64,000 nt of DNA from Pontibaca methylaminivorans. GTDB lineage: Bacteria; Pseudomonadota; Alphaproteobacteria; Rhodobacterales; Rhodobacteraceae. The position numbers and the translations under genes were made by a program. Within the stretch, counting starts at the first letter, position 1, and every line of letters starts with the position of its first letter. Below the pieces are notes generated by a model that did no database searches, was not told the DNA's origin, and saw only the letters and a program-made list of their open reading frames with translations. The stretch is taken from contig NZ_FTPS01000001.1 of assembly GCF_900156525.1 (NCBI RefSeq), forward strand, positions 2,275,021-2,339,020, given 5' to 3'. Below are positions 1 to 64,000 of the stretch, piece after piece.

Positions 1-1131
1 TCCTATCAGTCCTCGGTGTTCAACCGCGCCACCCAGGCACAGCGCCAGCCGGGTTCGGCCTTCAAGCCCTTCGTCTATGCGGCCGCGCTCGACAGCGGCT
101 ATACGCCGGCGACCATCGTCGTCGATGCGCCGATCGAGGTGAACACGCCGCAGGGGCTGTGGCGGCCCCGGAACTCCACGAACCGCTATTACGGGCCGAC
201 GCCGCTGCGCACCGGGATCGAACAGTCGCGCAACCTGATGACGGTGCGGCTGGCGCAGGAGGTCGGCATGGACGTGATCGCGGGCTATGCGGAACGCTTC
301 GGCGTCTATGACAACATGAGCACCTATCTGGCCAATTCGCTCGGCTCCGAGGAAACCACGCTTTACCGGATGGTGGCCGCCTATGCGATGTTCGCGAACG
401 GTGGCGAGCGCGTCGAGCCGACCCTGATTGACAGGATTCAGGACCGCTATGGCAAGACCATCTATCGCCATGACAAGCGCGAATGCCTTGATTGCGATGA
501 CGATGACCTGCCGATGGGGCTCGCGCCGCGGATTTCCTCGCAGCGCGAACAGGTCATGGACCCGATCACCGCCTATCAGCTCACCGCGATGCTGGAGGGT
601 GTGGTGAAGCGCGGCACCGCCGCGAGCGTGGTGAACCTTCCGGTGCCGACCGCGGGCAAGACCGGCACCACCAACGACGCGCGCGACGTCTGGTTCCTTG
701 GCTTCACCAGCAATATCGTCGCCGGCTGCTACATCGGTTTCGATCAGCCGCGCTCGCTCGGCTCGCGCGCCTACGGGGCGACCATGTGCGGTCCGGTGTT
801 CCAGTCCTTCATGACCAAGGCAGTTGAGAAATATGGCGGCGGCCCCTTCGCCGTGCCGCCGGGCGGGCATTTCATCAAGATCGACCGGTTTACCGGCGCG
901 CGCCTGTCGGACGAGGCGACGGGCGAAAACGTCGTCGCCGAATATTTCCGCGACGGGGCCGAGCCGATCTTTGGCCTGGCCTATGACGGGGGCTTCGCCA
1001 TGGGGTCGAACCTGCCGCTGGTCGAGGATGTGCGCGAACATGTGCGCGAGGTCGAGACATCCTCGGGCAGCAAGGCCAGCATCGGTTCCAAGGCGAATTT
1101 CGGCACGGTGAGTTCGGGCGGGCTCTATTGA
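1..1131 (+). CDS. mrcA: Penicillin-binding protein 1A, C-terminal part (truncated by window edge)
   Basis: This is the transpeptidase half of a class A bifunctional penicillin-binding protein, which polymerises and cross-links peptidoglycan in the periplasm. The reading frame is open from base 1, so the signal anchor and glycosyltransferase domain lie outside the window. All three motifs of the penicillin-binding fold are visible in the 376 residues present: the active-site SAFK (Ser at codon 55-57), SRN at about residue 76, and KTGTT starting at residue 220. The tail after the fold is Gly/Ser-rich, as is common in PBP1A. It lies 96 bases upstream of prfB on the same strand. Certain as to family; the call of PBP1A over other class A PBPs is inferred from motif context. 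Confidence 0.93.
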   Translation, partial: SYQSSVFNRATQAQRQPGSAFKPFVYAAALDSGYTPATIVVDAPIEVNTPQGLWRPRNSTNRYYGPTPLRTGIEQSRNLMTVRLAQEVGMDVIAGYAERFGVYDNMSTYLANSLGSEETTLYRMVAAYAMFANGGERVEPTLIDRIQDRYGKTIYRHDKRECLDCDDDDLPMGLAPRISSQREQVMDPITAYQLTAMLEGVVKRGTAASVVNLPVPTAGKTGTTNDARDVWFLGFTSNIVAGCYIGFDQPRSLGSRAYGATMCGPVFQSFMTKAVEKYGGGPFAVPPGGHFIKIDRFTGARLSDEATGENVVAEYFRDGAEPIFGLAYDGGFAMGSNLPLVEDVREHVREVETSSGSKASIGSKANFGTVSSGGLY

Positions 1132-1227
1132 ACCGCAGCCCGGCGCGCCTCATGTCGCCGTCCTCTGCTTGCTGCGGCCGGACGGGCAGTTTATCACGTG
1201 CCACGAACAGGATCACGAGGCTGGACC

Positions 1228-2352
1228 ATGCGCGCTGAAACCCAGAACCATATTGCCGGGATCGAGCGTTCGCTCGAGCTTCTGGCGCAGCGGATGGATC
1301 GCGAGACCGCCGGGCACCGGCTTGAGGAACTGAACGCAAGGGTCGAGGATCCCGATCTCTGGAATGATCCCGAGGCGGCGCAGAAACTGATGCGCGACCG
1401 TCAGATGCTGGTCGACGCGATCGAGACCCATGACGGGATCGCGCGCGAACTGTCCGACAATGTGGAACTGATCGAACTGGGCGAAATGGAGGGCGACGCC
1501 GAGATCGTGGCCGAGGCCGAGGCGGTGCTTGCCGAACTGGCCGGGCGCGCCGCGCACAAGTCGCTCGAGGCGCTGCTCGACGGCGAGGCCGATGCCAATG
1601 ACGCCTTTCTCGAGGTCCACGCCGGGGCAGGGGGCACCGAAAGCTGCGACTGGGCCTCGATGCTGGCGCGCATGTATCTGCGCTGGGCCGAGGGGCGGGG
1701 CTACAAGGTCGAGCTGCAATCCGAAAATGCCGGCGATGAGGCCGGGATCAAGTCGGCCACCTACAAGATCAGCGGGCCCAACGCCTATGGCTGGCTGAAA
1801 TCCGAAAGCGGCGTGCATCGCCTCGTGCGGATCAGCCCCTATGACAGCGCCGCCAAGCGCCATACATCTTTCAGCAGCGTCTGGGTCTATCCGGTGGTCG
1901 ACGACGATATCACCATCGAGGTGAACCCGGCCGATATCCGCATCGACACCTATCGCAGCACCGGCGCCGGCGGTCAGCACGTGAACACGACCGACTCCGC
2001 GGTGCGGATCACGCATATGCCGACCGGGATCGTGGTGACGAGTTCGGAAAAGTCCCAGCACCAGAACCGCGATATCGCCATGAAGGCGCTGAAATCGCGG
2101 CTGTATCAGCTTGAACTCGACCGGCGCAACGCGGCGATCACCGAAGCCCATGAAAGCAAGGGCGCCGCCGGTTGGGGCAACCAGATCCGGTCCTACGTGC
2201 TGCAACCCTACCAGATGGTGAAGGATCTGCGCACGAACCACGAGACCTCGGACACGAAGGGCGTGCTTGACGGCGATCTCGACGCCTTCATGGCCGCGAC
2301 CCTCGCCCTCGATCTGTCGGGCAAGAGCCGGGCCGATGCGCAGGCGACCTGA
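1228..2352 (+). CDS. prfB: Peptide chain release factor 2
   Basis: Class I release factor that recognises UGA and UAA and triggers peptidyl-tRNA hydrolysis. The catalytic GGQ is at residues 248-250 and the stop-codon recognition tripeptide is SPY at 203-205 (the textbook RF2 tripeptide is SPF). The length of 374 residues is normal for RF2. I chose the ATG at 1228, preceded by an AGG-containing ribosome site, over the upstream in-frame ATG at 1198, which would add ten low-complexity residues. The frame is continuous from the start, so the programmed +1 frameshift known from the E. coli gene is not needed here. The stop lies only six bases from the end of the converging regulator gene. Confidence 0.95.
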
Positions 2353-2358
2353 CGCCCG

Positions 2359-3156
2359 CTAGCGGAACGGGCGGTCGATCTGCAGCAGGTGGCGGTGAAA
2401 CGGCAGCAGCGCCGCCCGCGTGACATAGCCGGCCGCGCGCGCCGCCTGCATGACCGCTGCGCGATTGCGCCCCAGATGTTCGTAAACCAGCCGCGTCGTC
2501 CGCAGTTCGGCCGGGCTTTCGCGCGTGGGGCGGGCGGTATAGCCCAGCCAGAAGTTGTTCTCGAACGAGGCCACCCGCGCCAGATGGATGAACGAGGTCG
2601 TCATGCCGTTGCGCCGCGAGACCAGCGCCGCGATCCCGTCTTCCTGCCGCATCACGAGGCCGCGGAATTCACGCGCCGGCCCCATCGGGCGCAGCCCCTG
2701 TTCGCGCAGCGCCTCGCGCGGCTCGTAGCCCCGCAGGTAGCAGGTGCCGGCGCTGCGAAAGACCAGCACGAGCCCGACGAGGAACTGGTCCGGCCGCGCC
2801 GGATGCTGCCGCGAGAACCGGTAAAGCCCGCTCGGGAAGGTTTCCTCGTCCACGTCTCCAAGCGAGGGGCCGATGAAATCGGACAGGACCGGCCCGTTCA
2901 GAACCGGCTCGCGACGCTGCCCGTGGTCGAGCGGCTCCAGCAGCACGCGGGCATCGACTCCGAAGGTGGTGCAGATCCGGTGCAGCACATCGGGGCGCGG
3001 AAAGCTCTCGCCGTTCAGGAAGCGGTTTATCTGGGTGCGATTCAGGCCGAGTTCGCGCGCCTGTTCCGATATGGATCCGCGCGCGCGGATCAGTGTCCGA
3101 AGATTGTTGCCGAAAACAGATCGCAACTGCACCGGCGACTGAGCGGTCTTAACCAT
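2359..3156 (-). CDS. HTH (Cro/CI-XRE type) transcriptional regulator
   Basis: A 265-residue protein with an N-terminal lambda-repressor-like helix-turn-helix at about residues 12-65, containing an LNRTQINRFLNGE recognition stretch. A C-terminal domain of about 180 residues follows that I do not recognise as a known ligand-binding fold. The start at 3156 (MVKTAQ) is favoured because the frame further upstream encodes no recognisable domain and a TAAGGG ribosome site precedes this ATG. It is transcribed divergently from the small gene at 3383. Target genes cannot be deduced. Similar XRE proteins with this C-terminal region occur in Rhodobacteraceae as uncharacterised regulators (from memory, not checked). 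Confidence 0.75.
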   Translation of the reverse strand: MVKTAQSPVQLRSVFGNNLRTLIRARGSISEQARELGLNRTQINRFLNGESFPRPDVLHRICTTFGVDARVLLEPLDHGQRREPVLNGPVLSDFIGPSLGDVDEETFPSGLYRFSRQHPARPDQFLVGLVLVFRSAGTCYLRGYEPREALREQGLRPMGPAREFRGLVMRQEDGIAALVSRRNGMTTSFIHLARVASFENNFWLGYTARPTRESPAELRTTRLVYEHLGRNRAAVMQAARAAGYVTRAALLPFHRHLLQIDRPFR

Positions 3157-3382
3157 ACACGAGCCCTTACCCGCCGCGTCAGAGGCGGCAAGATTCAACC
3201 ACACCGGCCCGCTCCGAACGACTCCCACCCCCGGCAGCGACACGATTCCGTGACAGGCTGACACGAAATCGTGATAAATTTTAGCGGATTCGGCACAAGA
3301 TACAATCCATCGAACCGGAATAATCCATGACAGAGCTGGTCCGAAAGCCGAGAACCGGTGAAAACAACGAAATGGTGCGGAA

Positions 3383-3721
3383 ATGGATGGTGTGGTTCTG
3401 TGGCGTGACCGTGAAAGGGGCAAGGCGGTGATCTGGTGTTCGGATCACGGCGACCTGGCGTTCTGCCGCGACGGCGATGGCGATGGCGGAGAGCAGTTCC
3501 GTTTCGGACCGGGCGATCTGGTGGAATTCGATCTGGCGATCGAACAAAGCCTGCGCTGGGCCCGTAATCCCCGCCTGATGGTGTCGGGGGCCTTTTCCGA
3601 TCTGGCGCAGCAGTTGCTTTCCCTGATCGGAATGGGGCCGCAACCGGGCATGGCCCCGCGCGCCTCGGCCGAGATCCTGCCGTTCTGCTCCCGGGTGGAG
3701 ACCTGTCCGACCGGCATGTGA
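3383..3721 (+). CDS. Conserved hypothetical protein, 112 aa
   Basis: A small soluble, acidic protein beginning MDGVVLWRDRE. It has no signal peptide, membrane segment or motif I can name. The codon pattern (strong third-position G/C) supports this frame over the overlapping minus-strand frame, whose product is arginine-rich and shadow-like. Similar small proteins with the opening VVLWRD..GKAVIWC are, from memory, common single-copy hypotheticals in Rhodobacteraceae. It is divergent from the XRE regulator, with 226 bases between the start codons, so shared regulation is possible. No function is proposed. Confidence 0.65.
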   Translation: MDGVVLWRDRERGKAVIWCSDHGDLAFCRDGDGDGGEQFRFGPGDLVEFDLAIEQSLRWARNPRLMVSGAFSDLAQQLLSLIGMGPQPGMAPRASAEILPFCSRVETCPTGM

Positions 3722-3824
3722 CAGCACCCCGACTGTAACGCCCCCGGCGGCCGGGATGCGGAGGGCGCAGGCCGCGCCGGTGCGGACCTTCCCGGGGTCG
3801 GCCGCGGGTTTTGCGGTGCGCGCC

Positions 3825-4385
3825 TTACTGCCCGCGTAGCAGCGCGGCGATCCCGGTGCGCGCGATTTCGGTCAGCCCGAGCGGGCGCATGAGATCGGCG
3901 AAGGCGTCGATCTTTTCCGGCGTGCCCGTGATCTCGAAGATGAAGCTCCCGAGCGTGGTGTCCACCACATTGGCGCGGAAGATATCCGCAAGGCGCAGCG
4001 CCTCGACCCGTTCCTTGCCCTCGCCCACCACCTTGATGATGGCAAGCTCGCGCTCGACTGCGTTGCCCTCGACCGTCAGGTCATGCACCTCGTGCACGGG
4101 AATGATCCGCCCGAGTTGCGCCTTGATGTGTTCGATCACCTGCGGGGTTCCGGTGGTGACGATGGTGATGCGCGACAGGTGGCCGGTGTGATCGACCTCG
4201 GCCACGGTCAGGCTTTCGATGTTGTAGCCCCGTCCCGAGAACAGCCCGATCACCCGTGCCAGCACGCCGGGCTCGTTCTCGACCAGCACCGCCAGCGTGT
4301 GACGCTCGTCCACGTCCGAAAACGTCGGGCGCAGGTTGTAGGCAGAGTGCCGCGAGGCACCTTTCTTGATATGCAGGGCTGACAT
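3825..4385 (-). CDS. ilvH: Acetolactate synthase small (regulatory) subunit
   Basis: Regulatory subunit of acetohydroxyacid synthase, the first common enzyme of valine, leucine and isoleucine synthesis; it confers valine feedback control. The 186-residue product has the expected N-terminal ACT domain (VENEPGVLARVIGLFSGRGYNIESL, about residues 32-60) and a C-terminal ACT-like half. It begins MSALHIKK after an AGGAAAGG ribosome site. It lies 55 bases downstream of ilvB on the same strand, so the two subunits are very probably co-transcribed and controlled by the leader described at 6282..6332. Confidence 0.95.
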   Translation of the reverse strand: MSALHIKKGASRHSAYNLRPTFSDVDERHTLAVLVENEPGVLARVIGLFSGRGYNIESLTVAEVDHTGHLSRITIVTTGTPQVIEHIKAQLGRIIPVHEVHDLTVEGNAVERELAIIKVVGEGKERVEALRLADIFRANVVDTTLGSFIFEITGTPEKIDAFADLMRPLGLTEIARTGIAALLRGQ

Positions 4386-4440
4386 GTCGTGCCTTTCCTA
4401 TGGGTCGTCGTCGTGCGGGCGGGCGTCTTGCGGGCCTTGC

Positions 4441-6192
<1,752 letters not shown>

Positions 6193-6228
6193 CTGCTAGC
6201 TCCATCCGAGACATCGCCGTATACGCAT

Positions 6229-6255
6229 AAAAAAGCCCCCGAGGATTTCGGAGGC
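6229..6255 (-). terminator. Attenuator terminator of the ilvBH operon
   Basis: Read on the minus strand, an 8-bp stem GCCTCCGA/TCGGGGGC (one G-U pair) with a 5-base loop is followed by six T residues (6229-6234). It lies between the leader peptide stop and the ilvB start, so it is a Rho-independent terminator in front of the structural genes. This is the expected arrangement for transcription attenuation. A further complementary pair, GCATGGG inside the leader-peptide codons (6289-6295) and CCCATGC (6256-6262), abuts the terminator stem. I could not resolve a clean antiterminator that competes for the terminator arm itself. Confidence 0.88.
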
Positions 6256-6281
6256 GCATGGGGTCTGAATATGGCAATCCG

Positions 6282-6332
6282 TTACCGGCCCATGCACCTG
6301 CTTCCTGCTACTACTACCACCGAGGTGATCAT
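6282..6332 (-). CDS. ilvL: ilv operon leader peptide, 16 aa, with four consecutive Val codons
   Basis: A short open frame on the minus strand upstream of ilvB. It starts ATG ATC ACC TCG and runs through GTG GTA GTA GTA (codons 5-8) to a TAA at 6282-6284, giving MITSVVVVAGSRCMGR. A GGAG ribosome site lies just before the ATG. The run of valine codons followed by a terminator with a T-tract is the signature of ribosome-mediated attenuation: scarcity of charged tRNA-Val would stall the ribosome and allow read-through into ilvB. The rare use of GTA in this GC-rich genome should sharpen the response. Too short for routine gene callers. Confidence 0.87.
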   Translation of the reverse strand: MITSVVVVAGSRCMGR

Positions 6333-6476
6333 GACTAGGGGACTCCGTGATGCTGGCCGAAGATTATGAGCCCGGGCAACAAGGGTCAACCGTCAATCGC
6401 CGGTTTGTGACCTGCGGTCGCGGATGATGCCCCGTCCCGCGCCGGCGGTCCGCCGCACCGGGATCGGGGGCGGCGT

Positions 6477-7298
6477 TCAGGCGTCCTTGTGCCGTGCGGG
6501 ACGCTGGATACAGGCGACCTGTTCGGCGATCGGCGTCGCCGGGGGTGATTGCGTGTCGGCGCCGCATTGCCCGCTGTCGCCAAGCGCCGCCCAGGTGCCG
6601 TTGCGATAGACCTCGAGCCCCGAAAAGCGGGCCTTGTATCCCATCTTCGGACTGCCCGGCACCCAGTAGCCGAGATAGACATAGGGCAGCCCCGCCTCGC
6701 GCGCGATCTCCACATGATCAAGGATCATGTAGGTGCCGAGCGAGGCATTCGGCCGGTCCGGGGCATAGAAGGAATAGACCATGCTGAGCCCGTCCTCGAG
6801 AATGTCGGTCAGGCAGACCCCGACCAGTTCGTCGCGCTCACCGGGGTCGCAATATTCGATCAGGCGGCTGCGGATCGGGGTTTCCTCGACCATGGCCGCG
6901 AATTCGAACACGTCCATATCCGCCATGCCGCCATCCGCATGGCGCGCCTTCAGGTAATCGCCGAAAAGCGCGTATTGCTCGTCGGTCGCCCAGGAGGATT
7001 TCACCCGCCGTGTCAGTGCGGCATTGCGCCGCGAGGTGCGGCGCTGGCTCTTGTCCGCGCGGAAGGCCGCGACGTTGATCCGCGCCGACATGCAGGCCGC
7101 GCAATCGGCGCAGGCGGGGCGGTACAGCACGTTCTGGGAGCGTCGGAACCCCTGCTGCGACAGGCAGTCGTTCAGTTGCGCCGCATCCTCGCCCTGAAGC
7201 GCGGTGAACAGCTTGCGCTCCATCCGGCCCTCCAGATAGGGGCAGGGCTGGGGCGCCGTCACATAGAATTGTGGCGCGATCGGAAGTGTATGACGCAT
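6477..7298 (-). CDS. bpt: Aspartate/glutamate leucyltransferase (ATE1-like, bacterial N-end rule)
   Basis: Transfers an amino acid, by family precedent leucine, from tRNA to proteins with N-terminal Asp or Glu, marking them for ClpAP degradation. The 273 residues contain the N-terminal Cys cluster [12 protein letters not shown] typical of the ATE family and the C-terminal [22 protein letters not shown] segment that is nearly invariant in it. The start at 7298 ([14 protein letters not shown]) is chosen because homology-like sequence begins there; the extra 22 residues upstream look like leader. The last 20 or so residues are low-complexity. Whether the substrate is Leu- or Arg-tRNA cannot be read directly. 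Confidence 0.92.
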
Positions 7299-7422
7299 CT
7301 CGTGGTCCCCGAAACGATCCCGGCGGATCCGGGCGATCTTAACAATCGTTGACGGACGGGCCAACCGGATTCGCGACCCTTCGGGCGACCGCCCGTGCCG
7401 TGACCGGCCGGCTCCGGCCCGC

Positions 7423-7866
7423 CTAAAGCCCGGGATCGCGGCGCCGGTTCAGTGCCGTGGTGCCGAGGATCCGGTCCGTCAGCCCCTGCTTGCGGGCGCT
7501 GCCCAGCATCAGCACGACCGAGATCACCTGCAGCACCGGCAGCGCGATCGAGATCATGTAGCCGAGCGTATGCGCCACCGCCTGCCCCGGGCTCAGGGGG
7601 CCGTCATCGGCATTGCGCAATTCGATCCCGGTGAACCGCATCCCCCAGGTGGCCGAGCCCCCCGCGATGGTCAGGGAACGGTAGCAGAAGCTCACGATCA
7701 TCCACAGCACCGGCCAGAAGAAGGCGCCGATGAACAATGTCATCACTACGGCAAGCGCCGAAAGCACGAGGATGATCGCAAGGTCGATCAGCCAGGCGAT
7801 CAGCCGCCGTCCGTTCACGCCGGTGTAAAGCTGCGGCTCGAGGTCGGGATCGGGCAGGGTGGGCAT
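7423..7866 (-). CDS. RDD-family membrane protein
   Basis: A 147-residue integral membrane protein with the RDD-family opening ([14 protein letters not shown], the R..D pair at the start of the first helix). Three hydrophobic segments are visible at about residues 24-50, 52-72 and 100-125. The family is widespread and functionally unclear, with some members linked to ion or stress tolerance. It sits downstream of metG on the same strand with a gap of about 70 bases, so it may be co-transcribed. Confidence 0.85.
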
Positions 7867-7938
7867 CGCGGGCCTTTCGATAGCGGATCTGGCAGGGTCC
7901 GCTGTCAGATGGGCAGCGCGGGCGCGAAATCAATCGCG

Positions 7939-9648
7939 CTAGTCGCGGCGCCCGGAAAACCGGGCCTGCCAGTCTTCGCGCTGCTCGTCGGTGATCTTGG
8001 CGAAAAGCGGCTCGGGCACGGTGAAGGCATGTCCCGGCGCCAGGGTGTCGAGCGCGCCCGCCACATCGTCGGGCCAGCCCCTGTCGTCGCATCCGAGCGC
8101 CGCGAGGATCCGCTCGGCCGCATCGGGAATGAACGGGGCCGAGAGCACGGCGTAAAGCCGCATGAGGTTCAGGCCAAGGCGCACCTGCATCGCGGCGCGG
8201 GCGGGATCTTCCTTGAATACGGCCCAGGGGGCGGCGGATTGCAGATATTCGTTGCCCGCAACCCAGATCGCCCGCAGCTCCGCCGCGGATTTGCGCACTT
8301 CCATCGCCTCCATCTGCCGCTCATAGGCGCGGATCCGGGTGGTGAGGCTTTCGGCCAGCGCCTGTTCGGCCTCGCCCCATGCCCCGCCTTCGGGGATCGT
8401 CTCGCCAAAGCGCGAGCGGCAGAACTTGGTCACGCGGCTGACGAAATTGCCGAGTACATCGGCCAGATCCTTGTTTGCGGAGACCTGGAAGTTTTCCCAG
8501 GTGAATTCGGAATCGCTCCCTTCCGGCGCATGGCTCAGCAGCCACCAGCGCCAGTAGTCGGCCGGCAGGATCTCGAGCGCCTGATCCTGGAACACGCCGC
8601 GCCCCTGGCTGGTCGAGAACTGGCCGCCGTCGAAATTCAGGTAGTTGAAGGATTTGAGGTGATCCACCAGCTTCCACGGCTCGCCCGAGCCGATCAGCGT
8701 CGCCGGGAAGGACAGCGTGTGAAAGGGCACGTTGTCCTTGCCCATGAACTGGACATAGCGCACGTCATCGGCGCCCCTGTCGGTGCGCCACCAGCGTTCC
8801 CAGTCGTTCCCGGTCGCCTCGGCCCATTCGGCGGCGCAGCCGATATATTCGATCGGCGCATCGAACCAGACATAGAAGACCTTGCCCTCCATCCCCGGCC
8901 AGTCCCTGTCGCCGCGTTTCACCGGAATGCCCCAGTCGAGGTCGCGGGTGATGCCCCGATCCTGCAGCCCGTCGCCGTCATGGAGCCATTTCTTCGCGAT
9001 CGAAGTGGTCAGCAGCGGCCAGTCGGTCTTGGAATCGATCCAGCGGTCGAGCTCGTCCCGCAGGGCCGACTGGCGCAGGTAAAGGTGCTTGGTCTCGCGC
9101 ACCTCGAGGTCGGTGCTGCCGGAAATCGCGCTGCGCGGGTCGATCAGGTCCACCGGATCAAGCTGCTTCGTGCAGTTTTCGCACTGGTCGCCGCGCGCGT
9201 TTTCATAGCCGCAGTTCGGGCAGGTGCCGACGATATAGCGGTCGGGCAGGAACCGCCCGTCGGCGCGGGAATAGACCTGCCGTTCGCTCACTTCGCGGAT
9301 ATAGCCGTTATCGGCGAGCCGGCCCGCGAAATGCTGCGTCAGCCGGTGGTTCTGCGGGCTCGAGGAGCGGCCGAAATGGTCGAAGGACAGCCCGAAGCGG
9401 CGCGCGATGTCCTCCTGCACCCCGTGCATGCGCCGGCAGTAGTCGGCGACCGGCTCTCCCGCCTTGGCCGCGGCAAGCTCTGCCGGTGTGCCGTGTTCGT
9501 CGGTGGCGCAGAGGAACAGCACCTCATGGCCGCGGCCGCGCATGTAGCGGGCATAAAGGTCGGCCGGAAGCTGGCTGCCGACAAGGTTCCCGAGGTGCTT
9601 GATTCCATTGATATAGGGAAGAGCCGAAGTGATCAGTATCCGTGCCAT
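7939..9648 (-). CDS. metG: Methionyl-tRNA synthetase
   Basis: Class I aminoacyl-tRNA synthetase charging tRNA-Met. The 569 residues include the HIGH-type motif HLGN at 18-21, a four-Cys zinc knuckle (CPNC..CENC) in the connective peptide, and the second signature written QFSTS at 343-347 instead of KMSKS or KFSKS. There is no C-terminal EMAP/Trbp111 domain, as expected for this length. The start at 9648 ([12 protein letters not shown]) is fixed by the conserved first strand; the frame extends about 108 residues further upstream without homology. It is divergent from the carnitine genes. Confidence 0.94.
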
Positions 9649-9841
9649 GCGCGAGGCCCTTTCCGTGATTGCCGCTGCCTGCCTCTTAGCGCAGGCGCGG
9701 CAGGGCGTCACCCCCTTCCGCCCTGCCGTCAGGGGGCTGGCCGGTGCGCTGCCCTTGCACGGAAATTTTCGCGCGGATCTATGGCGTTCCGCGCCTTGCC
9801 GCGCCATGCTGTCGCCGAAGTTGCAAGGAACGAGGTGAGAG

Positions 9842-10759
9842 ATGCCGCTGAACATGAACCGGGAGGTCTTCATCACCTGCGCGGTGACCGGATCGGGGGG
9901 AACGCAGGACCGCAGCCCCCATGTGCCGCGCAGTCCCGAACAGATCGCACAAAGCGCCATCGCGGCGGCCAAGGCGGGCGCGGCGGTGGTGCACTGCCAT
10001 GTGCGCGACCCCGAGACCGGCGCCCCGAGCCGCGATCCCGCGCTTTACCGCGAAGTGACCGAACGCATCCGGGAGTCCGACACCGACGTGGTGCTGAACC
10101 TGACCGCCGGGATGGGCGGCGACATGGTCTTCGGCGGGCCGGAACATCCGCTGCCGCTGAACGAGGAGGGCACCGACATGATCGGCGCCACCGCGCGCAT
10201 GGAGCATGTGGCGCAATGCCTGCCCGAGATTTGCACGCTCGACTGCGGCACGATGAACTTTGCCGAGGCCGATTACGTCATGACCAACACGCCCGGCATG
10301 CTGCAGGCCATGGGGCGCATGATGACCGAACTCGGCGTCAAGCCGGAGATCGAGGCCTTCGACACCGGGCATCTCTGGTATGCGCGCCAGCTGGTCGAGG
10401 ATGGCGTGCTCGAGGCGCCGGCGCTGGTGCAGCTCTGCATGGGGGTGCCGTGGGGCGCGCCGAACGACCTCAACACCTTCATGGCGATGGTGAACAACAT
10501 CCCGCAAGGGTGGAATTTCTCGGCGTTTTCCTTGGGCCGCAACCAGATGGCCTATGTCGCCGCCGCGGTTCTGGCCGGGGGCAATGTGCGCGTCGGGCTC
10601 GAGGACAATCTCTGGCTCGACAAGGGGGTTCTGGCCGAAAACTGGCAACTGGTGGAACGCGCCGTGACCATCATCGAGAACATGGGCGCGCGGGTGATCG
10701 GGCCCGATGAGGTGCGCGAGCGCCTCGGGCTCACCAAACGGGCACCGACACCGCGGTGA
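9842..10759 (+). CDS. BKACE-family beta-keto acid cleavage enzyme, probably 3-dehydrocarnitine cleaving
   Basis: Members of this family (DUF849/BKACE) cleave a beta-keto acid with acetyl-CoA. The dehydrocarnitine members give acetoacetate plus betainyl-CoA. The 305 residues show the metal-binding HCH at 51-53 ([12 protein letters not shown]) in a TIM-barrel-like sequence, followed by LNLTAGMGG and FDTGHLWYA. The substrate is assigned from context: the unit also encodes carnitine 3-dehydrogenase fused to a thioesterase, which are the preceding and following steps. The stop overlaps the start of the lipoprotein gene (GTGA). Confidence is high for the family and good for the substrate. Confidence 0.85.
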
Positions 10760-11235
10760 GGCGGCTTCTGCTGCTGGCGCTGGTCGCTCTTGCGGGCTGC
10801 TCGGCGCCGTTCGCGTCGCGCGGCTATCGCGACACGGGCGCACCGATCGGCGCGACCAGCCGGTTCGACGCCGCGCGCTTTGCCGGCACCTACCGGGTGG
10901 TTGCGGAATTCGCGCCCGACAACACCCGCGCCCTGCGCCGCACCCTGCGATTTGAGCAGGGGGACGGCGGCCTTGTCATGCGCGACGGGCTGCGCACCGT
11001 GCCGCTTGCGGTGGTCGGGCCCGGGCGGCTGCGCCCCGCGGGCGCGGGGACCGAACAGGACATCTGGGTGCTCTGGGGCGATGCGGATGACCGCACCGCG
11101 GTTCTCGGCACGCCCTCGGGCGCTTTCGGCATGATCATCGAGCGTGGCAATGGTGCGGCGGACAGGATGCAGGCCGCGCGCGAGATACTCGAATGGTATG
11201 GCTATGACCTCGCGCATCTGGTCTGGTTGGAATGA
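10756..11235 (+). CDS. Lipocalin-like lipoprotein embedded in the carnitine unit
   Basis: A 159-residue protein starting at a GTG that overlaps the BKACE stop by four bases. It carries a lipoprotein signal ([15 protein letters not shown], lipid Cys at 15). The mature part resembles bacterial lipocalin/Blc-like proteins: [17 protein letters not shown] matches the usual N-terminal strand containing G.WY in classical lipocalins, here G.YR, and it ends in a long helix. It is probably anchored in the outer membrane or periplasm and may bind a hydrophobic ligand. Its position between two carnitine-catabolic enzymes suggests a role with acyl-carnitines, which is inference only. Confidence 0.7.
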
Positions 11236-11254
11236 CATTTCAGGAGGACGGACA

Positions 11255-12727
11255 ATGATTGCAGCCATCATCGGCGGCGGCGTGATCGGGGGCGGCTGGG
11301 CCGCGCGGTTCCTGCTGCACGGCTGGGACGTGCGGGTGTTCGACCCGGACCCCGAGGCGCAGCGCAAGATCGGCGAGGTGCTCGACAATGCCCGCCGCTC
11401 GCTGCCGGGGCTTGCGGATGTGCCGATGCCCGCGGAGGGCACGCTCAGCTATCACGACACGATCGAGGAAACCGTGGCGGGTGCCGCCTGGATTCAGGAA
11501 AGCGTGCCCGAGCGGCTCGACATCAAGCACCAGGTCTTTGCGACCGTCCAGGCGGCCTGCGACCCGGCGGCGGTGATCGGGTCATCGACCTCGGGCTTCA
11601 GGCCGAGCGAATTGCGGCAGGGGGCGGTGCGCGAGGGGCAGATCATCGTCGCCCATCCGTTCAACCCGGTCTATCTGCTGCCGCTGGTCGAACTGGTCGG
11701 CGGGCCCGCGGATGACGCGGCCCTTATCGCGCGCGCAAGCGAGATCATGCGCGGGATCGGTATGTACCCCCTGCATATCCGGCGCGAGATCGAGGCCCAT
11801 ATTGCCGACCGCCTGCTCGAGGTGGTCTGGCGCGAGGCGCTCTGGCTGGTCAAGGACGGCATCGCCACCACCGAGGAGATCGACAACGCGATTCGCTACG
11901 GTTTCGGGCTGCGCTGGGCGCAGATGGGCCTGTTCGAGACCTATCGCATCGCCGGCGGCGAGGCGGGGATGAAGCATTTCCTGGCCCAGTTCGGCCCCAC
12001 GCTGGCGCTGCCCTGGTGCAAGCTGACCGATGTGCCCGAATATGATGACGACCTGGTCGATCTGATCGCCGGGCAGTCCGACGCGCAGTCCGGCGCCTGG
12101 ACCATCCGCGAGCTCGAGCGGATCCGCGACGCCAATCTCGTGGCCATGATGCGCGCGCTCAAGCAGCAGGACTGGGGCGCGGGCGCGTTGCTCAAGGCCC
12201 ATGACCTGCGCCTGCGCGATGCAGGCGGCGCGGGCGAGGCGGCACCGGCGGATGGGATCGCGGAGGACGGCCCCGTTCTTACCCTGTCGCAGACGGTCCC
12301 GCTCGACTGGCTCGACTACAACGGGCACATGAACGAGAGCCGCTATCTGGAGGCTTTCGCCAGCGCCACCGACCGCTTCATGGAACTGATCGGCTGCGAT
12401 GCGGAATATATCGCCGCCGGCGGCAGTTATTTCACCGTCGAAAGCCATCTGCGCCACCTGGACGAGGCCCATGCGGGCGATGTGATCACCATCCATACCC
12501 GGCTTCTGGCGGGCGAGGGGCGCAAGATGCACCTGTTCCACACCATGCGGGCCGGCGAGCGCGAGGTCGCCACGGGCGAGCATTTCCTGCTGCATGTGAA
12601 CCTCGAAACCCGCCGCCCGAGCGATCCCGGTCCGCAGGTGGCCGAGGCGCTGGCGCGGATCGCTGCGGCGCAAGGCGGCCTTTCCCGCCCCGAAGGCGCC
12701 GGCCGCGCGGTCGGGCAGCGCCCCTAG
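11255..12727 (+). CDS. lcdH: L-carnitine 3-dehydrogenase fused to a hotdog thioesterase
   Basis: Bifunctional protein of 490 residues. The N-terminal part (about 1-320) is a 3-hydroxyacyl-CoA-dehydrogenase-type NAD enzyme: Rossmann IIGGGVIGGGW at the start and catalytic-loop AHPFNPVYLLPLVELVGG. The C-terminal part (about 345-475) is a hotdog thioesterase beginning VPLDWLDYNGHMN. Together they would oxidise carnitine to 3-dehydrocarnitine and hydrolyse betainyl-CoA to glycine betaine, with the neighbouring BKACE enzyme acting between the two steps. The start at 11255 follows a perfect AGGAGG (11242-11247). The fusion is known in other alphaproteobacteria. Confidence 0.92.
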   Translation: MIAAIIGGGVIGGGWAARFLLHGWDVRVFDPDPEAQRKIGEVLDNARRSLPGLADVPMPAEGTLSYHDTIEETVAGAAWIQESVPERLDIKHQVFATVQAACDPAAVIGSSTSGFRPSELRQGAVREGQIIVAHPFNPVYLLPLVELVGGPADDAALIARASEIMRGIGMYPLHIRREIEAHIADRLLEVVWREALWLVKDGIATTEEIDNAIRYGFGLRWAQMGLFETYRIAGGEAGMKHFLAQFGPTLALPWCKLTDVPEYDDDLVDLIAGQSDAQSGAWTIRELERIRDANLVAMMRALKQQDWGAGALLKAHDLRLRDAGGAGEAAPADGIAEDGPVLTLSQTVPLDWLDYNGHMNESRYLEAFASATDRFMELIGCDAEYIAAGGSYFTVESHLRHLDEAHAGDVITIHTRLLAGEGRKMHLFHTMRAGEREVATGEHFLLHVNLETRRPSDPGPQVAEALARIAAAQGGLSRPEGAGRAVGQRP

Positions 12728-12740
12728 CGGCTGCGGCTTT

Positions 12741-13442
12741 CTACCGCCCCGCCGGCTTGGGATAGCCATGAAGGCGCAGGAAGTGGCTTTCCTCATCGTC
12801 GTGGCGGTAGAAAGGCACGTCGGCCGGCGGGCCGGGATCATGGAGGCGCGCGGCGATTTCCGCCAGCACCACCTCGGTGATGAAGGGCAGGTCGAAATCG
12901 CGCGCATCAGCGAGCGGCACCCATTGCAGATGCGACAGCTCGTCGCCCGCGCGGCTGAAATCGTCGGGGTCGCCGGTGATCCGCTCGGCCTCGGCCAGAA
13001 AGAAACGCGCGTCGAAGCGGCGGGGCCGCCCGGGCGGGGTGATCGCGCGGAACACGAATTGCAGCGCCTCGGCCGAGGGCACATGGCCGGTCGCGGCGAA
13101 TCCGCGCCAGTCCTGCGGCGGGGTGCCCGGCCAGTCGCCGCGCCGCCCGAGCACGAAGCCGGTCTCTTCCCAGAGTTCGCGGATCGCCGCCGCGGCCAGC
13201 GCATGGTCGAGCATCGGCGGGCAGCCCTCGGCAAGCCGGGCGCGGCAGAGCGCCCCCATCGGCGCGGCCAGCGGCACCAGGGCATCGGTCCCGTCCACGG
13301 CCCCGCCCGGGAACACGAACTTGCGCGGCATGAAGGCCGCAGCCGCCCCGCGCTGGCCCATGAGGATCGAGGGGTTCCCGGCGCGGTTGCGCAGGATGAT
13401 CACGGTCGCCGCATCGCGCAGCACTGTCTTGTCGATGGTCAT
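12741..13442 (-). CDS. Nudix hydrolase
   Basis: A 233-residue Nudix-fold protein. The core Nudix box is visible as AIRELWEETGFVLG, with a longer than usual insertion between the leading Gly segment (FVFPGGAVDG) and the REL.EE.G helix. This resembles the CoA/NUDT7- or NUDT19-like layout more than MutT. The substrate is unknown. The start at 13442 (MTIDKTVLRDAATVIIL) matches the first strand of the fold. It ends 14 bases from the carnitine dehydrogenase stop, which converges on it, and shares the minus strand with the DUF983 gene. Confidence 0.85.
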   Translation of the reverse strand: MTIDKTVLRDAATVIILRNRAGNPSILMGQRGAAAAFMPRKFVFPGGAVDGTDALVPLAAPMGALCRARLAEGCPPMLDHALAAAAIRELWEETGFVLGRRGDWPGTPPQDWRGFAATGHVPSAEALQFVFRAITPPGRPRRFDARFFLAEAERITGDPDDFSRAGDELSHLQWVPLADARDFDLPFITEVVLAEIAARLHDPGPPADVPFYRHDDEESHFLRLHGYPKPAGR

Positions 13443-13477
13443 GGTTTTTGTCGCCGGCCGGTTCCGGCATCGCCGGC

Positions 13478-13951
13478 TCAGCGCTTGCGGCCGAATCCGT
13501 GCATGTGACGGGCCCACTGGAACCCGACCATGGCCCCCTTCAGACGGGGCAGCAGGTAAAGCGACAATCCCGTGGCCGAGACCGCAAAGGCGGAAAACAG
13601 CGCCAGCGGATCGGGACGCCAGACGACATAGCTGACGAACATCGCCGGCATCAGCAGATGCCCGACGATCAGGATCGTGAGGTATGCCGGCCCGTCATCG
13701 GCGCGGTGGTGGTGCAGTTCCTCGCGGCAGACGGTGCAGTTGTCGTTGACGCGCAGGTAGCCGCACAGCAGCGGCCCGTTCCCGCAATGCGGACAACGGC
13801 GGCGCCAGCCGTTGCGGATCGCACCCCAGACCGCGCGCTCGGCCCCGTCGCGGGGCGGCATGTTCCGGATCGGCCTCGTATGGCCGGGCGGTGTCGCAGG
13901 ATCAGGAGGGACGACCGCTGTCGCGGTGGCAGGATGCAGGGTGTCTTTCAT
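13478..13951 (-). CDS. DUF983 zinc-ribbon membrane protein
   Basis: A 157-residue protein with the DUF983 plan: a Cys4 ribbon (RRRCPHCGNG and NDNCTVCREEL) followed by two hydrophobic segments at about 88-110 and 115-135. The first 35 residues are a Pro/Ala-rich tail. Function is unknown; DUF983 genes often lie near cytochrome oxidase or Nudix genes in alphaproteobacteria. Here it precedes the Nudix gene by 35 bases and is probably its operon partner. Confidence 0.88.
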   Translation of the reverse strand: MKDTLHPATATAVVPPDPATPPGHTRPIRNMPPRDGAERAVWGAIRNGWRRRCPHCGNGPLLCGYLRVNDNCTVCREELHHHRADDGPAYLTILIVGHLLMPAMFVSYVVWRPDPLALFSAFAVSATGLSLYLLPRLKGAMVGFQWARHMHGFGRKR

Positions 13952-14166
13952 ATTCGCCTTTCCTCTCGGCGCAGGATGACGACAAATGTGGGGCGATTAA
14001 AGGGGTTTCTCAATCCTTGCGGCGTGATGTCGCGAAAGCGGCAGAAAAATGCGACAATGAGCGACGGAATCCCCGCGCTGCTGCGTTGATGTTCGTGGAC
14101 GGCCCGGAAAACGGTGCGTCCGGCAGGTAGACAGCTCTTATACAGCAATTATCAGGAGTAGACGAC

Positions 14167-14787
14167 ATGACGCGCAAGACAATTCTCGGCAGCCTGCTCG
14201 TTGCGGCGACCGCGCTCGGCGCGGGGAGCCTTGCGGCACAGGACGCGGAGGCGGACAAACCCTCCGGCCAGTCGTGGATGAGCTTCGAATCGCTTGATGC
14301 GGATGGCGATGGAACGGTCACGCTCGAGGAGTTCCAGCAGCGCCGCAACGCCATGTTCGAGAGCATGGACAGCGACGGCGATGGCAAGCTTTCGGTCGAG
14401 GAGATCGAGGCCGAGGCCGTGAAACGTGCCCGCGAGCGCGCCGAAGCCATGGTCGAGCGGTTCGATAAGGACGGTGACGGTTTCCTCGGCGCCGAGGAAA
14501 TGCCCGGTCCCCGCGATGGCGGCGAGCGCATGTTCAAATGGCTCGACCAGGACGGCGACGGCGTGATCACCGAAGAGGAGTTCAACCAGGCGCGTGAAAA
14601 GATGCGCGAGCGGATGGACAAGCGCGGCAGTGACCGCAAGGACGGTGGCAAGATGCACAAGCACTGGAAGTCGGACCGGCAGAAGGATGCCGGCGCCAAG
14701 GCGACTGACGGCGCGGCTGACAGCGGCGCGGAGGCAGACAACGGTTCGGATCAACCCACCGAAGACGGGCAGGCCGATCAGAACTGA
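14167..14787 (+). CDS. Exported EF-hand protein with four Ca-binding loops
   Basis: A 206-residue protein with a Sec signal (MTRKTILGSLLVAATALGAGSLAAQ). Four canonical EF-hand loops follow: DADGDGTVTLEEF, DSDGDGKLSVEEI, DKDGDGFLGAEEM and DQDGDGVITEEEF, all with acidic residues at loop positions 1, 3, 5 and 12. The C-terminal 50 residues are charged and low-complexity. It is predicted to bind calcium in the periplasm. A good AGGAG ribosome site lies at 14151-14157. It is the first gene of a run with a sigma factor, a membrane protein and a metal-sensor protein, so it may be part of an ion-responsive envelope system. Confidence 0.9.
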   Translation: MTRKTILGSLLVAATALGAGSLAAQDAEADKPSGQSWMSFESLDADGDGTVTLEEFQQRRNAMFESMDSDGDGKLSVEEIEAEAVKRARERAEAMVERFDKDGDGFLGAEEMPGPRDGGERMFKWLDQDGDGVITEEEFNQAREKMRERMDKRGSDRKDGGKMHKHWKSDRQKDAGAKATDGAADSGAEADNGSDQPTEDGQADQN

Positions 14788-14828
14788 ATTGTGCCGGGCC
14801 CGTGTCCTTTTCCCGTGGCCGGCCGTTG

Positions 14829-15410
14829 ATGGCCGAGGCCGTCGCACAAAGCGATGCCGCCCTTCTGGCGCGCTATGCGCAGGGCGACGGCCGCGCGGCG
14901 CAGGAGCTCGTGGCGCGTCTTGCGCCGCGGGCCCATGCGGTGGCGCGCCGGGTGCTGGGCGATGCGGCCGAGGCCGAGGACGTCACCCAGGAGGCGATGC
15001 TGCGTCTCTGGCGCATCGCCCCCGACTGGGAACATGGGCAGGCGCAGGTCTCGACCTGGGTCTATCACGTGACGATGAACCTGTGCCGCGACCTTCTGCG
15101 CCGGCGCCGCGGCGGAAATGCCGCGCTCGACGAGATTCCCGAACCGGCGGATCCGGCGCCGGACATGGCGCAGCGGTTGCAGCAGGCGGCGCGGGAGGAT
15201 GCGCTTCAGGCGGCGCTCATGACCCTGCCCGAACGGCAGCGCCAGGCGGTGGTGCTGCGCCATCTGGAGGAACTGTCCAACCCCGAAATCGCCGAGATCA
15301 TGGAGATCGGGGTGGCCGCGGTCGAAAGTCTGACCGCAAGAGGAAAACGCGCCCTTGCCCGGTCGCTGGCCGGGCGGCGCGCCGCATTGGGGTACAAGGA
15401 TCATGGCTGA
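14829..15410 (+). CDS. ECF-type RNA polymerase sigma factor
   Basis: A 193-residue sigma-70-family protein with only regions 2 and 4. Region 2 is at about 15-90 (DAAEAEDVTQEAMLRLWR and STWVYHVTMNLCRDLLRRR) and region 4 at about 130-180 (LPERQRQAVVLRHLEELSNPEIAEIM). It would redirect RNA polymerase to a small stress regulon. I favour the ATG at 14829 (MAEAVAQSDAALLARYAQGD) over an upstream GTG at 14802. It overlaps the following membrane gene by eight bases, the usual arrangement for a sigma/anti-sigma pair. Confidence 0.88.
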   Translation: MAEAVAQSDAALLARYAQGDGRAAQELVARLAPRAHAVARRVLGDAAEAEDVTQEAMLRLWRIAPDWEHGQAQVSTWVYHVTMNLCRDLLRRRRGGNAALDEIPEPADPAPDMAQRLQQAAREDALQAALMTLPERQRQAVVLRHLEELSNPEIAEIMEIGVAAVESLTARGKRALARSLAGRRAALGYKDHG

Positions 15411-15798
15411 CATGGATCGCGAGATGACCGAGCTCGACGCGCTGCTGCGGGCGGCGCGACAGGCCCCGGCGGACCTGCCCGAGGCGCTCGAATCGCGAAT
15501 TCTGCGCGATGCGGCGCGGGTGCAGGCCGGCCGGCGGTCGCCGGTCGCTGTCATCGGGCGCCCGCGCCGGCAGCCGGAGCGCCGTGAGGGTCTGTGGTCG
15601 CGGCTGCACGGCGCGCTCGGTGGCTGGCCGGCGCTTGGCGGGCTTGCGGCGGCGTCGGTGGCCGGGCTCTGGATCGGGCTCGCGCCGCCATCCGGCCTGC
15701 CGGACCCGGTTTGGCTGCTTGGCGAGTCCGCACAGGAGGCCCTTGTTCTCTTTGCCGGTGACGACCTTGCGCTGGCGATGCTGGAGGATCAGCCATGA
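15403..15798 (+). CDS. Single-pass membrane protein, probable anti-sigma factor
   Basis: A 131-residue protein starting at an ATG inside the last codons of the sigma gene. It has a cytosolic N-terminal helical part (about 1-75, Arg-rich), one membrane segment at about 80-100 (LGGLAAASVAGLWIGLA) and a short acidic C-terminus. No HxxxCxxC zinc anti-sigma motif is present. Position, size and topology are those of small anti-sigma factors of ECF systems; sequence similarity to a named family is not visible to me. It is followed by an ATGA overlap with the next gene. Confidence 0.7.
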   Translation: MADMDREMTELDALLRAARQAPADLPEALESRILRDAARVQAGRRSPVAVIGRPRRQPERREGLWSRLHGALGGWPALGGLAAASVAGLWIGLAPPSGLPDPVWLLGESAQEALVLFAGDDLALAMLEDQP

Positions 15799-16337
15799 CC
15801 CCGCCCGAATCCCCTTCGCAGCCCCGCCCGGAGCCCCGCCCCGAGCGTCGCCGCGCACCCCGCTGGATGCGGGTCATGCTCGGGGTTTCGCTGGCGCTCA
15901 ACCTCGCAGTGGTCGGGCTTTTTGCCGGCATGATGCTGCGCCATGACCGGCCCGGGCGGATGGAGGCCATGCACCGCCCGCCGGTCGGGGTGGCGCTTTA
16001 CCGCGCACTGTCCAAGGACGAGCGCCAGACCCTGCGCGAAAGCCTGCGCCGCAAGGCGGCGGGGCAGCGCTCCGCGGACGCGGCGAGCGGCGACACCGGC
16101 GCGGCATCGGTGGTCGCGGCGTTGCGGGCGCGCCCGTTCGATCGCGACCGGCTCGCGGCGGCGCTCGCGGATGAATCGTCGCGGCGCCAGCGCTGGCAGG
16201 ACCTCATGCAGGCGGCCTGGCTCGAGCAGGTGACGGCGATGGACGACGCGGCGCGGGCGGAGTTCGCGGACCGGGTGGAGCGCCTCACCGGGCACGGCCA
16301 TCGCCCGGACCGCAGCCGGACCGCGCCCCGCGACTGA
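15795..16337 (+). CDS. Periplasmic heavy-metal-sensor-like (CpxP/Spy-type) protein
   Basis: A 180-residue protein with a short Pro/Arg cytosolic tail, one membrane segment (about 22-42, MLGVSLALNLAVVGLFAGMML) and a periplasmic alpha-helical domain rich in Arg, Ala and Gln, as in the bacterial heavy-metal-resistance/CpxP-like family. The typical ..ALSKDERQTLRESLRRKA.. helix is at about 70-85. It probably senses or buffers envelope metal or misfolding and completes the EF-hand/sigma/anti-sigma operon. It starts with an ATGA overlap on the anti-sigma gene. Confidence 0.75.
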   Translation: MTPPESPSQPRPEPRPERRRAPRWMRVMLGVSLALNLAVVGLFAGMMLRHDRPGRMEAMHRPPVGVALYRALSKDERQTLRESLRRKAAGQRSADAASGDTGAASVVAALRARPFDRDRLAAALADESSRRQRWQDLMQAAWLEQVTAMDDAARAEFADRVERLTGHGHRPDRSRTAPRD

Positions 16338-16359
16338 ATTCCGCGGCTGAAGGCGCGGT

Positions 16360-17760
16360 TCAGGCGGCAGGTTCGAGCAGGGAAATCCGGTTGCGCCCGC
16401 CGTTCTTGGCCAGATACAGCGCACGATCGGCCTGGTCGATCAGCGCCGCGGCCGAACCCTGGGCGGCGCGGTCCCGTTCCGGCCCGCAGAGCACCGCGCC
16501 GATGCTGATGGTGAGCGAGATCGGCCGCGCGATCCCCTCGACCAGAAACGGGCTGCCGTTGATCCGCTCGCAAAGCTGTGCCGCCATGGTCGAGGCCCGG
16601 GCCTGATCCGCATCGGGCAGGACGATCATGAATTCCTCTCCGCCCATGCGCGCGATCAGGTCGTCGGGCCCGAGGCATTGCTCCAGCCGGCGTGCGGTCT
16701 CGACCAGCACCGCATCGCCCGCCGGGTGGCCGTGACGGTCGTTGATCTGCTTGAAGTGATCGAGATCGGCCAGCATCAGCGCGAATCCGCTCTGGTCGCG
16801 CCGCGCGTTGCGCGCGATTTCATCAAGGCGGGGCAGGGCATAGCGGCGGTTATGCAGCCCGGTCATGGGGTCGCGAACCGCGGCGCGCAGCCCGTCGCGC
16901 AGCGAATCGAGCAGCCGGTCGGTGCTTGCCTTGTGCTGCAACTGCGTGCGCAGCCGCAGCGCCAGTTCCTCGGCGCAGAAACCCGCGGGCATCACGTCAT
17001 GGGCGCCCCGGTCCAGCGCATCGGCGGCCAGCCCCGCATCGCCGTTGCCGACCACGGCGATGATCGCGATCTGGCGCGTTGCGGCGCGTGCCCGCAGATC
17101 CGCCAGCAGCCGCAGCCCGGCGTCCTGCGCCGCCCCGGTCAGTTCGACGATCACCGCATCGGGAATCGGATCGGCCATGACGCGATGGGCGTCGCGCAGC
17201 GGGTAGGTGCCGAGCCGGTGATGCGGCAGATGCGGTCGGAGCCGGGCCCGCCAGAGCGCGGCGGCGGTCGCGCTTTGCGTCAGGAGCGCGATTCGCGCCA
17301 CCGGCAGGAACCGGCCCTGCGCCTCGGCGAATTCCGGGCCGGCTCCGAGCCCGGCCGGCGCCTCGGGCAGGCCGAGTTCGGCGGCGCTGCTCCGGGCCCG
17401 CATCAGGCTGCGGATGCGGGCCTGCAGCAGCAGGTCGTCAACCGGGTGGCTCAGCACATCGTCGATGCCGGCGCCAAGCGCCCGCAGCCGCGCCCCGTGG
17501 TCGTTCTGCGCCGCGAGCGCGATGACCGGAATGGCTGCGAGCGCCGGATCTCCGGCCAGCATGGCCTTCAGCATCGTGACATTGCCGTCGGGAAGCGACA
17601 TGGCGCTGACGATGAGATCGGGCCGGGCGCGCCGGGCCAGCGCCTGCACCCCCTCGAGCCGGTCCGACTGCACGACATGATAATATGCCGACGAAAGCTG
17701 GACCTTGAGCATGATCCGGTTGGTCGCCGCACCATCGAGAATCAGGATCGTTCCCTGCAT
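16360..17760 (-). CDS. pleD: PleD-like diguanylate cyclase with two degenerate receiver domains
   Basis: The layout REC-REC-GGDEF in 466 residues matches PleD, which makes cyclic di-GMP. The GGDEF active site reads GGEEF (ARMGGEEFMIVLPD) and should be catalytic. Both receivers look unphosphorylatable: in REC1 the phosphoacceptor Asp is Ala (LIVSAMSLPDG) and the acidic pocket DD is DG; in REC2 the equivalent position is Glu (AVIVELTGA). The product-inhibition I-site RxxD is also absent (GPDD at that place). It is divergent from the DUF3572 gene. PleD by architecture; control by phosphorylation is doubtful. Confidence 0.85.
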   Translation of the reverse strand: MQGTILILDGAATNRIMLKVQLSSAYYHVVQSDRLEGVQALARRARPDLIVSAMSLPDGNVTMLKAMLAGDPALAAIPVIALAAQNDHGARLRALGAGIDDVLSHPVDDLLLQARIRSLMRARSSAAELGLPEAPAGLGAGPEFAEAQGRFLPVARIALLTQSATAAALWRARLRPHLPHHRLGTYPLRDAHRVMADPIPDAVIVELTGAAQDAGLRLLADLRARAATRQIAIIAVVGNGDAGLAADALDRGAHDVMPAGFCAEELALRLRTQLQHKASTDRLLDSLRDGLRAAVRDPMTGLHNRRYALPRLDEIARNARRDQSGFALMLADLDHFKQINDRHGHPAGDAVLVETARRLEQCLGPDDLIARMGGEEFMIVLPDADQARASTMAAQLCERINGSPFLVEGIARPISLTISIGAVLCGPERDRAAQGSAAALIDQADRALYLAKNGGRNRISLLEPAA

Positions 17761-17854
17761 CTCCAGCCTTTCACCGCTTGAATTAACGTTACGTCAAAGT
17801 CTTTATTGACACAGGTTAACAAACCCTTTCCGTATTATGACGAGTTGTATCCAT

Positions 17855-18139
17855 ATGCAGTATTCCGCCGATGCCGCCGAAACCTTCGCGCTGCGGGTTC
17901 TTGCCTGGCTGCTGGAGGACGAGGACCTGCTCGGGGTCTTTCTGAATTCCTCGGGGATGGATGCCGCGGATCTGCGCCGGCGCGCCGGCGAGGGCGAAGT
18001 GCTTGCGTCCGTGCTCGATTTCGTCATGCTTGATGATCGCTGGGTGATTGCCTGCTGCGATGCGCAGGGGATCGCGCCCGAACATGTGATGCAGGCCCGG
18101 GCGGCGCTGCCCGGCGGGGCGGCGGTCAACTGGACCTGA
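17855..18139 (+). CDS. DUF3572 family protein
   Basis: A 94-residue acidic helical protein of the alphaproteobacterial DUF3572 family, recognisable by LDFVMLDDRWVIACCD and the C-terminal ARAALPGG.AVNWT. Function is unknown. An upstream in-frame ATG at 17837 would add six residues; neither start has a strong ribosome site, so the start is uncertain. A TTGACA element lies at 17806-17811 in the divergent region shared with pleD. It precedes the HAD phosphatase by 16 bases and is probably co-transcribed with it. Confidence 0.8.
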   Translation: MQYSADAAETFALRVLAWLLEDEDLLGVFLNSSGMDAADLRRRAGEGEVLASVLDFVMLDDRWVIACCDAQGIAPEHVMQARAALPGGAAVNWT

Positions 18140-18155
18140 GGGAGGCAAGAGCGCG

Positions 18156-18881
18156 ATGCCGGTCGGGGCGATTCTGTTCGACAAGGATGGAACACTTTTC
18201 GATTTCCGCGCGACCTGGGCGGGATGGGCCGAAAAATTCCTTCTGGGCGTGACCCGGCAGGACCGCGCGCGCGCGACCGAGATCGGCCATCACATCGGTT
18301 TCGATCTGCCAACCGGCCGGTTCCGTCCCGACAGCATCGTGATCGCGGCCACGCCGGCGGAAATCGCCGAGGAACTCGCGCCGCATCTGCCGGAGATTCC
18401 CCTGCATGACCTGCTCGAACGCATCAATGACGAGGCCGGGCAGGCGCCGCAGAGACCGGTTCTGCGCCTTGACCGGCTGCTTGACCAACTGCGCGGACTG
18501 GGGCTGGTGCTGGGCGTCGCGACCAACGACGCCGAAGCCCCCGCGCGCGCGCATCTGGCCGGGGCCGGCGTGCTGGACAAATTCGACTTCATCGCCGGTT
18601 TCGACAGCGGCCACGGGGCCAAGCCGGCGCCGGGGCAGATGCTGGCCTTTGCCGCCGCGGCGGGGCTGCCGCCCGGGCGCATCGCCATGGTCGGCGACAG
18701 CCTTCACGATCTGGTCGCGGGCCGGGCCGCCGGAATGCGCACCATCGGCGTTCTGACCGGGATCGCCGGAGCGCCGGAGCTTGAAACCCACGCCGATGCC
18801 ATCCTGCCCGACATCGGCCATCTGCCCGGCTGGCTTGCCGCACACAAGGACCGCCCCGCGCAGGAGCCGGCGCCGCTCTGA
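18156..18881 (+). CDS. HAD-family hydrolase, phosphoglycolate phosphatase-like
   Basis: A 241-residue HAD-superfamily phosphatase with all four motifs: DKDGTLFD at 9-16 (nucleophile and acid Asp), ATND, Lys in the GAKPAPG loop, and GDSLHD. The cap domain between motifs I and II is helical, as in the Gph/PGP subclass. Phosphoglycolate is the likely substrate class, but HAD specificity cannot be read from sequence. A GGAGG-like ribosome site precedes the ATG. It ends about 120 bases before the H-NOX gene. Confidence 0.85.
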   Translation: MPVGAILFDKDGTLFDFRATWAGWAEKFLLGVTRQDRARATEIGHHIGFDLPTGRFRPDSIVIAATPAEIAEELAPHLPEIPLHDLLERINDEAGQAPQRPVLRLDRLLDQLRGLGLVLGVATNDAEAPARAHLAGAGVLDKFDFIAGFDSGHGAKPAPGQMLAFAAAAGLPPGRIAMVGDSLHDLVAGRAAGMRTIGVLTGIAGAPELETHADAILPDIGHLPGWLAAHKDRPAQEPAPL

Positions 18882-19002
18882 TCCGCGCCGCTTCCGAATC
18901 CCGACATTTTTACGCAGATGCCGGTGCCCTCGTGCCCGGGCGTTGGGGCTTTCTTAACGCGGCGCCCGCAGTCTGACCCGGAACTGCAATTTCGGGGCCG
19001 CG

Positions 19003-19593
19003 ATGCACGGGCTGATTTTCACGGCGATACAGTCCTTTTTCACCAGCACCTACGGGTGGGCGCGGTGGAAAACCGTCATGTCCCGGCTCGGAACCGGAAC
19101 GAACGGGTTCGAGGCGATGCTGCCCTATCCGCCTGACCTGTTCGAGGCATTGCTTGCAACGGTCGGAGACGAACTCGGGCGGTCCCGTGCCGGGCTGCTG
19201 GAGGATGTCGGCACCTATCTCGTCTCCCACCCCGAGACCGAGGCACTGCGCCGCCTGTTGCGCTTCGGCGGCGAGAGCTATGTGGATTTCCTGCATTCGC
19301 TTGACGAACTTCCGGGGCGTGCGCGGCTGGCGGTGGATGACCTGGACCTGCCGCCGCTCGAACTGCGCGAGGAGGCCGGCAATCGCTTTACCCTTCTCTG
19401 CGGCGAGGGCCTGCCCGGATTCCCGGACGTTCTTGCCGGAGTGGTGCGGGCCATGGCGGACGACTACGGCGCGCTCGTGCTGCTTGAGCGCCGCGAGGCG
19501 ACCGCGCGCGGGGGCGGGCTGATCGTCATCACCCTGGTGGAGCCGTCCTTTTCCCGCGGCCGCGAATTCCGCCTCGGGGCGGCGGGCCCATGA
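19003..19593 (+). CDS. H-NOX-fold protein lacking the haem-ligating histidine
   Basis: A 196-residue stand-alone H-NOX (haem NO/O2 binding) domain, recognised by MHGLIF at the start and LLRFGGESYVDFLHSLDEL. H-NOX proteins normally bind haem through a proximal His near residue 102 and hold the propionates with YxSxR. Here the aligned proximal position is Pro104 (LDELPGRA), and the YxSxR site reads TLLCG (130-134). The protein therefore should not bind haem in the normal way. It overlaps by four bases a diguanylate cyclase with an H-NOX-associated N-terminal domain, its probable partner. What it senses is unknown. Confidence 0.85.
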   Translation: MHGLIFTAIQSFFTSTYGWARWKTVMSRLGTGTNGFEAMLPYPPDLFEALLATVGDELGRSRAGLLEDVGTYLVSHPETEALRRLLRFGGESYVDFLHSLDELPGRARLAVDDLDLPPLELREEAGNRFTLLCGEGLPGFPDVLAGVVRAMADDYGALVLLERREATARGGGLIVITLVEPSFSRGREFRLGAAGP

Positions 19594-20606
19594 CAGGGGA
19601 GATCTCGCTTCCCCGGGGGGCGCTGGACCTGCTCTGCCCCATGCACGCCCTGCTGGACGGGGAGGGACGCTTTCGCCATGCGGGCCCGGCGCTCCTGCGG
19701 CTCGGCGGCGGCGGCCTGGTCGGGCAGCGGTTCCTCGATGTCTTTGCCGTGACACGCCCGCGCGGGGTCGATCACCATGCCCTCCTGCGCGCGCCCATGC
19801 GGCTGCAGCTCGAGCTGCGCGACCACCCGGACACGACCCTTCGGGGCATCGCCATGCCGGTTGCGGATGGTGCGGTCGTCAATCTCGGCTTCGGCATTTC
19901 GGTGCGCGACGCGGTGCGGGTTCACGGGCTTGGCGGTTCCGATTTCGCCCCGACCGACCCGACGGTCGAGATGCTCTATCTGCTCGAGGCGAAATCCGCG
20001 GCAATGGGGGCGGCAAAGCGTCTTGCCCTGCGGCTGGAGGATGCCCGCGCCGAGGCCGAGGAACGTGCGCTGTCCGATCCGCTCACCGGACTTGCGAACC
20101 GCCGGGCGCTCGATCTGGCGCTTGCCCGGATGGGCGCGGCGGGTGAGGGGGTCTCGGTGATGCAGCTCGACCTTGATCGTTTCAAGACCGTGAACGACAC
20201 CATGGGCCATGCGGCGGGGGATGAAGTGCTGCGGCAGACGGCGCAGATCATGGCCAATGCGATTCGCGGCGACGACATGGTCGCGCGCCTGGGCGGCGAT
20301 GAATTCGTCCTTGTATTCAAGGAGATCACAGCACCTTCGCGGCTCGCCGCCATAGCGCGCCGCCTGATCAGTGCATTGGAGCGGCCGATTCCGCTGGCCG
20401 GCGGCGAGATTCGGATTTCGGCGAGCATCGGCATCGCCCGGGCCGCGGCAGCCGAACCATGGCTGCCCGCGCGGTTGCTCGGGATGGCCGATCATGCGCT
20501 TTACCGGGCAAAGCGCGCCGGGCGGGGGCGGTATTTCCTGCACGGGCCGATAACCGGGACCGGCGGCGGCACGGGCGGGACCGACACCCTGCAGGTGCGG
20601 GAATGA
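19590..20606 (+). CDS. Diguanylate cyclase with H-NOX-associated (HNOBA-like) sensor domain
   Basis: A 338-residue protein. Residues about 10-150 resemble the PAS-like HNOBA domain that couples H-NOX to effectors (MHALLDGEGRFRHAGPALLRL, GQRFLDVFAVTRP). A short coiled coil (EAKSAAMGAAKRLALRLEDARAEAEERA) leads to a GGDEF domain with an intact active site (RLGGDEF) and an intact I-site RxxD (RGDD, nine to six residues upstream). It should make cyclic di-GMP and be feedback-inhibited. It is coupled by four-base overlaps to the H-NOX gene upstream and the secreted protein downstream. Confidence 0.88.
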   Translation: MTGEISLPRGALDLLCPMHALLDGEGRFRHAGPALLRLGGGGLVGQRFLDVFAVTRPRGVDHHALLRAPMRLQLELRDHPDTTLRGIAMPVADGAVVNLGFGISVRDAVRVHGLGGSDFAPTDPTVEMLYLLEAKSAAMGAAKRLALRLEDARAEAEERALSDPLTGLANRRALDLALARMGAAGEGVSVMQLDLDRFKTVNDTMGHAAGDEVLRQTAQIMANAIRGDDMVARLGGDEFVLVFKEITAPSRLAAIARRLISALERPIPLAGGEIRISASIGIARAAAAEPWLPARLLGMADHALYRAKRAGRGRYFLHGPITGTGGGTGGTDTLQVRE

Positions 20607-21544
20607 GCCGGCCAGCGGGCCGCGCGCGTCCGCGGGAACGGCCATGCCCGCGCCTGCGCGCGTTGCTGTTTGTGCCGCTTCTTGCGGCTCTCGCGCTCTG
20701 GTCCGGCGCCCCGGCCGGGCTCCGGGCCGAGGAGGAACCGGCGATCCGCCAGCCGGTGCCGCGCACGCCCGGGCGGACGCGGGCGGCATCCTCGGCGAAT
20801 GTTGCCGAAACAATGCCGCGCGGCGATGCCATGCCGGCACCCGCGAGGGGCGGCGCGGCGGCGTGGCATGACCTGCCGCTTTCGCATGCGGCGCCGGCCG
20901 TGCTGTCGCACCAGGCAAGGTGCCGGCAAACGTTGCACAACGGCGCCGCGTCGCGCGGGGCGGAGGAGGTGGCCTCCGCTTCCGTTCAGCTTCTGGAAAA
21001 GCAGTACTGCCTGATGCAGGCGCAGGCGATCCGCGAGGCGCGCGAGGTCAGGATAGGGCTGCCCGCGCTGTCCGAACGGGACATCGCCCGGCGCTGCGAT
21101 GACCTGACCCGGGCGCTTATGCCGCAGATCGAAACCCTTGCCGGGCAAGCGCCGGATAGCGTGATTGCAGATCTGGCCGCGTCGCTGCACGGCTCCGCCC
21201 GCCCGTTCGACCAGGTGCATGCGATCGGCCGGAGCTGCCTCGGCTTGGGCTATGAGCGGGGTGATTCGCGGATGGCGCTCGCGGCCGCGCTGATTATGGT
21301 CGGCGCCGGGCAGGCGGGCTATGGCGAGGTGCCGTCTCATCACCTGCGCATGGGCCTCGGCACCCCGGCGGGAGCGGCCGCCGCCGCGGCCTGGATGAAC
21401 ATGGCGCTTGCGGCTCTGGAGCGTGGCAACCCGCCGGTTCTCGGTCAGGAGACGCGGATCGCGGCGCTGCGCGCAGCGACGAACGAATGGCCGGGGGCAG
21501 CACCGGGCCGGCAGCGCGCCCCGCCGGATCCGGGACGGCGCTGA
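20603..21544 (+). CDS. Secreted protein of unknown function in the H-NOX operon
   Basis: A 313-residue protein starting at an ATG overlapping the cyclase stop (ATGA). An Arg-rich n-region and hydrophobic core (LRALLFVPLLAALALWSG) ending near LRAEEE predict export. The mature protein is helical, Ala/Arg-rich, with scattered Cys residues (positions in CRQTLHNG, QYCLMQAQ, ARRCDDL, GRSCLGLGY) that could form disulfides. I do not recognise a family. Operon position suggests an envelope function under c-di-GMP/H-NOX control, for example in motility or biofilm. Confidence 0.6.
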   Translation: MSRPAGRARPRERPCPRLRALLFVPLLAALALWSGAPAGLRAEEEPAIRQPVPRTPGRTRAASSANVAETMPRGDAMPAPARGGAAAWHDLPLSHAAPAVLSHQARCRQTLHNGAASRGAEEVASASVQLLEKQYCLMQAQAIREAREVRIGLPALSERDIARRCDDLTRALMPQIETLAGQAPDSVIADLAASLHGSARPFDQVHAIGRSCLGLGYERGDSRMALAAALIMVGAGQAGYGEVPSHHLRMGLGTPAGAAAAAAWMNMALAALERGNPPVLGQETRIAALRAATNEWPGAAPGRQRAPPDPGRR

Positions 21545-21785
21545 CCACGCCGGCCGACCGCAAGGGCGCGGCTCGGGCAGGGTAATCGGGCAGGGCAGCG
21601 CCCTGCGCCGCCCGCGTCCGCCCCGGCCGGAGACGCGGACCTTTCCGGGCGGCTCCGGCCCTTGCTGGCGGGTCCGATGCCGCTTTGGCGGTTGGAAGGT
21701 TCTTTCCGGCGACGGCATCATAGGGCCCGTTGGGTTGGTCGATATCGTGCTGTCCGGCGTCGCGCTCCGGGCTTTCGGCGCCACC

Positions 21786-22214
21786 TTACCAGTGGCCGGT
21801 ATTTTCCATGCTGGCCCAGGGCTCTTGCGGGGAGAGCGGCTTTCCCTTCTGCAGAAGCTCGACCGAGATGTTGTCCGGGCTGCGCACAAAGGCCATGTGT
21901 CCGTCGCGGGGCGGGCGGTTGATGGTCACGCCGTTGTCCATAAGATGCTGACAAAGCGCATATATATCATCCACCTCATAGGCCAGGTGCCCGAAATGGC
22001 GGCTGTCGCTCGGCAGGCCCTCGTCGCCGTCCCAGTTGTGGGTGAGTTCGACCGCGCAGTCCTCCTGCCCCGGTGCCGCCATGAAGATGAGCGAAAAGCG
22101 CCCCTGTTCGTTGTCCATCCGGTTGATTTCGCGCAGGCCGAGCAGTTCGAAGAAACGCATGGTCTTTTCCAGATCCTTGACCCGGACCATGGTGTGCAGA
22201 TAGCGCAGGGACAT
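21786..22214 (-). CDS. gloA: Lactoylglutathione lyase (glyoxalase I)
   Basis: Converts the methylglyoxal-glutathione hemithioacetal to S-lactoylglutathione. The 142 residues carry the four metal ligands of the family: His7, Glu56, His76 and Glu119, plus the FFELLGL and HFGHLAYEVDD segments. Length and absence of the eukaryotic insertions suggest the short Ni/Co-type bacterial enzyme. I chose the second of two close ATGs (22214) because AGGAGA is correctly spaced from it and abuts the first. It is divergent from thyX. Confidence 0.94.
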   Translation of the reverse strand: MSLRYLHTMVRVKDLEKTMRFFELLGLREINRMDNEQGRFSLIFMAAPGQEDCAVELTHNWDGDEGLPSDSRHFGHLAYEVDDIYALCQHLMDNGVTINRPPRDGHMAFVRSPDNISVELLQKGKPLSPQEPWASMENTGHW

Positions 22215-22350
22215 CGACATTCTCCTGTTGGATTTCGTGTGCGGCTCGGTGCCTGAGACTAGCGTTCCGGCGGGCAATGGCCAGCGCCGGCTTGCAGCCG
22301 GGGCGCGCTTCGGCAATAGGATAGGGTCGGAATGATCTGGAGTCCCTGCC

Positions 22351-23256
22351 ATGCCGCTTTCGCCCGACCAGCAGTCCGAGATCGACGAAGCGCGCGCAAA
22401 ACCGCGCGAAACCCTGCGCTGCGTGGCGCCGGGGCTCGAGGCCGCGCTTTACACGGCCCACCCGGTGCTCGACCACGGTTTCGTGCGGGTGATCGACTAT
22501 ATGGGCGACGACAGCGCCATCTGTCAGGCCGCGCGCGTTTCCTACGGCAGGGGAACCAAGTCGGTCAGCAATGATGAGGGGCTGATCCGCTACCTGATGC
22601 GGCACTGGCACTCGACCCCTTTCGAGATGTGCGAGATCAAGCTCCATGTCAAACTGCCGATCTTCGTCGCGCGCCAGTGGATCCGCCACCGCACCGCCAA
22701 TGTGAACGAATATTCCGCGCGCTATTCGATTCTGGACCGCGAATTCTACATTCCCGCCCCCGAACATCTGGCCGCGCAGTCGGACATCAACCGGCAGGGG
22801 CGCGGCACGACGCTCGAAGGCGAAACCGCCGCGCGGGTGCTCGAGATCCTCAAGGCCGACAGTGCGCGCGCCTATGACAATTACCTCACGATGATTTCGG
22901 ACGAGGGCCAGCAGGGGCTTGCGCGCGAGCTGGCGCGGATGAACCTTCCGGCCAATATCTATACCCAGTGGTACTGGAAGACGGATCTGCACAATCTGTT
23001 TCATTTCCTGCGCCTGCGGGCCGATGCTCATGCGCAGTATGAAATCCGCGCCTACGCCGATGTGATCGGGCAGATCGTTGCGCAATGGGTGCCGATCGCC
23101 TGGCGGGCCTTTTCGGATTATCGCCTGGGCGGCGCCCAACTGAGCGCGCCGGAACTTGCGGTGCTGCGGCGCATGCTGAAGGGTGAATCCGTCAGCGAAG
23201 AGGGCTCCGGCCTTTCGGCGCGCGAATGGCGCGAATTCCACGCCCTGTTCGACTGA
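22351..23256 (+). CDS. thyX: Flavin-dependent thymidylate synthase
   Basis: Makes dTMP from dUMP using FAD, methylene-tetrahydrofolate and NADPH. The ThyX signature RHR....NE.S.RYS is complete at residues 112-126 ([15 protein letters not shown]). At 301 residues it has the long alphaproteobacterial form, with a C-terminal extension beyond the core. Presence of ThyX usually means ThyA is absent in the genome, which the window cannot test. It starts 136 bases from the divergent gloA start. Confidence 0.96.
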
Positions 23257-23373
23257 CGCCGCTGGGGGGCATGGTCGCGCGATCCTTACCCCGCGTTCCA
23301 CGAGGTTGCGAACCATCCCGGGCCGGACGGTTCCCTCTTTGGCTGCGGCCATGTCCTGGCTGGAAACGATGGC

Positions 23374-23410
23374 GCGGGCCCCGGCACCTGTGAGCCGGTC
23401 CGGGGCCCGC
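23374..23410 (-). terminator. Strong GC hairpin downstream of cspA
   Basis: A perfect 11-bp stem, GCGGGCCCCGG (23374-23384) with its complement (23400-23410), around a 15-base loop, begins 12 bases after the cspA stop on the minus strand. On that strand it is followed by a short T-containing stretch rather than a long T-tract, so it is a probable but not textbook terminator. It may also act on transcripts leaving thyX from the other side. Confidence 0.55.
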
Positions 23411-23421
23411 TGTGACGGGAG

Positions 23422-23628
23422 TCAGACAAGTCGCAGGTTCGTCGCCAGCTGCCGGCCATCACGGCCGCTGTCGAGTTCGAATTCGACCTTCTGATTGTCG
23501 GGCAACCCGGTCAGGCCCGATCGTTCGACGGCCGAGATGTGAACGAACACATCCTTGCCGCCGTCGTCAGGCGCGATGAAACCATAACCCTTGGTGGTAT
23601 TGAACCATTTCACGGTGCCGGTCGGCAT
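23422..23628 (-). CDS. cspA: Cold-shock protein
   Basis: A 68-residue single cold-shock domain. The RNA-binding motifs RNP1 (KGYGFI) and RNP2 (VFVHIS) are both present, and the ends MPTGTVKWFN and ATNLRLV are typical of the CspA family. It acts as a nucleic-acid chaperone in the cytosol. An AAGGAGA ribosome site precedes the ATG. The 5' region (23629-23798) is free of genes and could hold a long cold-shock leader. Whether expression is cold-induced cannot be judged. Confidence 0.96.
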   Translation of the reverse strand: MPTGTVKWFNTTKGYGFIAPDDGGKDVFVHISAVERSGLTGLPDNQKVEFELDSGRDGRQLATNLRLV

Positions 23629-23810
23629 GTCCCGTGTCTCCTTCCAGTTTGGGCCCGGGCCGTGATATGTCCGGGCTGTAAGCCGCGCGGCAAGGCACCG
23701 GCGCCGCGGGCGGCGCTTTGACCTTTGCTGCGCCCGGTCAGGATTGCACGGGTTGATGAAAAAGCAAGAAGAAGCGGCGGAACGCCGGACAGTGGGGGAT
23801 GAAATACGCG

Positions 23811-24143
23811 ATGACCCGGCCGGAAATGACCCTTTACGGGCTGAAAAACTGTGACAGCTGCCGCCGCGCCCGCCGGGAGCTTCCGGATTCGGAGCTCATC
23901 GACCTGCGCGAGCACCCGCTGCCCGAGCCACTGCTGCAGGCGGCTTACGCGCAATTCGGCGAGGCGCTGCTCAACCGGCGCTCCACGACCTGGCGTTCCC
24001 TTGATTCGGATGAACGCGGGCGCCCGGTGCTCGACCTGCTGCGCGCCCATCCGACATTGATGAAGCGCCCGCTGATCCGCCGCGGGGAAGATCTCTGTCT
24101 CGGCTGGGATGCGGCGGCCCGGGCGGCGCTCGGCATCGACTGA
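23811..24143 (+). CDS. ArsC/Spx-family thioredoxin-fold protein
   Basis: A 110-residue protein of the ArsC/Spx/YffB family, with the redox-type opening LYGLKNCDSCRRARREL (CxxC, unlike the single Cys of arsenate reductases). The rest of the fold ends LMKRPLIRRGEDLCLGWD, where the conserved RP.I segment is present. It is closest to the YffB-like group, whose substrate is unknown; arsenate reduction is unlikely. Alternative starts at 23799 and 23826 exist; a GGGGG stretch at 23794-23798 favours the 23811 ATG weakly. Confidence 0.82.
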   Translation: MTRPEMTLYGLKNCDSCRRARRELPDSELIDLREHPLPEPLLQAAYAQFGEALLNRRSTTWRSLDSDERGRPVLDLLRAHPTLMKRPLIRRGEDLCLGWDAAARAALGID

Positions 24144-24699
24144 GGGTCCGGGCGCGCGCCCGGTGGCCTGACCGTACCCGCGCGCGGCTCCCCGCGTTCG
24201 GACATATCCCGCGCGGACAGCGGTGCAGGGCGGCGGAATATGGGCCGGGCACCTGCCGGCATACCAATGCCGGGTCGGATCTTGCAGTCCTTTGGCCGGG
24301 CCAGTCGCCCGATCCCGATGCCGGAGTGATCAGGCATCCTGCCGGGCATGATCCGGGCCGTTGCGGGGCATCCGCCATTCGACTGCCCGGGTCACTTTCC
24401 TGAAAATAAAAGATTTTATGGAAGCTTATTGACTCCCGGGAATTAATGTTTCCTCTCCGCAAATTTTCTCTTGCCAGAGAGGTGGGAATAGGTGTCTCAT
24501 GGAGCGCAATACCCGGTATACCTCCCGGGTGTGAAGATGGGGCTGCAGGACGTTAAGCGTCATGTGCAGCGCCAACAACCAAGACCCATTTGCCCATGGA
24601 TGCCGGACGGCAGCGTCATGCGAGATTCACTCGTCGATCCCTTGCGGCAATCAAGATCAGTGAAAAAGTCGAGGTGCCAATAAAACAGGGAGAGAACAA
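24144..24699 (+). other. Gene-free leader region upstream of the small-membrane-protein/APC operon
   Basis: A stretch of 556 bases with no supportable coding frame. The first 250 bases are GC-rich. The rest is noticeably more AT-rich than the surroundings and contains a perfect 6+6 inverted repeat ATAAAAGATTTTAT (24406-24419), then a series of hairpins (see 24452..24570), ending with a GGGAGAG ribosome site just before the ATG at 24700. I did not find a convincing -35/-10 pair; TTGACT at 24429 has no good -10 partner. Confidence 0.6.
24452..24570 (+). promoter_or_regulatory. Structured leader, possible cis-acting RNA element
   Basis: Three stable hairpins can be drawn by eye. The first pairs CCTCTC (24452-24457) with GAGAGG (24477-24482) and has an inner GCAA/TTGC helix. 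The second pairs ACCCGG (24511-24516) with CCGGGT (24525-24530). The third has an outer GCTGCA/TGCAGC and an inner GACG/CGTC helix (24542-24570). A small TGCC/GGCA hairpin follows at 24601-24612. No known riboswitch consensus, including glycine and guanidine types, was recognised. A regulatory role is inferred only from the length and structure of the leader. Confidence 0.35.
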
Positions 24700-25011
24700 A
24701 TGTCTGATTTGGCCAGACGAATACAAACCATGCATCGCCGGGATGTTGCGGTGGCATGGGCTTTCGTAATCGGATTGTGGTTCGCGATCATTTTCGTTGC
24801 CATTTCGACGTGGTCGCTGGCTCCGAGCGCGGCTGCACGAATCGTGTTGCTGACCGGGGGCGCCGTGGTGCTGGTGTTCAACACCGCTGCCATTCTCGCC
24901 ATGCTGCGGCATTATCGTGAAGACCGCGACTTCATGTATGGCCTGGACATCAAGTTTCTTGATGCCTCCAAGCACGGACAGAAGGCAGCAAAGCGGTGGG
25001 CGGAAAAATGA
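24700..25011 (+). CDS. Small two-helix membrane protein (first gene of the APC operon)
   Basis: A 103-residue protein with a basic N-terminus (LARRIQTMHRRD), two membrane helices at about 17-37 and 45-68, and a charged C-terminal tail (RHYREDRDFMYGLDIKFLDASKHGQKAAKRW) predicted to be cytosolic. No family is recognised. Codon use is less GC-rich than in neighbouring housekeeping genes. A GGGAGAG ribosome site precedes the start. Its stop overlaps the start of the next gene by four bases (ATGA), so the two are translated together. Confidence 0.8.
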   Translation: MSDLARRIQTMHRRDVAVAWAFVIGLWFAIIFVAISTWSLAPSAAARIVLLTGGAVVLVFNTAAILAMLRHYREDRDFMYGLDIKFLDASKHGQKAAKRWAEK

Positions 25012-25388
25012 AGAAATACGTACCGCCCAAACAAAGCAAGTTCGGGCAGATCCTCGACGTTGCGGTATTGCTCGTGCTGACGATCGGTGCGCTTTACATT
25101 CCGCTGTTCCTGGGAATGGCCGGCAGTGCCCATATCGTTCAGACCATCGAGTCACCCACATGGGAAAGCCTCAACCAGAATGCGGCAATGGTCGAGCAAT
25201 GGGGAAAGCTCGGTTATGACACCGCAGAGGCGGCCGCGCCCCTGATCACGGCCCGCTTCGATTATTCCTTCAGCATCTTCGCGCTGATCGCGGTGATTGT
25301 CACGATCATCGGCTATTATGCAATCATGCTGAAATTCTCCGAAAAGGAATATCGTGAAGTTATCGCCGAGAAGTTCGGTGAGGAATAG
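25008..25388 (+). CDS. Small two-helix membrane protein with extracytoplasmic loop
   Basis: A 126-residue protein with a basic start (MKKYVPPKQSKFGQ), membrane helices at about 16-38 and 88-110, and an intervening loop of about 50 residues rich in aromatic and acidic positions (TWESLNQNAAMVEQWGKLGYDTAE). If both termini are inside, the loop would face the periplasm and could contact a substrate or the permease. The C-terminal tail (KFSEKEYREVIAEKFGEE) is charged. No family is recognised. It sits between another small membrane gene (overlap) and a 56-residue one (12-base gap). Confidence 0.8.
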   Translation: MKKYVPPKQSKFGQILDVAVLLVLTIGALYIPLFLGMAGSAHIVQTIESPTWESLNQNAAMVEQWGKLGYDTAEAAAPLITARFDYSFSIFALIAVIVTIIGYYAIMLKFSEKEYREVIAEKFGEE

Positions 25389-25400
25389 GGAAGAGGGATA

Positions 25401-25571
25401 ATGGCTGTCTGGAATCTGATTGAATACGGCGCCTGGGGACTGGCGATCATCCTGGGCCTTTATATCGTTATCGACTGGCTTCGCACCGACGCGCGTTACA
25501 GCGAGGAAGACCTGACCTCGTCGCGCGAGGGGCAGATCGAGGCCATGACCGAAGAGCATAGCAAGCTTTAA
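25401..25571 (+). CDS. 56-residue single-pass membrane protein
   Basis: A very short gene, ATG at 25401 to TAA at 25571, preceded by an AGAGGGA ribosome site. It encodes MAVWNLIEYGAWGL at the N-terminus, one membrane helix (about 8-25), and an acidic, hydrophilic C-terminus (YSEEDLTSSREGQIEAMTEEHSKL) likely to lie in the cytosol. Spacing of 12 bases on both sides, to the gene before and the permease after, argues strongly that it is real and co-translated. It resembles the small subunits that accompany some transporters (for example KdpF- or CydX-like in size), but no homology is claimed. Confidence 0.8.
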   Translation: MAVWNLIEYGAWGLAIILGLYIVIDWLRTDARYSEEDLTSSREGQIEAMTEEHSKL

Positions 25572-25582
25572 GGATTACTCAC

Positions 25583-27004
25583 ATGTCAGATACAATAAGC
25601 AATTCGCCAGGTGTCTCGACTGGTGAAGACAAGAAGTTTGTGCAGGGTGCGGGGCTGCTGCGGATTCTGGGGCCGGCGCATATCTGGGCGCTCGGCGTCG
25701 GTATCGTGCTCGTCGGCGAATATATGGGCTGGAACTTTTCGGTGGGGAAGGGCGGCGCCTATGCGGCGCTGATCGCGTGCTGGTTCGCGGGTATCCTGTA
25801 CAGTTGCGTCGCCATGATCGACAGCGAGGTGACATCGACCGTGGCCGCCGCCGGCGGGCAGTATACGCAGGCCAAGCACATCATCGGGCCGCTGATGGCC
25901 TTCAATGTCGGGCTTTACCTTGTCTTCGCCTATACGATGCTGGAGGCCGCCAATGCGATCACCGTCAGCTTCCTGTTCGAGACGATTGCCTCGATGACCG
26001 GCCATGACGGGCTCGATCCGAAGCCCTTCATCGTTCTCGCGATCGTGTTCCTGGCCTGGCTCAACTACCGCGGGGTGCTCGCGACGCTGACCTTCAATCT
26101 CGTCATCACCGCGATCGCCTTCACGGCCATCCTGATCCTGTTCCTGGGCACGACGCCGCTGTTCGGCGAAAGCCCCCTGAAACACGCGGAGCTGATGACC
26201 GACCTGCCTTATGGCTGGCTCGGGGTTCTGGCGGCGATGCATTTCGGGCTGTGGTATTATCTCGGGATCGAGGGCACCTGCCAGGCGGCGGAAGAGGTCC
26301 GCTCGCCCAGCCGGTCGCTGCCCTTCGGAACGCTTGCCGGGGTCATGACCCTTTCCATCGCGGCCACACTGACCTGGTATATCTGTTCGGGGCTGATGCC
26401 GTGGGAGTATCTGGGCCAGTCGGGCGTTCCGCTGTTCGATGCGGCACGGCTGTCGGGGTCGAACATGCTGATGGTTCTGCTGGGTGTCGGAACGCTGTTT
26501 GCCACGCTGGCCTCGGCAAATGGCTGCATCAACGACGCCTCGCGGGCATGGTTCGCGATGGGCCGCGACCACTACCTGCCGTCATGGTTCAGCGCCGTGC
26601 ATCCGGTCTATCGGACGCCCTACCGCTCCATCATCTTCCTGGTTCCCATCGCGCTGATCTTTGCGCTTGGTGCGCCGCTGGATCAGGTGATCACCTTCTC
26701 GATCCTGTCGGGGCTGCTGGAATATACCTTCATGCCGCTGAACGTGATCCTGTTCCGTCGCAAGTGGCCGCTGGATTCGATCAAGCGCGGGTACGAGCAC
26801 CCGTTCCATCCGATCCCGGCCATCACCCTGCTGTGCCTGTGCGGGGTCACGTTCTTCGCGGTGTTCCTTGGCTACGGCACCCAGCTTGTCGCGATGATTT
26901 CCTTCTACATCATCGTGTCGCTCTGGTTCCATTTCCGGCGCTACCGCTACGTGGAGCGGGCCGCGCAATTCACCATGCCCTGGCCGCGGCCGCAAGGGTA
27001 CTGA
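25583..27004 (+). CDS. APC-superfamily amino acid/amine permease, ethanolamine-transporter-like
   Basis: A 473-residue carrier with about 12 membrane segments and the APC signature regions. The first helix region reads GPAHIWALGVGIVLVGEYMGWNFSVGKGG, the GEY.GW pattern I associate with the ethanolamine (EAT) subfamily. Later segments include GIEGTCQAAEEVRSPSRSLP (conserved helix 6/loop 7) and YRTPYRSI. It would import a small amine or amino acid by cation coupling. The substrate is not determinable; ethanolamine is a guess from subfamily resemblance. Three tiny membrane genes lie immediately upstream in the same operon, which is unusual for an APC carrier. Confidence 0.85.
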   Translation: MSDTISNSPGVSTGEDKKFVQGAGLLRILGPAHIWALGVGIVLVGEYMGWNFSVGKGGAYAALIACWFAGILYSCVAMIDSEVTSTVAAAGGQYTQAKHIIGPLMAFNVGLYLVFAYTMLEAANAITVSFLFETIASMTGHDGLDPKPFIVLAIVFLAWLNYRGVLATLTFNLVITAIAFTAILILFLGTTPLFGESPLKHAELMTDLPYGWLGVLAAMHFGLWYYLGIEGTCQAAEEVRSPSRSLPFGTLAGVMTLSIAATLTWYICSGLMPWEYLGQSGVPLFDAARLSGSNMLMVLLGVGTLFATLASANGCINDASRAWFAMGRDHYLPSWFSAVHPVYRTPYRSIIFLVPIALIFALGAPLDQVITFSILSGLLEYTFMPLNVILFRRKWPLDSIKRGYEHPFHPIPAITLLCLCGVTFFAVFLGYGTQLVAMISFYIIVSLWFHFRRYRYVERAAQFTMPWPRPQGY

Positions 27005-27013
27005 GGGGCGCCC

Positions 27014-27110
27014 GTCCGCCCGGGCCACCGGGCGGACCCAATCAAAAGGCTGCCGCCCGGGCCACCGGGCGGACCCAATCGAAAGGCGGCCGCCCGCGCA
27101 CCGGGCGGAC
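27014..27110 (+). repeat. Three tandem GC hairpins, 37-base period
   Basis: Between the permease stop (27004) and the next ATG (27134) lie three near-identical units. Each contains an inverted repeat of the type CCGCCCGG-loop-CCGGGCGG, at 27014-27037 (10-bp perfect stem), 27053-27072 (8 bp) and 27090-27108 (7 bp), separated by AATC(A/G)AAAGGC linkers. The stems begin exactly 37 bases apart. The array would form three stacked hairpins in the mRNA. It might end most transcripts, protect the permease message from 3' decay, or reduce expression of the downstream pair. No T-tract follows any hairpin. Confidence 0.9.
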
Positions 27111-27133
27111 CACATTCAACGGAGGCCGATCAA

Positions 27134-27829
27134 ATGCAGGATTACGGACTGGCTTTGTTGCTGATCCTCACCGGGGCGGTACTTGCCCTGTTCGCCTACC
27201 GCAACCTGGGCGCGGCCAGGGCAAGACGCCTGTCGCGCCTGGCCTATTTCGACGCGTGCCGCCCGGTTTTTCAGGCCGTCCGGCTGGGCCGGGCCGCGAC
27301 CGGCTTCCCTCGTCTGGCGGGGCGGTTTCGGGGCCATGAATTCGATCTGCAGGCGGTTCCCGAAACGCTGACCTTCCGAAAGCTGCCCGCCTTGTGGGTG
27401 CTGGTGTCGCTGCCCGCACCGATGCCGGTTGGCGCGAATTTCAACCTGATGATCCGCCCCACCGGGGTCGAGTCCTTCTCGGGTTTTCATCGCCTGCCGG
27501 AGCAGATCTCGATTCCTCCCGGTTTCCCCGAGGATTGCGCCATCCGCACCGATGACATCGCCCGGGTGCCGCCCGAACATGTCCTGCGCAAGCACCTGCC
27601 GCTGTTCGATGATCCAAGGGTCAAGGAACTGGTGATTTCGCCCGCCGGACTGCGGATCACGCTGCTGGCCGAAGAGGCGGACCGGTCGCGCTATCTGTTC
27701 TTCCGCGACGCCGAGATGGGCCGGTCGCCGCTGCCGCCCGCCCGGATCACGCCCCTTCTGGACAGGCTGCTGGAGATGAAATCCGACATCGAGCGCCACT
27801 CTCTGAACCAATCCGGTTATGCCGCATGA
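27134..27829 (+). CDS. Membrane-anchored protein of unknown function
   Basis: A 231-residue protein with a single N-terminal membrane helix (about 5-22, LALLLILTGAVLALFAY) followed by a soluble domain of about 200 residues containing the segments RFRGHEFDLQAVPETLTFRKLP and LVISPAGLRITLLAEE. No family is recognised. A GGAGG-like ribosome site (27120-27124) precedes the ATG. Its stop overlaps the next gene by four bases. It lies downstream of the triple hairpin, so it may be expressed with the APC operon at a reduced level. Confidence 0.75.
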   Translation: MQDYGLALLLILTGAVLALFAYRNLGAARARRLSRLAYFDACRPVFQAVRLGRAATGFPRLAGRFRGHEFDLQAVPETLTFRKLPALWVLVSLPAPMPVGANFNLMIRPTGVESFSGFHRLPEQISIPPGFPEDCAIRTDDIARVPPEHVLRKHLPLFDDPRVKELVISPAGLRITLLAEEADRSRYLFFRDAEMGRSPLPPARITPLLDRLLEMKSDIERHSLNQSGYAA

Positions 27830-28107
27830 AACTTGCTCTCGACCGACCGCTCAATCCCTATCTCGTCCTTGCCACGGCGATCGTTCTGCCCGGCGTCGGA
27901 CAGGTTCTGAACCGGCAGCCGTTCCGCGGACTGCTGTTCCTGTTCTTCATGTTCCTGCTGGGAGGATATACGTTGAAGACCGCCGCGCCTGACGTGTCGT
28001 TGCTGGGCAAGTTCGCCGGGGGCGCTTTCGTCTATGCGATGGCGATTTTCGACGCCTATCGTCACGCCCGCGTCCGTCACGAACTCTGGCGGCACAGGCC
28101 CGGCTGA
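27826..28107 (+). CDS. Small membrane protein of unknown function
   Basis: A 93-residue protein with two or three hydrophobic stretches: about 12-27 (LVLATAIVLPGVGQVL), 33-50 (FRGLLFLFFMFLLGGYTL) and 62-75. The NP...A...LPG.GQ..N....G..F opening resembles small TM2/DUF-type membrane proteins, which I could not place more exactly. It begins with an ATGA overlap on the preceding gene and ends with a basic tail (RHARVRHELWRHRPG). Likely partner of the protein at 27134. Confidence 0.7.
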   Translation: MKLALDRPLNPYLVLATAIVLPGVGQVLNRQPFRGLLFLFFMFLLGGYTLKTAAPDVSLLGKFAGGAFVYAMAIFDAYRHARVRHELWRHRPG

Positions 28108-28271
28108 CGCCGGGAAACGCCGCGACATGCCCGCTCCGCCGGCCGTTGTGCCTGTGATGCGCTGCATTCAACGCAGGTTTTTCCTGATTCGCTTGCGGTG
28201 CCGCCCAACAGCTTGCAGCGGGCGACCGACCGGGCCGTTTGTTGTCCAGACATTCGGTTTTCGTGATTTTA

Positions 28272-28347
28272 TGGTGAGCCGTGCAGGATTCGAACCTGCG
28301 ACCTACTGATTAAAAGTCAGTTGCTCTACCAACTGAGCTAACGGCCC
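28272..28347 (-). tRNA. tRNA-Lys (anticodon TTT)
   Basis: On the minus strand a 76-base cloverleaf starts GGGCCGT, with a D-arm AGCTCAGTTGGTAGAGC, an anticodon stem ACTGA/TCAGT around loop CTTTTAA (anticodon TTT), a T-arm with GGTTCGAATCC, and acceptor partner ACGGCTC followed by A and an encoded CCA. One G-U pair lies in the acceptor stem. It stands alone between the small membrane protein and mtaB. Confidence 0.97.
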
Positions 28348-28621
28348 ACACCGGGGAGAGAGCCCGCCGGGCCTCGCGTGGTTCTCTAGGACAAGTTCCG
28401 GGGGAGGATCAACTACATAATGCCCATGATCGCGCCGGGAAGCAAATTTTCCGCAAACTGCGGGGCCACCGGCGCAATTGGCCCGGCCTTGCGGCCTTTG
28501 CCGTCGGTCGCGGGGCTGATAAGGGAAACCGGACGAGCAGGCGGCACAAGGGTGCGAATCGCGGCCCGGTTCCGCAAGCGAATGAGGCCGCCTGATGCCG
28601 CATGATGGAGACAGCAAGAGC

Positions 28622-29896
28622 ATGAGCGCGCCGAAATTCTCGACCCTGGGCTGTCGTCTCAACGCCTATGAAAGCGAGGCGATGAAGGAGCTCTCGGCGC
28701 GCGCGGGGCTTCGCGACGCGGTGGTGGTGAACACCTGCGCGGTGACCGGCGAGGCCATGCGCAAGGCGCGGCAGGAGATCCGCCGCCTGCGGCGCGAAAA
28801 CCCCGGTGCGCGCCTGATCGTCACCGGCTGCGGGGCGCAGGTCGATCCTGAAGAGTTCTCGGCCATGGCCGAGGTGGACGCGGTGATCGGCAACGCCGAA
28901 AAGATGCGTCCCGAGACATGGGAGATGCTGGCCGGGGAAACGCCGGCCGGGAAGGCATCGACAGGCGACGCGCCGGCGGCGGTGCGGGTCGATGACATCA
29001 TGGCCGAGCGGCAGGTTTCCGGCCATCTGATCGACGGGTTCGGCACCCGCTCGCGCGCCTATGTGCAGGTGCAGAACGGTTGCGACCACCGCTGCACCTT
29101 CTGCATCATCCCCTTTGGACGCGGCAATTCGCGCAGCGTGCCGGCCGGGGTCGTGGTCGAGCAGATCCGCGGCCTTGTCGGCAAGGGCTTCAACGAGGTG
29201 GTGCTGACGGGGGTGGACATGACCTCCTGGGGGGCCGATCTCGACGAAGGGCTGCGGCTGGGCGATCTGGTGCGGCGGATTCTGCGCCTGGTGCCCGATC
29301 TGCCCCGGCTGCGCATCAGCAGCATCGACAGCATCGAGGTGGACGATGCGCTCATGGAGATGATCGCGGGTGAGCGCCGCCTCATGCCGCATCTGCATCT
29401 CAGCCTGCAGCATGGCGACGATCTGATCCTCAAGCGGATGAAGCGGCGCCACCTGCGCGATGACGCGATCCGCTTCTGCACGCAGGCGCGGGCGCTGCGC
29501 CCCGAGATCACCTTCGGCGCCGACATCATCGCCGGTTTCCCGACCGAGACCGAGGCGATGTTCGAGAACTCGCTCGCCCTGGTCGAGGAATGCGGCCTGA
29601 CCTGGCTGCATGTGTTTCCCTACTCGCGCCGCCCCGGCACGCCGGCCGCGCGCATGCCGCAGGTGGAGGGGGGCACGATCCGCGAACGGGCCGGGCGCCT
29701 GCGCGAGGCCGGAAAGCGGCAGTTGCATCGCCATCTCGCGGCGCAGCCGGGGCGCAGCCATCGCATCCTGATGGAAAGCCCGACCATGGGGCGCACCGAG
29801 CAGTTCGCCGAGGTGCGCTTTTCTGCCGCGCAGCCGGTCGGGCAGATCGTCACCGCCAGAATCAAGAGCATCCAGGCGGATCACCTGATCGCGTGA
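28622..29896 (+). CDS. mtaB: tRNA t6A37 methylthiotransferase
   Basis: Radical-SAM enzyme that converts t6A to ms2t6A at position 37 of tRNAs reading ANN codons. The 424 residues show the UPF0004 domain with three iron-sulfur Cys (LGCRLN, NTCAVT, TGCGAQ), the radical-SAM CxxxCxxC (CDHRCTFC), and TFGADIIAGFPTET in the barrel. LGCRLN and the missing MiaB-type C-terminal pattern favour MtaB over MiaB or RimO. I use the ATG at 28622 (MSAPKFSTLGC); an upstream ATG at 28595 would add nine residues. The neighbouring tRNA-Lys(TTT) is a natural substrate, though adjacency may be chance. Confidence 0.92.
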   Translation: MSAPKFSTLGCRLNAYESEAMKELSARAGLRDAVVVNTCAVTGEAMRKARQEIRRLRRENPGARLIVTGCGAQVDPEEFSAMAEVDAVIGNAEKMRPETWEMLAGETPAGKASTGDAPAAVRVDDIMAERQVSGHLIDGFGTRSRAYVQVQNGCDHRCTFCIIPFGRGNSRSVPAGVVVEQIRGLVGKGFNEVVLTGVDMTSWGADLDEGLRLGDLVRRILRLVPDLPRLRISSIDSIEVDDALMEMIAGERRLMPHLHLSLQHGDDLILKRMKRRHLRDDAIRFCTQARALRPEITFGADIIAGFPTETEAMFENSLALVEECGLTWLHVFPYSRRPGTPAARMPQVEGGTIRERAGRLREAGKRQLHRHLAAQPGRSHRILMESPTMGRTEQFAEVRFSAAQPVGQIVTARIKSIQADHLIA

Positions 29897-30101
29897 AACC
29901 GCTGCCGCCATGCGGCGCCGTGCGGAAATTTCACCCCCCGTTTGCCGGAAAACGCATGGCGAAGGTCGCAACTGGCATGCCGGTCGCGCCGGGATGTGCG
30001 AGGTTTTTCATGGATCTTGCGCGGTGCCTCATGTTAGGCTCGCGGATAAAGCAGACGAACCAAATGGTTAGACTACGATCCAGAAACTGGGGGAGGAAAA
30101 G

Positions 30102-31112
30102 ATGAAACGATTCATGTATACCAGCGCGCTTGCCGTTGTCGCCGCTTCGGCGGGGGTCGGCATGGCACAGGCGCAGGAGGACTGCGGCTCGGTCGTGATC
30201 GCGAGCATGAACTGGCAGTCGGCCGAGGTGCTGTCCGAGGTGGACAAGTTCATCCTCGAGAACGGCTATGGCTGCAGCGCCGAGATCATCACCAGCGACA
30301 CGGTCCCGGCGCTCACGTCGATGATCGAGAAAGGGCAGCCGGACGTCGCACCCGAAGGCTGGGTCGACCTGCTGCCCGACGTGGTGGATCGCGGTATTGC
30401 GGACGGCAAGATCGTCTCGGCCGGGCCGGCCCTGTCGGACGGCGCGGTGCAGGGCTGGTGGATCCCGAAATACCTGGCCGACGAGCATCCCGATATCAAG
30501 ACGATCTCGGATGCGCTCGATCATCCCGAACTCTTCCCCGCGCCCGAGGATCCCTCGAAGGGGGCGGTCTATAACGGGCCGCAGGGCTGGGGTGGAACCG
30601 CGGTTTCGGAACAGCTTTTCAAGGCCTATGACGGGGCGGAAAAGGGCTTTGTCCTCGTGGACAGCGGTTCGGCCGCCGGGCTCGACGGTTCCATGGCCAA
30701 GGCTTACGAGCGTCAGGACGGCTGGCTTGGCTATTACTGGGCCCCGACCAGCATGCTCGGCAAATACGACATGGTGAAGCTCGACCATGGCGCGGAGCTC
30801 GACATGGACCAGTGGGAAAACTGCATCACCGTGCCCGAATGTCCCGATCCGCAGCCGACCGACTGGCCCGTGGACAGCGTCGAGACGCTGCTGACGACCG
30901 ATTTCGCCGAACGTGCCGGCGACGGGGTGATGGAATATTACAAGGCCCGCTCCTGGTCCAACGACACCGTGAACGCGCTCATGGCCTGGATGACCGACAA
31001 TCAGGCGAGCGGCGAGGACGCGGCAATCTATTTCCTCCAGAACAACGAAGACCTCTGGAAAGAATGGCTCCCCGAAGACGTGGCGGAAAAGATCCGCGAC
31101 AGCATCAACTGA
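30102..31112 (+). CDS. proX: Quaternary-amine ABC transporter, periplasmic binding protein
   Basis: A 336-residue protein with a Sec signal ending at AQAQE and the OpuAC/ProX fold. Several Trp residues suited to a cation-pi cage are visible (MNWQSAE, PEGWVDLL, GWWIPKY, GPQGWGG, YYWAPTS). It captures glycine betaine, proline betaine, carnitine or trimethylamine N-oxide; the exact ligand cannot be told. A GGGGGAGG ribosome site precedes the ATG. It is followed by the permease (92-base gap) and the ATPase. The carnitine-catabolic unit at 9.8-12.7 kb makes carnitine or betaine attractive substrates. Confidence 0.85.
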   Translation: MKRFMYTSALAVVAASAGVGMAQAQEDCGSVVIASMNWQSAEVLSEVDKFILENGYGCSAEIITSDTVPALTSMIEKGQPDVAPEGWVDLLPDVVDRGIADGKIVSAGPALSDGAVQGWWIPKYLADEHPDIKTISDALDHPELFPAPEDPSKGAVYNGPQGWGGTAVSEQLFKAYDGAEKGFVLVDSGSAAGLDGSMAKAYERQDGWLGYYWAPTSMLGKYDMVKLDHGAELDMDQWENCITVPECPDPQPTDWPVDSVETLLTTDFAERAGDGVMEYYKARSWSNDTVNALMAWMTDNQASGEDAAIYFLQNNEDLWKEWLPEDVAEKIRDSIN

Positions 31113-31204
31113 TCCGCGGCGACGGCCACGCATAGACAGGGAGGGCGGCGCCGGAATCTGCCGCCGCCCCCCACCGAAGCCTCAATGACTGCAGGAGCGG
31201 CGGC

Positions 31205-32092
31205 ATGGACTGGCTTACCACTTTTCCCCATATGGAAACCAGCAAACTGAGCGCGCTGAAACGTGCGATCGATGCCGGCTTCCGCGACTTCACCCGGACC
31301 TATGGCAGCGGAATCGAAAGCTTTTTCGATCCTCTCCAGTATTTCCTCGTGCAGTCCGAACGGTTTCTGACCCAGACGCCCTGGCCGATCATCCTGCTCG
31401 GCATCGCGGCCATCGCCTGGGTTGCCAGCCGCAACTGGAAGGTCGTTGCCGGCACCGTGATCACCCTGCTGATCATCGGTTATTTCGACATGTGGACCGA
31501 CACCATGAAAACGGTGTCGATGATCCTGGTCTGCACGATCCTGGCGATCACGGTCGGTATCCCGCTCGGGATCCTCATGGCCAAGGCCAACTGGGCGCAG
31601 CGGATCATGAACCCGATCCTCGATGTGATGCAGACCATGCCGAGTTTCGTCTACCTGATCCCGGTGGTGATGCTGCTCGGGATCGGCAAGGTGCCGGGGC
31701 TCATGGCGGTGGTGGTCTATGCGATCCCGCCGATCATCCGCCTGACCAACCTCGGCATCCGCATGGTCGACCCGGACATGATCGAGGCGGCGGATGCCTT
31801 CGGTTCCTCCGGCTGGCAGCGGCTCAGGAACGTGCAGATGCCGCTGGCGCTGCCCACCATCATGGCCGGCATCAACCAGACCATCATGATGGCGCTGGCG
31901 ATGGTGGTCATCGCCTCGATGATCGGCGTGCAGGGGCTCGGCCAGCCGGTGCTGAAGGCGATCAACAATCAGTATTTCACGCTCGGTGTGTTCAACGGTC
32001 TCGCCATCGTCGGCATCGCCATCATCTTCGACCGGGTGAGCCAGGCCTATGGCAAGCGCCTGCAGCGGCATCTGGAGGTCGTCCATGGCTGA
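31205..32092 (+). CDS. proW: Quaternary-amine ABC transporter, permease
   Basis: A 295-residue inner-membrane protein of the ProW/OpuAB family. An N-terminal soluble segment of about 55 residues precedes about seven helices. The EAA coupling loop is visible as DMIEAADAFGSSGWQRLRNVQMPLALP, and MQTMPSFVYLIPVVMLLGIGKVPG is typical of the family. It pairs with the ATPase gene, whose ATG lies within its last codons (eight-base overlap), so the two subunits are produced together. Confidence 0.92.
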   Translation: MDWLTTFPHMETSKLSALKRAIDAGFRDFTRTYGSGIESFFDPLQYFLVQSERFLTQTPWPIILLGIAAIAWVASRNWKVVAGTVITLLIIGYFDMWTDTMKTVSMILVCTILAITVGIPLGILMAKANWAQRIMNPILDVMQTMPSFVYLIPVVMLLGIGKVPGLMAVVVYAIPPIIRLTNLGIRMVDPDMIEAADAFGSSGWQRLRNVQMPLALPTIMAGINQTIMMALAMVVIASMIGVQGLGQPVLKAINNQYFTLGVFNGLAIVGIAIIFDRVSQAYGKRLQRHLEVVHG

Positions 32093-33182
32093 TCACACGG
32101 CAGCGGAACGCGCGGAACCGGGGACGGGGATCGAGGTCCGCAATCTCTACAAGATCTTCGGCGCCCGCCCGCATGATTATATCGACCTTGTTCGCGGCGG
32201 CATGAGCAAGACCGAACTGAACGAGAAGCATCACCATGTGGTCGGTCTGCGCGACATCAACATCCTGATGCCCGAGGGCCGGATCCAGGTGATCATGGGG
32301 CTGTCGGGTTCGGGCAAATCGACCCTGATCCGCCACATCAACCGTCTGATCGACCCGACCGTGGGCGAGGTGCTGGTGAACGGCGAGGACGTGGTCAAGA
32401 TGGACAAGGCGGCCCTGCGCCGCTTTCGACGCCACCAGACCGCGATGGTGTTTCAGAAGTTCGCCCTGCTGCCGCATCGCAGCGTGCTGGAAAACTCGGT
32501 CTACGGGCTCGAGGTGCAGGGGGTGCCCCGCAAGGAACAGGTCGAGCGCGCCATGCGCTGGATCGAGCGGGTCGGGCTCAAGGGGTTCGAGGGCAGCTAT
32601 CCCAATCAGCTTTCCGGCGGCATGCAGCAACGCGTCGGGCTCGCGCGGGCGCTGACCAACGATGCCCCGATCCTGCTCATGGACGAGGCGTTTTCCGCGC
32701 TCGACCCGCTGATCCGCACCGACATGCAGACGATCCTGCTCGACCTGCAGAAGGAAATCCGCAAGACGGTGGTCTTCATCACCCATGACCTCGACGAGGC
32801 GCTGCGCCTTGGCGACCGCATTGCCGTGCTGCGCGACGGCGAGATGGTGCAGCAGGGCACGGGGCAGGAGATCGTGCTGAAACCGGCCGACGACTATATC
32901 TCGCGCTTCGTGCGCGAGGTGAACCGCGGACGTGTCATCCAGGTCGAAACCGTCATGACGCCCGGCGCGGCTGCAGAGGGCGAAGCGGCGGTGCCGGTGC
33001 CTGCGGGGACGCTGCTCGAGGATGCCGCGCAGATCCTGAGCCGCGAAGGGGTGCGCATCGCGCAGATCACCGACGCGGATGGCCGACCCCTCGGCACGCT
33101 GCGGCTTCCCGATCTGATCCGGGCCATGGTGACGCGCGATCAGGACGAACATACCGCCCCCGCGCCAGCCGATCCGGCCTGA
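32085..33182 (+). CDS. proV: Quaternary-amine ABC transporter, ATPase
   Basis: A 365-residue ATPase of the ProV/OpuAA family. Walker A is GLSGSGKST, the signature LSGGMQQRVG and Walker B ILLMDEAFSALDP, with the family-typical KI.G and GLRDI segments at the N-terminus. The C-terminal 80 residues include one CBS-like half (LLEDAAQILSREGVRIAQITDADG..LG) that in relatives senses ionic strength; two full CBS repeats are not obvious here. I use the ATG at 32085 (MADHTAAERAEPG) because it overlaps the permease stop. Confidence 0.93.
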   Translation: MADHTAAERAEPGTGIEVRNLYKIFGARPHDYIDLVRGGMSKTELNEKHHHVVGLRDINILMPEGRIQVIMGLSGSGKSTLIRHINRLIDPTVGEVLVNGEDVVKMDKAALRRFRRHQTAMVFQKFALLPHRSVLENSVYGLEVQGVPRKEQVERAMRWIERVGLKGFEGSYPNQLSGGMQQRVGLARALTNDAPILLMDEAFSALDPLIRTDMQTILLDLQKEIRKTVVFITHDLDEALRLGDRIAVLRDGEMVQQGTGQEIVLKPADDYISRFVREVNRGRVIQVETVMTPGAAAEGEAAVPVPAGTLLEDAAQILSREGVRIAQITDADGRPLGTLRLPDLIRAMVTRDQDEHTAPAPADPA

Positions 33183-33216
33183 GCCGCGCGGATCGGAAGA
33201 AGCGGCGCCGGCTCCG

Positions 33217-34302
33217 CTACCGCGGCTTTGGTGCGCGGAAATGCTTCGAGAGCTTCAGTCCCTGGCCCTGATAATTCGAGGCAATGCCGCTGCCATAAAG
33301 ACGTTCGGGGCGTTCGGCCATGCGCTCATAGACCAGCCGCCCGACCACCTGCCCGTGTTCGAGCACGAAGGGCGCCTCATGGCAGCGCACTTCGAGCACC
33401 CCGCGCGAACCGTGCCCGCCGGCGCTGCCGTCGCCGAAGCCGGGATCGAAAAAGCCCGCGTAATGCACCCGGAATTCCCCCACCATGGCCAGATAGGGCG
33501 CCATTTCGGCGGCGTATCCCGGCGGGATCCGCACCGCCTCGCGACTGACGAGGATGTAGAAGGCGCCGGGGTCCAGGATGATCTGCCCGTTGCGGCTGTG
33601 CAGTTCCTCCCAGTATTCGGCGGGATCATAGGCGCCGATCCGGTCGAGGTCGATCACCCCGCTGTGCGGCTTGGCGCGGTAGCCGACCAGATCCCCCGCA
33701 CGCGGATGCAGGTCGACCGAAAAGCCGAGCCCGTTCTCGATCACGGGGGGCAGGTCGATCAGCGGCGATTCGGCATGGAGCGCGGCAAGTTCGGCGTCAT
33801 TCAGCGCCGCCTGTCCGCGCCGGAAACGGATCTGGTTGAGCCGCATCCCGGGCCGCACCAGCACCGAAAACGACCGCGGGCAGATCTCGGCATAAAGCGG
33901 CCCGCGATAACCCGGCGCGACCCGGTCGAATTCGGTCCCGCCATCGGTGATGAGCCGCGTCAGCAGATCAAGCCGCCCGGTCGAGCTTTTGGCATTGGCG
34001 ACCGCGCTCATGTCCGGGGGCAGGGCGAGCGATTCCGCAAGCGGCACCAGATAGACACAGCCCTTTTCCAGCACCGCGCCGCCTTCAAGGCTGATCCGGT
34101 GCATCTCGAATTCCTCGAGCCGGTCGGTGATGCGCCGGCCTTCGCCCGCCAGGAACGAGGCGCGGATGCGATAGGCGACATGGCCAAGGCGCAGGTCAAG
34201 GCTCGCCGGCTGGATCTGGTCGGGGTCGATTGCCGGATCGGCACGGATGATGCCGTCCTCGGCCATCGCTTCGATCTGCTGACTGGGACAAAGACCTGCC
34301 AT
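33217..34302 (-). CDS. dcd: 2'-deoxycytidine 5'-triphosphate deaminase, double-domain type
   Basis: A 361-residue protein made of two Dcd/dUTPase-like folds, the long alphaproteobacterial form (ordinary Dcd is about 190 residues). The first half contains IQPASLDLRLG and NAKSSTGRLDLLTRLITDG. The second contains HSGVIDLDRIG and VGEFRVHYAGFFDPGFGDG, with the catalytic-type Glu region in LEVRCHEAPFVLEHGQVVGRLVYE. It converts dCTP to dUTP for dTMP synthesis and so feeds ThyX. The start at 34302 follows AGAGGG; a tandem copy of this start region lies just upstream (34313-34348). Confidence 0.88.
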   Translation of the reverse strand: MAGLCPSQQIEAMAEDGIIRADPAIDPDQIQPASLDLRLGHVAYRIRASFLAGEGRRITDRLEEFEMHRISLEGGAVLEKGCVYLVPLAESLALPPDMSAVANAKSSTGRLDLLTRLITDGGTEFDRVAPGYRGPLYAEICPRSFSVLVRPGMRLNQIRFRRGQAALNDAELAALHAESPLIDLPPVIENGLGFSVDLHPRAGDLVGYRAKPHSGVIDLDRIGAYDPAEYWEELHSRNGQIILDPGAFYILVSREAVRIPPGYAAEMAPYLAMVGEFRVHYAGFFDPGFGDGSAGGHGSRGVLEVRCHEAPFVLEHGQVVGRLVYERMAERPERLYGSGIASNYQGQGLKLSKHFRAPKPR

Positions 34303-34348
34303 CCGGCCCTCTGATCTGCTGGCCGGGACAATGACTTGCCATCCGGCC
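34273..34348 (-). repeat. Tandem duplication of the dcd translation start region
   Basis: Two 36-base copies, 34273-34308 and 34313-34348, are 32/36 identical and offset by 40 bases. The first covers the dcd start codon and first ten codons (MAGLCPSQQI). The second lies directly upstream and would read MASHCPGQQI from an ATG at 34342. The 40-base offset puts the second start out of frame with dcd, so it does not extend the protein. Confidence 0.85.
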
Positions 34349-34399
34349 TGACAGGGGCCTGTTCCAGCCCCGGGCCCGGCGCCGACAGGGCCGGTGTGA

Positions 34400-34476
34400 T
34401 GGTCGGGCTAGCAGGACTTGAACCTGCGACCTTCCGTCCCCCAGACGGACGCGCTACCAGACTGCGCCATAGCCCG
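34400..34476 (-). tRNA. tRNA-Pro (anticodon GGG)
   Basis: On the minus strand a 77-base cloverleaf starts CGGGCTA and closes with TAGCCCG, discriminator A and encoded CCA. The D-arm is GCGCAGTCTGGTAGCGC, the anticodon stem TCCGT/ACGGA surrounds CTGGGGG (anticodon GGG), and the T-arm contains GGTTCAAGTCC. All arms pair well. It lies between dcd and the merR-like gene. Confidence 0.97.
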
Positions 34477-34559
34477 ACGATGCGCTGTTCATAGCTGTTT
34501 TGCATGCGGGGGCAAGAGCGAATCCGGCCCATCCCGCCGGTCCGGGCCGGTGCGTGCCC

Positions 34560-35282
34560 TCAGCCGTGGTGGCGCGCCGCGACACGTTCTGCCCAGGCGC
34601 GCAGATCGCGCTCCAGCGCGGCAAGCTCCTGCGCCTGATCCGCGCTCACCCGCTCAAGCCCCGCCAGATGCACGAGCGGGCCGGGGGCATAGGGGATCTC
34701 GGCCATGGGCGGCGGATCGGGGGCATCAACAACGACCGCGGCCGGCCCGGTCTGCCGGGGCGGTTCGGGTCCGTCCAGGTCAAAGCTCGCCTGCGACGCG
34801 GCGGGCGCGGCCCTTGCGTCATGGTCGCCGGGTTCCGCAAGGGCGTCGGGGCCGGCTTCGGCGCCCTCGGCGGCCGGGAGAGGACTCTCCGGCGCTGCCG
34901 CATCGTCCGCATCGGCGCTGCCCGCGGGGTTGTCCGGCGCGCGGGCTGCGGCAAAGGGCAGGACCGTCGCACCGTCATGGTTCGGCAGGGGGGCATCCAT
35001 CCCGTCGCCGAGCGGCTGCGAGAACGATGCGATCGCCGCGACACCCTGTTCGCGCAGAAGCTTCTGCACGCCCTTGATGGTCATTCCCTCGTCGTAAAGC
35101 AGCGTGCGGATTCCCCCGAGAAGCTGCATGTCGCCGGGGCGGTAATAGCGCCGCCCGCCGGCGCGCTTGACCGGTTTGACCTGGGTGAACTTGCTTTCCC
35201 AGAAACGCAGCACATGGGCCTGCACGCCAAGCCAGTCGGCCACTTCGCTGATGGTGCGGAAGGCTTCGGGTGACTTGCTCAT
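34560..35282 (-). CDS. MerR-family transcriptional regulator with long low-complexity linker
   Basis: A 240-residue protein. Residues about 5-75 form a MerR winged helix-turn-helix ([25 protein letters not shown] and [14 protein letters not shown]). About 100 residues of Ala/Pro/Asp-rich low complexity follow, and a short C-terminal segment ([19 protein letters not shown]) is likely a coiled coil. The start at 35282 (MSKSPEAF) is chosen over an ATG seven codons upstream. It lies ten bases after ihfA in the conserved run DUF177-rpmF-plsX-fabH-ihfA-merR, an arrangement common in Rhodobacteraceae. Targets are unknown. Confidence 0.87.
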
Positions 35283-35292
35283 GATCCGGCCT

Positions 35293-35595
35293 TCAGCTGA
35301 CATTGCCCGAAGCGACCCGTTCCTTCATCAGATGCGACGGGCGGAAGGTCAGCACCCGCCGCGGCTGGATCGGGACTTCTTCCCCGGTTTTCGGATTGCG
35401 CCCGATTCGTGCCGATTTGTCCCGCACACTGAAAGTGCCGAAGGAGGAAATCTTGACCTGTTCCCCACGCACGAGCGCGTCGGAAATATGGCTCAATACG
35501 CTTTCCACCAGTTGGGCGCTTTCATTGCGCGAAAGGCCGACTTCGCGGAAGACGGCCTCGCTCAGGTCCATGCGTGTCAGTGTCTTGCCGCTCAT
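35293..35595 (-). CDS. ihfA: Integration host factor, alpha subunit
   Basis: A 100-residue DNA-bending protein of the HU/IHF family. It shows [30 protein letters not shown], the beta-arm with the intercalating Pro, and TFRPS..LKE at the end. [15 protein letters not shown] at the start is typical of the alpha subunit. It acts with IhfB in replication, recombination and promoter architecture. The start at 35595 (MSGKTL) is preferred over an upstream ATG at 35622. It lies 105 bases after fabH and ten before merR. Confidence 0.93.
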
Positions 35596-35700
35596 GGCAA
35601 CCCCCCGTGCAACCTCCGTCAATTTGCGGGATGATAGAACGACCGCAATTTCCCGTCAATATCAATGATTTGAACGGGGAGCCTCACAGCCCGCATCGCG

Positions 35701-36672
35701 CTACCAGCGCAGGATCACCGATCCCCAGGCAAGCCCGCCGCCGATCGCCTCGGTGACGAGCAGCTGCCCCGGCCGGATCTGGCCGCGTTCATGGGCGACC
35801 GAAAGCGCCAGCGGAATCGATGCGGCCGATGTGTTGCCGTGGTCCTGGACCGTCACCACCACCTTGTCCATGGGCACTCCCATGCGGCGCGCGGTTCCCT
35901 GAATGATGCGGATGTTGGCCTGATGGGGCACGATCCAGTCCACATCCTGCGCCGTGAGCCCGGCATTTTCCAGCGCCGCCCCGGCGGTTTCGGCAAGCTT
36001 TTCGACCGCGTGGCGGAAAACCAGGTTCCCCTGCATGCGCACCTTGCCGCCCTTGCGGGTCGCGACGCCGCCATCGACATAAAGCAGATCGCGGTATTGC
36101 CCGTCGGAATTGAGGTCGGTGCCGAGAATGCCGCGGTCGGCAGATGTCCCCGCGCCCTCCTGCAGCTCCAGCACCAGCGCGCCGGCGCCGTCGCCGAACA
36201 GCACGCAGGTGGAGCGGTCGCTCCAGTCGAGGATGCTGCTGAAGGTCTCGGCGCCGATCACCAGCACGCGGCGGGCCTGGCCGGACAGCATCAGCGCGTT
36301 CGCATTGGCCATGGCAAAGACGAAACCGGCGCAGACCGCCTGCAGGTCGAAGGCAAAGCCCCGCTTCATGCCGATCGCGGCCTGCACCATGGTCGCAACC
36401 GAGGGAAACACGAGATCGGGGGTCGAGGTGGCGACGATCACCGTGTCGATGTCATCGGCATCCACCCCGGCATCCGCAAGTGCCGCCCGCGCGGCCTCCG
36501 TGGCCATGGTCGCGGTGGTCTCGCCCTCGGCGGCGAAGTGGCGGCGCTCGATCCCCGACCGGGTGCGGATCCATTCGTCAGATGTGTCGAGCGTCGCCTC
36601 GAACTCCGCATTCGGCACGACCCGTTCCGGCAGGTAATGCCCTGCTCCGATGACAACCGCGCGACCTGTCAT
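35701..36672 (-). CDS. fabH: 3-oxoacyl-ACP synthase III
   Basis: Starts fatty-acid synthesis by condensing acetyl-CoA with malonyl-ACP. The 323 residues contain the catalytic Cys-His-Asn triad in AVCAGF, PHQANIRI and DHGNTSAAS, plus the family opening VVIGAGHYLPERVV and DEWIRTRSGIERRHF. It follows plsX by 46 bases on the same strand, the common plsX-fabH pair linking membrane lipid initiation to acyl chain synthesis. Confidence 0.96.
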   Translation of the reverse strand: MTGRAVVIGAGHYLPERVVPNAEFEATLDTSDEWIRTRSGIERRHFAAEGETTATMATEAARAALADAGVDADDIDTVIVATSTPDLVFPSVATMVQAAIGMKRGFAFDLQAVCAGFVFAMANANALMLSGQARRVLVIGAETFSSILDWSDRSTCVLFGDGAGALVLELQEGAGTSADRGILGTDLNSDGQYRDLLYVDGGVATRKGGKVRMQGNLVFRHAVEKLAETAGAALENAGLTAQDVDWIVPHQANIRIIQGTARRMGVPMDKVVVTVQDHGNTSAASIPLALSVAHERGQIRPGQLLVTEAIGGGLAWGSVILRW

Positions 36673-36718
36673 GCCTCACCTTTTCTGCTCGTGTCGTTAT
36701 CATGGGCCGCCGGCCCTT

Positions 36719-37831
36719 TTACTGGTCGCCGGTTCCGGGTCGGGGGGCGGTCTCGGCCGGGACTTCGGCGGCCGAGGCGACCCGTGCTGCCAATCTATCG
36801 GTGAAGCCCGATTTTGCCAACTGGAAGGCCAGCTTGATCGCGGCCGAAACTCCGGTCGCGTCGGCGCTGCCGTGGGATTTGACCACCGTGCCGTTCAGCC
36901 CGAGGAAAACGCCCCCGTTCACCCGCCGCGGGTCGATGCGTTTCTGCAGCCGGCGCAGCGAGGTGATCGCAAGGAACGACGCGAGGCGCGACAGCGTCGA
37001 ATAGCGGAACGCCTCGCGCAGCAGGGTGGCGATGAGCCGGGCCGTGCCTTCCCCGGTCTTGATGGCGATATTGCCGGTGAATCCGTCCGTGACGATCACG
37101 TCGGCCACATCGCCGGTGAAATCGCTGCCCTCGACAAAGCCCACGTAGTCGAAACCCGCGGATTCGGTGAACTGGGGAATCAGCTCCTGCGCCTCGCGCA
37201 GCGCCGCGCGCCCCTTGTGCTGCTCGGTGCCCACATTCAGAAGCCCGACGCGGGGCCGTTCGATGCCGAGCCCGTTGCGGGCATAGGACGCGCCCATGAG
37301 CGCATATTGCAGCAGGTCATGGGCTTCGGCCCGCACATCGGCGCCGACATCAAGCAGGATGTTGAACTTGCGTGGCGCCAGCGCCGGATAAAGCACGGCG
37401 ATGGCCGGGCGGTTCACGCCGGGCAGCTTGCGCAGCCGGATCATGCTCAGCGCCATGAGCGCGCCGGTGTTGCCGCAGGAGACCGCGCTCGCGGCCTCGC
37501 CGCTGCGCACCGATTCCAGTGCCGACCACATGGAGGTGGATTCGCCGTTGCGCAGCACGAGGCTCGGCTTGTCGTCCATGTGCACGACGCCCTCGGCGTT
37601 CCGGAACCGCACCCGTCCGCTCAGCCCGCGGCGACGTTCGACCAGCCGGCGCAACTGCGCTTCGGGGCCGTGCAGGATGAAATCCAGATCGGGGTTCTTG
37701 AGCGCCGATTTGGCCATGCCGGCCACAACCGCCGCCGGCCCGGCATCGCCTCCCATCGCGTCGACCGAGATGACGATACGTCCCGCGCTATCGGCGGGCT
37801 GGCTCCGGTCCTGATCGGGTTGGGCCATCAT
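36719..37831 (-). CDS. plsX: Phosphate acyltransferase
   Basis: Makes acyl-phosphate from acyl-ACP for phospholipid synthesis. The 370 residues include IVISVDAMGGDAGPAAVVAGM near the start, SAVSCGNTGALMALS, RPAIAVLYP and DVGADVRAEAHDLLQYALMG, all typical of PlsX. Two adjacent ATGs (37831 and 37828) are equally possible starts. The first 17 or so residues before the conserved domain are a short tail. It lies 23 bases after rpmF. Confidence 0.96.
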   Translation of the reverse strand: MMAQPDQDRSQPADSAGRIVISVDAMGGDAGPAAVVAGMAKSALKNPDLDFILHGPEAQLRRLVERRRGLSGRVRFRNAEGVVHMDDKPSLVLRNGESTSMWSALESVRSGEAASAVSCGNTGALMALSMIRLRKLPGVNRPAIAVLYPALAPRKFNILLDVGADVRAEAHDLLQYALMGASYARNGLGIERPRVGLLNVGTEQHKGRAALREAQELIPQFTESAGFDYVGFVEGSDFTGDVADVIVTDGFTGNIAIKTGEGTARLIATLLREAFRYSTLSRLASFLAITSLRRLQKRIDPRRVNGGVFLGLNGTVVKSHGSADATGVSAAIKLAFQLAKSGFTDRLAARVASAAEVPAETAPRPGTGDQ

Positions 37832-37854
37832 TCAATCGCCCACGGCCAAGAGAT

Positions 37855-38061
37855 TTACGCCGCGTCTTCGTCCAGGTCGATCTCGTCATCGCTGACGATG
37901 ATTTCCTCGCCGTCGTAATGGCCGCAGGACGGGCACACATGATGCGGGCGCTTCAGTTCGCCACATTCCGGGCACTCGTTGGGATTGACGGCAACCAGTG
38001 CATCATGGGCGCGGCGCTTGTTGCGGCGCGATTTCGAAACCTTGTTCTGCTGGACGGCCAT
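37855..38061 (-). CDS. rpmF: 50S ribosomal protein L32
   Basis: A 68-residue ribosomal protein beginning [20 protein letters not shown] with the zinc-ribbon CPEC..CPSC (Cys4 form, so likely zinc-dependent). The acidic C-terminal tail [11 protein letters not shown] is longer than in E. coli and is seen in alphaproteobacteria. It is the second gene of the DUF177-rpmF-plsX-fabH run, which ties ribosome and lipid synthesis together. Confidence 0.97.
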
Positions 38062-38273
38062 GTCTCAACCCTTGTCTCAAAAAGCCGTGACGGAAGCTCC
38101 GACAGCGGCGTGTTCGCCTTGCGTCGTTCTCCGGCGCGGCATCATGCTGCACGGCCTTTAGGCCGCAACCCGCTCCGAGTTCAACCGCTAATTCCGGTGA
38201 AGCCGCGAAAATAGCCGTTGCGTCCGCGGTTGCAAGCTGATTCCCGCGCAGACCCGGACCCGGCCGGGACGGA

Positions 38274-38819
38274 TCACTCGCCGTCCTTGGCCGGATCCCT
38301 GATCATATCCCGGAGTGCGGCAAGCCCCGCCAGCGGTTTCAGATCCTCGTCGCGCAGCGGCGTGATGCCGGGGCCGGCAAAGACCGCCTGTTCCATCTCG
38401 GCCCCCTGCGCGCGGGGATAGGCGGGCAGGGAAAGGCTCAGGGCCTCGACCATGACGGCGCCGGGGTCGATGTGACTGCCGAGCGGTTCAAGCGTATCGT
38501 CGGGCATTTCCACCTCGTCGCCCTCGGGTTCGGGCATTTCGGCGATATAGTGGCGCGTCACATCCACGTCGATGCGGGTCGTCACCGGCGCGAGCGTCAC
38601 CACGCAGCGCTGCACTACGGTCGCGCCGAGTTGCCCCGACAGCAGCCAGTCGCGCCCGCCTTCGGCTGTGATGGTGCCGCTGAAGCGCAGCTTGCGCAGC
38701 CCGAGCAGGTCGAGCCGTTCGGCCAGATCGGCAAGCTCTGCCGCTCCGGGCCGCAGGTCAAACGGGGTGGGCGCGCTCCCGGAGAGGGCGGCGACGGAAA
38801 GAGCGGTGTTGGCGGGCAT
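38274..38819 (-). CDS. yceD: DUF177 (YceD-family) protein
   Basis: A 181-residue protein of the DUF177 family, recognised by QRCVVTLAPVTTRID (the conserved Cys region) and the downstream acidic segment ending IDPGAVMVEALSLSLPAYPRA. DUF177 proteins are nearly always encoded next to rpmF and are linked to 23S rRNA accumulation or ribosome assembly in plants and bacteria. Here 212 bases separate it from rpmF. It is divergent from bamE (83-base gap between starts). Confidence 0.92.
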   Translation of the reverse strand: MPANTALSVAALSGSAPTPFDLRPGAAELADLAERLDLLGLRKLRFSGTITAEGGRDWLLSGQLGATVVQRCVVTLAPVTTRIDVDVTRHYIAEMPEPEGDEVEMPDDTLEPLGSHIDPGAVMVEALSLSLPAYPRAQGAEMEQAVFAGPGITPLRDEDLKPLAGLAALRDMIRDPAKDGE

Positions 38820-38902
38820 GGCGGCTTTCGTTTCTTGAACCCTTTGCGTGATTTATGTAATCGGGTTAGAAGGCCAATCAAGCCGGGGCAAGAGGGCAGT
38901 CC

Positions 38903-39370
38903 ATGTTCGCCAATTCAAAACGCATTGCAGGTGCGGCACGGGCCGGGCTGATCATCTTCGCCTTTCTGTCGCTCACGGCATGCGGCGCTGTCTATCGCAA
39001 CCATGGCTATGTGCCGACACCATCCGAACTGGCGCAGGTCGAGGTCGGCAAGGACACGCGCGAAAGCGTGGTCAGGCTGATCGGCGAACCGGGTACCAGC
39101 GGCGTGCTGGACGACAGCGGCTATTATTACATCTCCAGCCGCTTCCGCCAGTTCGGCCCCATGGCGCCCAAGGTGGTGGACCGGCAGCTTGTGGCGATCA
39201 GCTTCAACAATGCCGGCGTGGTGCAGAACATCGAACGCTTCGGGCTGGAACATGGCCGGGCGATTTCGCTCGACCGCCGCGTGACCGAGACCGGCGTCGA
39301 GGACCGCACCCTGCTGCGCCAGCTTCTGCGCAATCTTGGCCGCTTCAACCCGGCATCGGTCCTGCAGTAA
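38903..39370 (+). CDS. bamE: Outer-membrane assembly lipoprotein BamE
   Basis: A 155-residue lipoprotein (SmpA/OmlA family) of the BAM complex that inserts beta-barrel proteins. The lipobox LTACG places the lipid Cys at about residue 27. The fold shows V.VGKDTRESVVRLIGEPG, then GYYYISSRFRQFGPMAPKVVDRQLVAISFN, as in alphaproteobacterial BamE. An AGAGGG ribosome site precedes the ATG. The convergent or neighbouring frames are not coding. Confidence 0.93.
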   Translation: MFANSKRIAGAARAGLIIFAFLSLTACGAVYRNHGYVPTPSELAQVEVGKDTRESVVRLIGEPGTSGVLDDSGYYYISSRFRQFGPMAPKVVDRQLVAISFNNAGVVQNIERFGLEHGRAISLDRRVTETGVEDRTLLRQLLRNLGRFNPASVLQ

Positions 39371-39508
39371 CGGCCGGACCGGCGGGGATGCGGGATCGGG
39401 CAGGGCTCTCCGGCAGCGGTGACGGGACTCCTGCCGGAACGGCGGCAGCCGGACGGCATGACGAGCGCCGGTCTCCGGGCGGGCTGTCGATCTTCAAGGC
39501 GTGACGGG

Positions 39509-40267
39509 ATGTTGGAACGGATTCGCCACCGCGCCGTCCTCGCACAGGGGGAAGAGGCCATCGCCAGCGCCGAGGCGTTGCGGCTCCTGGCCTTTCACGG
39601 GCGCGGCGGACGTGACCGTCACGATCCGGCCAGCACCCATCTGCTGATCTTTGATCTGCGCGACGACCTGCTGGTCGGCTGCCTGCGGCTGCGCTGTCAC
39701 GATGATGGCGCCGCGCTTCTGCAGGGCTATTCGGCCGGGCAATATGACCTGGCTGCGCTGGCGGGGCTGGACCTGCCGATGATCGAGGTCGGGCGTCTCT
39801 GCATCCACCCCGAGCGGCGCGACCCGGATATCCTGCGGCTCGCCTGGGGGATGCTCGCGCGGCTCGTGGACCGGCAGCGGGCGCGCTTTCTTGTCGGCTG
39901 TTCCTCGTTCGCGGGCACCGACCCCGGGCCCTATCGCGCGGCATTTGCCCGGCTCGCGGCGCATCACCAGGCCCCGCCTGATCTGCGCCCGGCCCGCAAG
40001 GCGCCGGCTGTCCTGCCGCTTGCCGAAGCAGGGGGCGGGGCGGAGCCCGCGCAGGCGCTGTCACAGATGCCGGCGGCGCTGCGCAGTTATCTCGCCATGG
40101 GTGGCTGGGTCAGCGATCATGCGGTGATCGACCATGAAATGAATACGCTTCATGTCTTTACCGCGGTCGAGGTCGCGGCGATCGCGCCCGCGCGGCAGCG
40201 GCAGATGCGGGCCCTTGCCGCGCGCCTTTCCGATGCAGCCATTGACGGCGCGCCGGCCACGGACTAG
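39509..40267 (+). CDS. olsB: L-ornithine N-alpha-acyltransferase (ornithine lipid synthesis)
   Basis: A GNAT-like acyltransferase of 252 residues that transfers a 3-hydroxyacyl chain from ACP to ornithine, the first step to ornithine lipids in the membrane. Family features visible are IEVGRLCIHPERRDPDILRLAWGML, CSSFAGTDPGPY and LGGWV-type GGWVSDHAVIDHEMNTLHVF. The start at 39509 (MLERIRHRAVLAQGEE) is chosen; longer in-frame starts add unrelated sequence. The partner olsA is not in the window. The ABC-F gene starts ten bases after its stop. Confidence 0.87.
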   Translation: MLERIRHRAVLAQGEEAIASAEALRLLAFHGRGGRDRHDPASTHLLIFDLRDDLLVGCLRLRCHDDGAALLQGYSAGQYDLAALAGLDLPMIEVGRLCIHPERRDPDILRLAWGMLARLVDRQRARFLVGCSSFAGTDPGPYRAAFARLAAHHQAPPDLRPARKAPAVLPLAEAGGGAEPAQALSQMPAALRSYLAMGGWVSDHAVIDHEMNTLHVFTAVEVAAIAPARQRQMRALAARLSDAAIDGAPATD

Positions 40268-40276
40268 CCCGCAGTC

Positions 40277-42103
<1,827 letters not shown>

Positions 42104-42109
42104 AACCCG

Positions 42110-43360
42110 CTATTCCGCGAGCCGCACCAGCGCGTGCCGCTTCTTTCCGGCGCTGAGCTTGAGCCCCGGCGCGATTTCCTCGCGCGACATGAGGCGCACT
42201 TCGGTCACGATTTCATCGTTGATGCGTGCGCCGCCCTCGCTCACGAGGCGCTTGGCCTCCTTGCCCGAGGCGGCAAGCCCCGCCGCGACGAACAGCGCCG
42301 TATTGGCAAGGCCCTCGCCGATCTGTTGCGCCGTGACGCTGATGGTCGGCAGATCCGCGCCAACACCGCCCTGTTCGAACACCTCGCGCGCGGTTTCGCG
42401 CGCGGTGGCCGCCGCCTCCGCCCCGTGGCAAAGCGCGGTCACCTCGTCGGCAAGCCGGATCTTCGCCTCGTTGATCTCCGAGCCGCCGAGCGCGCCGAGG
42501 CGGTCGCATTCATCGACCGGCAGTTCGGTGTAAAGCTTGAGGAACCGCCCGACATCCGCATCGGTGGTGTTGCGCCAGAACTGCCAGAATTCATACGGGC
42601 TCAGCATGTCGCCATTGAGCCAGATCGCGCCGCCCGCGCTCTTGCCCATCTTACGCCCGTCGCTCGTGGTGAGCAGCGGCGAGGTCAGGCCGAACAGGTC
42701 ACGCTCCAGCACGCGGCGTGTGAGGTCGATCCCGTTCACGATATTGCCCCACTGGTCCGACCCGCCCATCTGCAACAGGCAGCCGTGGCGGCGGTAGAGT
42801 TCCAGGAAATCATAGGCCTGCAGGATCATGTAGTTGAATTCGAGGAACGACAGCGACTGTTCGCGATCGAGCCGCGATTTCACCGATTCGAACGACAGCA
42901 TCCGGTTCACGCTGAAATGGCGGCCGATGTCGCGCAGGAAATCCAGGTAATTCAACTGGTCCAGCCACTCGGAATTGTCGAGCATGAGCGCGCCGGTCGC
43001 GTCCTCGCCATAGGCAAGGTAATGCGCAAAGACCTGCCGCATCCCGGCGATGTTCTCGGCGATCTGCCGGGGGCCGAGCAGGGGGCGCTCATCCGAGCGG
43101 AACGAGGGATCGCCCACCTTGGTCGTGCCGCCGCCCATCAGCGTGATCGGCTTGTGCCCGGTTTTCTGCAGCCAGCGCAGCATCATGATATTCAAAAGAT
43201 GCCCCACATGGAGCGAGCGCGCCGTTGCATCATAGCCGATATAGGCCGGCACCACCTGGGCGCACAGCGCCTCGTCGAGCCCTTGCAGATCGGTGCAGTC
43301 GGCCAGATAGCCGCGCTCGATCATCACATGCAGAAAGTCCGATCTCGGCTGGTAGGTCAT
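42110..43360 (-). CDS. tyrS: Tyrosyl-tRNA synthetase
   Basis: Class I synthetase of 416 residues with the HIGH-type motif HVGHL, the KMSKS-type KMGKS, and a C-terminal S4 RNA-binding domain (about 350-416, [18 protein letters not shown]). SYIGYDATA- and [15 protein letters not shown] segments identify the TyrRS active site. The start at 43360 ([13 protein letters not shown]) is chosen because the further 72 residues in frame have no homology and lie over the anmK promoter. It converges with the ABC-F gene, seven bases apart. Confidence 0.96.
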
Positions 43361-43439
43361 GGCTTGCCTCGGCTTGGAGTTGTGGCCAGTGTCTGGAACT
43401 GTGGCGTGTATAGGCGGCGTGCGGGCAAAGGAAAAGACC

Positions 43440-44576
43440 GTGAACAGGCATGGCGGGGATGACGGGCGGGCAGGGATGCTGCGGGTGCTCGGCACCATGA
43501 GCGGCACGTCGCTCGACGGGGTGGATGTGGCGGAAATCGAAAGCGACGGCATCCGCATCGGCGGGTTCGGCCGCAATGCCTATCGCCCCTACGACGACCG
43601 GGAACGGCGCGTGCTTGCCGCCGCGCTCGGGCGCTGGCACGGGCCCGAGGTCGAAGCCGCGGCAAGCGTGGTCGATGCCGCCCATGCCGAGGCGCTTGCG
43701 CCGCTCGGGCCCGCGGATCTGGTCGGTTTTCACGGGCAGACCCTCGCGCATGAGCCGCGCGGGCGCGGCACGCTTCAGGTCGGCGACGGGGCGCGGCTTG
43801 CGCGCGATATCGGCTGCCCGGTGGTCTGGGATTTCCGCAGCGACGATGTGGCGCTCGGGGGTGAGGGGGCGCCGCTGGCGCCGTTCTTTCACTTTGCCTG
43901 CGCGAAATGGATCGGTGCGCAGGCCCCGGTCGCCTTTCTGAACCTCGGCGGTGTCGGCAACCTCACCTGGGTCGATCCAGCGCGAACCGCCCCGGAAGAC
44001 GAGGGTGCGCTGCTGGCATTCGACACCGGGCCTGCGAATGCGCCGCTGAACGACCTTGTGCAGGCGCGGCTGGGCCAACCGATGGATCGCGGCGGGGCGC
44101 TTGCCGCGCGCGGGCAGGTCGCGGACGGCATGCTCGAGACCTTCCTTGCCGATCCCTGGTTCGCGCGAATCCCGCCGAAGTCGCTCGACCGCAACGATTT
44201 CGCGGAGATGGCGGCGCTGGTCGAGGGGCTTTCCGATGCCGATGCGGCCGCCACGCTCACCGCCATGAGCGCCGCCGCCGTGGCACAGGGCATGGCTTTC
44301 TGCCCCGCCCCGCCCGCGCGGGTTCTGGTCGCCGGCGGCGGGCGGCACAATCCGGTGCTGATGCGGATGCTTGCGGCGAGCCTCGACTGCCCGGTCGATC
44401 CGGTCGAGGCGGCCGGGCTCGACGGCGACATGCTCGAGGCGCAGGCATTCGGCCATCTCGCGGTGCGGGTGCTGCGCGGGCTGCCGACCTCGGCCCCCGG
44501 CACCACGGGGGTGCGCGCGCCGGTCGGCGGCGGGCGGATCAGCCCGGCGCATGCCGCGGCGGCGCCGGGCGATTGA
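43440..44576 (+). CDS. anmK: Anhydro-N-acetylmuramic acid kinase
   Basis: Phosphorylates and opens 1,6-anhydroMurNAc in cell-wall recycling. The 378-residue frame shows [39 protein letters not shown] and [10 protein letters not shown], all characteristic. The phosphate-binding FDTGPGN is FDTGPAN here. The GTG start at 43440 is supported by AAGGA seven bases upstream; an ATG at 43476 ([10 protein letters not shown]) is an alternative that removes 12 residues. It is divergent from tyrS with an 80-base gap. Confidence 0.92.
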
Positions 44577-44636
44577 CGCTCGCTGATACGTCCCGCGGCG
44601 CTGGCAATCCGCGCCGCTGAAACCTATGTCTTGCGC

Positions 44637-46055
44637 ATGAGCCTCGATATTCCTTTCGACAACAGCTATGCGCGCCTGCCCGCGTCGTTCTACACGCGGC
44701 AGGCGCCGGTTCCCGTCAAGGCGCCGCGCCTTGTCGCCTTCAACGATGATCTCGCGCGGCTTGTCGGGCTTCATCCGAGCGGCAGGGATGACATGGCGCA
44801 GATCTTTGCCGGCAATGTGGTTCCCGACGGGGCCGCACCGCTAGCGCAGCTTTATGCCGGCCACCAGTTCGGCCAGTACAACCCGCAGCTTGGCGACGGG
44901 CGCGCGATCCTTCTGGGCGAGGTGATCGGCCGCGACGGTATCCGCCGCGACATCCAGCTCAAGGGTTCGGGCCGCACGCCCTATTCGCGCGGTGGCGACG
45001 GGCGCGCCTGGCTCGGGCCGGTGCTGCGCGAATATGTGGTGTCCGAGGCGATGCATGCGCTCGGCATCCCGACCACGCGGGCGCTCGCGGCGGTCGAAAC
45101 CGGCGAGACCGTCTGGCGCGACCGCGCGCTTCCCGGCGCGGTGCTGACCCGTGTCGCCGCCTCGCACCTGAGGGTCGGAACGTTCCAGATCTTTGCCGCG
45201 CGCGGCGACCGGGAGGCGCTGCGGCAACTGACCGATTACGCGATCGCGCGCCATTACCCAAAGGCCGACGGGCCGATGGGGCTGCTTGCGGCGGTGCGCG
45301 ACGCGCAGGCGCGGCTGGTCGTCCGGTGGATGGGGGTCGGCTTCATTCACGGGGTGATGAACACCGACAACATGGCGATTTCCGGCGAAACCATCGACTA
45401 TGGCCCCTGCGCCTTTCTGGATGACTACGACCCGGAAAAGGTGTTCAGCTCCATCGACCGCATGGGACGCTATGCCTATGCGAACCAGCCCGATATCGCG
45501 GTCTGGAACCTTGCCCAGTTCGCGACCGCCCTGTTGCGCCAGCTTGACGATCCCGAAAGCGGGGTCGAGGAGGCAACGCGGATCGTTCACGAAATGCCCG
45601 ACCTGCTGCGGGCGAACTGGCTGACCACATTCGCGGCCAAGATCGGCATCACGGATCCCCGCCCCGAGGACGGGGCGCTGATCGGCGATCTGCTGGCGCT
45701 CATGGCCGCCGGCGGGGCGGATTTCACCAATACGTTCCGCGCCCTGGCCAAGGGTGATGCGCGCGGGCAGTTCGCTGATGCGAAAGGTTTCGACGACTGG
45801 GCCGAACGCTGGAAGGCCCGCCTCGCGCAGGAGCCCGACCCGGGCGAGGTGATGGCGGCGGCCAATCCCGCCTTCATCCCGCGCAACCACCGGATCGAAC
45901 AGATGATCGAGGCCGCGGTGCAGGGCGATTATGCGCCTTTCGAGCGGCTGGACCGTGTTCTTGCCGATCCTTTCACGGATCAGCCCGATGATGCCGACCT
46001 GATGCAGCCGCCCCGGGCCGATGAGGTCGTCACGGCCACATTCTGCGGCACCTGA
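44637..46055 (+). CDS. selO: Protein adenylyltransferase SelO
   Basis: Pseudokinase-fold enzyme that transfers AMP to Ser, Thr or Tyr of proteins, linked to redox stress. The 472 residues include [47 protein letters not shown] (nucleotide loop) and [27 protein letters not shown] (catalytic and metal-binding segment). The C-terminus ends TFCGT, so a Cys stands where eukaryotic SelO has selenocysteine near the end. The start ATG at 44637 is preferred over a TTG two codons upstream. Confidence 0.94.
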
Positions 46056-46137
46056 AGGGCGGGGCGGCACGGACCGGCGCAGGCGGTGCGCTCGTGGCGA
46101 GGCCCGGCGCGCCGCCGGCATGCCCGCCGGTCGGGCG

Positions 46138-47115
46138 TCAGTCTTCGAACAGCGCGGTGGAAAGATAACGCTCGGCAAAGGAGGGGACGATCACCACCAT
46201 GAGCTTGCCCGCGTTTTCCTCGCGCCGGCCGATTGCGGCCCCGGCGGCAAGTGCGGCGCCCGAGGATATGCCGACCGGCACCCCTTCGAGCCGCGCCACG
46301 AGGCGGGCGGTGTCCATGGCTTCGTCGTTGGTGACCGTGGCCACCTCGTCATAGATTTCCTTGTCGAGAATCTTCGGCACGAACCCGGCGCCGATTCCCT
46401 GGATCTTGTGCGGCCCCGCTGCGCCACCCGAAAGCACCGCCGAATCCGCGGGTTCCACCGCGACGATATGGACCGACGGCTTGCGCGACTTGAGCAGCGC
46501 ACCGGCGCCGGTGATGGTCCCGCCGGTGCCGACGCCCGAAACGAGGATATCGACCGCGCCGGCGGTATCGTTCCAGATTTCCTCGCCGGTGGTCCGGCGG
46601 TGGATGTCGGGATTGGCCGGGTTTTCGAACTGCCGCGTGATCACCGTGGCAGGCATTGTTTCGGCCAGTTCCTCGGCCCTGGCGATCGCGCCGTTCATGC
46701 CCTTGGCGCCCTCGGTCAGCACAAGCTCCGCACCCAGGAACGCCAGCATCCTGCGCCGCTCGATAGACATGGTCTCGGGCATGGTCAGGATCAGGCGATA
46801 CCCCTTGGCGGCGGCGGCAAAGGCAAGCGCGATGCCGGTATTGCCCGAGGTCGCCTCGACCAGGGTCGATTCGCCCGGGCGGATGCGGCCCTCCGCCTCG
46901 AGCGCCTCGATCATGGCAAGGCCGATGCGATCCTTGACCGAGGCGAGCGGGTTGAAGAATTCGAGCTTGGCGGCAAGCATCGCTTTCATGCCGGTCTCGG
47001 CGGCAAAGCGGTCGAGGCGCACCAAAGGCGTGTTGCCGATCGTTTCGATGATCGAGCTGTAGATGCGGCCATGGCCCGCAGGCGGCTGACGGTCGGCGGA
47101 CGGGGATCGGCTCAT
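46138..47115 (-). CDS. cysK: Cysteine synthase A
   Basis: PLP enzyme making cysteine from O-acetylserine and sulfide. The 325 residues contain the PLP Lys in [11 protein letters not shown], the substrate loop TSGNTG, and the glycine-rich phosphate loop GVGTGGT. About 15 residues ([13 protein letters not shown]) precede the conserved core, so the start at 47115 after GGAG could be slightly long. It ends [19 protein letters not shown], the typical CysK terminus. It converges with selO, 82 bases apart. Confidence 0.95.
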
Positions 47116-47646
47116 TCTCGTGGTCTCCAGTTTCAGGCGCCCGGACAATCCGGCTCCCTATTATGTTTCACGCGAGCCGCCCCGGTTCCAGCAGATTTGC
47201 CGCGCCTGGGACAATAAGGATCACGCCGGAGTGTAGGGCGGTCATCTGGAATGGGGAGGGGGTTTCCCGCAGAACGGCTTGGGCAGTGCTCTTTAAGGGG
47301 CCTGTTCCCGGCGGCGGGCCGTCCCGGCACTCGCATGACCGCTGTCGACATTACGCTCCTTTCGGCGCGGATGAGTTCGGGCTGCCCGGCCACCACAAAG
47401 CCGCGCAGGAGTGGCGGCGATGTTGGATCGGCGTCGTTCCACGCGCGGCTGCTGCTCGCCCCGTGCTGTGGCGCAGCACCGGGTTTCGAATCGCCCCATG
47501 CTCTCGGTGGCGGGCAAGTTTCACGGCCTTGGCGATTGCGCGGTCCATGCGGGGCGGGGTTTGCGCGGGATTCCGTCGGCGTTTCAAGGTGATGATGTCT
47601 GGTCAGGTTCCTTTCGTCGTTGTGCCGGACATGAACGTGCCGATGA
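47116..47646 (-). other. Gene-free stretch between cysK and flgI
   Basis: 531 bases with several short open frames on both strands, none with a convincing start, ribosome site or recognisable product. Minus-strand frames here give Arg/Pro/His-rich peptides typical of non-coding GC-rich sequence. A rod-binding FlgJ-like gene often follows flgI in related genomes, but I see no trace of one. The region may hold the cysK promoter (near 47120-47200) and the 3' end of the flagellar transcript. Confidence 0.5.
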
Positions 47647-48750
47647 TCACTGCACCACGAATTCGGCATGCAGGGCGCCGGCGGTTTTCAGGCTCTTGAG
47701 AATGTCGATCATGTCCCGGGGCGACACGCCGAGCGCATTCAGCCCGGCAACCACATCGGACAGCGAGGTGGTGTCCGGTAGTTCCGCAAGCGCGATGCCT
47801 TCCTCTTCGTCCATCGCCGCATTGGTCCGGGGAACGATTACGGTCTCTCCGCGGGCGAAGGGATTCGGCTGCACCACGGCTGGCGCCTCTTCGATGCGGA
47901 GCGTGAGGTTTCCTTGCGAGACGGCAACACGCGACAGGCGGACATCGCTCCCCATGACGATGGTGCCGGAACTCTGGTCGATGACCACCCGCGCCTTGCG
48001 CTGCGGTTCGATCAGGATGTTCTCGATGCGGCTCAGGGCATGGGCGGGGGAGCGCGCCCGGCTGGCGGCGATGCCGAATTCCACGGTGCCGGAATCGCGC
48101 ATGGTGGCGACCGCGCTGCGGAATTCGTTGTTGATGGCCGTCTCGATCCGGCTCGCGGTGGTGAAATCCGGCTCGCGCAGCGCAAGCCGGATGGTGGACA
48201 GCGACGCCAGTTCGAACTCGATCTCGCGCTCGACCCGGGCACCTGCGGGAATGCGCCCGGAGGTCGGAACGCCCCGCGTCACGGAGGCTGCCTGACCTTC
48301 GGCAACCGCCCCGCCGGGGAGAATGGTGCCCTGGGCCACGGCGTAAATCTGGCCATCGGCCGCGTTGAGCGGCGTCATGATCAGCGTCCCGCCCAGCAGG
48401 CTGCTTGCATCGCCGATCGCCGAGGCGGTCACGTCGATCTGCGATCCGACCCGGGCAAAGGGCGGCAGGCTTGCGGTCACGATCACCGCCGCGACGTTCT
48501 TGGGGCGGAATTGCTCGCCGGTGACGTTGACGCCGAGCCGCTCCAGGATATTGGTCATGATCTCTTCGGTAAACGGTGCGTTCCGCAACCCGTCGCCGGT
48601 GCCGTTGAGGCCGACCACGAGCCCGTAACCGACAAGATCGTTCCCGCGGACCCCGTCGAATTCCACCAGATCCTTCACGCGGATGGCATTGGCCGTGGCG
48701 GCGAGGGGCACGATCAGAAGCGTCGCGAGGAGGACCAGAAACCGCGTCAT
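47647..48750 (-). CDS. flgI: Flagellar P-ring protein
   Basis: Forms the peptidoglycan-level bushing around the flagellar rod. The 367 residues begin with a Sec signal (MTRFLVLLATLLIVPLAATANA) and continue IRVKDLVEFDGVRGNDLVGYGLVVGLNGTGDG, the hallmark of FlgI; the C-terminus ALGVSPRDMIDILKSLKTAGALHAEFVV is also canonical. Its start overlaps the flgL stop by four bases (ATGA), so it is translated with the hook-filament genes. Confidence 0.97.
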   Translation of the reverse strand: MTRFLVLLATLLIVPLAATANAIRVKDLVEFDGVRGNDLVGYGLVVGLNGTGDGLRNAPFTEEIMTNILERLGVNVTGEQFRPKNVAAVIVTASLPPFARVGSQIDVTASAIGDASSLLGGTLIMTPLNAADGQIYAVAQGTILPGGAVAEGQAASVTRGVPTSGRIPAGARVEREIEFELASLSTIRLALREPDFTTASRIETAINNEFRSAVATMRDSGTVEFGIAASRARSPAHALSRIENILIEPQRKARVVIDQSSGTIVMGSDVRLSRVAVSQGNLTLRIEEAPAVVQPNPFARGETVIVPRTNAAMDEEEGIALAELPDTTSLSDVVAGLNALGVSPRDMIDILKSLKTAGALHAEFVVQ

Positions 48751-49754
48751 CGCAGGAAGTTCAGCAGGGAAAGATGTGCCGTGCGGACCGTCACGGCATA
48801 GAGGCTTTCAAGCTGGAACTGCACCTCCTCCAGCCGTGTCGCGGTTTCGTAACGGTCGACGGAGACGAGCGCGTTGCGCGCCTGTTCAAGGCTGCTGCGG
48901 CTGGCGTTGTTGCGCGCCATCGCATCCTCGATCCGGCTTTCGGCGGCGCCGATTTCCGCGCTCGTCTCGATCAAGGCACGATGATTGTTCAGCAGCCCGT
49001 TGCCGGCGCCGGTAAGGAGCGCCACCCGTTCGGACTGGTTCACGGTGAGCGCCGGATCGTCGGCGAGCGCCGCCGTGGCCAGAAAACGCAGCGTATCCCG
49101 GAAAACCGGGTCGTCCGCGCGCCGCGTGAGCGCGACCTTCTGGCCCTCCGCGATCTCGACGGCGGGCAGGTCGTTGTCGGAGCCGGTATAGAGCGTGGCG
49201 CGGAACCCTTGCGGGTCGTCGAACCAGCTTTCCATGGCCTGCTCGATCTCGGCGGCGGAGGTCAGCCCGGCCAGTTCGCCGCGCAGTGCGCCCAGAAGCT
49301 CCTCCGCCGGCCGCAGGGGGGTGCTGTCCGAGGCCGCGCCGGCAAACAGGCTGCGTCCGCCGCTGCTGCCGTTCAGCGATGCGATGACGGTGGACAGTCC
49401 CTCGCGGGCCTGTTGCGCGGCATGGGACACTTCCGATTGCGATGTCGCCTGGGTGAGGATGATCAGCGACGAGCCGATCGTGTCCGCCGTGCCGTCGATA
49501 GCGGCGAGGCCAAGCTGCACGGCATCGGTGAAAGCGGCCGCTTCGCGTGCCGCGACCGAATAGGCGGAGAGGCGCGTGAGGTTCTGTTCGATATCCGCAA
49601 GATGCGAAAGATCCCCGCCGAAACGGTCGGGAAGGCTGGCTTTCCGGCCGGAGGTGAGTTCTTGCAGCAGGGTCGTGGCCTGCGCCTTGATCTGGGCGTT
49701 GCGCGTTCGCAGCATCATGCCGAGGGCGAGATCGCCAATGGATGTCGGGGTCAT
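48747..49754 (-). CDS. flgL: Flagellar hook-filament junction protein
   Basis: A 335-residue flagellin-like protein of the hook-filament junction. The N-terminal coil (SIGDLALGMMLRTRNAQIKAQATTLLQELTSG) and C-terminal coil (RSSLEQARNALVSVDRYETATRLEEVQFQLESLYAVTVRTAHLSLLNFL) are the D0/D1 segments of the flagellin superfamily. Gene order after flgK identifies it as FlgL rather than FliC. It is one base from flgK and overlaps flgI. Confidence 0.9.
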   Translation of the reverse strand: MTPTSIGDLALGMMLRTRNAQIKAQATTLLQELTSGRKASLPDRFGGDLSHLADIEQNLTRLSAYSVAAREAAAFTDAVQLGLAAIDGTADTIGSSLIILTQATSQSEVSHAAQQAREGLSTVIASLNGSSGGRSLFAGAASDSTPLRPAEELLGALRGELAGLTSAAEIEQAMESWFDDPQGFRATLYTGSDNDLPAVEIAEGQKVALTRRADDPVFRDTLRFLATAALADDPALTVNQSERVALLTGAGNGLLNNHRALIETSAEIGAAESRIEDAMARNNASRSSLEQARNALVSVDRYETATRLEEVQFQLESLYAVTVRTAHLSLLNFLR

Positions 49755-49755
49755 G

Positions 49756-51201
49756 TCAAAGCCTCAGCAATGTTGCCATCATGTCGTCAAGCGCCTGGAT
49801 CACGCGGGCATTGGCGCCGAATGCCTGTTCGACCAGCATCAGGGTCTGCAGTTCCGCGTCGCTGTCGACGCCCTGTTCCCGTTCGATGCGGGTGAATTCG
49901 GACTGCATGGCCGCAGCGAAGCCGAGCGCCTGGTCGGCGCGGGATCCGCGCTGGGTGCTGAAGGACAGGAGCGCATTTCCAAGATCAGCGGCGGTGAACT
50001 GGCCGGTGCCGAAATTGCCCGTCGCTGCGGGCCGGCGCTCGGTGAGCGCGGCGGAAAAGGCCTGAAGGAGGGTGCTGTCGCCGGGCTCTCCCGGGGTCGC
50101 CGCTCCGAGGCCCGCGCGCAACCGCCAGGAATTTCCTCCGGTTTCGGGGGTCAGCGCCGGATTCAGCTGGAGCCGGGCCGCGATGCCGGGGGAATTGGCC
50201 GGGTCGAATGCGGCACCCCCGTCGGTAAACAGCCCCGCAGCGCCGGGCGCAAGCGTCGGGTCGAGGCCCGGTGACTGGAACCGCTCGATCAGGTCGCGCG
50301 CAAATGCGTCGAGGTCGGATTGCGCCTCCGGGCCGAGCCGGTCGCGGATGTCGAAAAGCGCGCCCAGGGTGCCGCCGGAAATCTGGCCGCCGGAGGAGGT
50401 GTCGAGGGGCTTTCCGTTCACCGTGAGCCCCGAGAGCGCGCCGTTTTCCAGCGTCATTTCCGCGGTGACATGGCGGGTCGGATCGAAACCGAAGGAGGCC
50501 GCCGCACCATCGAGGAGCACGGCGCCGCCCTCGGTATAAAGCGCGATCTGCCCGTTCGGGCGCTCGGCGATCCGGACCGGGATCAGCGTATTGATGTCGT
50601 CGACAGCGCGCTGACGTTCGTCCAGCAGGGCGTTGGCATCCTGACCGCTGGCGGTCGCAGAGGCGATTCGGCGGTTCAGCATCTGCACATGTTCAAGATC
50701 TGCATTCAGTCCTGTGACCTGCTCCGCGATCTTGCGGTCGGCGTCGCTGCGTATCCCGGCGATTCCCTCCGAGGCGCGGGCGAGCGATCCGGCGAGATCG
50801 GCCGCGGCGGTCACCGCGCCGTCGAGGCGGAGCGTGGAATCGGGCCGGCTTTCGGCCGCGATCAGGGCGCTTTCGAACCCGGCGATCCGCTGCGTGAGCG
50901 AATCGGGCGCGTCCGGCATGCCGAGCAGCGCCTGGAAGCGGTCATGGAACGTGGCGATGGTGCTGGCGTGACCGAAGCCCGCATCGGCCCGCCGGCGGTC
51001 GGCGACGACAGCCGGATCGACATGGCGTTCCACGCCCACGACCCGCACCCCGCCGGAGAGCCCGTTGGCGGCAAGCGAGACGGAGCGACGCCCATAGCCC
51101 GGCGTCAGCGCATTGGCGAGATTGTCCGACACGACCCGGGCCGTTCGCGATGCGGCGGCAAGCCCGCTGGCGGCGTTGTGAAAGGCAGAGGAAATCGTCA
51201 T
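49756..51201 (-). CDS. flgK: Flagellar hook-associated protein 1
   Basis: A 481-residue junction protein. It starts ISSAFHNAASGLAAASRTARVVSDNLANALTPGYGRRSV, the axial-family N-terminal coil, and ends EQAFGANARVIQALDDMMATLLRL, the matching C-terminal coil. The middle carries FlgK-type segments (LNRRIASATASGQDANALLDERQRAVDDINTLIPVRI). It lies between flgE and flgL in one minus-strand operon, 21 bases after flgE. Confidence 0.95.
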   Translation of the reverse strand: MTISSAFHNAASGLAAASRTARVVSDNLANALTPGYGRRSVSLAANGLSGGVRVVGVERHVDPAVVADRRRADAGFGHASTIATFHDRFQALLGMPDAPDSLTQRIAGFESALIAAESRPDSTLRLDGAVTAAADLAGSLARASEGIAGIRSDADRKIAEQVTGLNADLEHVQMLNRRIASATASGQDANALLDERQRAVDDINTLIPVRIAERPNGQIALYTEGGAVLLDGAAASFGFDPTRHVTAEMTLENGALSGLTVNGKPLDTSSGGQISGGTLGALFDIRDRLGPEAQSDLDAFARDLIERFQSPGLDPTLAPGAAGLFTDGGAAFDPANSPGIAARLQLNPALTPETGGNSWRLRAGLGAATPGEPGDSTLLQAFSAALTERRPAATGNFGTGQFTAADLGNALLSFSTQRGSRADQALGFAAAMQSEFTRIEREQGVDSDAELQTLMLVEQAFGANARVIQALDDMMATLLRL

Positions 51202-51222
51202 CGGCGCAGCTCCGGATCAGGG

Positions 51223-52524
51223 TCAACGTTTGAGATTCGCGGTTTCCTGCAACATCTCGTCAACGGTCTGGATGACCTTGGCGTTGGAGGAATAGGCGCG
51301 CTGGGTCTGGATCATCGCGGTCAGTTCACCGGCCACATCGGTGGCGGATTCCTCGCGCGCATAGCCCAGAACCTCGCCGGTCGGCCCGTCACCGGCGTTC
51401 CAGAGATAAAAGGCGCCACTCTGGTGGGAGGGCAGGTAGGTCTGGCGGTCGAGCGCGGTCATACCGTTCGGATTGGGCAGATCCACGAGCGGAATCTGAT
51501 AGATCGTCCGCACGAGCCCGGTATCGAACAGGGCGTGGACAAAGCCGTTCGCGTCCACCTCGACCCGCTCCAGCTTGCTGACGGGGGCACCATCGCGCAT
51601 GACGCTGAGCGGCGCGAAACTGCCGGCAAGCTGCGTCAGCCCGTCGGGCGCGCCGATCTGGCCGATCCCGATCTCGATCGGGCCGCTTGCCGTGTTGACG
51701 ATGATCGAGCCGGCGGCGGCATCATAGGCGCCGCCCGAAACGGTGGTGACCTGTGCCAGCGTGCCGCCGGCGGTGCGGCTGTCGTCGAAGGTCAGGGTGT
51801 ATTCGCCGATCACCGCCCCGCCGGAGGCCGAATCATGCAGCGTCATGGTCCATTCGTTCGAGGCGCCGCCGCCCGCCGGCACGGTGGGGGTGAACGATAC
51901 ATGGATCGACCGGGCATTGCCGAGGTTGTCGTAATATTCCACCGGCAGTTCCTGCACCGTTCCCGCAGCCCCGGCCTCGCTTTCGCGCGCGGGCAGATTG
52001 ACGCCGAGCGCGATGCGCGTCGTCGGTTCGCCGGCAAGCTGGTTCATGTTGAGCCGCACCGGCTGCAGCCCGTCCTGGCTGTCGCGGGAATAGGGCGGGA
52101 TGGTCCCGTCCGGGCTGGCGGGCCAGCCGAGCAGCACGAGCCCCGACGGGGTGGTCAGGTAGCCCTGTTCGTCGGGGCGGAAGCTGCCCGTGGTCGTCAG
52201 CATCATCTGCGGAGTCTCGCCCGGGCGCACCTCGTGGCGGGCCGCGACCGGCAGCATGCCGCGGCCGCGCACGGCCAGGTCGGTCGGGTTGGTGGTGGAG
52301 GCGAGCGGCCCGCGCTGGTCGACCATGCGCTGCGTGGTGGTGCGCACGCCGCCGGCGGTATAGGAGCCGCGCGAGGAGGCGACCACCAGCGAATGGAAAT
52401 CCGTCTCCGCGCGCTTGTAGCCGTAGGTGGCCGAGTTGGCGATATTGTCCGATATGGCCGCCATCCGGGTGGCGTTGGCGTTCAGCCCGGCCACACCGGC
52501 GCTCAGCGATGAGGAAATCGTCAT
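51223..52524 (-). CDS. flgE: Flagellar hook protein
   Basis: A 433-residue hook subunit. The N-terminus (ISSSLSAGVAGLNANATRMAAISDNIANSATYGYKRAETDF) and C-terminus (MIQTQRAYSSNAKVIQTVDEMLQETANLKR) are the axial-protein coils; FlgE-type D1 segments (ARGPGRGML-like VRGRGMLPV and LTTTGSFRPDEQGYLTTPSG) lie between. The start at 52524 follows GGGAG. The longer upstream frame adds unrelated sequence. It lies 123 bases after motB. Confidence 0.95.
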   Translation of the reverse strand: MTISSSLSAGVAGLNANATRMAAISDNIANSATYGYKRAETDFHSLVVASSRGSYTAGGVRTTTQRMVDQRGPLASTTNPTDLAVRGRGMLPVAARHEVRPGETPQMMLTTTGSFRPDEQGYLTTPSGLVLLGWPASPDGTIPPYSRDSQDGLQPVRLNMNQLAGEPTTRIALGVNLPARESEAGAAGTVQELPVEYYDNLGNARSIHVSFTPTVPAGGGASNEWTMTLHDSASGGAVIGEYTLTFDDSRTAGGTLAQVTTVSGGAYDAAAGSIIVNTASGPIEIGIGQIGAPDGLTQLAGSFAPLSVMRDGAPVSKLERVEVDANGFVHALFDTGLVRTIYQIPLVDLPNPNGMTALDRQTYLPSHQSGAFYLWNAGDGPTGEVLGYAREESATDVAGELTAMIQTQRAYSSNAKVIQTVDEMLQETANLKR

Positions 52525-52647
52525 GGCACTCCCTTCCCATGGCCCTGTCCGCGGGCCTGCGGTGACATCTGTTCCGGTTGGACCCATCCTAGCGCACGGT
52601 GGCTTAACGCGCTGCTAACCGGTCAAATTGTTCCTATTTTCCGGCCC

Positions 52648-53490
52648 CTATCCGGCCGCGCCGCGCAACAGGATCACTTCGATGCGATCATTGCGCCGCT
52701 CCATCGGATTCGCGGTCGCCGGGGCGCGGTCGGCATGGCCGGTCACGCGCCGGATGCGCGCCGCGTCCATCCCCGACGAAAGGAGCAGTTCCCGGCTGCG
52801 TTCGGCCCGCGCGAGCGAAAGCCGCCAGACCGGATTGTCGCGGACCATGACCGGGCGGGCGCGCATGTGCCCCGCGATCGCGACGCCGTTCCTCACCTGT
52901 GCGGCGGCATCGGCGATCATGGTGACGAGGTCGCGCATCATCTCGGTCGGCGTGTCGGCGCCGGCCTCGAACAGCGGAGCGCCTTCGTTCGCATGGAGCT
53001 CGATCACGAGCCCCTCGTCGGTCACCCGGGTGACGATATGCTTGCGCATTTCCTCGGAGATCAGGCTCTCGCCGGTCCGGCCGAGAAGCCGTTCCTCGAT
53101 CTCGCGCAGGGGGTCGGTGTCCTCGGCCCCCTCGGGCGCGGTTTCGAATCCGGTTTCGCCGCGCGCCTGCATGGCGCTGTCGGGATGGCGCATGGTGGCC
53201 CCGGTTCCGTCGTGGATCAGGCGATCCTCGGCAAAGATGCTGTCGCCGCCGAAGGCGCTTTCCCCGCCGCCGGAAACGCGGCTGACCGGCACCGAAGGGG
53301 AAAAGTAGTCGGCAATCCCCTTGCGCTGCTGCTCGGTGGTGGCGTTCATCAGCCACATGATCAGGAAGAAGGCCATCATCGCGGTGACGAAATCGGCATA
53401 GGCGATTTTCCAGGCACCGCCGTGATGGGCGCCCTCGACGACGAACTTCTTGCGCTTGATGATGATCGGCGCGACATTGCGGTCGGTCAT
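52648..53490 (-). CDS. motB: Flagellar stator protein MotB
   Basis: A 280-residue stator subunit. A basic tail (APIIIKRKKFVVEGAHHGGAWK) leads to one membrane helix with the proton-carrying Asp (YADFVTAMMAFFLIMWLMN). The plug-like linker follows, and the C-terminal OmpA-like peptidoglycan-binding domain spans about 150-275 (GHMRARPV, RLSLARAERSRELLLSSGMDAARIRRVTGHADRAP). The start at 53490 (MTDRNVAPII) is preferred. The partner motA is not in the window, which suggests it is encoded elsewhere or just outside. Confidence 0.94.
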   Translation of the reverse strand: MTDRNVAPIIIKRKKFVVEGAHHGGAWKIAYADFVTAMMAFFLIMWLMNATTEQQRKGIADYFSPSVPVSRVSGGGESAFGGDSIFAEDRLIHDGTGATMRHPDSAMQARGETGFETAPEGAEDTDPLREIEERLLGRTGESLISEEMRKHIVTRVTDEGLVIELHANEGAPLFEAGADTPTEMMRDLVTMIADAAAQVRNGVAIAGHMRARPVMVRDNPVWRLSLARAERSRELLLSSGMDAARIRRVTGHADRAPATANPMERRNDRIEVILLRGAAG

Positions 53491-53678
53491 GGCACCCCTC
53501 GTTCCCGGCGGATGGCGGCAACGATAGGGACGCGGCATTAACAAGCCTCTAACACCTCCCGGGACCGCGCTCGCACGCCGGAGGCGGGCCGGCGGAAACC
53601 GTCCCTGCCGCCGGGGAGCGGTTGAGTTCACCGGGCAAAGCGCATATCTCGGCAGCACATCTGCGAGGGAGCCGGTTC

Positions 53679-54293
53679 TTGACACATCACCTTTATCGGA
53701 ACGACCTCCCGGACGGGCTCGTTCTCGGCCCGGTCGTGGCCATCGACTGCGAGACCATGGGGCTCGACCCGCATCGCGACCGGCTGTGCCTCGTGCAGCT
53801 TTCCGGCGGTGACGGCGTGGCGCATCTGGTGCAGATCGCGAAGGGGCAGGGCACGGCGCCCAACCTTGCCGCGCTGCTCGAGGATCCCGCCGTGCTCAAG
53901 CTGTTCCATTTCGGGCGCTTCGACATCGCCGCGCTGTTTCACGCCTTCGGCGTGCTGGCCGCGCCGGTCTATTGCACCAAGATCGCGAGCCGGCTCGTGC
54001 GCACCTATACCGACCGCCACGGGCTCAAGAACCTGACGCAGGAATTGCTGGGCATCGACATCTCCAAGATGCAGCAGTCGAGCGACTGGGGCGCGGCCGA
54101 ACTGACCGGCGCGCAACTGGACTATGCGGCCTCCGACGTGCTTTATCTGCATCGGCTGCGCGAGGAACTGGATGCGCGGCTCGAACGCGAGGGGCGCAGC
54201 GAAATCGCGCGCGCCTGTTTCGGGTTCCTGCCCATGCGCGCCCGGCTCGACATCGAGGGCTGGCCCGAAACCGACATCTTCGCCCATTCATGA
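53679..54293 (+). CDS. rnd: Ribonuclease D-like 3'-5' exonuclease
   Basis: A 204-residue DEDDy exonuclease domain: VVAIDCETMGLDP (motif I), LFHFGRFDIAAL (motif II) and DYAASDVLYLHRLREEL (motif III with Tyr). It lacks the HRDC domains of full RNase D, as in the short alphaproteobacterial form. I propose a TTG start at 53679 (THHLYRNDLPDG), because GAGGGAG lies eight bases upstream and the sequence before it reads as non-coding; longer frames start at 53622. It overlaps kdsD by four bases (ATGA). Confidence 0.87.
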   Translation: MTHHLYRNDLPDGLVLGPVVAIDCETMGLDPHRDRLCLVQLSGGDGVAHLVQIAKGQGTAPNLAALLEDPAVLKLFHFGRFDIAALFHAFGVLAAPVYCTKIASRLVRTYTDRHGLKNLTQELLGIDISKMQQSSDWGAAELTGAQLDYAASDVLYLHRLREELDARLEREGRSEIARACFGFLPMRARLDIEGWPETDIFAHS

Positions 54294-55249
54294 ACGGGTT
54301 CGTCGATACCGCACGCCGTGTGATCGGCATCGAGGCGGAGGCGCTGCGGCAGCTCGAGGCGAGCCTGGACGCGAGCTTTGACTGCGCGGTCGATCTCCTG
54401 CTTGCGGCGCGGGGCCGCGTGATCGTCTCGGGGATGGGCAAATCCGGCCATATCGCGCGCAAGATCGCCGCGACCTTCGCCAGCACCGGCACGCCGGCGC
54501 ATTTCGTGCACCCGGCCGAGGCCAGCCATGGCGATCTGGGCATGATGGCGCAGGGCGACGTGGTGCTGGTGCTGTCGAATTCGGGCGAAACCCCCGAACT
54601 TGCCGATCTTGTGGCCTATACGCGCCGCTTCGCGATTCCGCTGATCGGCGTGGCGAGCAATGCGGATTCGACCCTGCTCAAGCAGTCCGACGTGGCGCTC
54701 GTGCTGCCGCGCGCCGAGGAAGCCTGCGGCACGGGTATCGTGCCGACCTCCTCCACCACCATGACGCTTGCGCTGGGCGATGCGCTGGCGGTCGCGCTGA
54801 TGCAGCACCGCGCCTTCACGCCCGAGCGGTTCCGCGAATTCCACCCGGGCGGAAAGCTCGGCGCGCGCCTGAGCCGGGTGCGCGACCTCATGCACACGGG
54901 CGAATCCCTGCCGCTGGTCACGGCCGCGACGCCGATGAGCGAGGCGCTGATCGAGATCAGCCGCAAGGGATTCGGCGTCGCCGGCGTGCTTGGCGCGGGG
55001 GGCGGACTTGCCGGAATCATCACCGACGGCGACCTGCGGCGCAAGATGGAGGGGCTTTTGTCGCATGAGGCGGGCGAGGTAATGACCGCCGATCCCCTGA
55101 CCATCGCTCCCGATGCGCTGGCCGAGACTGCGGTTGCGGTGATGAACCAGCACAAGATCACCTGCCTTTTCGCGCTCGAGGAGGGCGGCGACGGGCGGCC
55201 GCTTGGCCTGATCCATATCCACGACTGCCTGCGCGCGGGGCTCGGCTAG
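54290..55249 (+). CDS. kdsD: Arabinose-5-phosphate isomerase (Kdo synthesis)
   Basis: Converts ribulose-5-phosphate to arabinose-5-phosphate, the precursor of Kdo in lipopolysaccharide. The 319 residues contain a SIS domain (VIVSGMGKSGHIARKIAATFASTGTPAHFVHPAEASHGDLG) and two CBS repeats (about 195-319, MHTGESLPLVTAATPMSEAL and VMTADPLTIAPDALAETAVAVMNQHKI). It is coupled by overlap to the RNase D-like gene and followed after 18 bases by lptC, so it sits with LPS export genes as in many alphaproteobacteria. Confidence 0.94.
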   Translation: MNGFVDTARRVIGIEAEALRQLEASLDASFDCAVDLLLAARGRVIVSGMGKSGHIARKIAATFASTGTPAHFVHPAEASHGDLGMMAQGDVVLVLSNSGETPELADLVAYTRRFAIPLIGVASNADSTLLKQSDVALVLPRAEEACGTGIVPTSSTTMTLALGDALAVALMQHRAFTPERFREFHPGGKLGARLSRVRDLMHTGESLPLVTAATPMSEALIEISRKGFGVAGVLGAGGGLAGIITDGDLRRKMEGLLSHEAGEVMTADPLTIAPDALAETAVAVMNQHKITCLFALEEGGDGRPLGLIHIHDCLRAGLG

Positions 55250-55267
55250 GCCGGGGGAGCGCGGGTC

Positions 55268-55864
55268 ATGGATCGCTATTCGCGCCTCATTGCCGTGTTC
55301 AAGGTTCTGCTGCCGCTGGCGGCGCTTGCGATCCTTGCGACCCTGTTCCTGCTGTCGCGCGGGGTGGACCTCGTCTCGCTTCCGTTTTCCGAACAGGAGA
55401 TCGCCGAGCGGCTGGGCGGGCAGCAGGTGAACGAGCCGGTGTTTTCGGGCGTGACGCCGAAGGGCGACGAAGTCCTGCTGCGCGCCGCGCGCCTGCGGGG
55501 CGGGGGGCGGGACGAGCCGGCCACGGCGAGCGATCTGGCCGGGCGCTTCATCATGGCGGACGGTGGCGAGATCAGCTTTTCATCCCGCAGCGGGCGCTTC
55601 GACCTCGAGGCGGAGCGGGCCGAGTTCGACGGCGATGTGCGGATCACCACCTCGACCGGATACAGCCTCGTGACCGAGCGGCTCGAAACCGGGCTGAAGA
55701 CGGTCGAGGCCGAGGCGCCGGGCGCGGTCTCGGGTAGTGGCCCGCCCGGGCGGCTGACCGCCGGCAGCATGACCATCGGCGCGCGCGAGCCGGGCGGGCC
55801 GGTGCATCTCCTTTTCAAGGACGGCGTGCGAATGATATACGATCCGAAACTCGCGGAGGACTGA
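55268..55864 (+). CDS. lptC: LPS export protein LptC
   Basis: A 198-residue bitopic protein of the Lpt bridge. One N-terminal membrane helix (about 10-30, VLLPLAALAILATLFLLS) leads to a periplasmic beta-jellyroll (GGEISFSSRSGRFDLEAERAEFDGDVRITTSTGYSLVTE). This is the typical LptC layout. It receives LPS from LptBFG and passes it to LptA, encoded next. The short gap of four bases to lptA supports co-translation. Confidence 0.93.
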   Translation: MDRYSRLIAVFKVLLPLAALAILATLFLLSRGVDLVSLPFSEQEIAERLGGQQVNEPVFSGVTPKGDEVLLRAARLRGGGRDEPATASDLAGRFIMADGGEISFSSRSGRFDLEAERAEFDGDVRITTSTGYSLVTERLETGLKTVEAEAPGAVSGSGPPGRLTAGSMTIGAREPGGPVHLLFKDGVRMIYDPKLAED

Positions 55865-55868
55865 TCCC

Positions 55869-56369
55869 TTGTCCCTGTCCGGCCTTTCCATGCGCGGCGC
55901 CCTCGCGGCGCTTCTATTCATGCTGTCCGCGCTCGCGACAGCCGCGCAGGAGGCGACGGTCGCCTTTGGCGGCAGGGGCGATCCGCAGGCGTTGATCGAG
56001 GTCACCGCCGATACTCTCGACGTCAGCCAGCAGGACGGGCGCGCCGAATATGCCGGCAACGTCCTGGTCGGGCAGGGCGAGATGCGCATGGCGGCCGAGC
56101 GGCTTCTTGTGATCTATGACGAAGAGAAACGCGCCATTGCCCGGCTCGAGGCGCGGGGCGGTGTGACGCTCGTGAACGGGCCGGACGCGGCCGAGGCGGA
56201 AGCGGCCGATTACGACGTGGCCTCGGGGCAGGTGGAGCTTACAGGTGACGTGCTGCTCACCCAGGGGCCGAACGCCATCTCGGCCGAGCGGATGAGCCTC
56301 GACCTTGAAAAGGGCACCGCGCGGCTCACCGGACGGGTCAGGACCATCCTGGTCCCGGAGGAGCGCTGA
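55869..56369 (+). CDS. lptA: LPS transport periplasmic protein LptA
   Basis: A 166-residue periplasmic protein with a signal peptide (MRGALAALLFMLSALATAAQ) and the OstA/LptA jellyroll: VTADTLDVSQQDGRAEYAGNVLVGQGEMRMAAERLLVIYDEEKRAIARLEARGGVTL. I favour a TTG start at 55869, since GGAGG lies nine bases upstream. The ATG at 55890 would also give a full signal peptide and has no clear ribosome site. Its stop overlaps the lptB start by one base (TGATG). Confidence 0.92.
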   Translation: MSLSGLSMRGALAALLFMLSALATAAQEATVAFGGRGDPQALIEVTADTLDVSQQDGRAEYAGNVLVGQGEMRMAAERLLVIYDEEKRAIARLEARGGVTLVNGPDAAEAEAADYDVASGQVELTGDVLLTQGPNAISAERMSLDLEKGTARLTGRVRTILVPEER

Positions 56370-57127
56370 TGATGCAGCCCCGGCTTACCGTCACCGAAGG
56401 GTCGTCCGGGCTCCGGGTCGAGAATCTGCGCAAGTCGTTCCGCAAGCGGGTGGTGATCCGCGACGTGTCCCTGTCGCTCGATCGTGGCGAGGTGGTCGGG
56501 CTGCTCGGACCCAACGGATCGGGCAAGACCACGACCTTCTATGCGATCGCCGGGTTGATCCTGCCCGAGGCGGGGCGCGTCACCATCGACGGGCGCGACG
56601 CCACGGCGCTGCCGATGTATCGCCGCGCGCGCCTTGGCATCGGCTATCTGCCGCAGGAAATGTCGATCTTCCGCGGCCTGAGCGTCGAGAACAACATCGC
56701 CGCGATTCTCGACATCAGCTGCCGCGAGCCCCGCCGCCGCCGCGAGCGGCTCGAGGAGCTTCTGTCCGAGTTTTCGATCGAGCATCTGCGCCGCGCGCCC
56801 GCGCTTGCCCTGTCGGGGGGCGAGCGGCGGCGGGTCGAGATCGCCCGCTGCCTGGCTGCCGATCCGGGCTATCTGCTGCTCGACGAACCCTTCGCGGGGG
56901 TCGATCCGATCTCGGTCGCGGACATCCGCCACCTGGTTGCGGACCTGCGCAATCGCGGCATCGGCGTGCTGATCACCGATCACAACGTGCGCGAAACTCT
57001 GGAAATCGTGGACCGCGCCTATATCTTGCATGATGGCCAGGTGCTGATGTCCGGCGCCCCGGCCGAAGTGGTCGAGAACGAGAATGTCCGGCGGGTCTAT
57101 CTTGGCGAGAGCTTTCGTTTTTCCTGA
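56369..57127 (+). CDS. lptB: LPS export ATPase LptB
   Basis: The 252-residue ATPase of the LPS extractor. Walker A is GPNGSGKTT, the signature LSGGERRRVEIARC, and Walker B LLLDEPFAGVDPISV. Family features include GRVTIDGRDATALPMYRRARLGIGYLPQE and DHNVRETL near the H-loop. The ATG at 56369 overlaps the lptA stop; a second ATG follows at 56372. In related genomes rpoN often comes next, but here a 216-base non-coding stretch leads to hpf. Confidence 0.96.
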   Translation: MMQPRLTVTEGSSGLRVENLRKSFRKRVVIRDVSLSLDRGEVVGLLGPNGSGKTTTFYAIAGLILPEAGRVTIDGRDATALPMYRRARLGIGYLPQEMSIFRGLSVENNIAAILDISCREPRRRRERLEELLSEFSIEHLRRAPALALSGGERRRVEIARCLAADPGYLLLDEPFAGVDPISVADIRHLVADLRNRGIGVLITDHNVRETLEIVDRAYILHDGQVLMSGAPAEVVENENVRRVYLGESFRFS

Positions 57128-57179
57128 TGCGAACCGGGCGGGCGCGGCTCCCGAAGATGCGGGCCTGCGTTCCTTTTCA

Positions 57180-57208
57180 TTGACAGTGCCGCACAAGCTT
57201 GCCTCAAT
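57180..57208 (+). promoter_or_regulatory. Putative sigma-70-type promoter of hpf
   Basis: A perfect -35 hexamer TTGACA (57180-57185) is followed after 17 bases by CTCAAT (57203-57208), a weak -10. It lies about 135 bases before the hpf ATG in a region free of genes. A separate promoter would let hpf be raised in stationary phase independently of the lpt genes. This is a reading by eye without a scoring model. Confidence 0.35.
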
Positions 57209-57343
57209 CAGATGACGCCACGGGTTTGGTTCAGGATGAAATTTCAATATCATGCCGGTGACGCGCACAGCCATGCCGGGCGCCTGACGCGACCCGGGGC
57301 ACGCGGATCGGTTCCCGGGGCCATTCATTGAGAAGGAGAGCAC

Positions 57344-57913
57344 ATGCGTTACCAGATCAGCGGAAAACAGATCGAAATCGGCGAGGCGCTGCAGGTTCAC
57401 GTGCGGACCGAGCTTGATGCCATAATCGAGAAATACGCCATGCGGCCGACCTTCGGTTCGGTGGTTTTCTCGCGCAATGCGCATGAATTCGTCTGCGAAG
57501 CCACGATTCACCTGTCCACCGGGCTGAATGCCACGGCCAAGGGCAGCGCGGTCGAGATCTATGCCGCTTTCGACAACTGTGCCGCGCGGATGGAAAAGCA
57601 GATCCGCCGCTACAAGCGCCGGCTCAAGGATCACCACCGCCTGCGCAGCGAGCCGGTTGAACTTCTGGACGCATCCTCCTATATCCTCGCCTCCGACGCG
57701 GACGGGGAAACCGGTTCCGCCGAGCCGGAGACGCTGCAGCCGATCATCGTGGCCGAGATGGAAACAAAAATCCCTTCGCTCTCGGTCGGCGAGGCGGTCA
57801 TGCAGATGGAGCTTGCCGGTGCACCCGTTCTGGTGTTCCGCAACGAGAGCAAGAACGGAGTGAATGTCGTCTATCGTCGCGATGACGGCAACATCGGCTG
57901 GATCGACCCCTGA
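57344..57913 (+). CDS. hpf: Ribosome hibernation-promoting factor, long form
   Basis: A 189-residue protein with an N-terminal HPF/RaiA domain (about 1-105, YQISGKQIEIGEALQVHVRTELDAIIEKYA and KGSAVEIYAAFDNCAARMEKQIRRYKRRLKDH) and a C-terminal S30AE dimerisation domain (about 130-189, SLSVGEAVMQMELAGAPVLVFRNESKNGVNVVYRRDDGNIGWIDP). The long form makes 100S ribosome dimers directly. GAAGGAGAG precedes the ATG. It is followed by ptsN after a 56-base gap that holds a hairpin. Confidence 0.96.
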   Translation: MRYQISGKQIEIGEALQVHVRTELDAIIEKYAMRPTFGSVVFSRNAHEFVCEATIHLSTGLNATAKGSAVEIYAAFDNCAARMEKQIRRYKRRLKDHHRLRSEPVELLDASSYILASDADGETGSAEPETLQPIIVAEMETKIPSLSVGEAVMQMELAGAPVLVFRNESKNGVNVVYRRDDGNIGWIDP

Positions 57914-57929
57914 CAGAACGGGAACCTGC

Positions 57930-57952
57930 GGCGCCCCCGAAAGCGGGGCGCC
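57930..57952 (+). terminator. GC hairpin between hpf and ptsN
   Basis: GGCGCCCC (57930-57937) pairs perfectly with GGGGCGCC (57945-57952) around a 7-base loop, 17 bases after the hpf stop. There is no T-tract, so full termination is doubtful. It may partly stop or stabilise the hpf message and so set the hpf/ptsN ratio. Confidence 0.4.
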
Positions 57953-57969
57953 TTCGCGGAGCGGACGAC

Positions 57970-58431
57970 ATGCAACTGACAGGCATACTCGACACTCGGG
58001 CCGTCAAGGTGCTGGGCGCGGTCAGCAGCAAGAAACGGCTGTTTCACGAACTCGGAGAGCTCGCGCGCGAGGCTTACGGGCTCGACGCGACGCCGGTGAT
58101 GGATGCGCTGATCGCGCGCGAGGCGCTCGGCCCGACCGGGGTCGGTCACGGCGTGGCGCTGCCCCATGCCCATATTCCGGGGCTGGAGCGCGTCTCGGGC
58201 GCCTTTGTCCTGCTGGAAAAGCCGGTCGATTTCGGCGCGGTGGACCGTCAACCGGTCGATATTGTCTTTGCGCTTTTCGCGCCGGAACAGGCCGGGGTCG
58301 ATCACCTGAAGGCGCTGGCACTGGTGGCGAGAACCCTGCGCGCCCCGGCGCTCTGTGCCAAGCTGCGGGCCAACCCCGACAGCAGCACGCTTTACACCAT
58401 CCTGACCGAATCGCAGCCGGTCGCGGCCTGA
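57970..58431 (+). CDS. ptsN: PTS-Ntr EIIA component
   Basis: A 153-residue EIIA domain of the fructose/nitrogen type. The phosphorylated His is in VGHGVALPHAHIPGLERV, the family signature. It has a regulatory, not transport, role in the PTS-Ntr chain (EINtr, NPr, EIIANtr), commonly tied to nitrogen, potassium and envelope stress. It sits beside hpf and the lpt genes, the usual location, although rpoN is absent from this cluster. Confidence 0.94.
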   Translation: MQLTGILDTRAVKVLGAVSSKKRLFHELGELAREAYGLDATPVMDALIAREALGPTGVGHGVALPHAHIPGLERVSGAFVLLEKPVDFGAVDRQPVDIVFALFAPEQAGVDHLKALALVARTLRAPALCAKLRANPDSSTLYTILTESQPVAA

Positions 58432-58471
58432 TCCGCGACCGGGCCGCCCCGATCGCGGGCACCGGAAGGTG

Positions 58472-59902
58472 TCAGCCGCCGGCCCAGGGACCAAAGCCGA
58501 ACTGCAGGTAATCCTGCCGGTAGATGTCGCTGATCCGGCGTTCGATCTCGTCATCATGGATGTCGGCAAGGGCAAAGGGGCGGTCGCCCTGCGCGCGTTG
58601 TGGAACGGGCGCAGCGTCATGCCCGAGGCTCCGCGCGAGGGCGGGCAGGGCGGTTGCGAGTTCATCCTCGCGCAGCAGGTGATCGGGCGCTGCATATTCC
58701 GTGAAACCGGCCAGCGCCTGCGCCTGGGTGCACCAGGCCGCATCGACCCGCAGCGCCGTCTGCCCGGCCAGATTGGCGCGCAGAAAATCGAGAAATGCGA
58801 CAAAGGCGCGGCGATGTGACTCGAGGTCGTAACCGGCGCCCGGCATGTCGCGCGGGATCGGCAGGCGGAAATGCTTGCGCAGGGTCTCGCGGATCCGCGC
58901 ATAGCTTCCCGGTCCGGTCGACAGAACGCGTTCGCAGAAGACCGAATGAACCCGCGCCGCCGGGTGGCGCAGCACGGTAAAGCTGCGGTGGCCCGGGCGC
59001 TCGCGCTTCCACTGGTTGAGATCGCGGCGGTTCATTCCGGTCAGAAGCGCGGCGTCCTCCACATCGTCGAGCGCCGCGAGCCACCGGCTGACCTCTGTGA
59101 GCGGCCCGCCGCGAATCGGCAGATAGAGCAACGGTGTCCGCACCGCCGCCAGATGGCCGGGAATCGCCGGGCCGCGGCGGGGCTCGAAATTCGGGGTGCG
59201 CGCCAGATCGAACCAGTCGATTGCCCCAAGCGCGGCCTGCATGTCGTCGGGATTGGCCACCTTTTCATGGGTCGGCGCCGGGTTCTGCGGCTTCAGGCTG
59301 CGGTCGAGCGCCTCGATCCGCTGATCGGACCCCAGCCATTTCGCGAGGCCGTTCATCACCTCGACCTCCTGCAGATCCTCGTAGGCCAGATGAAAAGCAG
59401 TCTGGCCGCTGGTCTGGAGCCGGTTCAGGATCCGGATCTGGAACTGCTGCAGCCGGCTCACATAGCTGGCGAACTCGACCCCGTCGAACATGGCCAGGGC
59501 ATCGCGGCGGCGCTTCACATTGGTCAGCTTCCACTGGCCCGTTTCCTGCGCGATCTTCCACGATACATAGCTGTCGAGCGGATTGCGCGTGAGCACGATC
59601 TTGGCGCAGCAGGGATCGGACAGCGCGATCTCCAGCACCCGCGGGTCGTGGTCGTGAAAGAAGCGGAACCCGCCGAGCCCGGGCTGCGAGCGGATCGCCT
59701 CGACCAGCTTCGCCGGATCGGCGTCGCGGGCCTCGCGAGTGAGGCCGAGAATATCCTCGCCCCCGGGGTGGCCGATGAAATGCGGGTTGAAGGCCTCGCC
59801 ATGGCAGGTCAGCCCCGGGATCGCATTCAGATTGGTCTCAAGGAAATTCGACCCGGTGCGCATTTCGGCAATAACAATGAAATAATCAAAAGGGTTACGC
59901 AT
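58472..59902 (-). CDS. Two-domain sulfotransferase
   Basis: A 476-residue protein at the end of the glycan operon. The N-terminal half (about 1-230) has a complete PAPS site: the 5'-phosphosulfate loop AEMRTGSNFLETNL and the 3'-phosphate segment IVLTRNPLDSYVSWK. The C-terminal half looks like a second, family-2 type sulfotransferase fold: LLYLPIRGGPLTEVSRWL stands where P.TGGTS is usual, followed by FTVLRHPAARVHSVF and ISDIYRQDYLQFGF at the end. The second loop is imperfect. It would sulfate a sugar of the exported glycan. It starts one base into the preceding stop. Confidence 0.82.
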   Translation of the reverse strand: MRNPFDYFIVIAEMRTGSNFLETNLNAIPGLTCHGEAFNPHFIGHPGGEDILGLTREARDADPAKLVEAIRSQPGLGGFRFFHDHDPRVLEIALSDPCCAKIVLTRNPLDSYVSWKIAQETGQWKLTNVKRRRDALAMFDGVEFASYVSRLQQFQIRILNRLQTSGQTAFHLAYEDLQEVEVMNGLAKWLGSDQRIEALDRSLKPQNPAPTHEKVANPDDMQAALGAIDWFDLARTPNFEPRRGPAIPGHLAAVRTPLLYLPIRGGPLTEVSRWLAALDDVEDAALLTGMNRRDLNQWKRERPGHRSFTVLRHPAARVHSVFCERVLSTGPGSYARIRETLRKHFRLPIPRDMPGAGYDLESHRRAFVAFLDFLRANLAGQTALRVDAAWCTQAQALAGFTEYAAPDHLLREDELATALPALARSLGHDAAPVPQRAQGDRPFALADIHDDEIERRISDIYRQDYLQFGFGPWAGG

Positions 59903-61605
59903 TACTGTTCATGCACCAGATAAGGTTTGCGGGAAGGTTCGGATTCTGCGTCCTGCTTTTGCTCGAGCGGAAAATCCCCCATCAGATAGGGGTGCATGCC
60001 CTGGTTGCGCAGGTCCTGCAGGAACTGCCCGAATCCGTCGAGATCGACCAGCCGGGGCAGCGGCGTCAGGTGCTGTTTCGGGCCGGGAACGATGTTGTCG
60101 ATCACCACCTGCAGCGATTCGAGCGGGGCTTCGATGAAATCGGCCATGCTCCAGACGCGGATCCGGGCGCCGGCCCGCGGCTGGCGCAGAAGCTCAAGGT
60201 GCGCGCTTTCGATCCGCTGCAGGGCGGCCGCCTCGCGGCGCAGGTCGGCAAAGGGGCGGGCCGAGCGGAACAGCGGCACCGCCCAGGCGCCGAGAATGAC
60301 CGTGATCCGCGCATTCGGATCCGCCGCCAGGAACGGCGCGATCTGTTGATTGTCACGGGGGCCGAAAAGAAACGCCTGATGTTCGCCCCGGGTGTTCCAG
60401 ACCAGGCTGGTCAGAAAGGCGCGGGGGTCGTAATCGCGCTTGGCCGCGCTGTCGCTCAGCGCGCCCTGAACGGTGGATTCGCCCCCGCAGAATTCGGCGC
60501 GGCCGGGTGCGAACAGATGCCCGTGCACCCGGGCCGCGGTGGCGCGCGCAAGCCAGCCCGGAAAATCGTCGAAAAGCTCGGCAAAACCGCCGAGTACCGA
60601 ATAGGGCGCGGCGGTCAGGCCGTTTTCCCATCCGGGGTTCGGGTGGCGGCTTTGCATGTAAAGCCCGGGCTGACCGCGCGTCCGGCGTTCGGTCGCCCTG
60701 AGAAACAGCCGGTCGATCCGTGCCGGGGCCGGATCGGCGCGGGCGGGGGATTTCTGCCCGTCGCCCAGAAAGGCGCGGTAAAGTCCCTCGGCATGGGGCC
60801 AGATCTTGCGCGCGAGAAAACAGGACGACCGGCGCAGCAGTTGCAGGTGATCGTCGTAAAAGACATGCGGCTTGCCCTGGAAGTCGAACCGCGACAGGGT
60901 GAGCGAGCGGCTTTCGATCCGCCCGGAGTGGCGCCGGGCGAGACTCTGATAATAGCTCTCGTCCGGGATCCAGACCTGCCGGAAGTAGCGCTCGAATTCG
61001 GCCCGGCGCGGGTCGGTCAGGATCGCCCGGAGGGTGGCGCCGGTCAGACACCACCACTGGCTGCCCATGTGCGGCCGGATGCCTGCGGGAATGCGGCGGT
61101 GCCACCCGATCCGGCGCTGGATGTTCACCGCGCAATCGAACAGCCGGCGGTGTTTCTTCCAGGCAAAGGGAAAGCGCAGGGTGAACCGCTCCTCGTCCAG
61201 CCCGCCAACCGTCCATGGGACTTCGGCGGTGGTCGCGCTTTCGATGAAATCGGTGTCGGGATGGCGGGCGAGATAGGCAATCAGTTCACTAACGGGGCGC
61301 AGCGGCAGGCAGGAGCCCGAGGTCAGCAGCACATGACCAAGATCACCGTGTCGGGCCAGCAGGAGCCCGGCCGCCGACTGGGTTGCGGCCACGATCCCCC
61401 ATGTGCCCCATTCGCAACGGTGGCGTTCGCAGAACTGCACCAGAGGGTCATCCCCGAGCGCGCTGCGGAGCGCGTCGAAATCCGTCTGGCCGGTGTTCGC
61501 ATCGACATGGATCACCACCGGGCAGCCGGCGGCGCGCCAGTGGCGGGCGACCTGTGCTGCGCGCCCGAGCGCATCATGCACCAGCATGATCACGCCAAGG
61601 CTCAT
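59902..61605 (-). CDS. GT14-like (core-2/I-branching, xylosyltransferase-type) glycosyltransferase
   Basis: A 567-residue protein. The N-terminal half (about 1-260) resembles family GT14: IMLVHDALGRAAQVARHW, VVIHVDANTG, VLLTSGSCLPLRPVSELIAYLARHPDTDFIES and GSQWWCLTGATLRAIL. This family in animals makes core-2 branches or the xylose-Ser linkage of proteoglycans. The C-terminal 280 residues match no domain I can name with certainty, though such extensions are known in Rhodobacteraceae members (DUF5927/5928-type, from memory). The start at 61605 overlaps the upstream glycosyltransferase stop (ATGA). Confidence 0.82.
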   Translation of the reverse strand: MSLGVIMLVHDALGRAAQVARHWRAAGCPVVIHVDANTGQTDFDALRSALGDDPLVQFCERHRCEWGTWGIVAATQSAAGLLLARHGDLGHVLLTSGSCLPLRPVSELIAYLARHPDTDFIESATTAEVPWTVGGLDEERFTLRFPFAWKKHRRLFDCAVNIQRRIGWHRRIPAGIRPHMGSQWWCLTGATLRAILTDPRRAEFERYFRQVWIPDESYYQSLARRHSGRIESRSLTLSRFDFQGKPHVFYDDHLQLLRRSSCFLARKIWPHAEGLYRAFLGDGQKSPARADPAPARIDRLFLRATERRTRGQPGLYMQSRHPNPGWENGLTAAPYSVLGGFAELFDDFPGWLARATAARVHGHLFAPGRAEFCGGESTVQGALSDSAAKRDYDPRAFLTSLVWNTRGEHQAFLFGPRDNQQIAPFLAADPNARITVILGAWAVPLFRSARPFADLRREAAALQRIESAHLELLRQPRAGARIRVWSMADFIEAPLESLQVVIDNIVPGPKQHLTPLPRLVDLDGFGQFLQDLRNQGMHPYLMGDFPLEQKQDAESEPSRKPYLVHEQ

Positions 61606-62612
61606 GCCCAGTTGCCTTTCGACATGAGGCCAAGGATTTCGAGCTGGCGCCAGTTGATATATTGCTCGGACCAGCGGCACCAGAGTTCGGGCTCGTCGGC
61701 GAGTGCCTCGGCATAGGCCCGGTATTCGACCGATCCGGCGTAATGCTGGTTGCGATGCAGTTCTTCCCTGGCCTTTGCGCCGAACGTGTCCAGAAACTTG
61801 GTATGGAGCAGAAGCCCCGAGGTCTTGTTCCCGCCCCATTCGTCATAGACGAGGTTCAGCCCGCGGGGCAGCAGCATGTGGGTCGAACTGACATAGGCAA
61901 AGCGGCGGTCCCATTTCACCAGCGGGATCTTGTTCAGCGCCGGCGCGCGCGCGGGCTGGTCGGCGAAGAACACGCGACCGCGCGGCCCACCCTGGATCCA
62001 GAGGTTGCGGAACATGGGATTGCGCTTGAGCGTATAGTTTCCGCTGTCGAACCAGCAGGCGATGTCCAGCGGATTCTGCCCCGCCCGGTAGGGCTGCGCA
62101 TCCAGCTTTCCCTTCGGATACATGTCAAGCAGCATGGCCCCGAAGGATTTGATCGAGGACGCGTCGAGCCAGTCGGTCAGCGCGCGGAGCGGCCGGCTGT
62201 CGCAGAAGGGATAGATCAGGAATTCGTCGGGATCGACCACGAGGCACCAGTGTCCATGACCGAACCGCGCCTGCAGCCCGTTCAGCCAGTCCACCCCGAA
62301 CCGCGCCTGCCGATAGCTTGCCCGCGTGTGCCAGAGCGAGACATCGGGCTGCGCTGCAAGGAAATCGCGCGATCCGTCGCTGCTGTCGTTGTCTATGATC
62401 AGGAAATGCCCGATCCCCAGGTCGCGATAGTATTTCAGGAAATAGGGCAGGCGGACCTGTTCGTTGCGCAGGGTCGAGAACAGCAGCAGGTCATCGCGGC
62501 GGATGGCCCCGGTCCGGTCCGCGACCGGGGCGAGGTCGCGCCGCCGCAATCTTGCGCGCAGACGTGCGGCTTCGCGCTCGATCCGCAGGCGGTATGACAC
62601 GGGCATCTGCAA
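61602..62612 (-). CDS. Family-2 type glycosyltransferase
   Basis: A 336-residue soluble glycosyltransferase. The core shows STLRNEQVRLPYFLKYYRDLGIGHFLIIDNDSSDGS and the metal-binding VVDPDEFLIYP (DxD-like). Similar GT2 proteins with LRNE....FL.YYR.LG occur in capsule and O-antigen clusters. A second in-frame ATG lies two codons after the first; either may serve. It is 18 bases after the preceding glycosyltransferase gene and overlaps the GT14-like gene. Confidence 0.87.
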   Translation of the reverse strand: MQMPVSYRLRIEREAARLRARLRRRDLAPVADRTGAIRRDDLLLFSTLRNEQVRLPYFLKYYRDLGIGHFLIIDNDSSDGSRDFLAAQPDVSLWHTRASYRQARFGVDWLNGLQARFGHGHWCLVVDPDEFLIYPFCDSRPLRALTDWLDASSIKSFGAMLLDMYPKGKLDAQPYRAGQNPLDIACWFDSGNYTLKRNPMFRNLWIQGGPRGRVFFADQPARAPALNKIPLVKWDRRFAYVSSTHMLLPRGLNLVYDEWGGNKTSGLLLHTKFLDTFGAKAREELHRNQHYAGSVEYRAYAEALADEPELWCRWSEQYINWRQLEILGLMSKGNWA

Positions 62613-62630
62613 AGCCGGCTATCGCACTTG

Positions 62631-63866
62631 TTACCATGCGGACACTTCCGTGCCGCCACAAAAACAACTCAGAACCAGTCCGAAGTGATCGTCCCAGGCG
62701 GGTGCCGGAAAACATTCGGGAGCAGCACCGCGGTCTTCGGTCAGGCGGATCACCGCATCGCGCCACTGATAACAGTCCTCTGCCGGCAGGTAAACCGGAA
62801 GCGCCCCGAGCACTTCGCGGCGGGCGGGAAGGTCGGTGCAGACGATTCGCGTGCCCATGGCCGCCGCCTCGACCGCGGGCAGGCCGAAGCCCTCGGCCCG
62901 GCTCGGGCAGAGCAGGGCGCGCGCGCCGCCGAGCAGCGCCGCGACGGCCCCGTCGGAAAGACCTGCAAGCTCCCGCACCGGGGCATCCGCGCCAAGCCGG
63001 TCGAGGCGGGCGAACACGTCGTGGTTGTTCCAGCCACGGTTGCCGCAGATCAGCAGCATCGGCGGCGCCGGAAGATCGGCGGCGAGCCGGTCCCAGACAT
63101 CAAGCAGAAGCCCGTGGCCCTTGCGCGGCTCGATGGTGCCGAGGGCGACGAAATAGGGCCGTGAGGGCGGCAGCCCCGCGGGCAGGGCGCGGGGGTCGGG
63201 CACCGCCGGGTCGATGCCAAGCGGCGCGACCAGCCCCGGCGGCGGTGTGCCCTGGTGCGACATGTGGAACTCCGCCCGCTCGCGGCTGTGGCGGGAGTTG
63301 TAGATCACGCAGCCGGCGTGCCGCCGCACCCGGTCCAGCATGGCGGCAAAGCGCGCGGGCGTCCCTTCGCGCTGATACTGCGGGAAATCGAGCGGGATCG
63401 CGTCGTGGATCATCACCGCGGCGGGCATCCCGGCCTGCGACAGCGCGCCGAACACGTCATGGGTCAGGTTGACGTGGCCGACGTTGAAATAATGGCTGCC
63501 CGCGGGCAGGTGCCGGCGCAGCATCGCGGCAAGCCCGCCCCGCCCGCAGCGCGCATGGGCAAGCCGCCGCAGGTCGCTTTCCGCGCGGCGCATCAGGCGC
63601 GGCCGCCTCGGGCGCAGCAGGGCGGCAAGGTCCGGCGCGCCCCAGGGAATCGCGCCCGAAAGCCGCGCGGCCAGTGCGTCACATTCGGGCGGCGCGATCA
63701 GCACATGCCCGCCCGGCAGGCGCGACAGCAGGAAAAGCGGCGCTTCGCGGCGGGCAAGATGCGCAAGATAGGCGCACTCGACCCGGTCCACCCCGGTTGC
63801 CGTCCGCCCCGCGCGGCTGATCAGACGCGAGATGTCGAGCAGACGCGCCGGCGGCTCCTGCGCCAT
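62631..63866 (-). CDS. Family-1 type (GT-B) glycosyltransferase
   Basis: A 411-residue GT-B transferase. An N-terminal half with RLLDISRLISRAGRTATGVDRVECAYL precedes the GT4-type nucleotide-sugar domain: YFVALGTIEPRKGHGLLLDVWDRL, ICGNRGWNNHDVF and LLCPSRAEGFGLPAVEAAAMGTRIVC (the E..G..E motif). The start at 63866 overlaps the galE stop by one base (TGATG), a better start than the ATG 12 codons upstream. The donor is probably a UDP-hexose supplied by GalE. Confidence 0.88.
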   Translation of the reverse strand: MAQEPPARLLDISRLISRAGRTATGVDRVECAYLAHLARREAPLFLLSRLPGGHVLIAPPECDALAARLSGAIPWGAPDLAALLRPRRPRLMRRAESDLRRLAHARCGRGGLAAMLRRHLPAGSHYFNVGHVNLTHDVFGALSQAGMPAAVMIHDAIPLDFPQYQREGTPARFAAMLDRVRRHAGCVIYNSRHSRERAEFHMSHQGTPPPGLVAPLGIDPAVPDPRALPAGLPPSRPYFVALGTIEPRKGHGLLLDVWDRLAADLPAPPMLLICGNRGWNNHDVFARLDRLGADAPVRELAGLSDGAVAALLGGARALLCPSRAEGFGLPAVEAAAMGTRIVCTDLPARREVLGALPVYLPAEDCYQWRDAVIRLTEDRGAAPECFPAPAWDDHFGLVLSCFCGGTEVSAW

Positions 63867-64000
63867 CAGGTCTCGTAATGGCCGCTCTGATGCCAGCGCC
63901 ATGCGTCGGCGATCATCTGCCCGGGGTCCGAACGTCGCGGCACCCAGCCGAGCTCGCGCCCGGCGCGCTGCGATCCCGACACGAGCCGTGTGCAGTCGCC
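63866..64000 (-). CDS. galE: UDP-glucose 4-epimerase, C-terminal end (truncated by window edge)
   Basis: The last 44 codons of a gene that enters from beyond the window on the minus strand. The product ends RELGWVPRRSDPGQMIADAWRWHQSGHYET, the usual GalE C-terminus (RA..LGW.P....L..I..AW.W). GalE interconverts UDP-glucose and UDP-galactose, giving donors for the glycosyltransferases that follow. Its stop overlaps the start of the family-1 glycosyltransferase, so it is the first visible gene of the glycan operon. Confidence 0.8.
   Translation of the reverse strand, partial: GDCTRLVSGSQRAGRELGWVPRRSDPGQMIADAWRWHQSGHYET

Follow-up and report, generated by a model that had tools for sequence, protein, structure and literature searches.

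A conserved six-gene cassette around an APC-family carrier as a candidate multi-part methylamine importer in Pontibaca methylaminivorans

Methylated amines have been described as widespread nitrogen and carbon sources that contribute to marine aerosols. In the N-methylglutamate pathway, GmaS couples methylamine to glutamate, MgsABC produces N-methylglutamate and MgdABCD oxidizes this product. A dedicated methylamine importer for this bacterial route was not found in the open-licence literature. In methanogens, MtmP and MtbP are named permeases for monomethylamine and dimethylamine, encoded beside methylamine genes (PMC3017947, PMC8196204); compared by description, they differ from the locus reported here in belonging to archaeal methanogenesis clusters, and the sections of those papers dealing with them mention no small partners. 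For Methyloversatilis, a response to methylamine is described both for amino-acid permeases and for conserved proteins whose genes cluster with those of the N-methylglutamate pathway (PMC5023235), and a scheme for Ruegeria names amtB in its figure legend (PMC5520151). In Streptomyces, ethanolamine is reported to be served by a glutamine-synthetase-like route that has a putative permease of its own, a pairing of enzyme and permease analogous to that of GmaS and the carrier described below (PMC6529630).

Carriers of the APC family that work with a second protein offer another comparison. The pairs of SLC7 with an SLC3 heavy chain share with our locus an APC carrier and a dedicated helix-bearing partner. 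Animal heteromeric amino acid transporters use one large heavy chain, whereas the present cassette has five small proteins, the largest of 231 residues, and no large ectodomain. The carrier GkApcT is presumably from Geobacillus. A single small helix, MgtS, packs on this APC carrier, and without MgtS the melting temperature is about the same (57 vs 58 degrees); that pairing joins the carrier to a protein of the E. coli expression host, whereas the partners reported here are operon-encoded and conserved (PMC5803215). In a different carrier family, TtfA is an accessory protein in complex with MmpL3 (PMC6593404).

Gene order and co-inheritance of the cassette

The window, which is the whole stretch of 64,000 nucleotides of P. 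methylaminivorans DNA that was analyzed, carries a conserved six-gene cassette, S1-S2-S3-APC-S5-S6, with all genes on the + strand. S1 (24700..25011) encodes a protein of 103 residues for which two membrane segments are predicted and whose C-terminal tail is charged, and a Shine-Dalgarno-like AGGGAGAG (24687..24694, + strand) was read from the sequence on its 5′ side. S2 (25008..25388) starts at the ATG at 25008 and encodes 126 residues with two predicted membrane segments; the ORF listing instead begins the frame at a GTG at 24996. S3 (25401..25571; 56 residues) has one predicted membrane segment and is followed by the APC-family carrier (25583..27004; 473 residues), an open reading frame matching PF13520. 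The sizes and helix numbers that the sequence-only reading had given for the three upstream proteins agree with the open reading frames and hydropathy, and the gaps S1/S2, S2/S3 and S3/carrier are −4, +12 and +11 bases, as it had claimed. Its partner number of three was too low: five were found, S5 and S6 downstream of the carrier having been missed. S5 (27134..27829) begins after a gap of 129 bases and encodes 231 residues with one membrane helix at the N terminus and a domain of alpha/beta type whose predicted location is the cytoplasm, and S6 (27826..28107), overlapping S5 by 4 bases, encodes a small membrane protein of 93 residues with two membrane segments by hydropathy.

Codon use in the upstream small genes is indeed less GC-rich than around them, GC3 being 0.654, 0.701 and 0.737 for S1, S2 and S3, as compared with 0.833 in the carrier gene and a range of 0.80-0.88 in the six genes measured that lie outside the cassette; the means in relatives are 0.766, 0.786, 0.749 and 0.832, respectively. 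AGGGAGGA, a word similar to AGGGAGAG, lies within 250 bases 5′ of S1 on either strand in 31/84 loci. The palindrome TTTCC-N4-GGAAA was considered as a shared operator and dropped, being found 5′ of S1 in 28/84 loci and absent from the window, and a scan for promoters and terminators gave a result near chance.

To survey relatives, GTDB genomes were scanned with the carrier as query, and the best 80 of 400 relatives were kept. All six genes are present in one order and strand in 78/80 of these loci, a count inflated by relatedness since the 80 are the closest of the 400 and several are near-identical. Both incomplete loci are contig ends, L067 stopping after the carrier and L079 starting inside S3. 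S1 was found in 79/80 loci, with the remaining locus starting downstream of it, and S6 likewise in 79/80, with the remaining locus ending upstream of it. A larger set of 89 loci includes the window (L001) as well as L002 and L003, whose rows are identical to those of L028 and L092 in all values, and the 80-locus count leaves out L001, L002 and L003; in 7/89 loci one of the six extracted frames is interrupted by a single in-frame stop. The six-gene arrangement is far beyond chance. For S1, S2 and S3, dN/dS values from 11 locus pairs each range from 0 to 0.45, with 3/33 values above 0.25, and the three genes are under purifying selection.

Searches of other samples gave the same picture. Among plasmid records, the carrier and S2 occur together in 22/22, the next carrier listed drops to 30% identity, and S2 was found at E<=0.01 in no record beyond the 22. 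In a family sample of 248 genomes the carrier is present in nine. S1-S3 lie upstream of it in 9/9, with S1 of G023 truncated at the start of its contig, and S5 and S6 are present in 8/9, the remaining locus running into a contig end. In a phylum sample of 349 genomes, the 13 genomes with S2 are the same 13 that hold the carrier at >=65% identity, and four others have only a carrier of 30-32% identity. Searching the class and phylum samples with S2 only yielded 17 genomes, 16 of which have S1, S2, S3 and the carrier in order; in the 17th (G345) the S2 match is weak and contains a stop, and the 3.2-kb locus around it lacks the other cassette genes. Eight S2-found genomes had wider flanks: S5 and S6 are present in six, one of them (G862) from another class, and the other two are cut by contig ends, within S5 (L142) and after the carrier (L146). 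Paraburkholderia caribensis, a betaproteobacterium, has all six genes at 32-66% identity. These results show that the six genes stay together as one block in both Alpha- and Betaproteobacteria. The proposal that the small genes belong to the carrier is thus strongly supported, by 78/80 loci, 22/22 plasmid records (carrier and S2), 9/9 carrier genomes of the family (S1-S3) and 13/13 of the phylum (S2). We looked for permease homologs of this subclass lacking the small genes and found none where the contig allows, and we looked for scattered small genes and found S1-S3 and the carrier together in 16/17 S2-found genomes. The further suggestion that no system with such a layout has been described held in the open-licence literature, where none was found.

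A separate observation concerns Sinorhizobium meliloti Ak57, one of five rhizobial loci, in which the stops of S2 and S3 are lost and S3 and the carrier lie in one open frame. This could be a sequencing error and is no proof of fusion.

The APC carrier and its genomic context

The carrier matches PF13520 (110.4 bits, cut-off 27) and PF00324 (106.5 bits, cut-off 24.6) and is homologous to the solved APC structures 6f34 and 5oqt (E ~1.6e-22, residues 20-427 and 20-441). Its best-scoring curated model is the ethanolamine permease Eat (TIGR00908), at 184.9 bits under a cut-off of 381.75, about half of it; the carriers of two relatives score 184.7 (L109) and 193.3 (L112), and a plasmid eat protein scores 485.5. 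Identity to three eat proteins is 26-28%, and no plasmid record with eat has S2. TmoP (NF053774), like our protein, is an APC carrier of methylated-amine clusters and has a member in the pAMI6 cluster, that cluster's other APC carrier (601 residues; 834.8 bits, cut-off 690). It is a separate carrier, as NF053774 is not among the 16 NCBIfam families that match the window carrier at E<=1 and is not matched by the L109 and L112 carriers at E<=1e-20. The scores against curated models led us to reject both an ethanolamine permease and a TMAO permease as the identity of the carrier. An amino-acid permease acting alone was also set aside; we did not see this carrier subclass without the small genes where contigs allow.

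Six acidic residues, E46, D80, E82, E121, E230 and D318, are invariant in 100/100 aligned members of the carrier family, and E46 is placed in TM1 by the alignment. Eat shares with the carrier E82, E230 and, at the E46 position of TM1, an acidic or polar residue ahead of GW; in the three ethanolamine permeases position 46 is D, E or Q, positions 82 and 230 are E, and position 121 is P. Acidic residues within the membrane would suit a substrate with an ammonium group and no carboxylate.

We counted linkage to N-methylglutamate genes in the 62/80 loci whose stretch before the carrier exceeds 4 kb, leaving out 18, at identity thresholds chosen for this analysis. At least one of mgsA, mgsB, mgsC, gmaS and mgd lies near the cassette in 49/62 of these long-flank loci, and 12 of the 13 unlinked genomes carry the GmaS family elsewhere; the exception, Paracoccus sp. 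IB05 (G895), matches neither GmaS nor Mau and carries a gene of the DmmA type. In the window's own genome, mgsABC, gmaS and an XRE regulator lie near 1.67 Mb, and slightly further on come mgd and a tdm-like gene; this region and the cassette are on one contig, ~620 kb apart. The GmaS there is divergent (542 bits vs >600 for most members found). The GmaS family is present in 8/9 cassette genomes of the family sample vs 82/248 overall (hypergeometric P 7e-4, relatedness ignored); G023, a 79%-complete genome that carries the cassette, gave no GmaS match. The Tmm, Tdm and Dmm names used for other loci are our assignments from similarity and domain names. N-methylglutamate clusters hold the cassette in Paracoccus aminophilus pAMI6, S. 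meliloti Ak57 and others: in pAMI6 it is divergent from mgsABC-gmaS, and in Ak57 it lies between dmm/tmm-type genes and gmaS-mgsABC-mgd. Some loci depart from this pattern: that of Aminobacter and that on the Pseudohalocynthiibacter plasmid showed no mgs or gmaS within 14-15 kb. The mgsABC-gmaS cluster of pAMI6 is named in the P. aminophilus methylotrophy paper, whose sections on the cluster leave the six cassette genes undiscussed and which gives the organism a methylamine dehydrogenase as well (PMC4543880). The names GmaS, Mgs and Mgd follow that paper and the record (PMC4543880) and were extended to distant genomes by similarity alone, at 35-43% in the case of the mgd-type genes of G862. 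The cassette is thus shown to be usually linked to, or in the same genome as, the N-methylglutamate pathway.

These surroundings favor methylamine as the substrate over ethanolamine or amino acids. A methylamine dehydrogenase heavy chain is present in just 1/31 cassette genomes, and the dimethylamine-monooxygenase family is missing from 8/31, the own genome included (the 23 positive genomes hold family members by similarity, 21 of them of the higher-scoring type, >215 bits), so that the commonest companion of the cassette is methylamine use via N-methylglutamate. The same six proteins might instead handle dimethylamine, trimethylamine, another small amine or an intermediate such as N-methylglutamate, or export the ammonium released by the pathway. 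Such a role would fit the presence of tmm near 25/62 and dmmA near 8/62 long-flank loci, counts that cover the surroundings of the cassette; a second APC carrier also adjoins the cassette in many loci (a relative of the pAMI6 TmoP member is near it in 12/80), the window and Paracoccus sp. MA both have an ABC importer of the betaine/choline type in the vicinity, and G895, the sole long-flank genome without GmaS, has the DmmA-type gene. The eight genomes lacking the dimethylamine-monooxygenase family speak against it, three of them (G285, G412 and G510) having gmaS adjoining the cassette, and we regard another substrate as unlikely.

The pathway can also be viewed from the other side: 74/82 GmaS-family genomes in the family sample of 248 lack the cassette carrier. 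The N-methylglutamate pathway therefore usually runs without the cassette, and other entry routes for methylamine exist. The same count bears on the idea that the small proteins are merely co-expressed with the carrier, which would work alone while they act elsewhere in methylamine metabolism, for example on the respiratory membrane side of a dehydrogenase. Co-inheritance does not imply contact, and bacterial APC carriers are as a rule regarded as working alone. Against these points, S2 was found without the carrier just once in the class and phylum samples (G345, the weak match with a stop), and when this is set beside the 74/82 genomes with GmaS and no carrier, S2 tracks the carrier more closely than the pathway. 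We consider mere co-expression improbable.

Small partners and a proposed uptake mechanism

No Pfam or NCBIfam family matches S1, S2 or S3 of the window above cut-off, and the window proteins S1, S2, S3, S5 and S6 have no Pfam family above cut-off, a glycosidase-like heavy chain included. Among 48 S1 relatives the Pfam matches are weak and to unlike families, the best at E 5e-4 (FA_desaturase, 19/48) and the most frequent of those two Rv2743c (40/48, best E 0.0013); a member-by-member Pfam scan of 51 S2 relatives likewise gave weak matches to unlike families (best E 0.002). S2 has 2892 relatives at E<=0.001 among 8000 candidates scored, and none of the 120 listed bears a Pfam domain. DUF485, DUF4212, DUF997 and DUF3311, which we take to be small-subunit families of sodium:solute symporters, are absent among the two (S1) and three (S2) Pfam families matched by the window proteins at E<=0.5, and also from the 25 commonest of the 35 families matched by the 48 S1 relatives and of the 36 matched by the 51 S2 relatives.

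The membrane segments of S2 are joined by a loop of ~43 residues, and the tail of S3 has a conserved motif, Y-x4-L-x-SS-x-EG; RFDY in S2 and HY-x2-D in S1 are conserved as well. Orientation of membrane proteins is called by the positive-inside rule, from which the S2 loop is predicted to face outward (extracytoplasmic) and the S3 tail and S5 domain inward. Folded alone with AlphaFold2, S2 reached a pLDDT of 81.8 and a pTM of 0.39 with an undefined helix arrangement, and a fold search with it gave no match at E<=10; the low pTM of the lone model would fit a missing partner. The predicted fold of S5 is tentatively TtfA-like, with a possible likeness as well to chains of ribosome-translocon structures, presumably CCDC47. 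Its model gave no significant match in Foldseek (best E 0.14), its sequence matched no PDB chain, TtfA included, and a member-by-member Pfam scan of its relatives returned weak matches to unlike families (best E 0.07). In the structural alignment S5 and TtfA have 6% identity, and MmpL3 belongs to a different carrier family. S6 is weakly similar to DUF5683 (PF18935; E=0.0014, 19.1 bits, below the cut-off of 26.7).

On this basis we give an even chance to the reading that the cassette is a methylammonium uptake system in which the APC carrier works with dedicated membrane partners. The carrier would bind CH3NH3+ through conserved acidic residues, E46 and others, and bring it inward by the APC alternating-access cycle, and GmaS would trap methylamine in the cytoplasm and so drive net uptake. 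S3, with one helix, and S1 and S2, with two each, may pack round the carrier as stoichiometric subunits that stabilize or gate it, while S5, anchored in the membrane, would act in the cytoplasm as an accessory or assembly factor, as TtfA does for MmpL3, with S6 as its membrane partner. The carrier and its partners would then form a physical multi-subunit complex.

The partners may instead be regulators or assembly factors, S5 and S6 inserting or stabilizing the carrier and S1-S3 sensing external methylamine with the carrier as a transceptor. The possible resemblance of the predicted S5 fold to TtfA and to ribosome-translocon chains would agree with this, as would the XRE-type regulator near the cassette in 38/80 loci. 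S1-S3 of the window, however, show no enzymatic or DNA-binding family above cut-off, with weak scattered matches in S1 and S2 relatives, and their position 5′ of the carrier, at gaps close to zero, is one often seen for stoichiometric subunits. We hold this alternative to be rather unlikely. A stronger form of the uptake reading makes the cassette the first bacterial APC carrier to be obligately heteromeric: six proteins would import methylammonium, with S1-S3 completing the carrier and the TtfA/CCDC47-like S5, with S6, assembling or gating it; this we advance tentatively, as somewhat short of an even chance.

The cassette is likely a multi-part methylamine importer, apparently undescribed. 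The enzymes of the N-methylglutamate route are known, and the six-gene block is a direct candidate for the importer. If the small proteins are true subunits, they would break the rule of thumb of lone bacterial APC carriers and could serve as a model in bacteria of carriers that depend on a partner, for instance the human SLC7/SLC3 pairs. If the heteromeric importer is true, it would give a large group of N-methylglutamate-pathway bacteria a dedicated entry route for methylamine.

Reading frame and upstream motif of the cassette

In Sinorhizobium meliloti Ak57 (L111:13382-15353), the stops of S2 and S3, two of the small membrane proteins predicted in the cassette, were found to be lost, so that a single open frame spans S3 and the APC carrier. 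Upstream of S1, the palindrome TTTCC-N4-GGAAA is present in 28 of the 84 loci in which it was counted and is absent in the window; it is possibly the site of the adjoining XRE regulator.

Transporter genes and the far end of the window

Among the best 80 of 400 carrier relatives, 12 loci carry a second APC permease of ~600 aa in the cassette neighbourhood (e.g. L041:10660). A copy also lies on pAMI6 of Paracoccus aminophilus (L109, 5199-7004); it was the one scanned, and it scored above the curated cut-off as a TMAO permease. A betaine/choline-type ABC importer, comprising an OpuAC substrate-binding protein, a permease and an ATPase with a CBS domain, is encoded at 30102-33182 of the window, and one likewise lies near the cassette of Paracoccus sp. 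MA. At the window's far end, a Branch-type glycosyltransferase gene with DUF5927 (59902-61839) is adjoined by a sulfotransferase-like gene (58472-59902).

GmaS and the 3' edge of the cassette

At 542 bits and 57% to P. aminophilus, GmaS of the window's own genome (G000:C1 ~1.672-1.678 Mb, L106) is divergent, and it is nevertheless located with mgsABC. Directly past the cassette lies a tRNA-Lys gene (28272-28347, minus strand). A tRNA gene is often the mark of a site where transferred DNA has integrated, and such a possible mark here would fit the 620 kb separating cassette and pathway in this genome.
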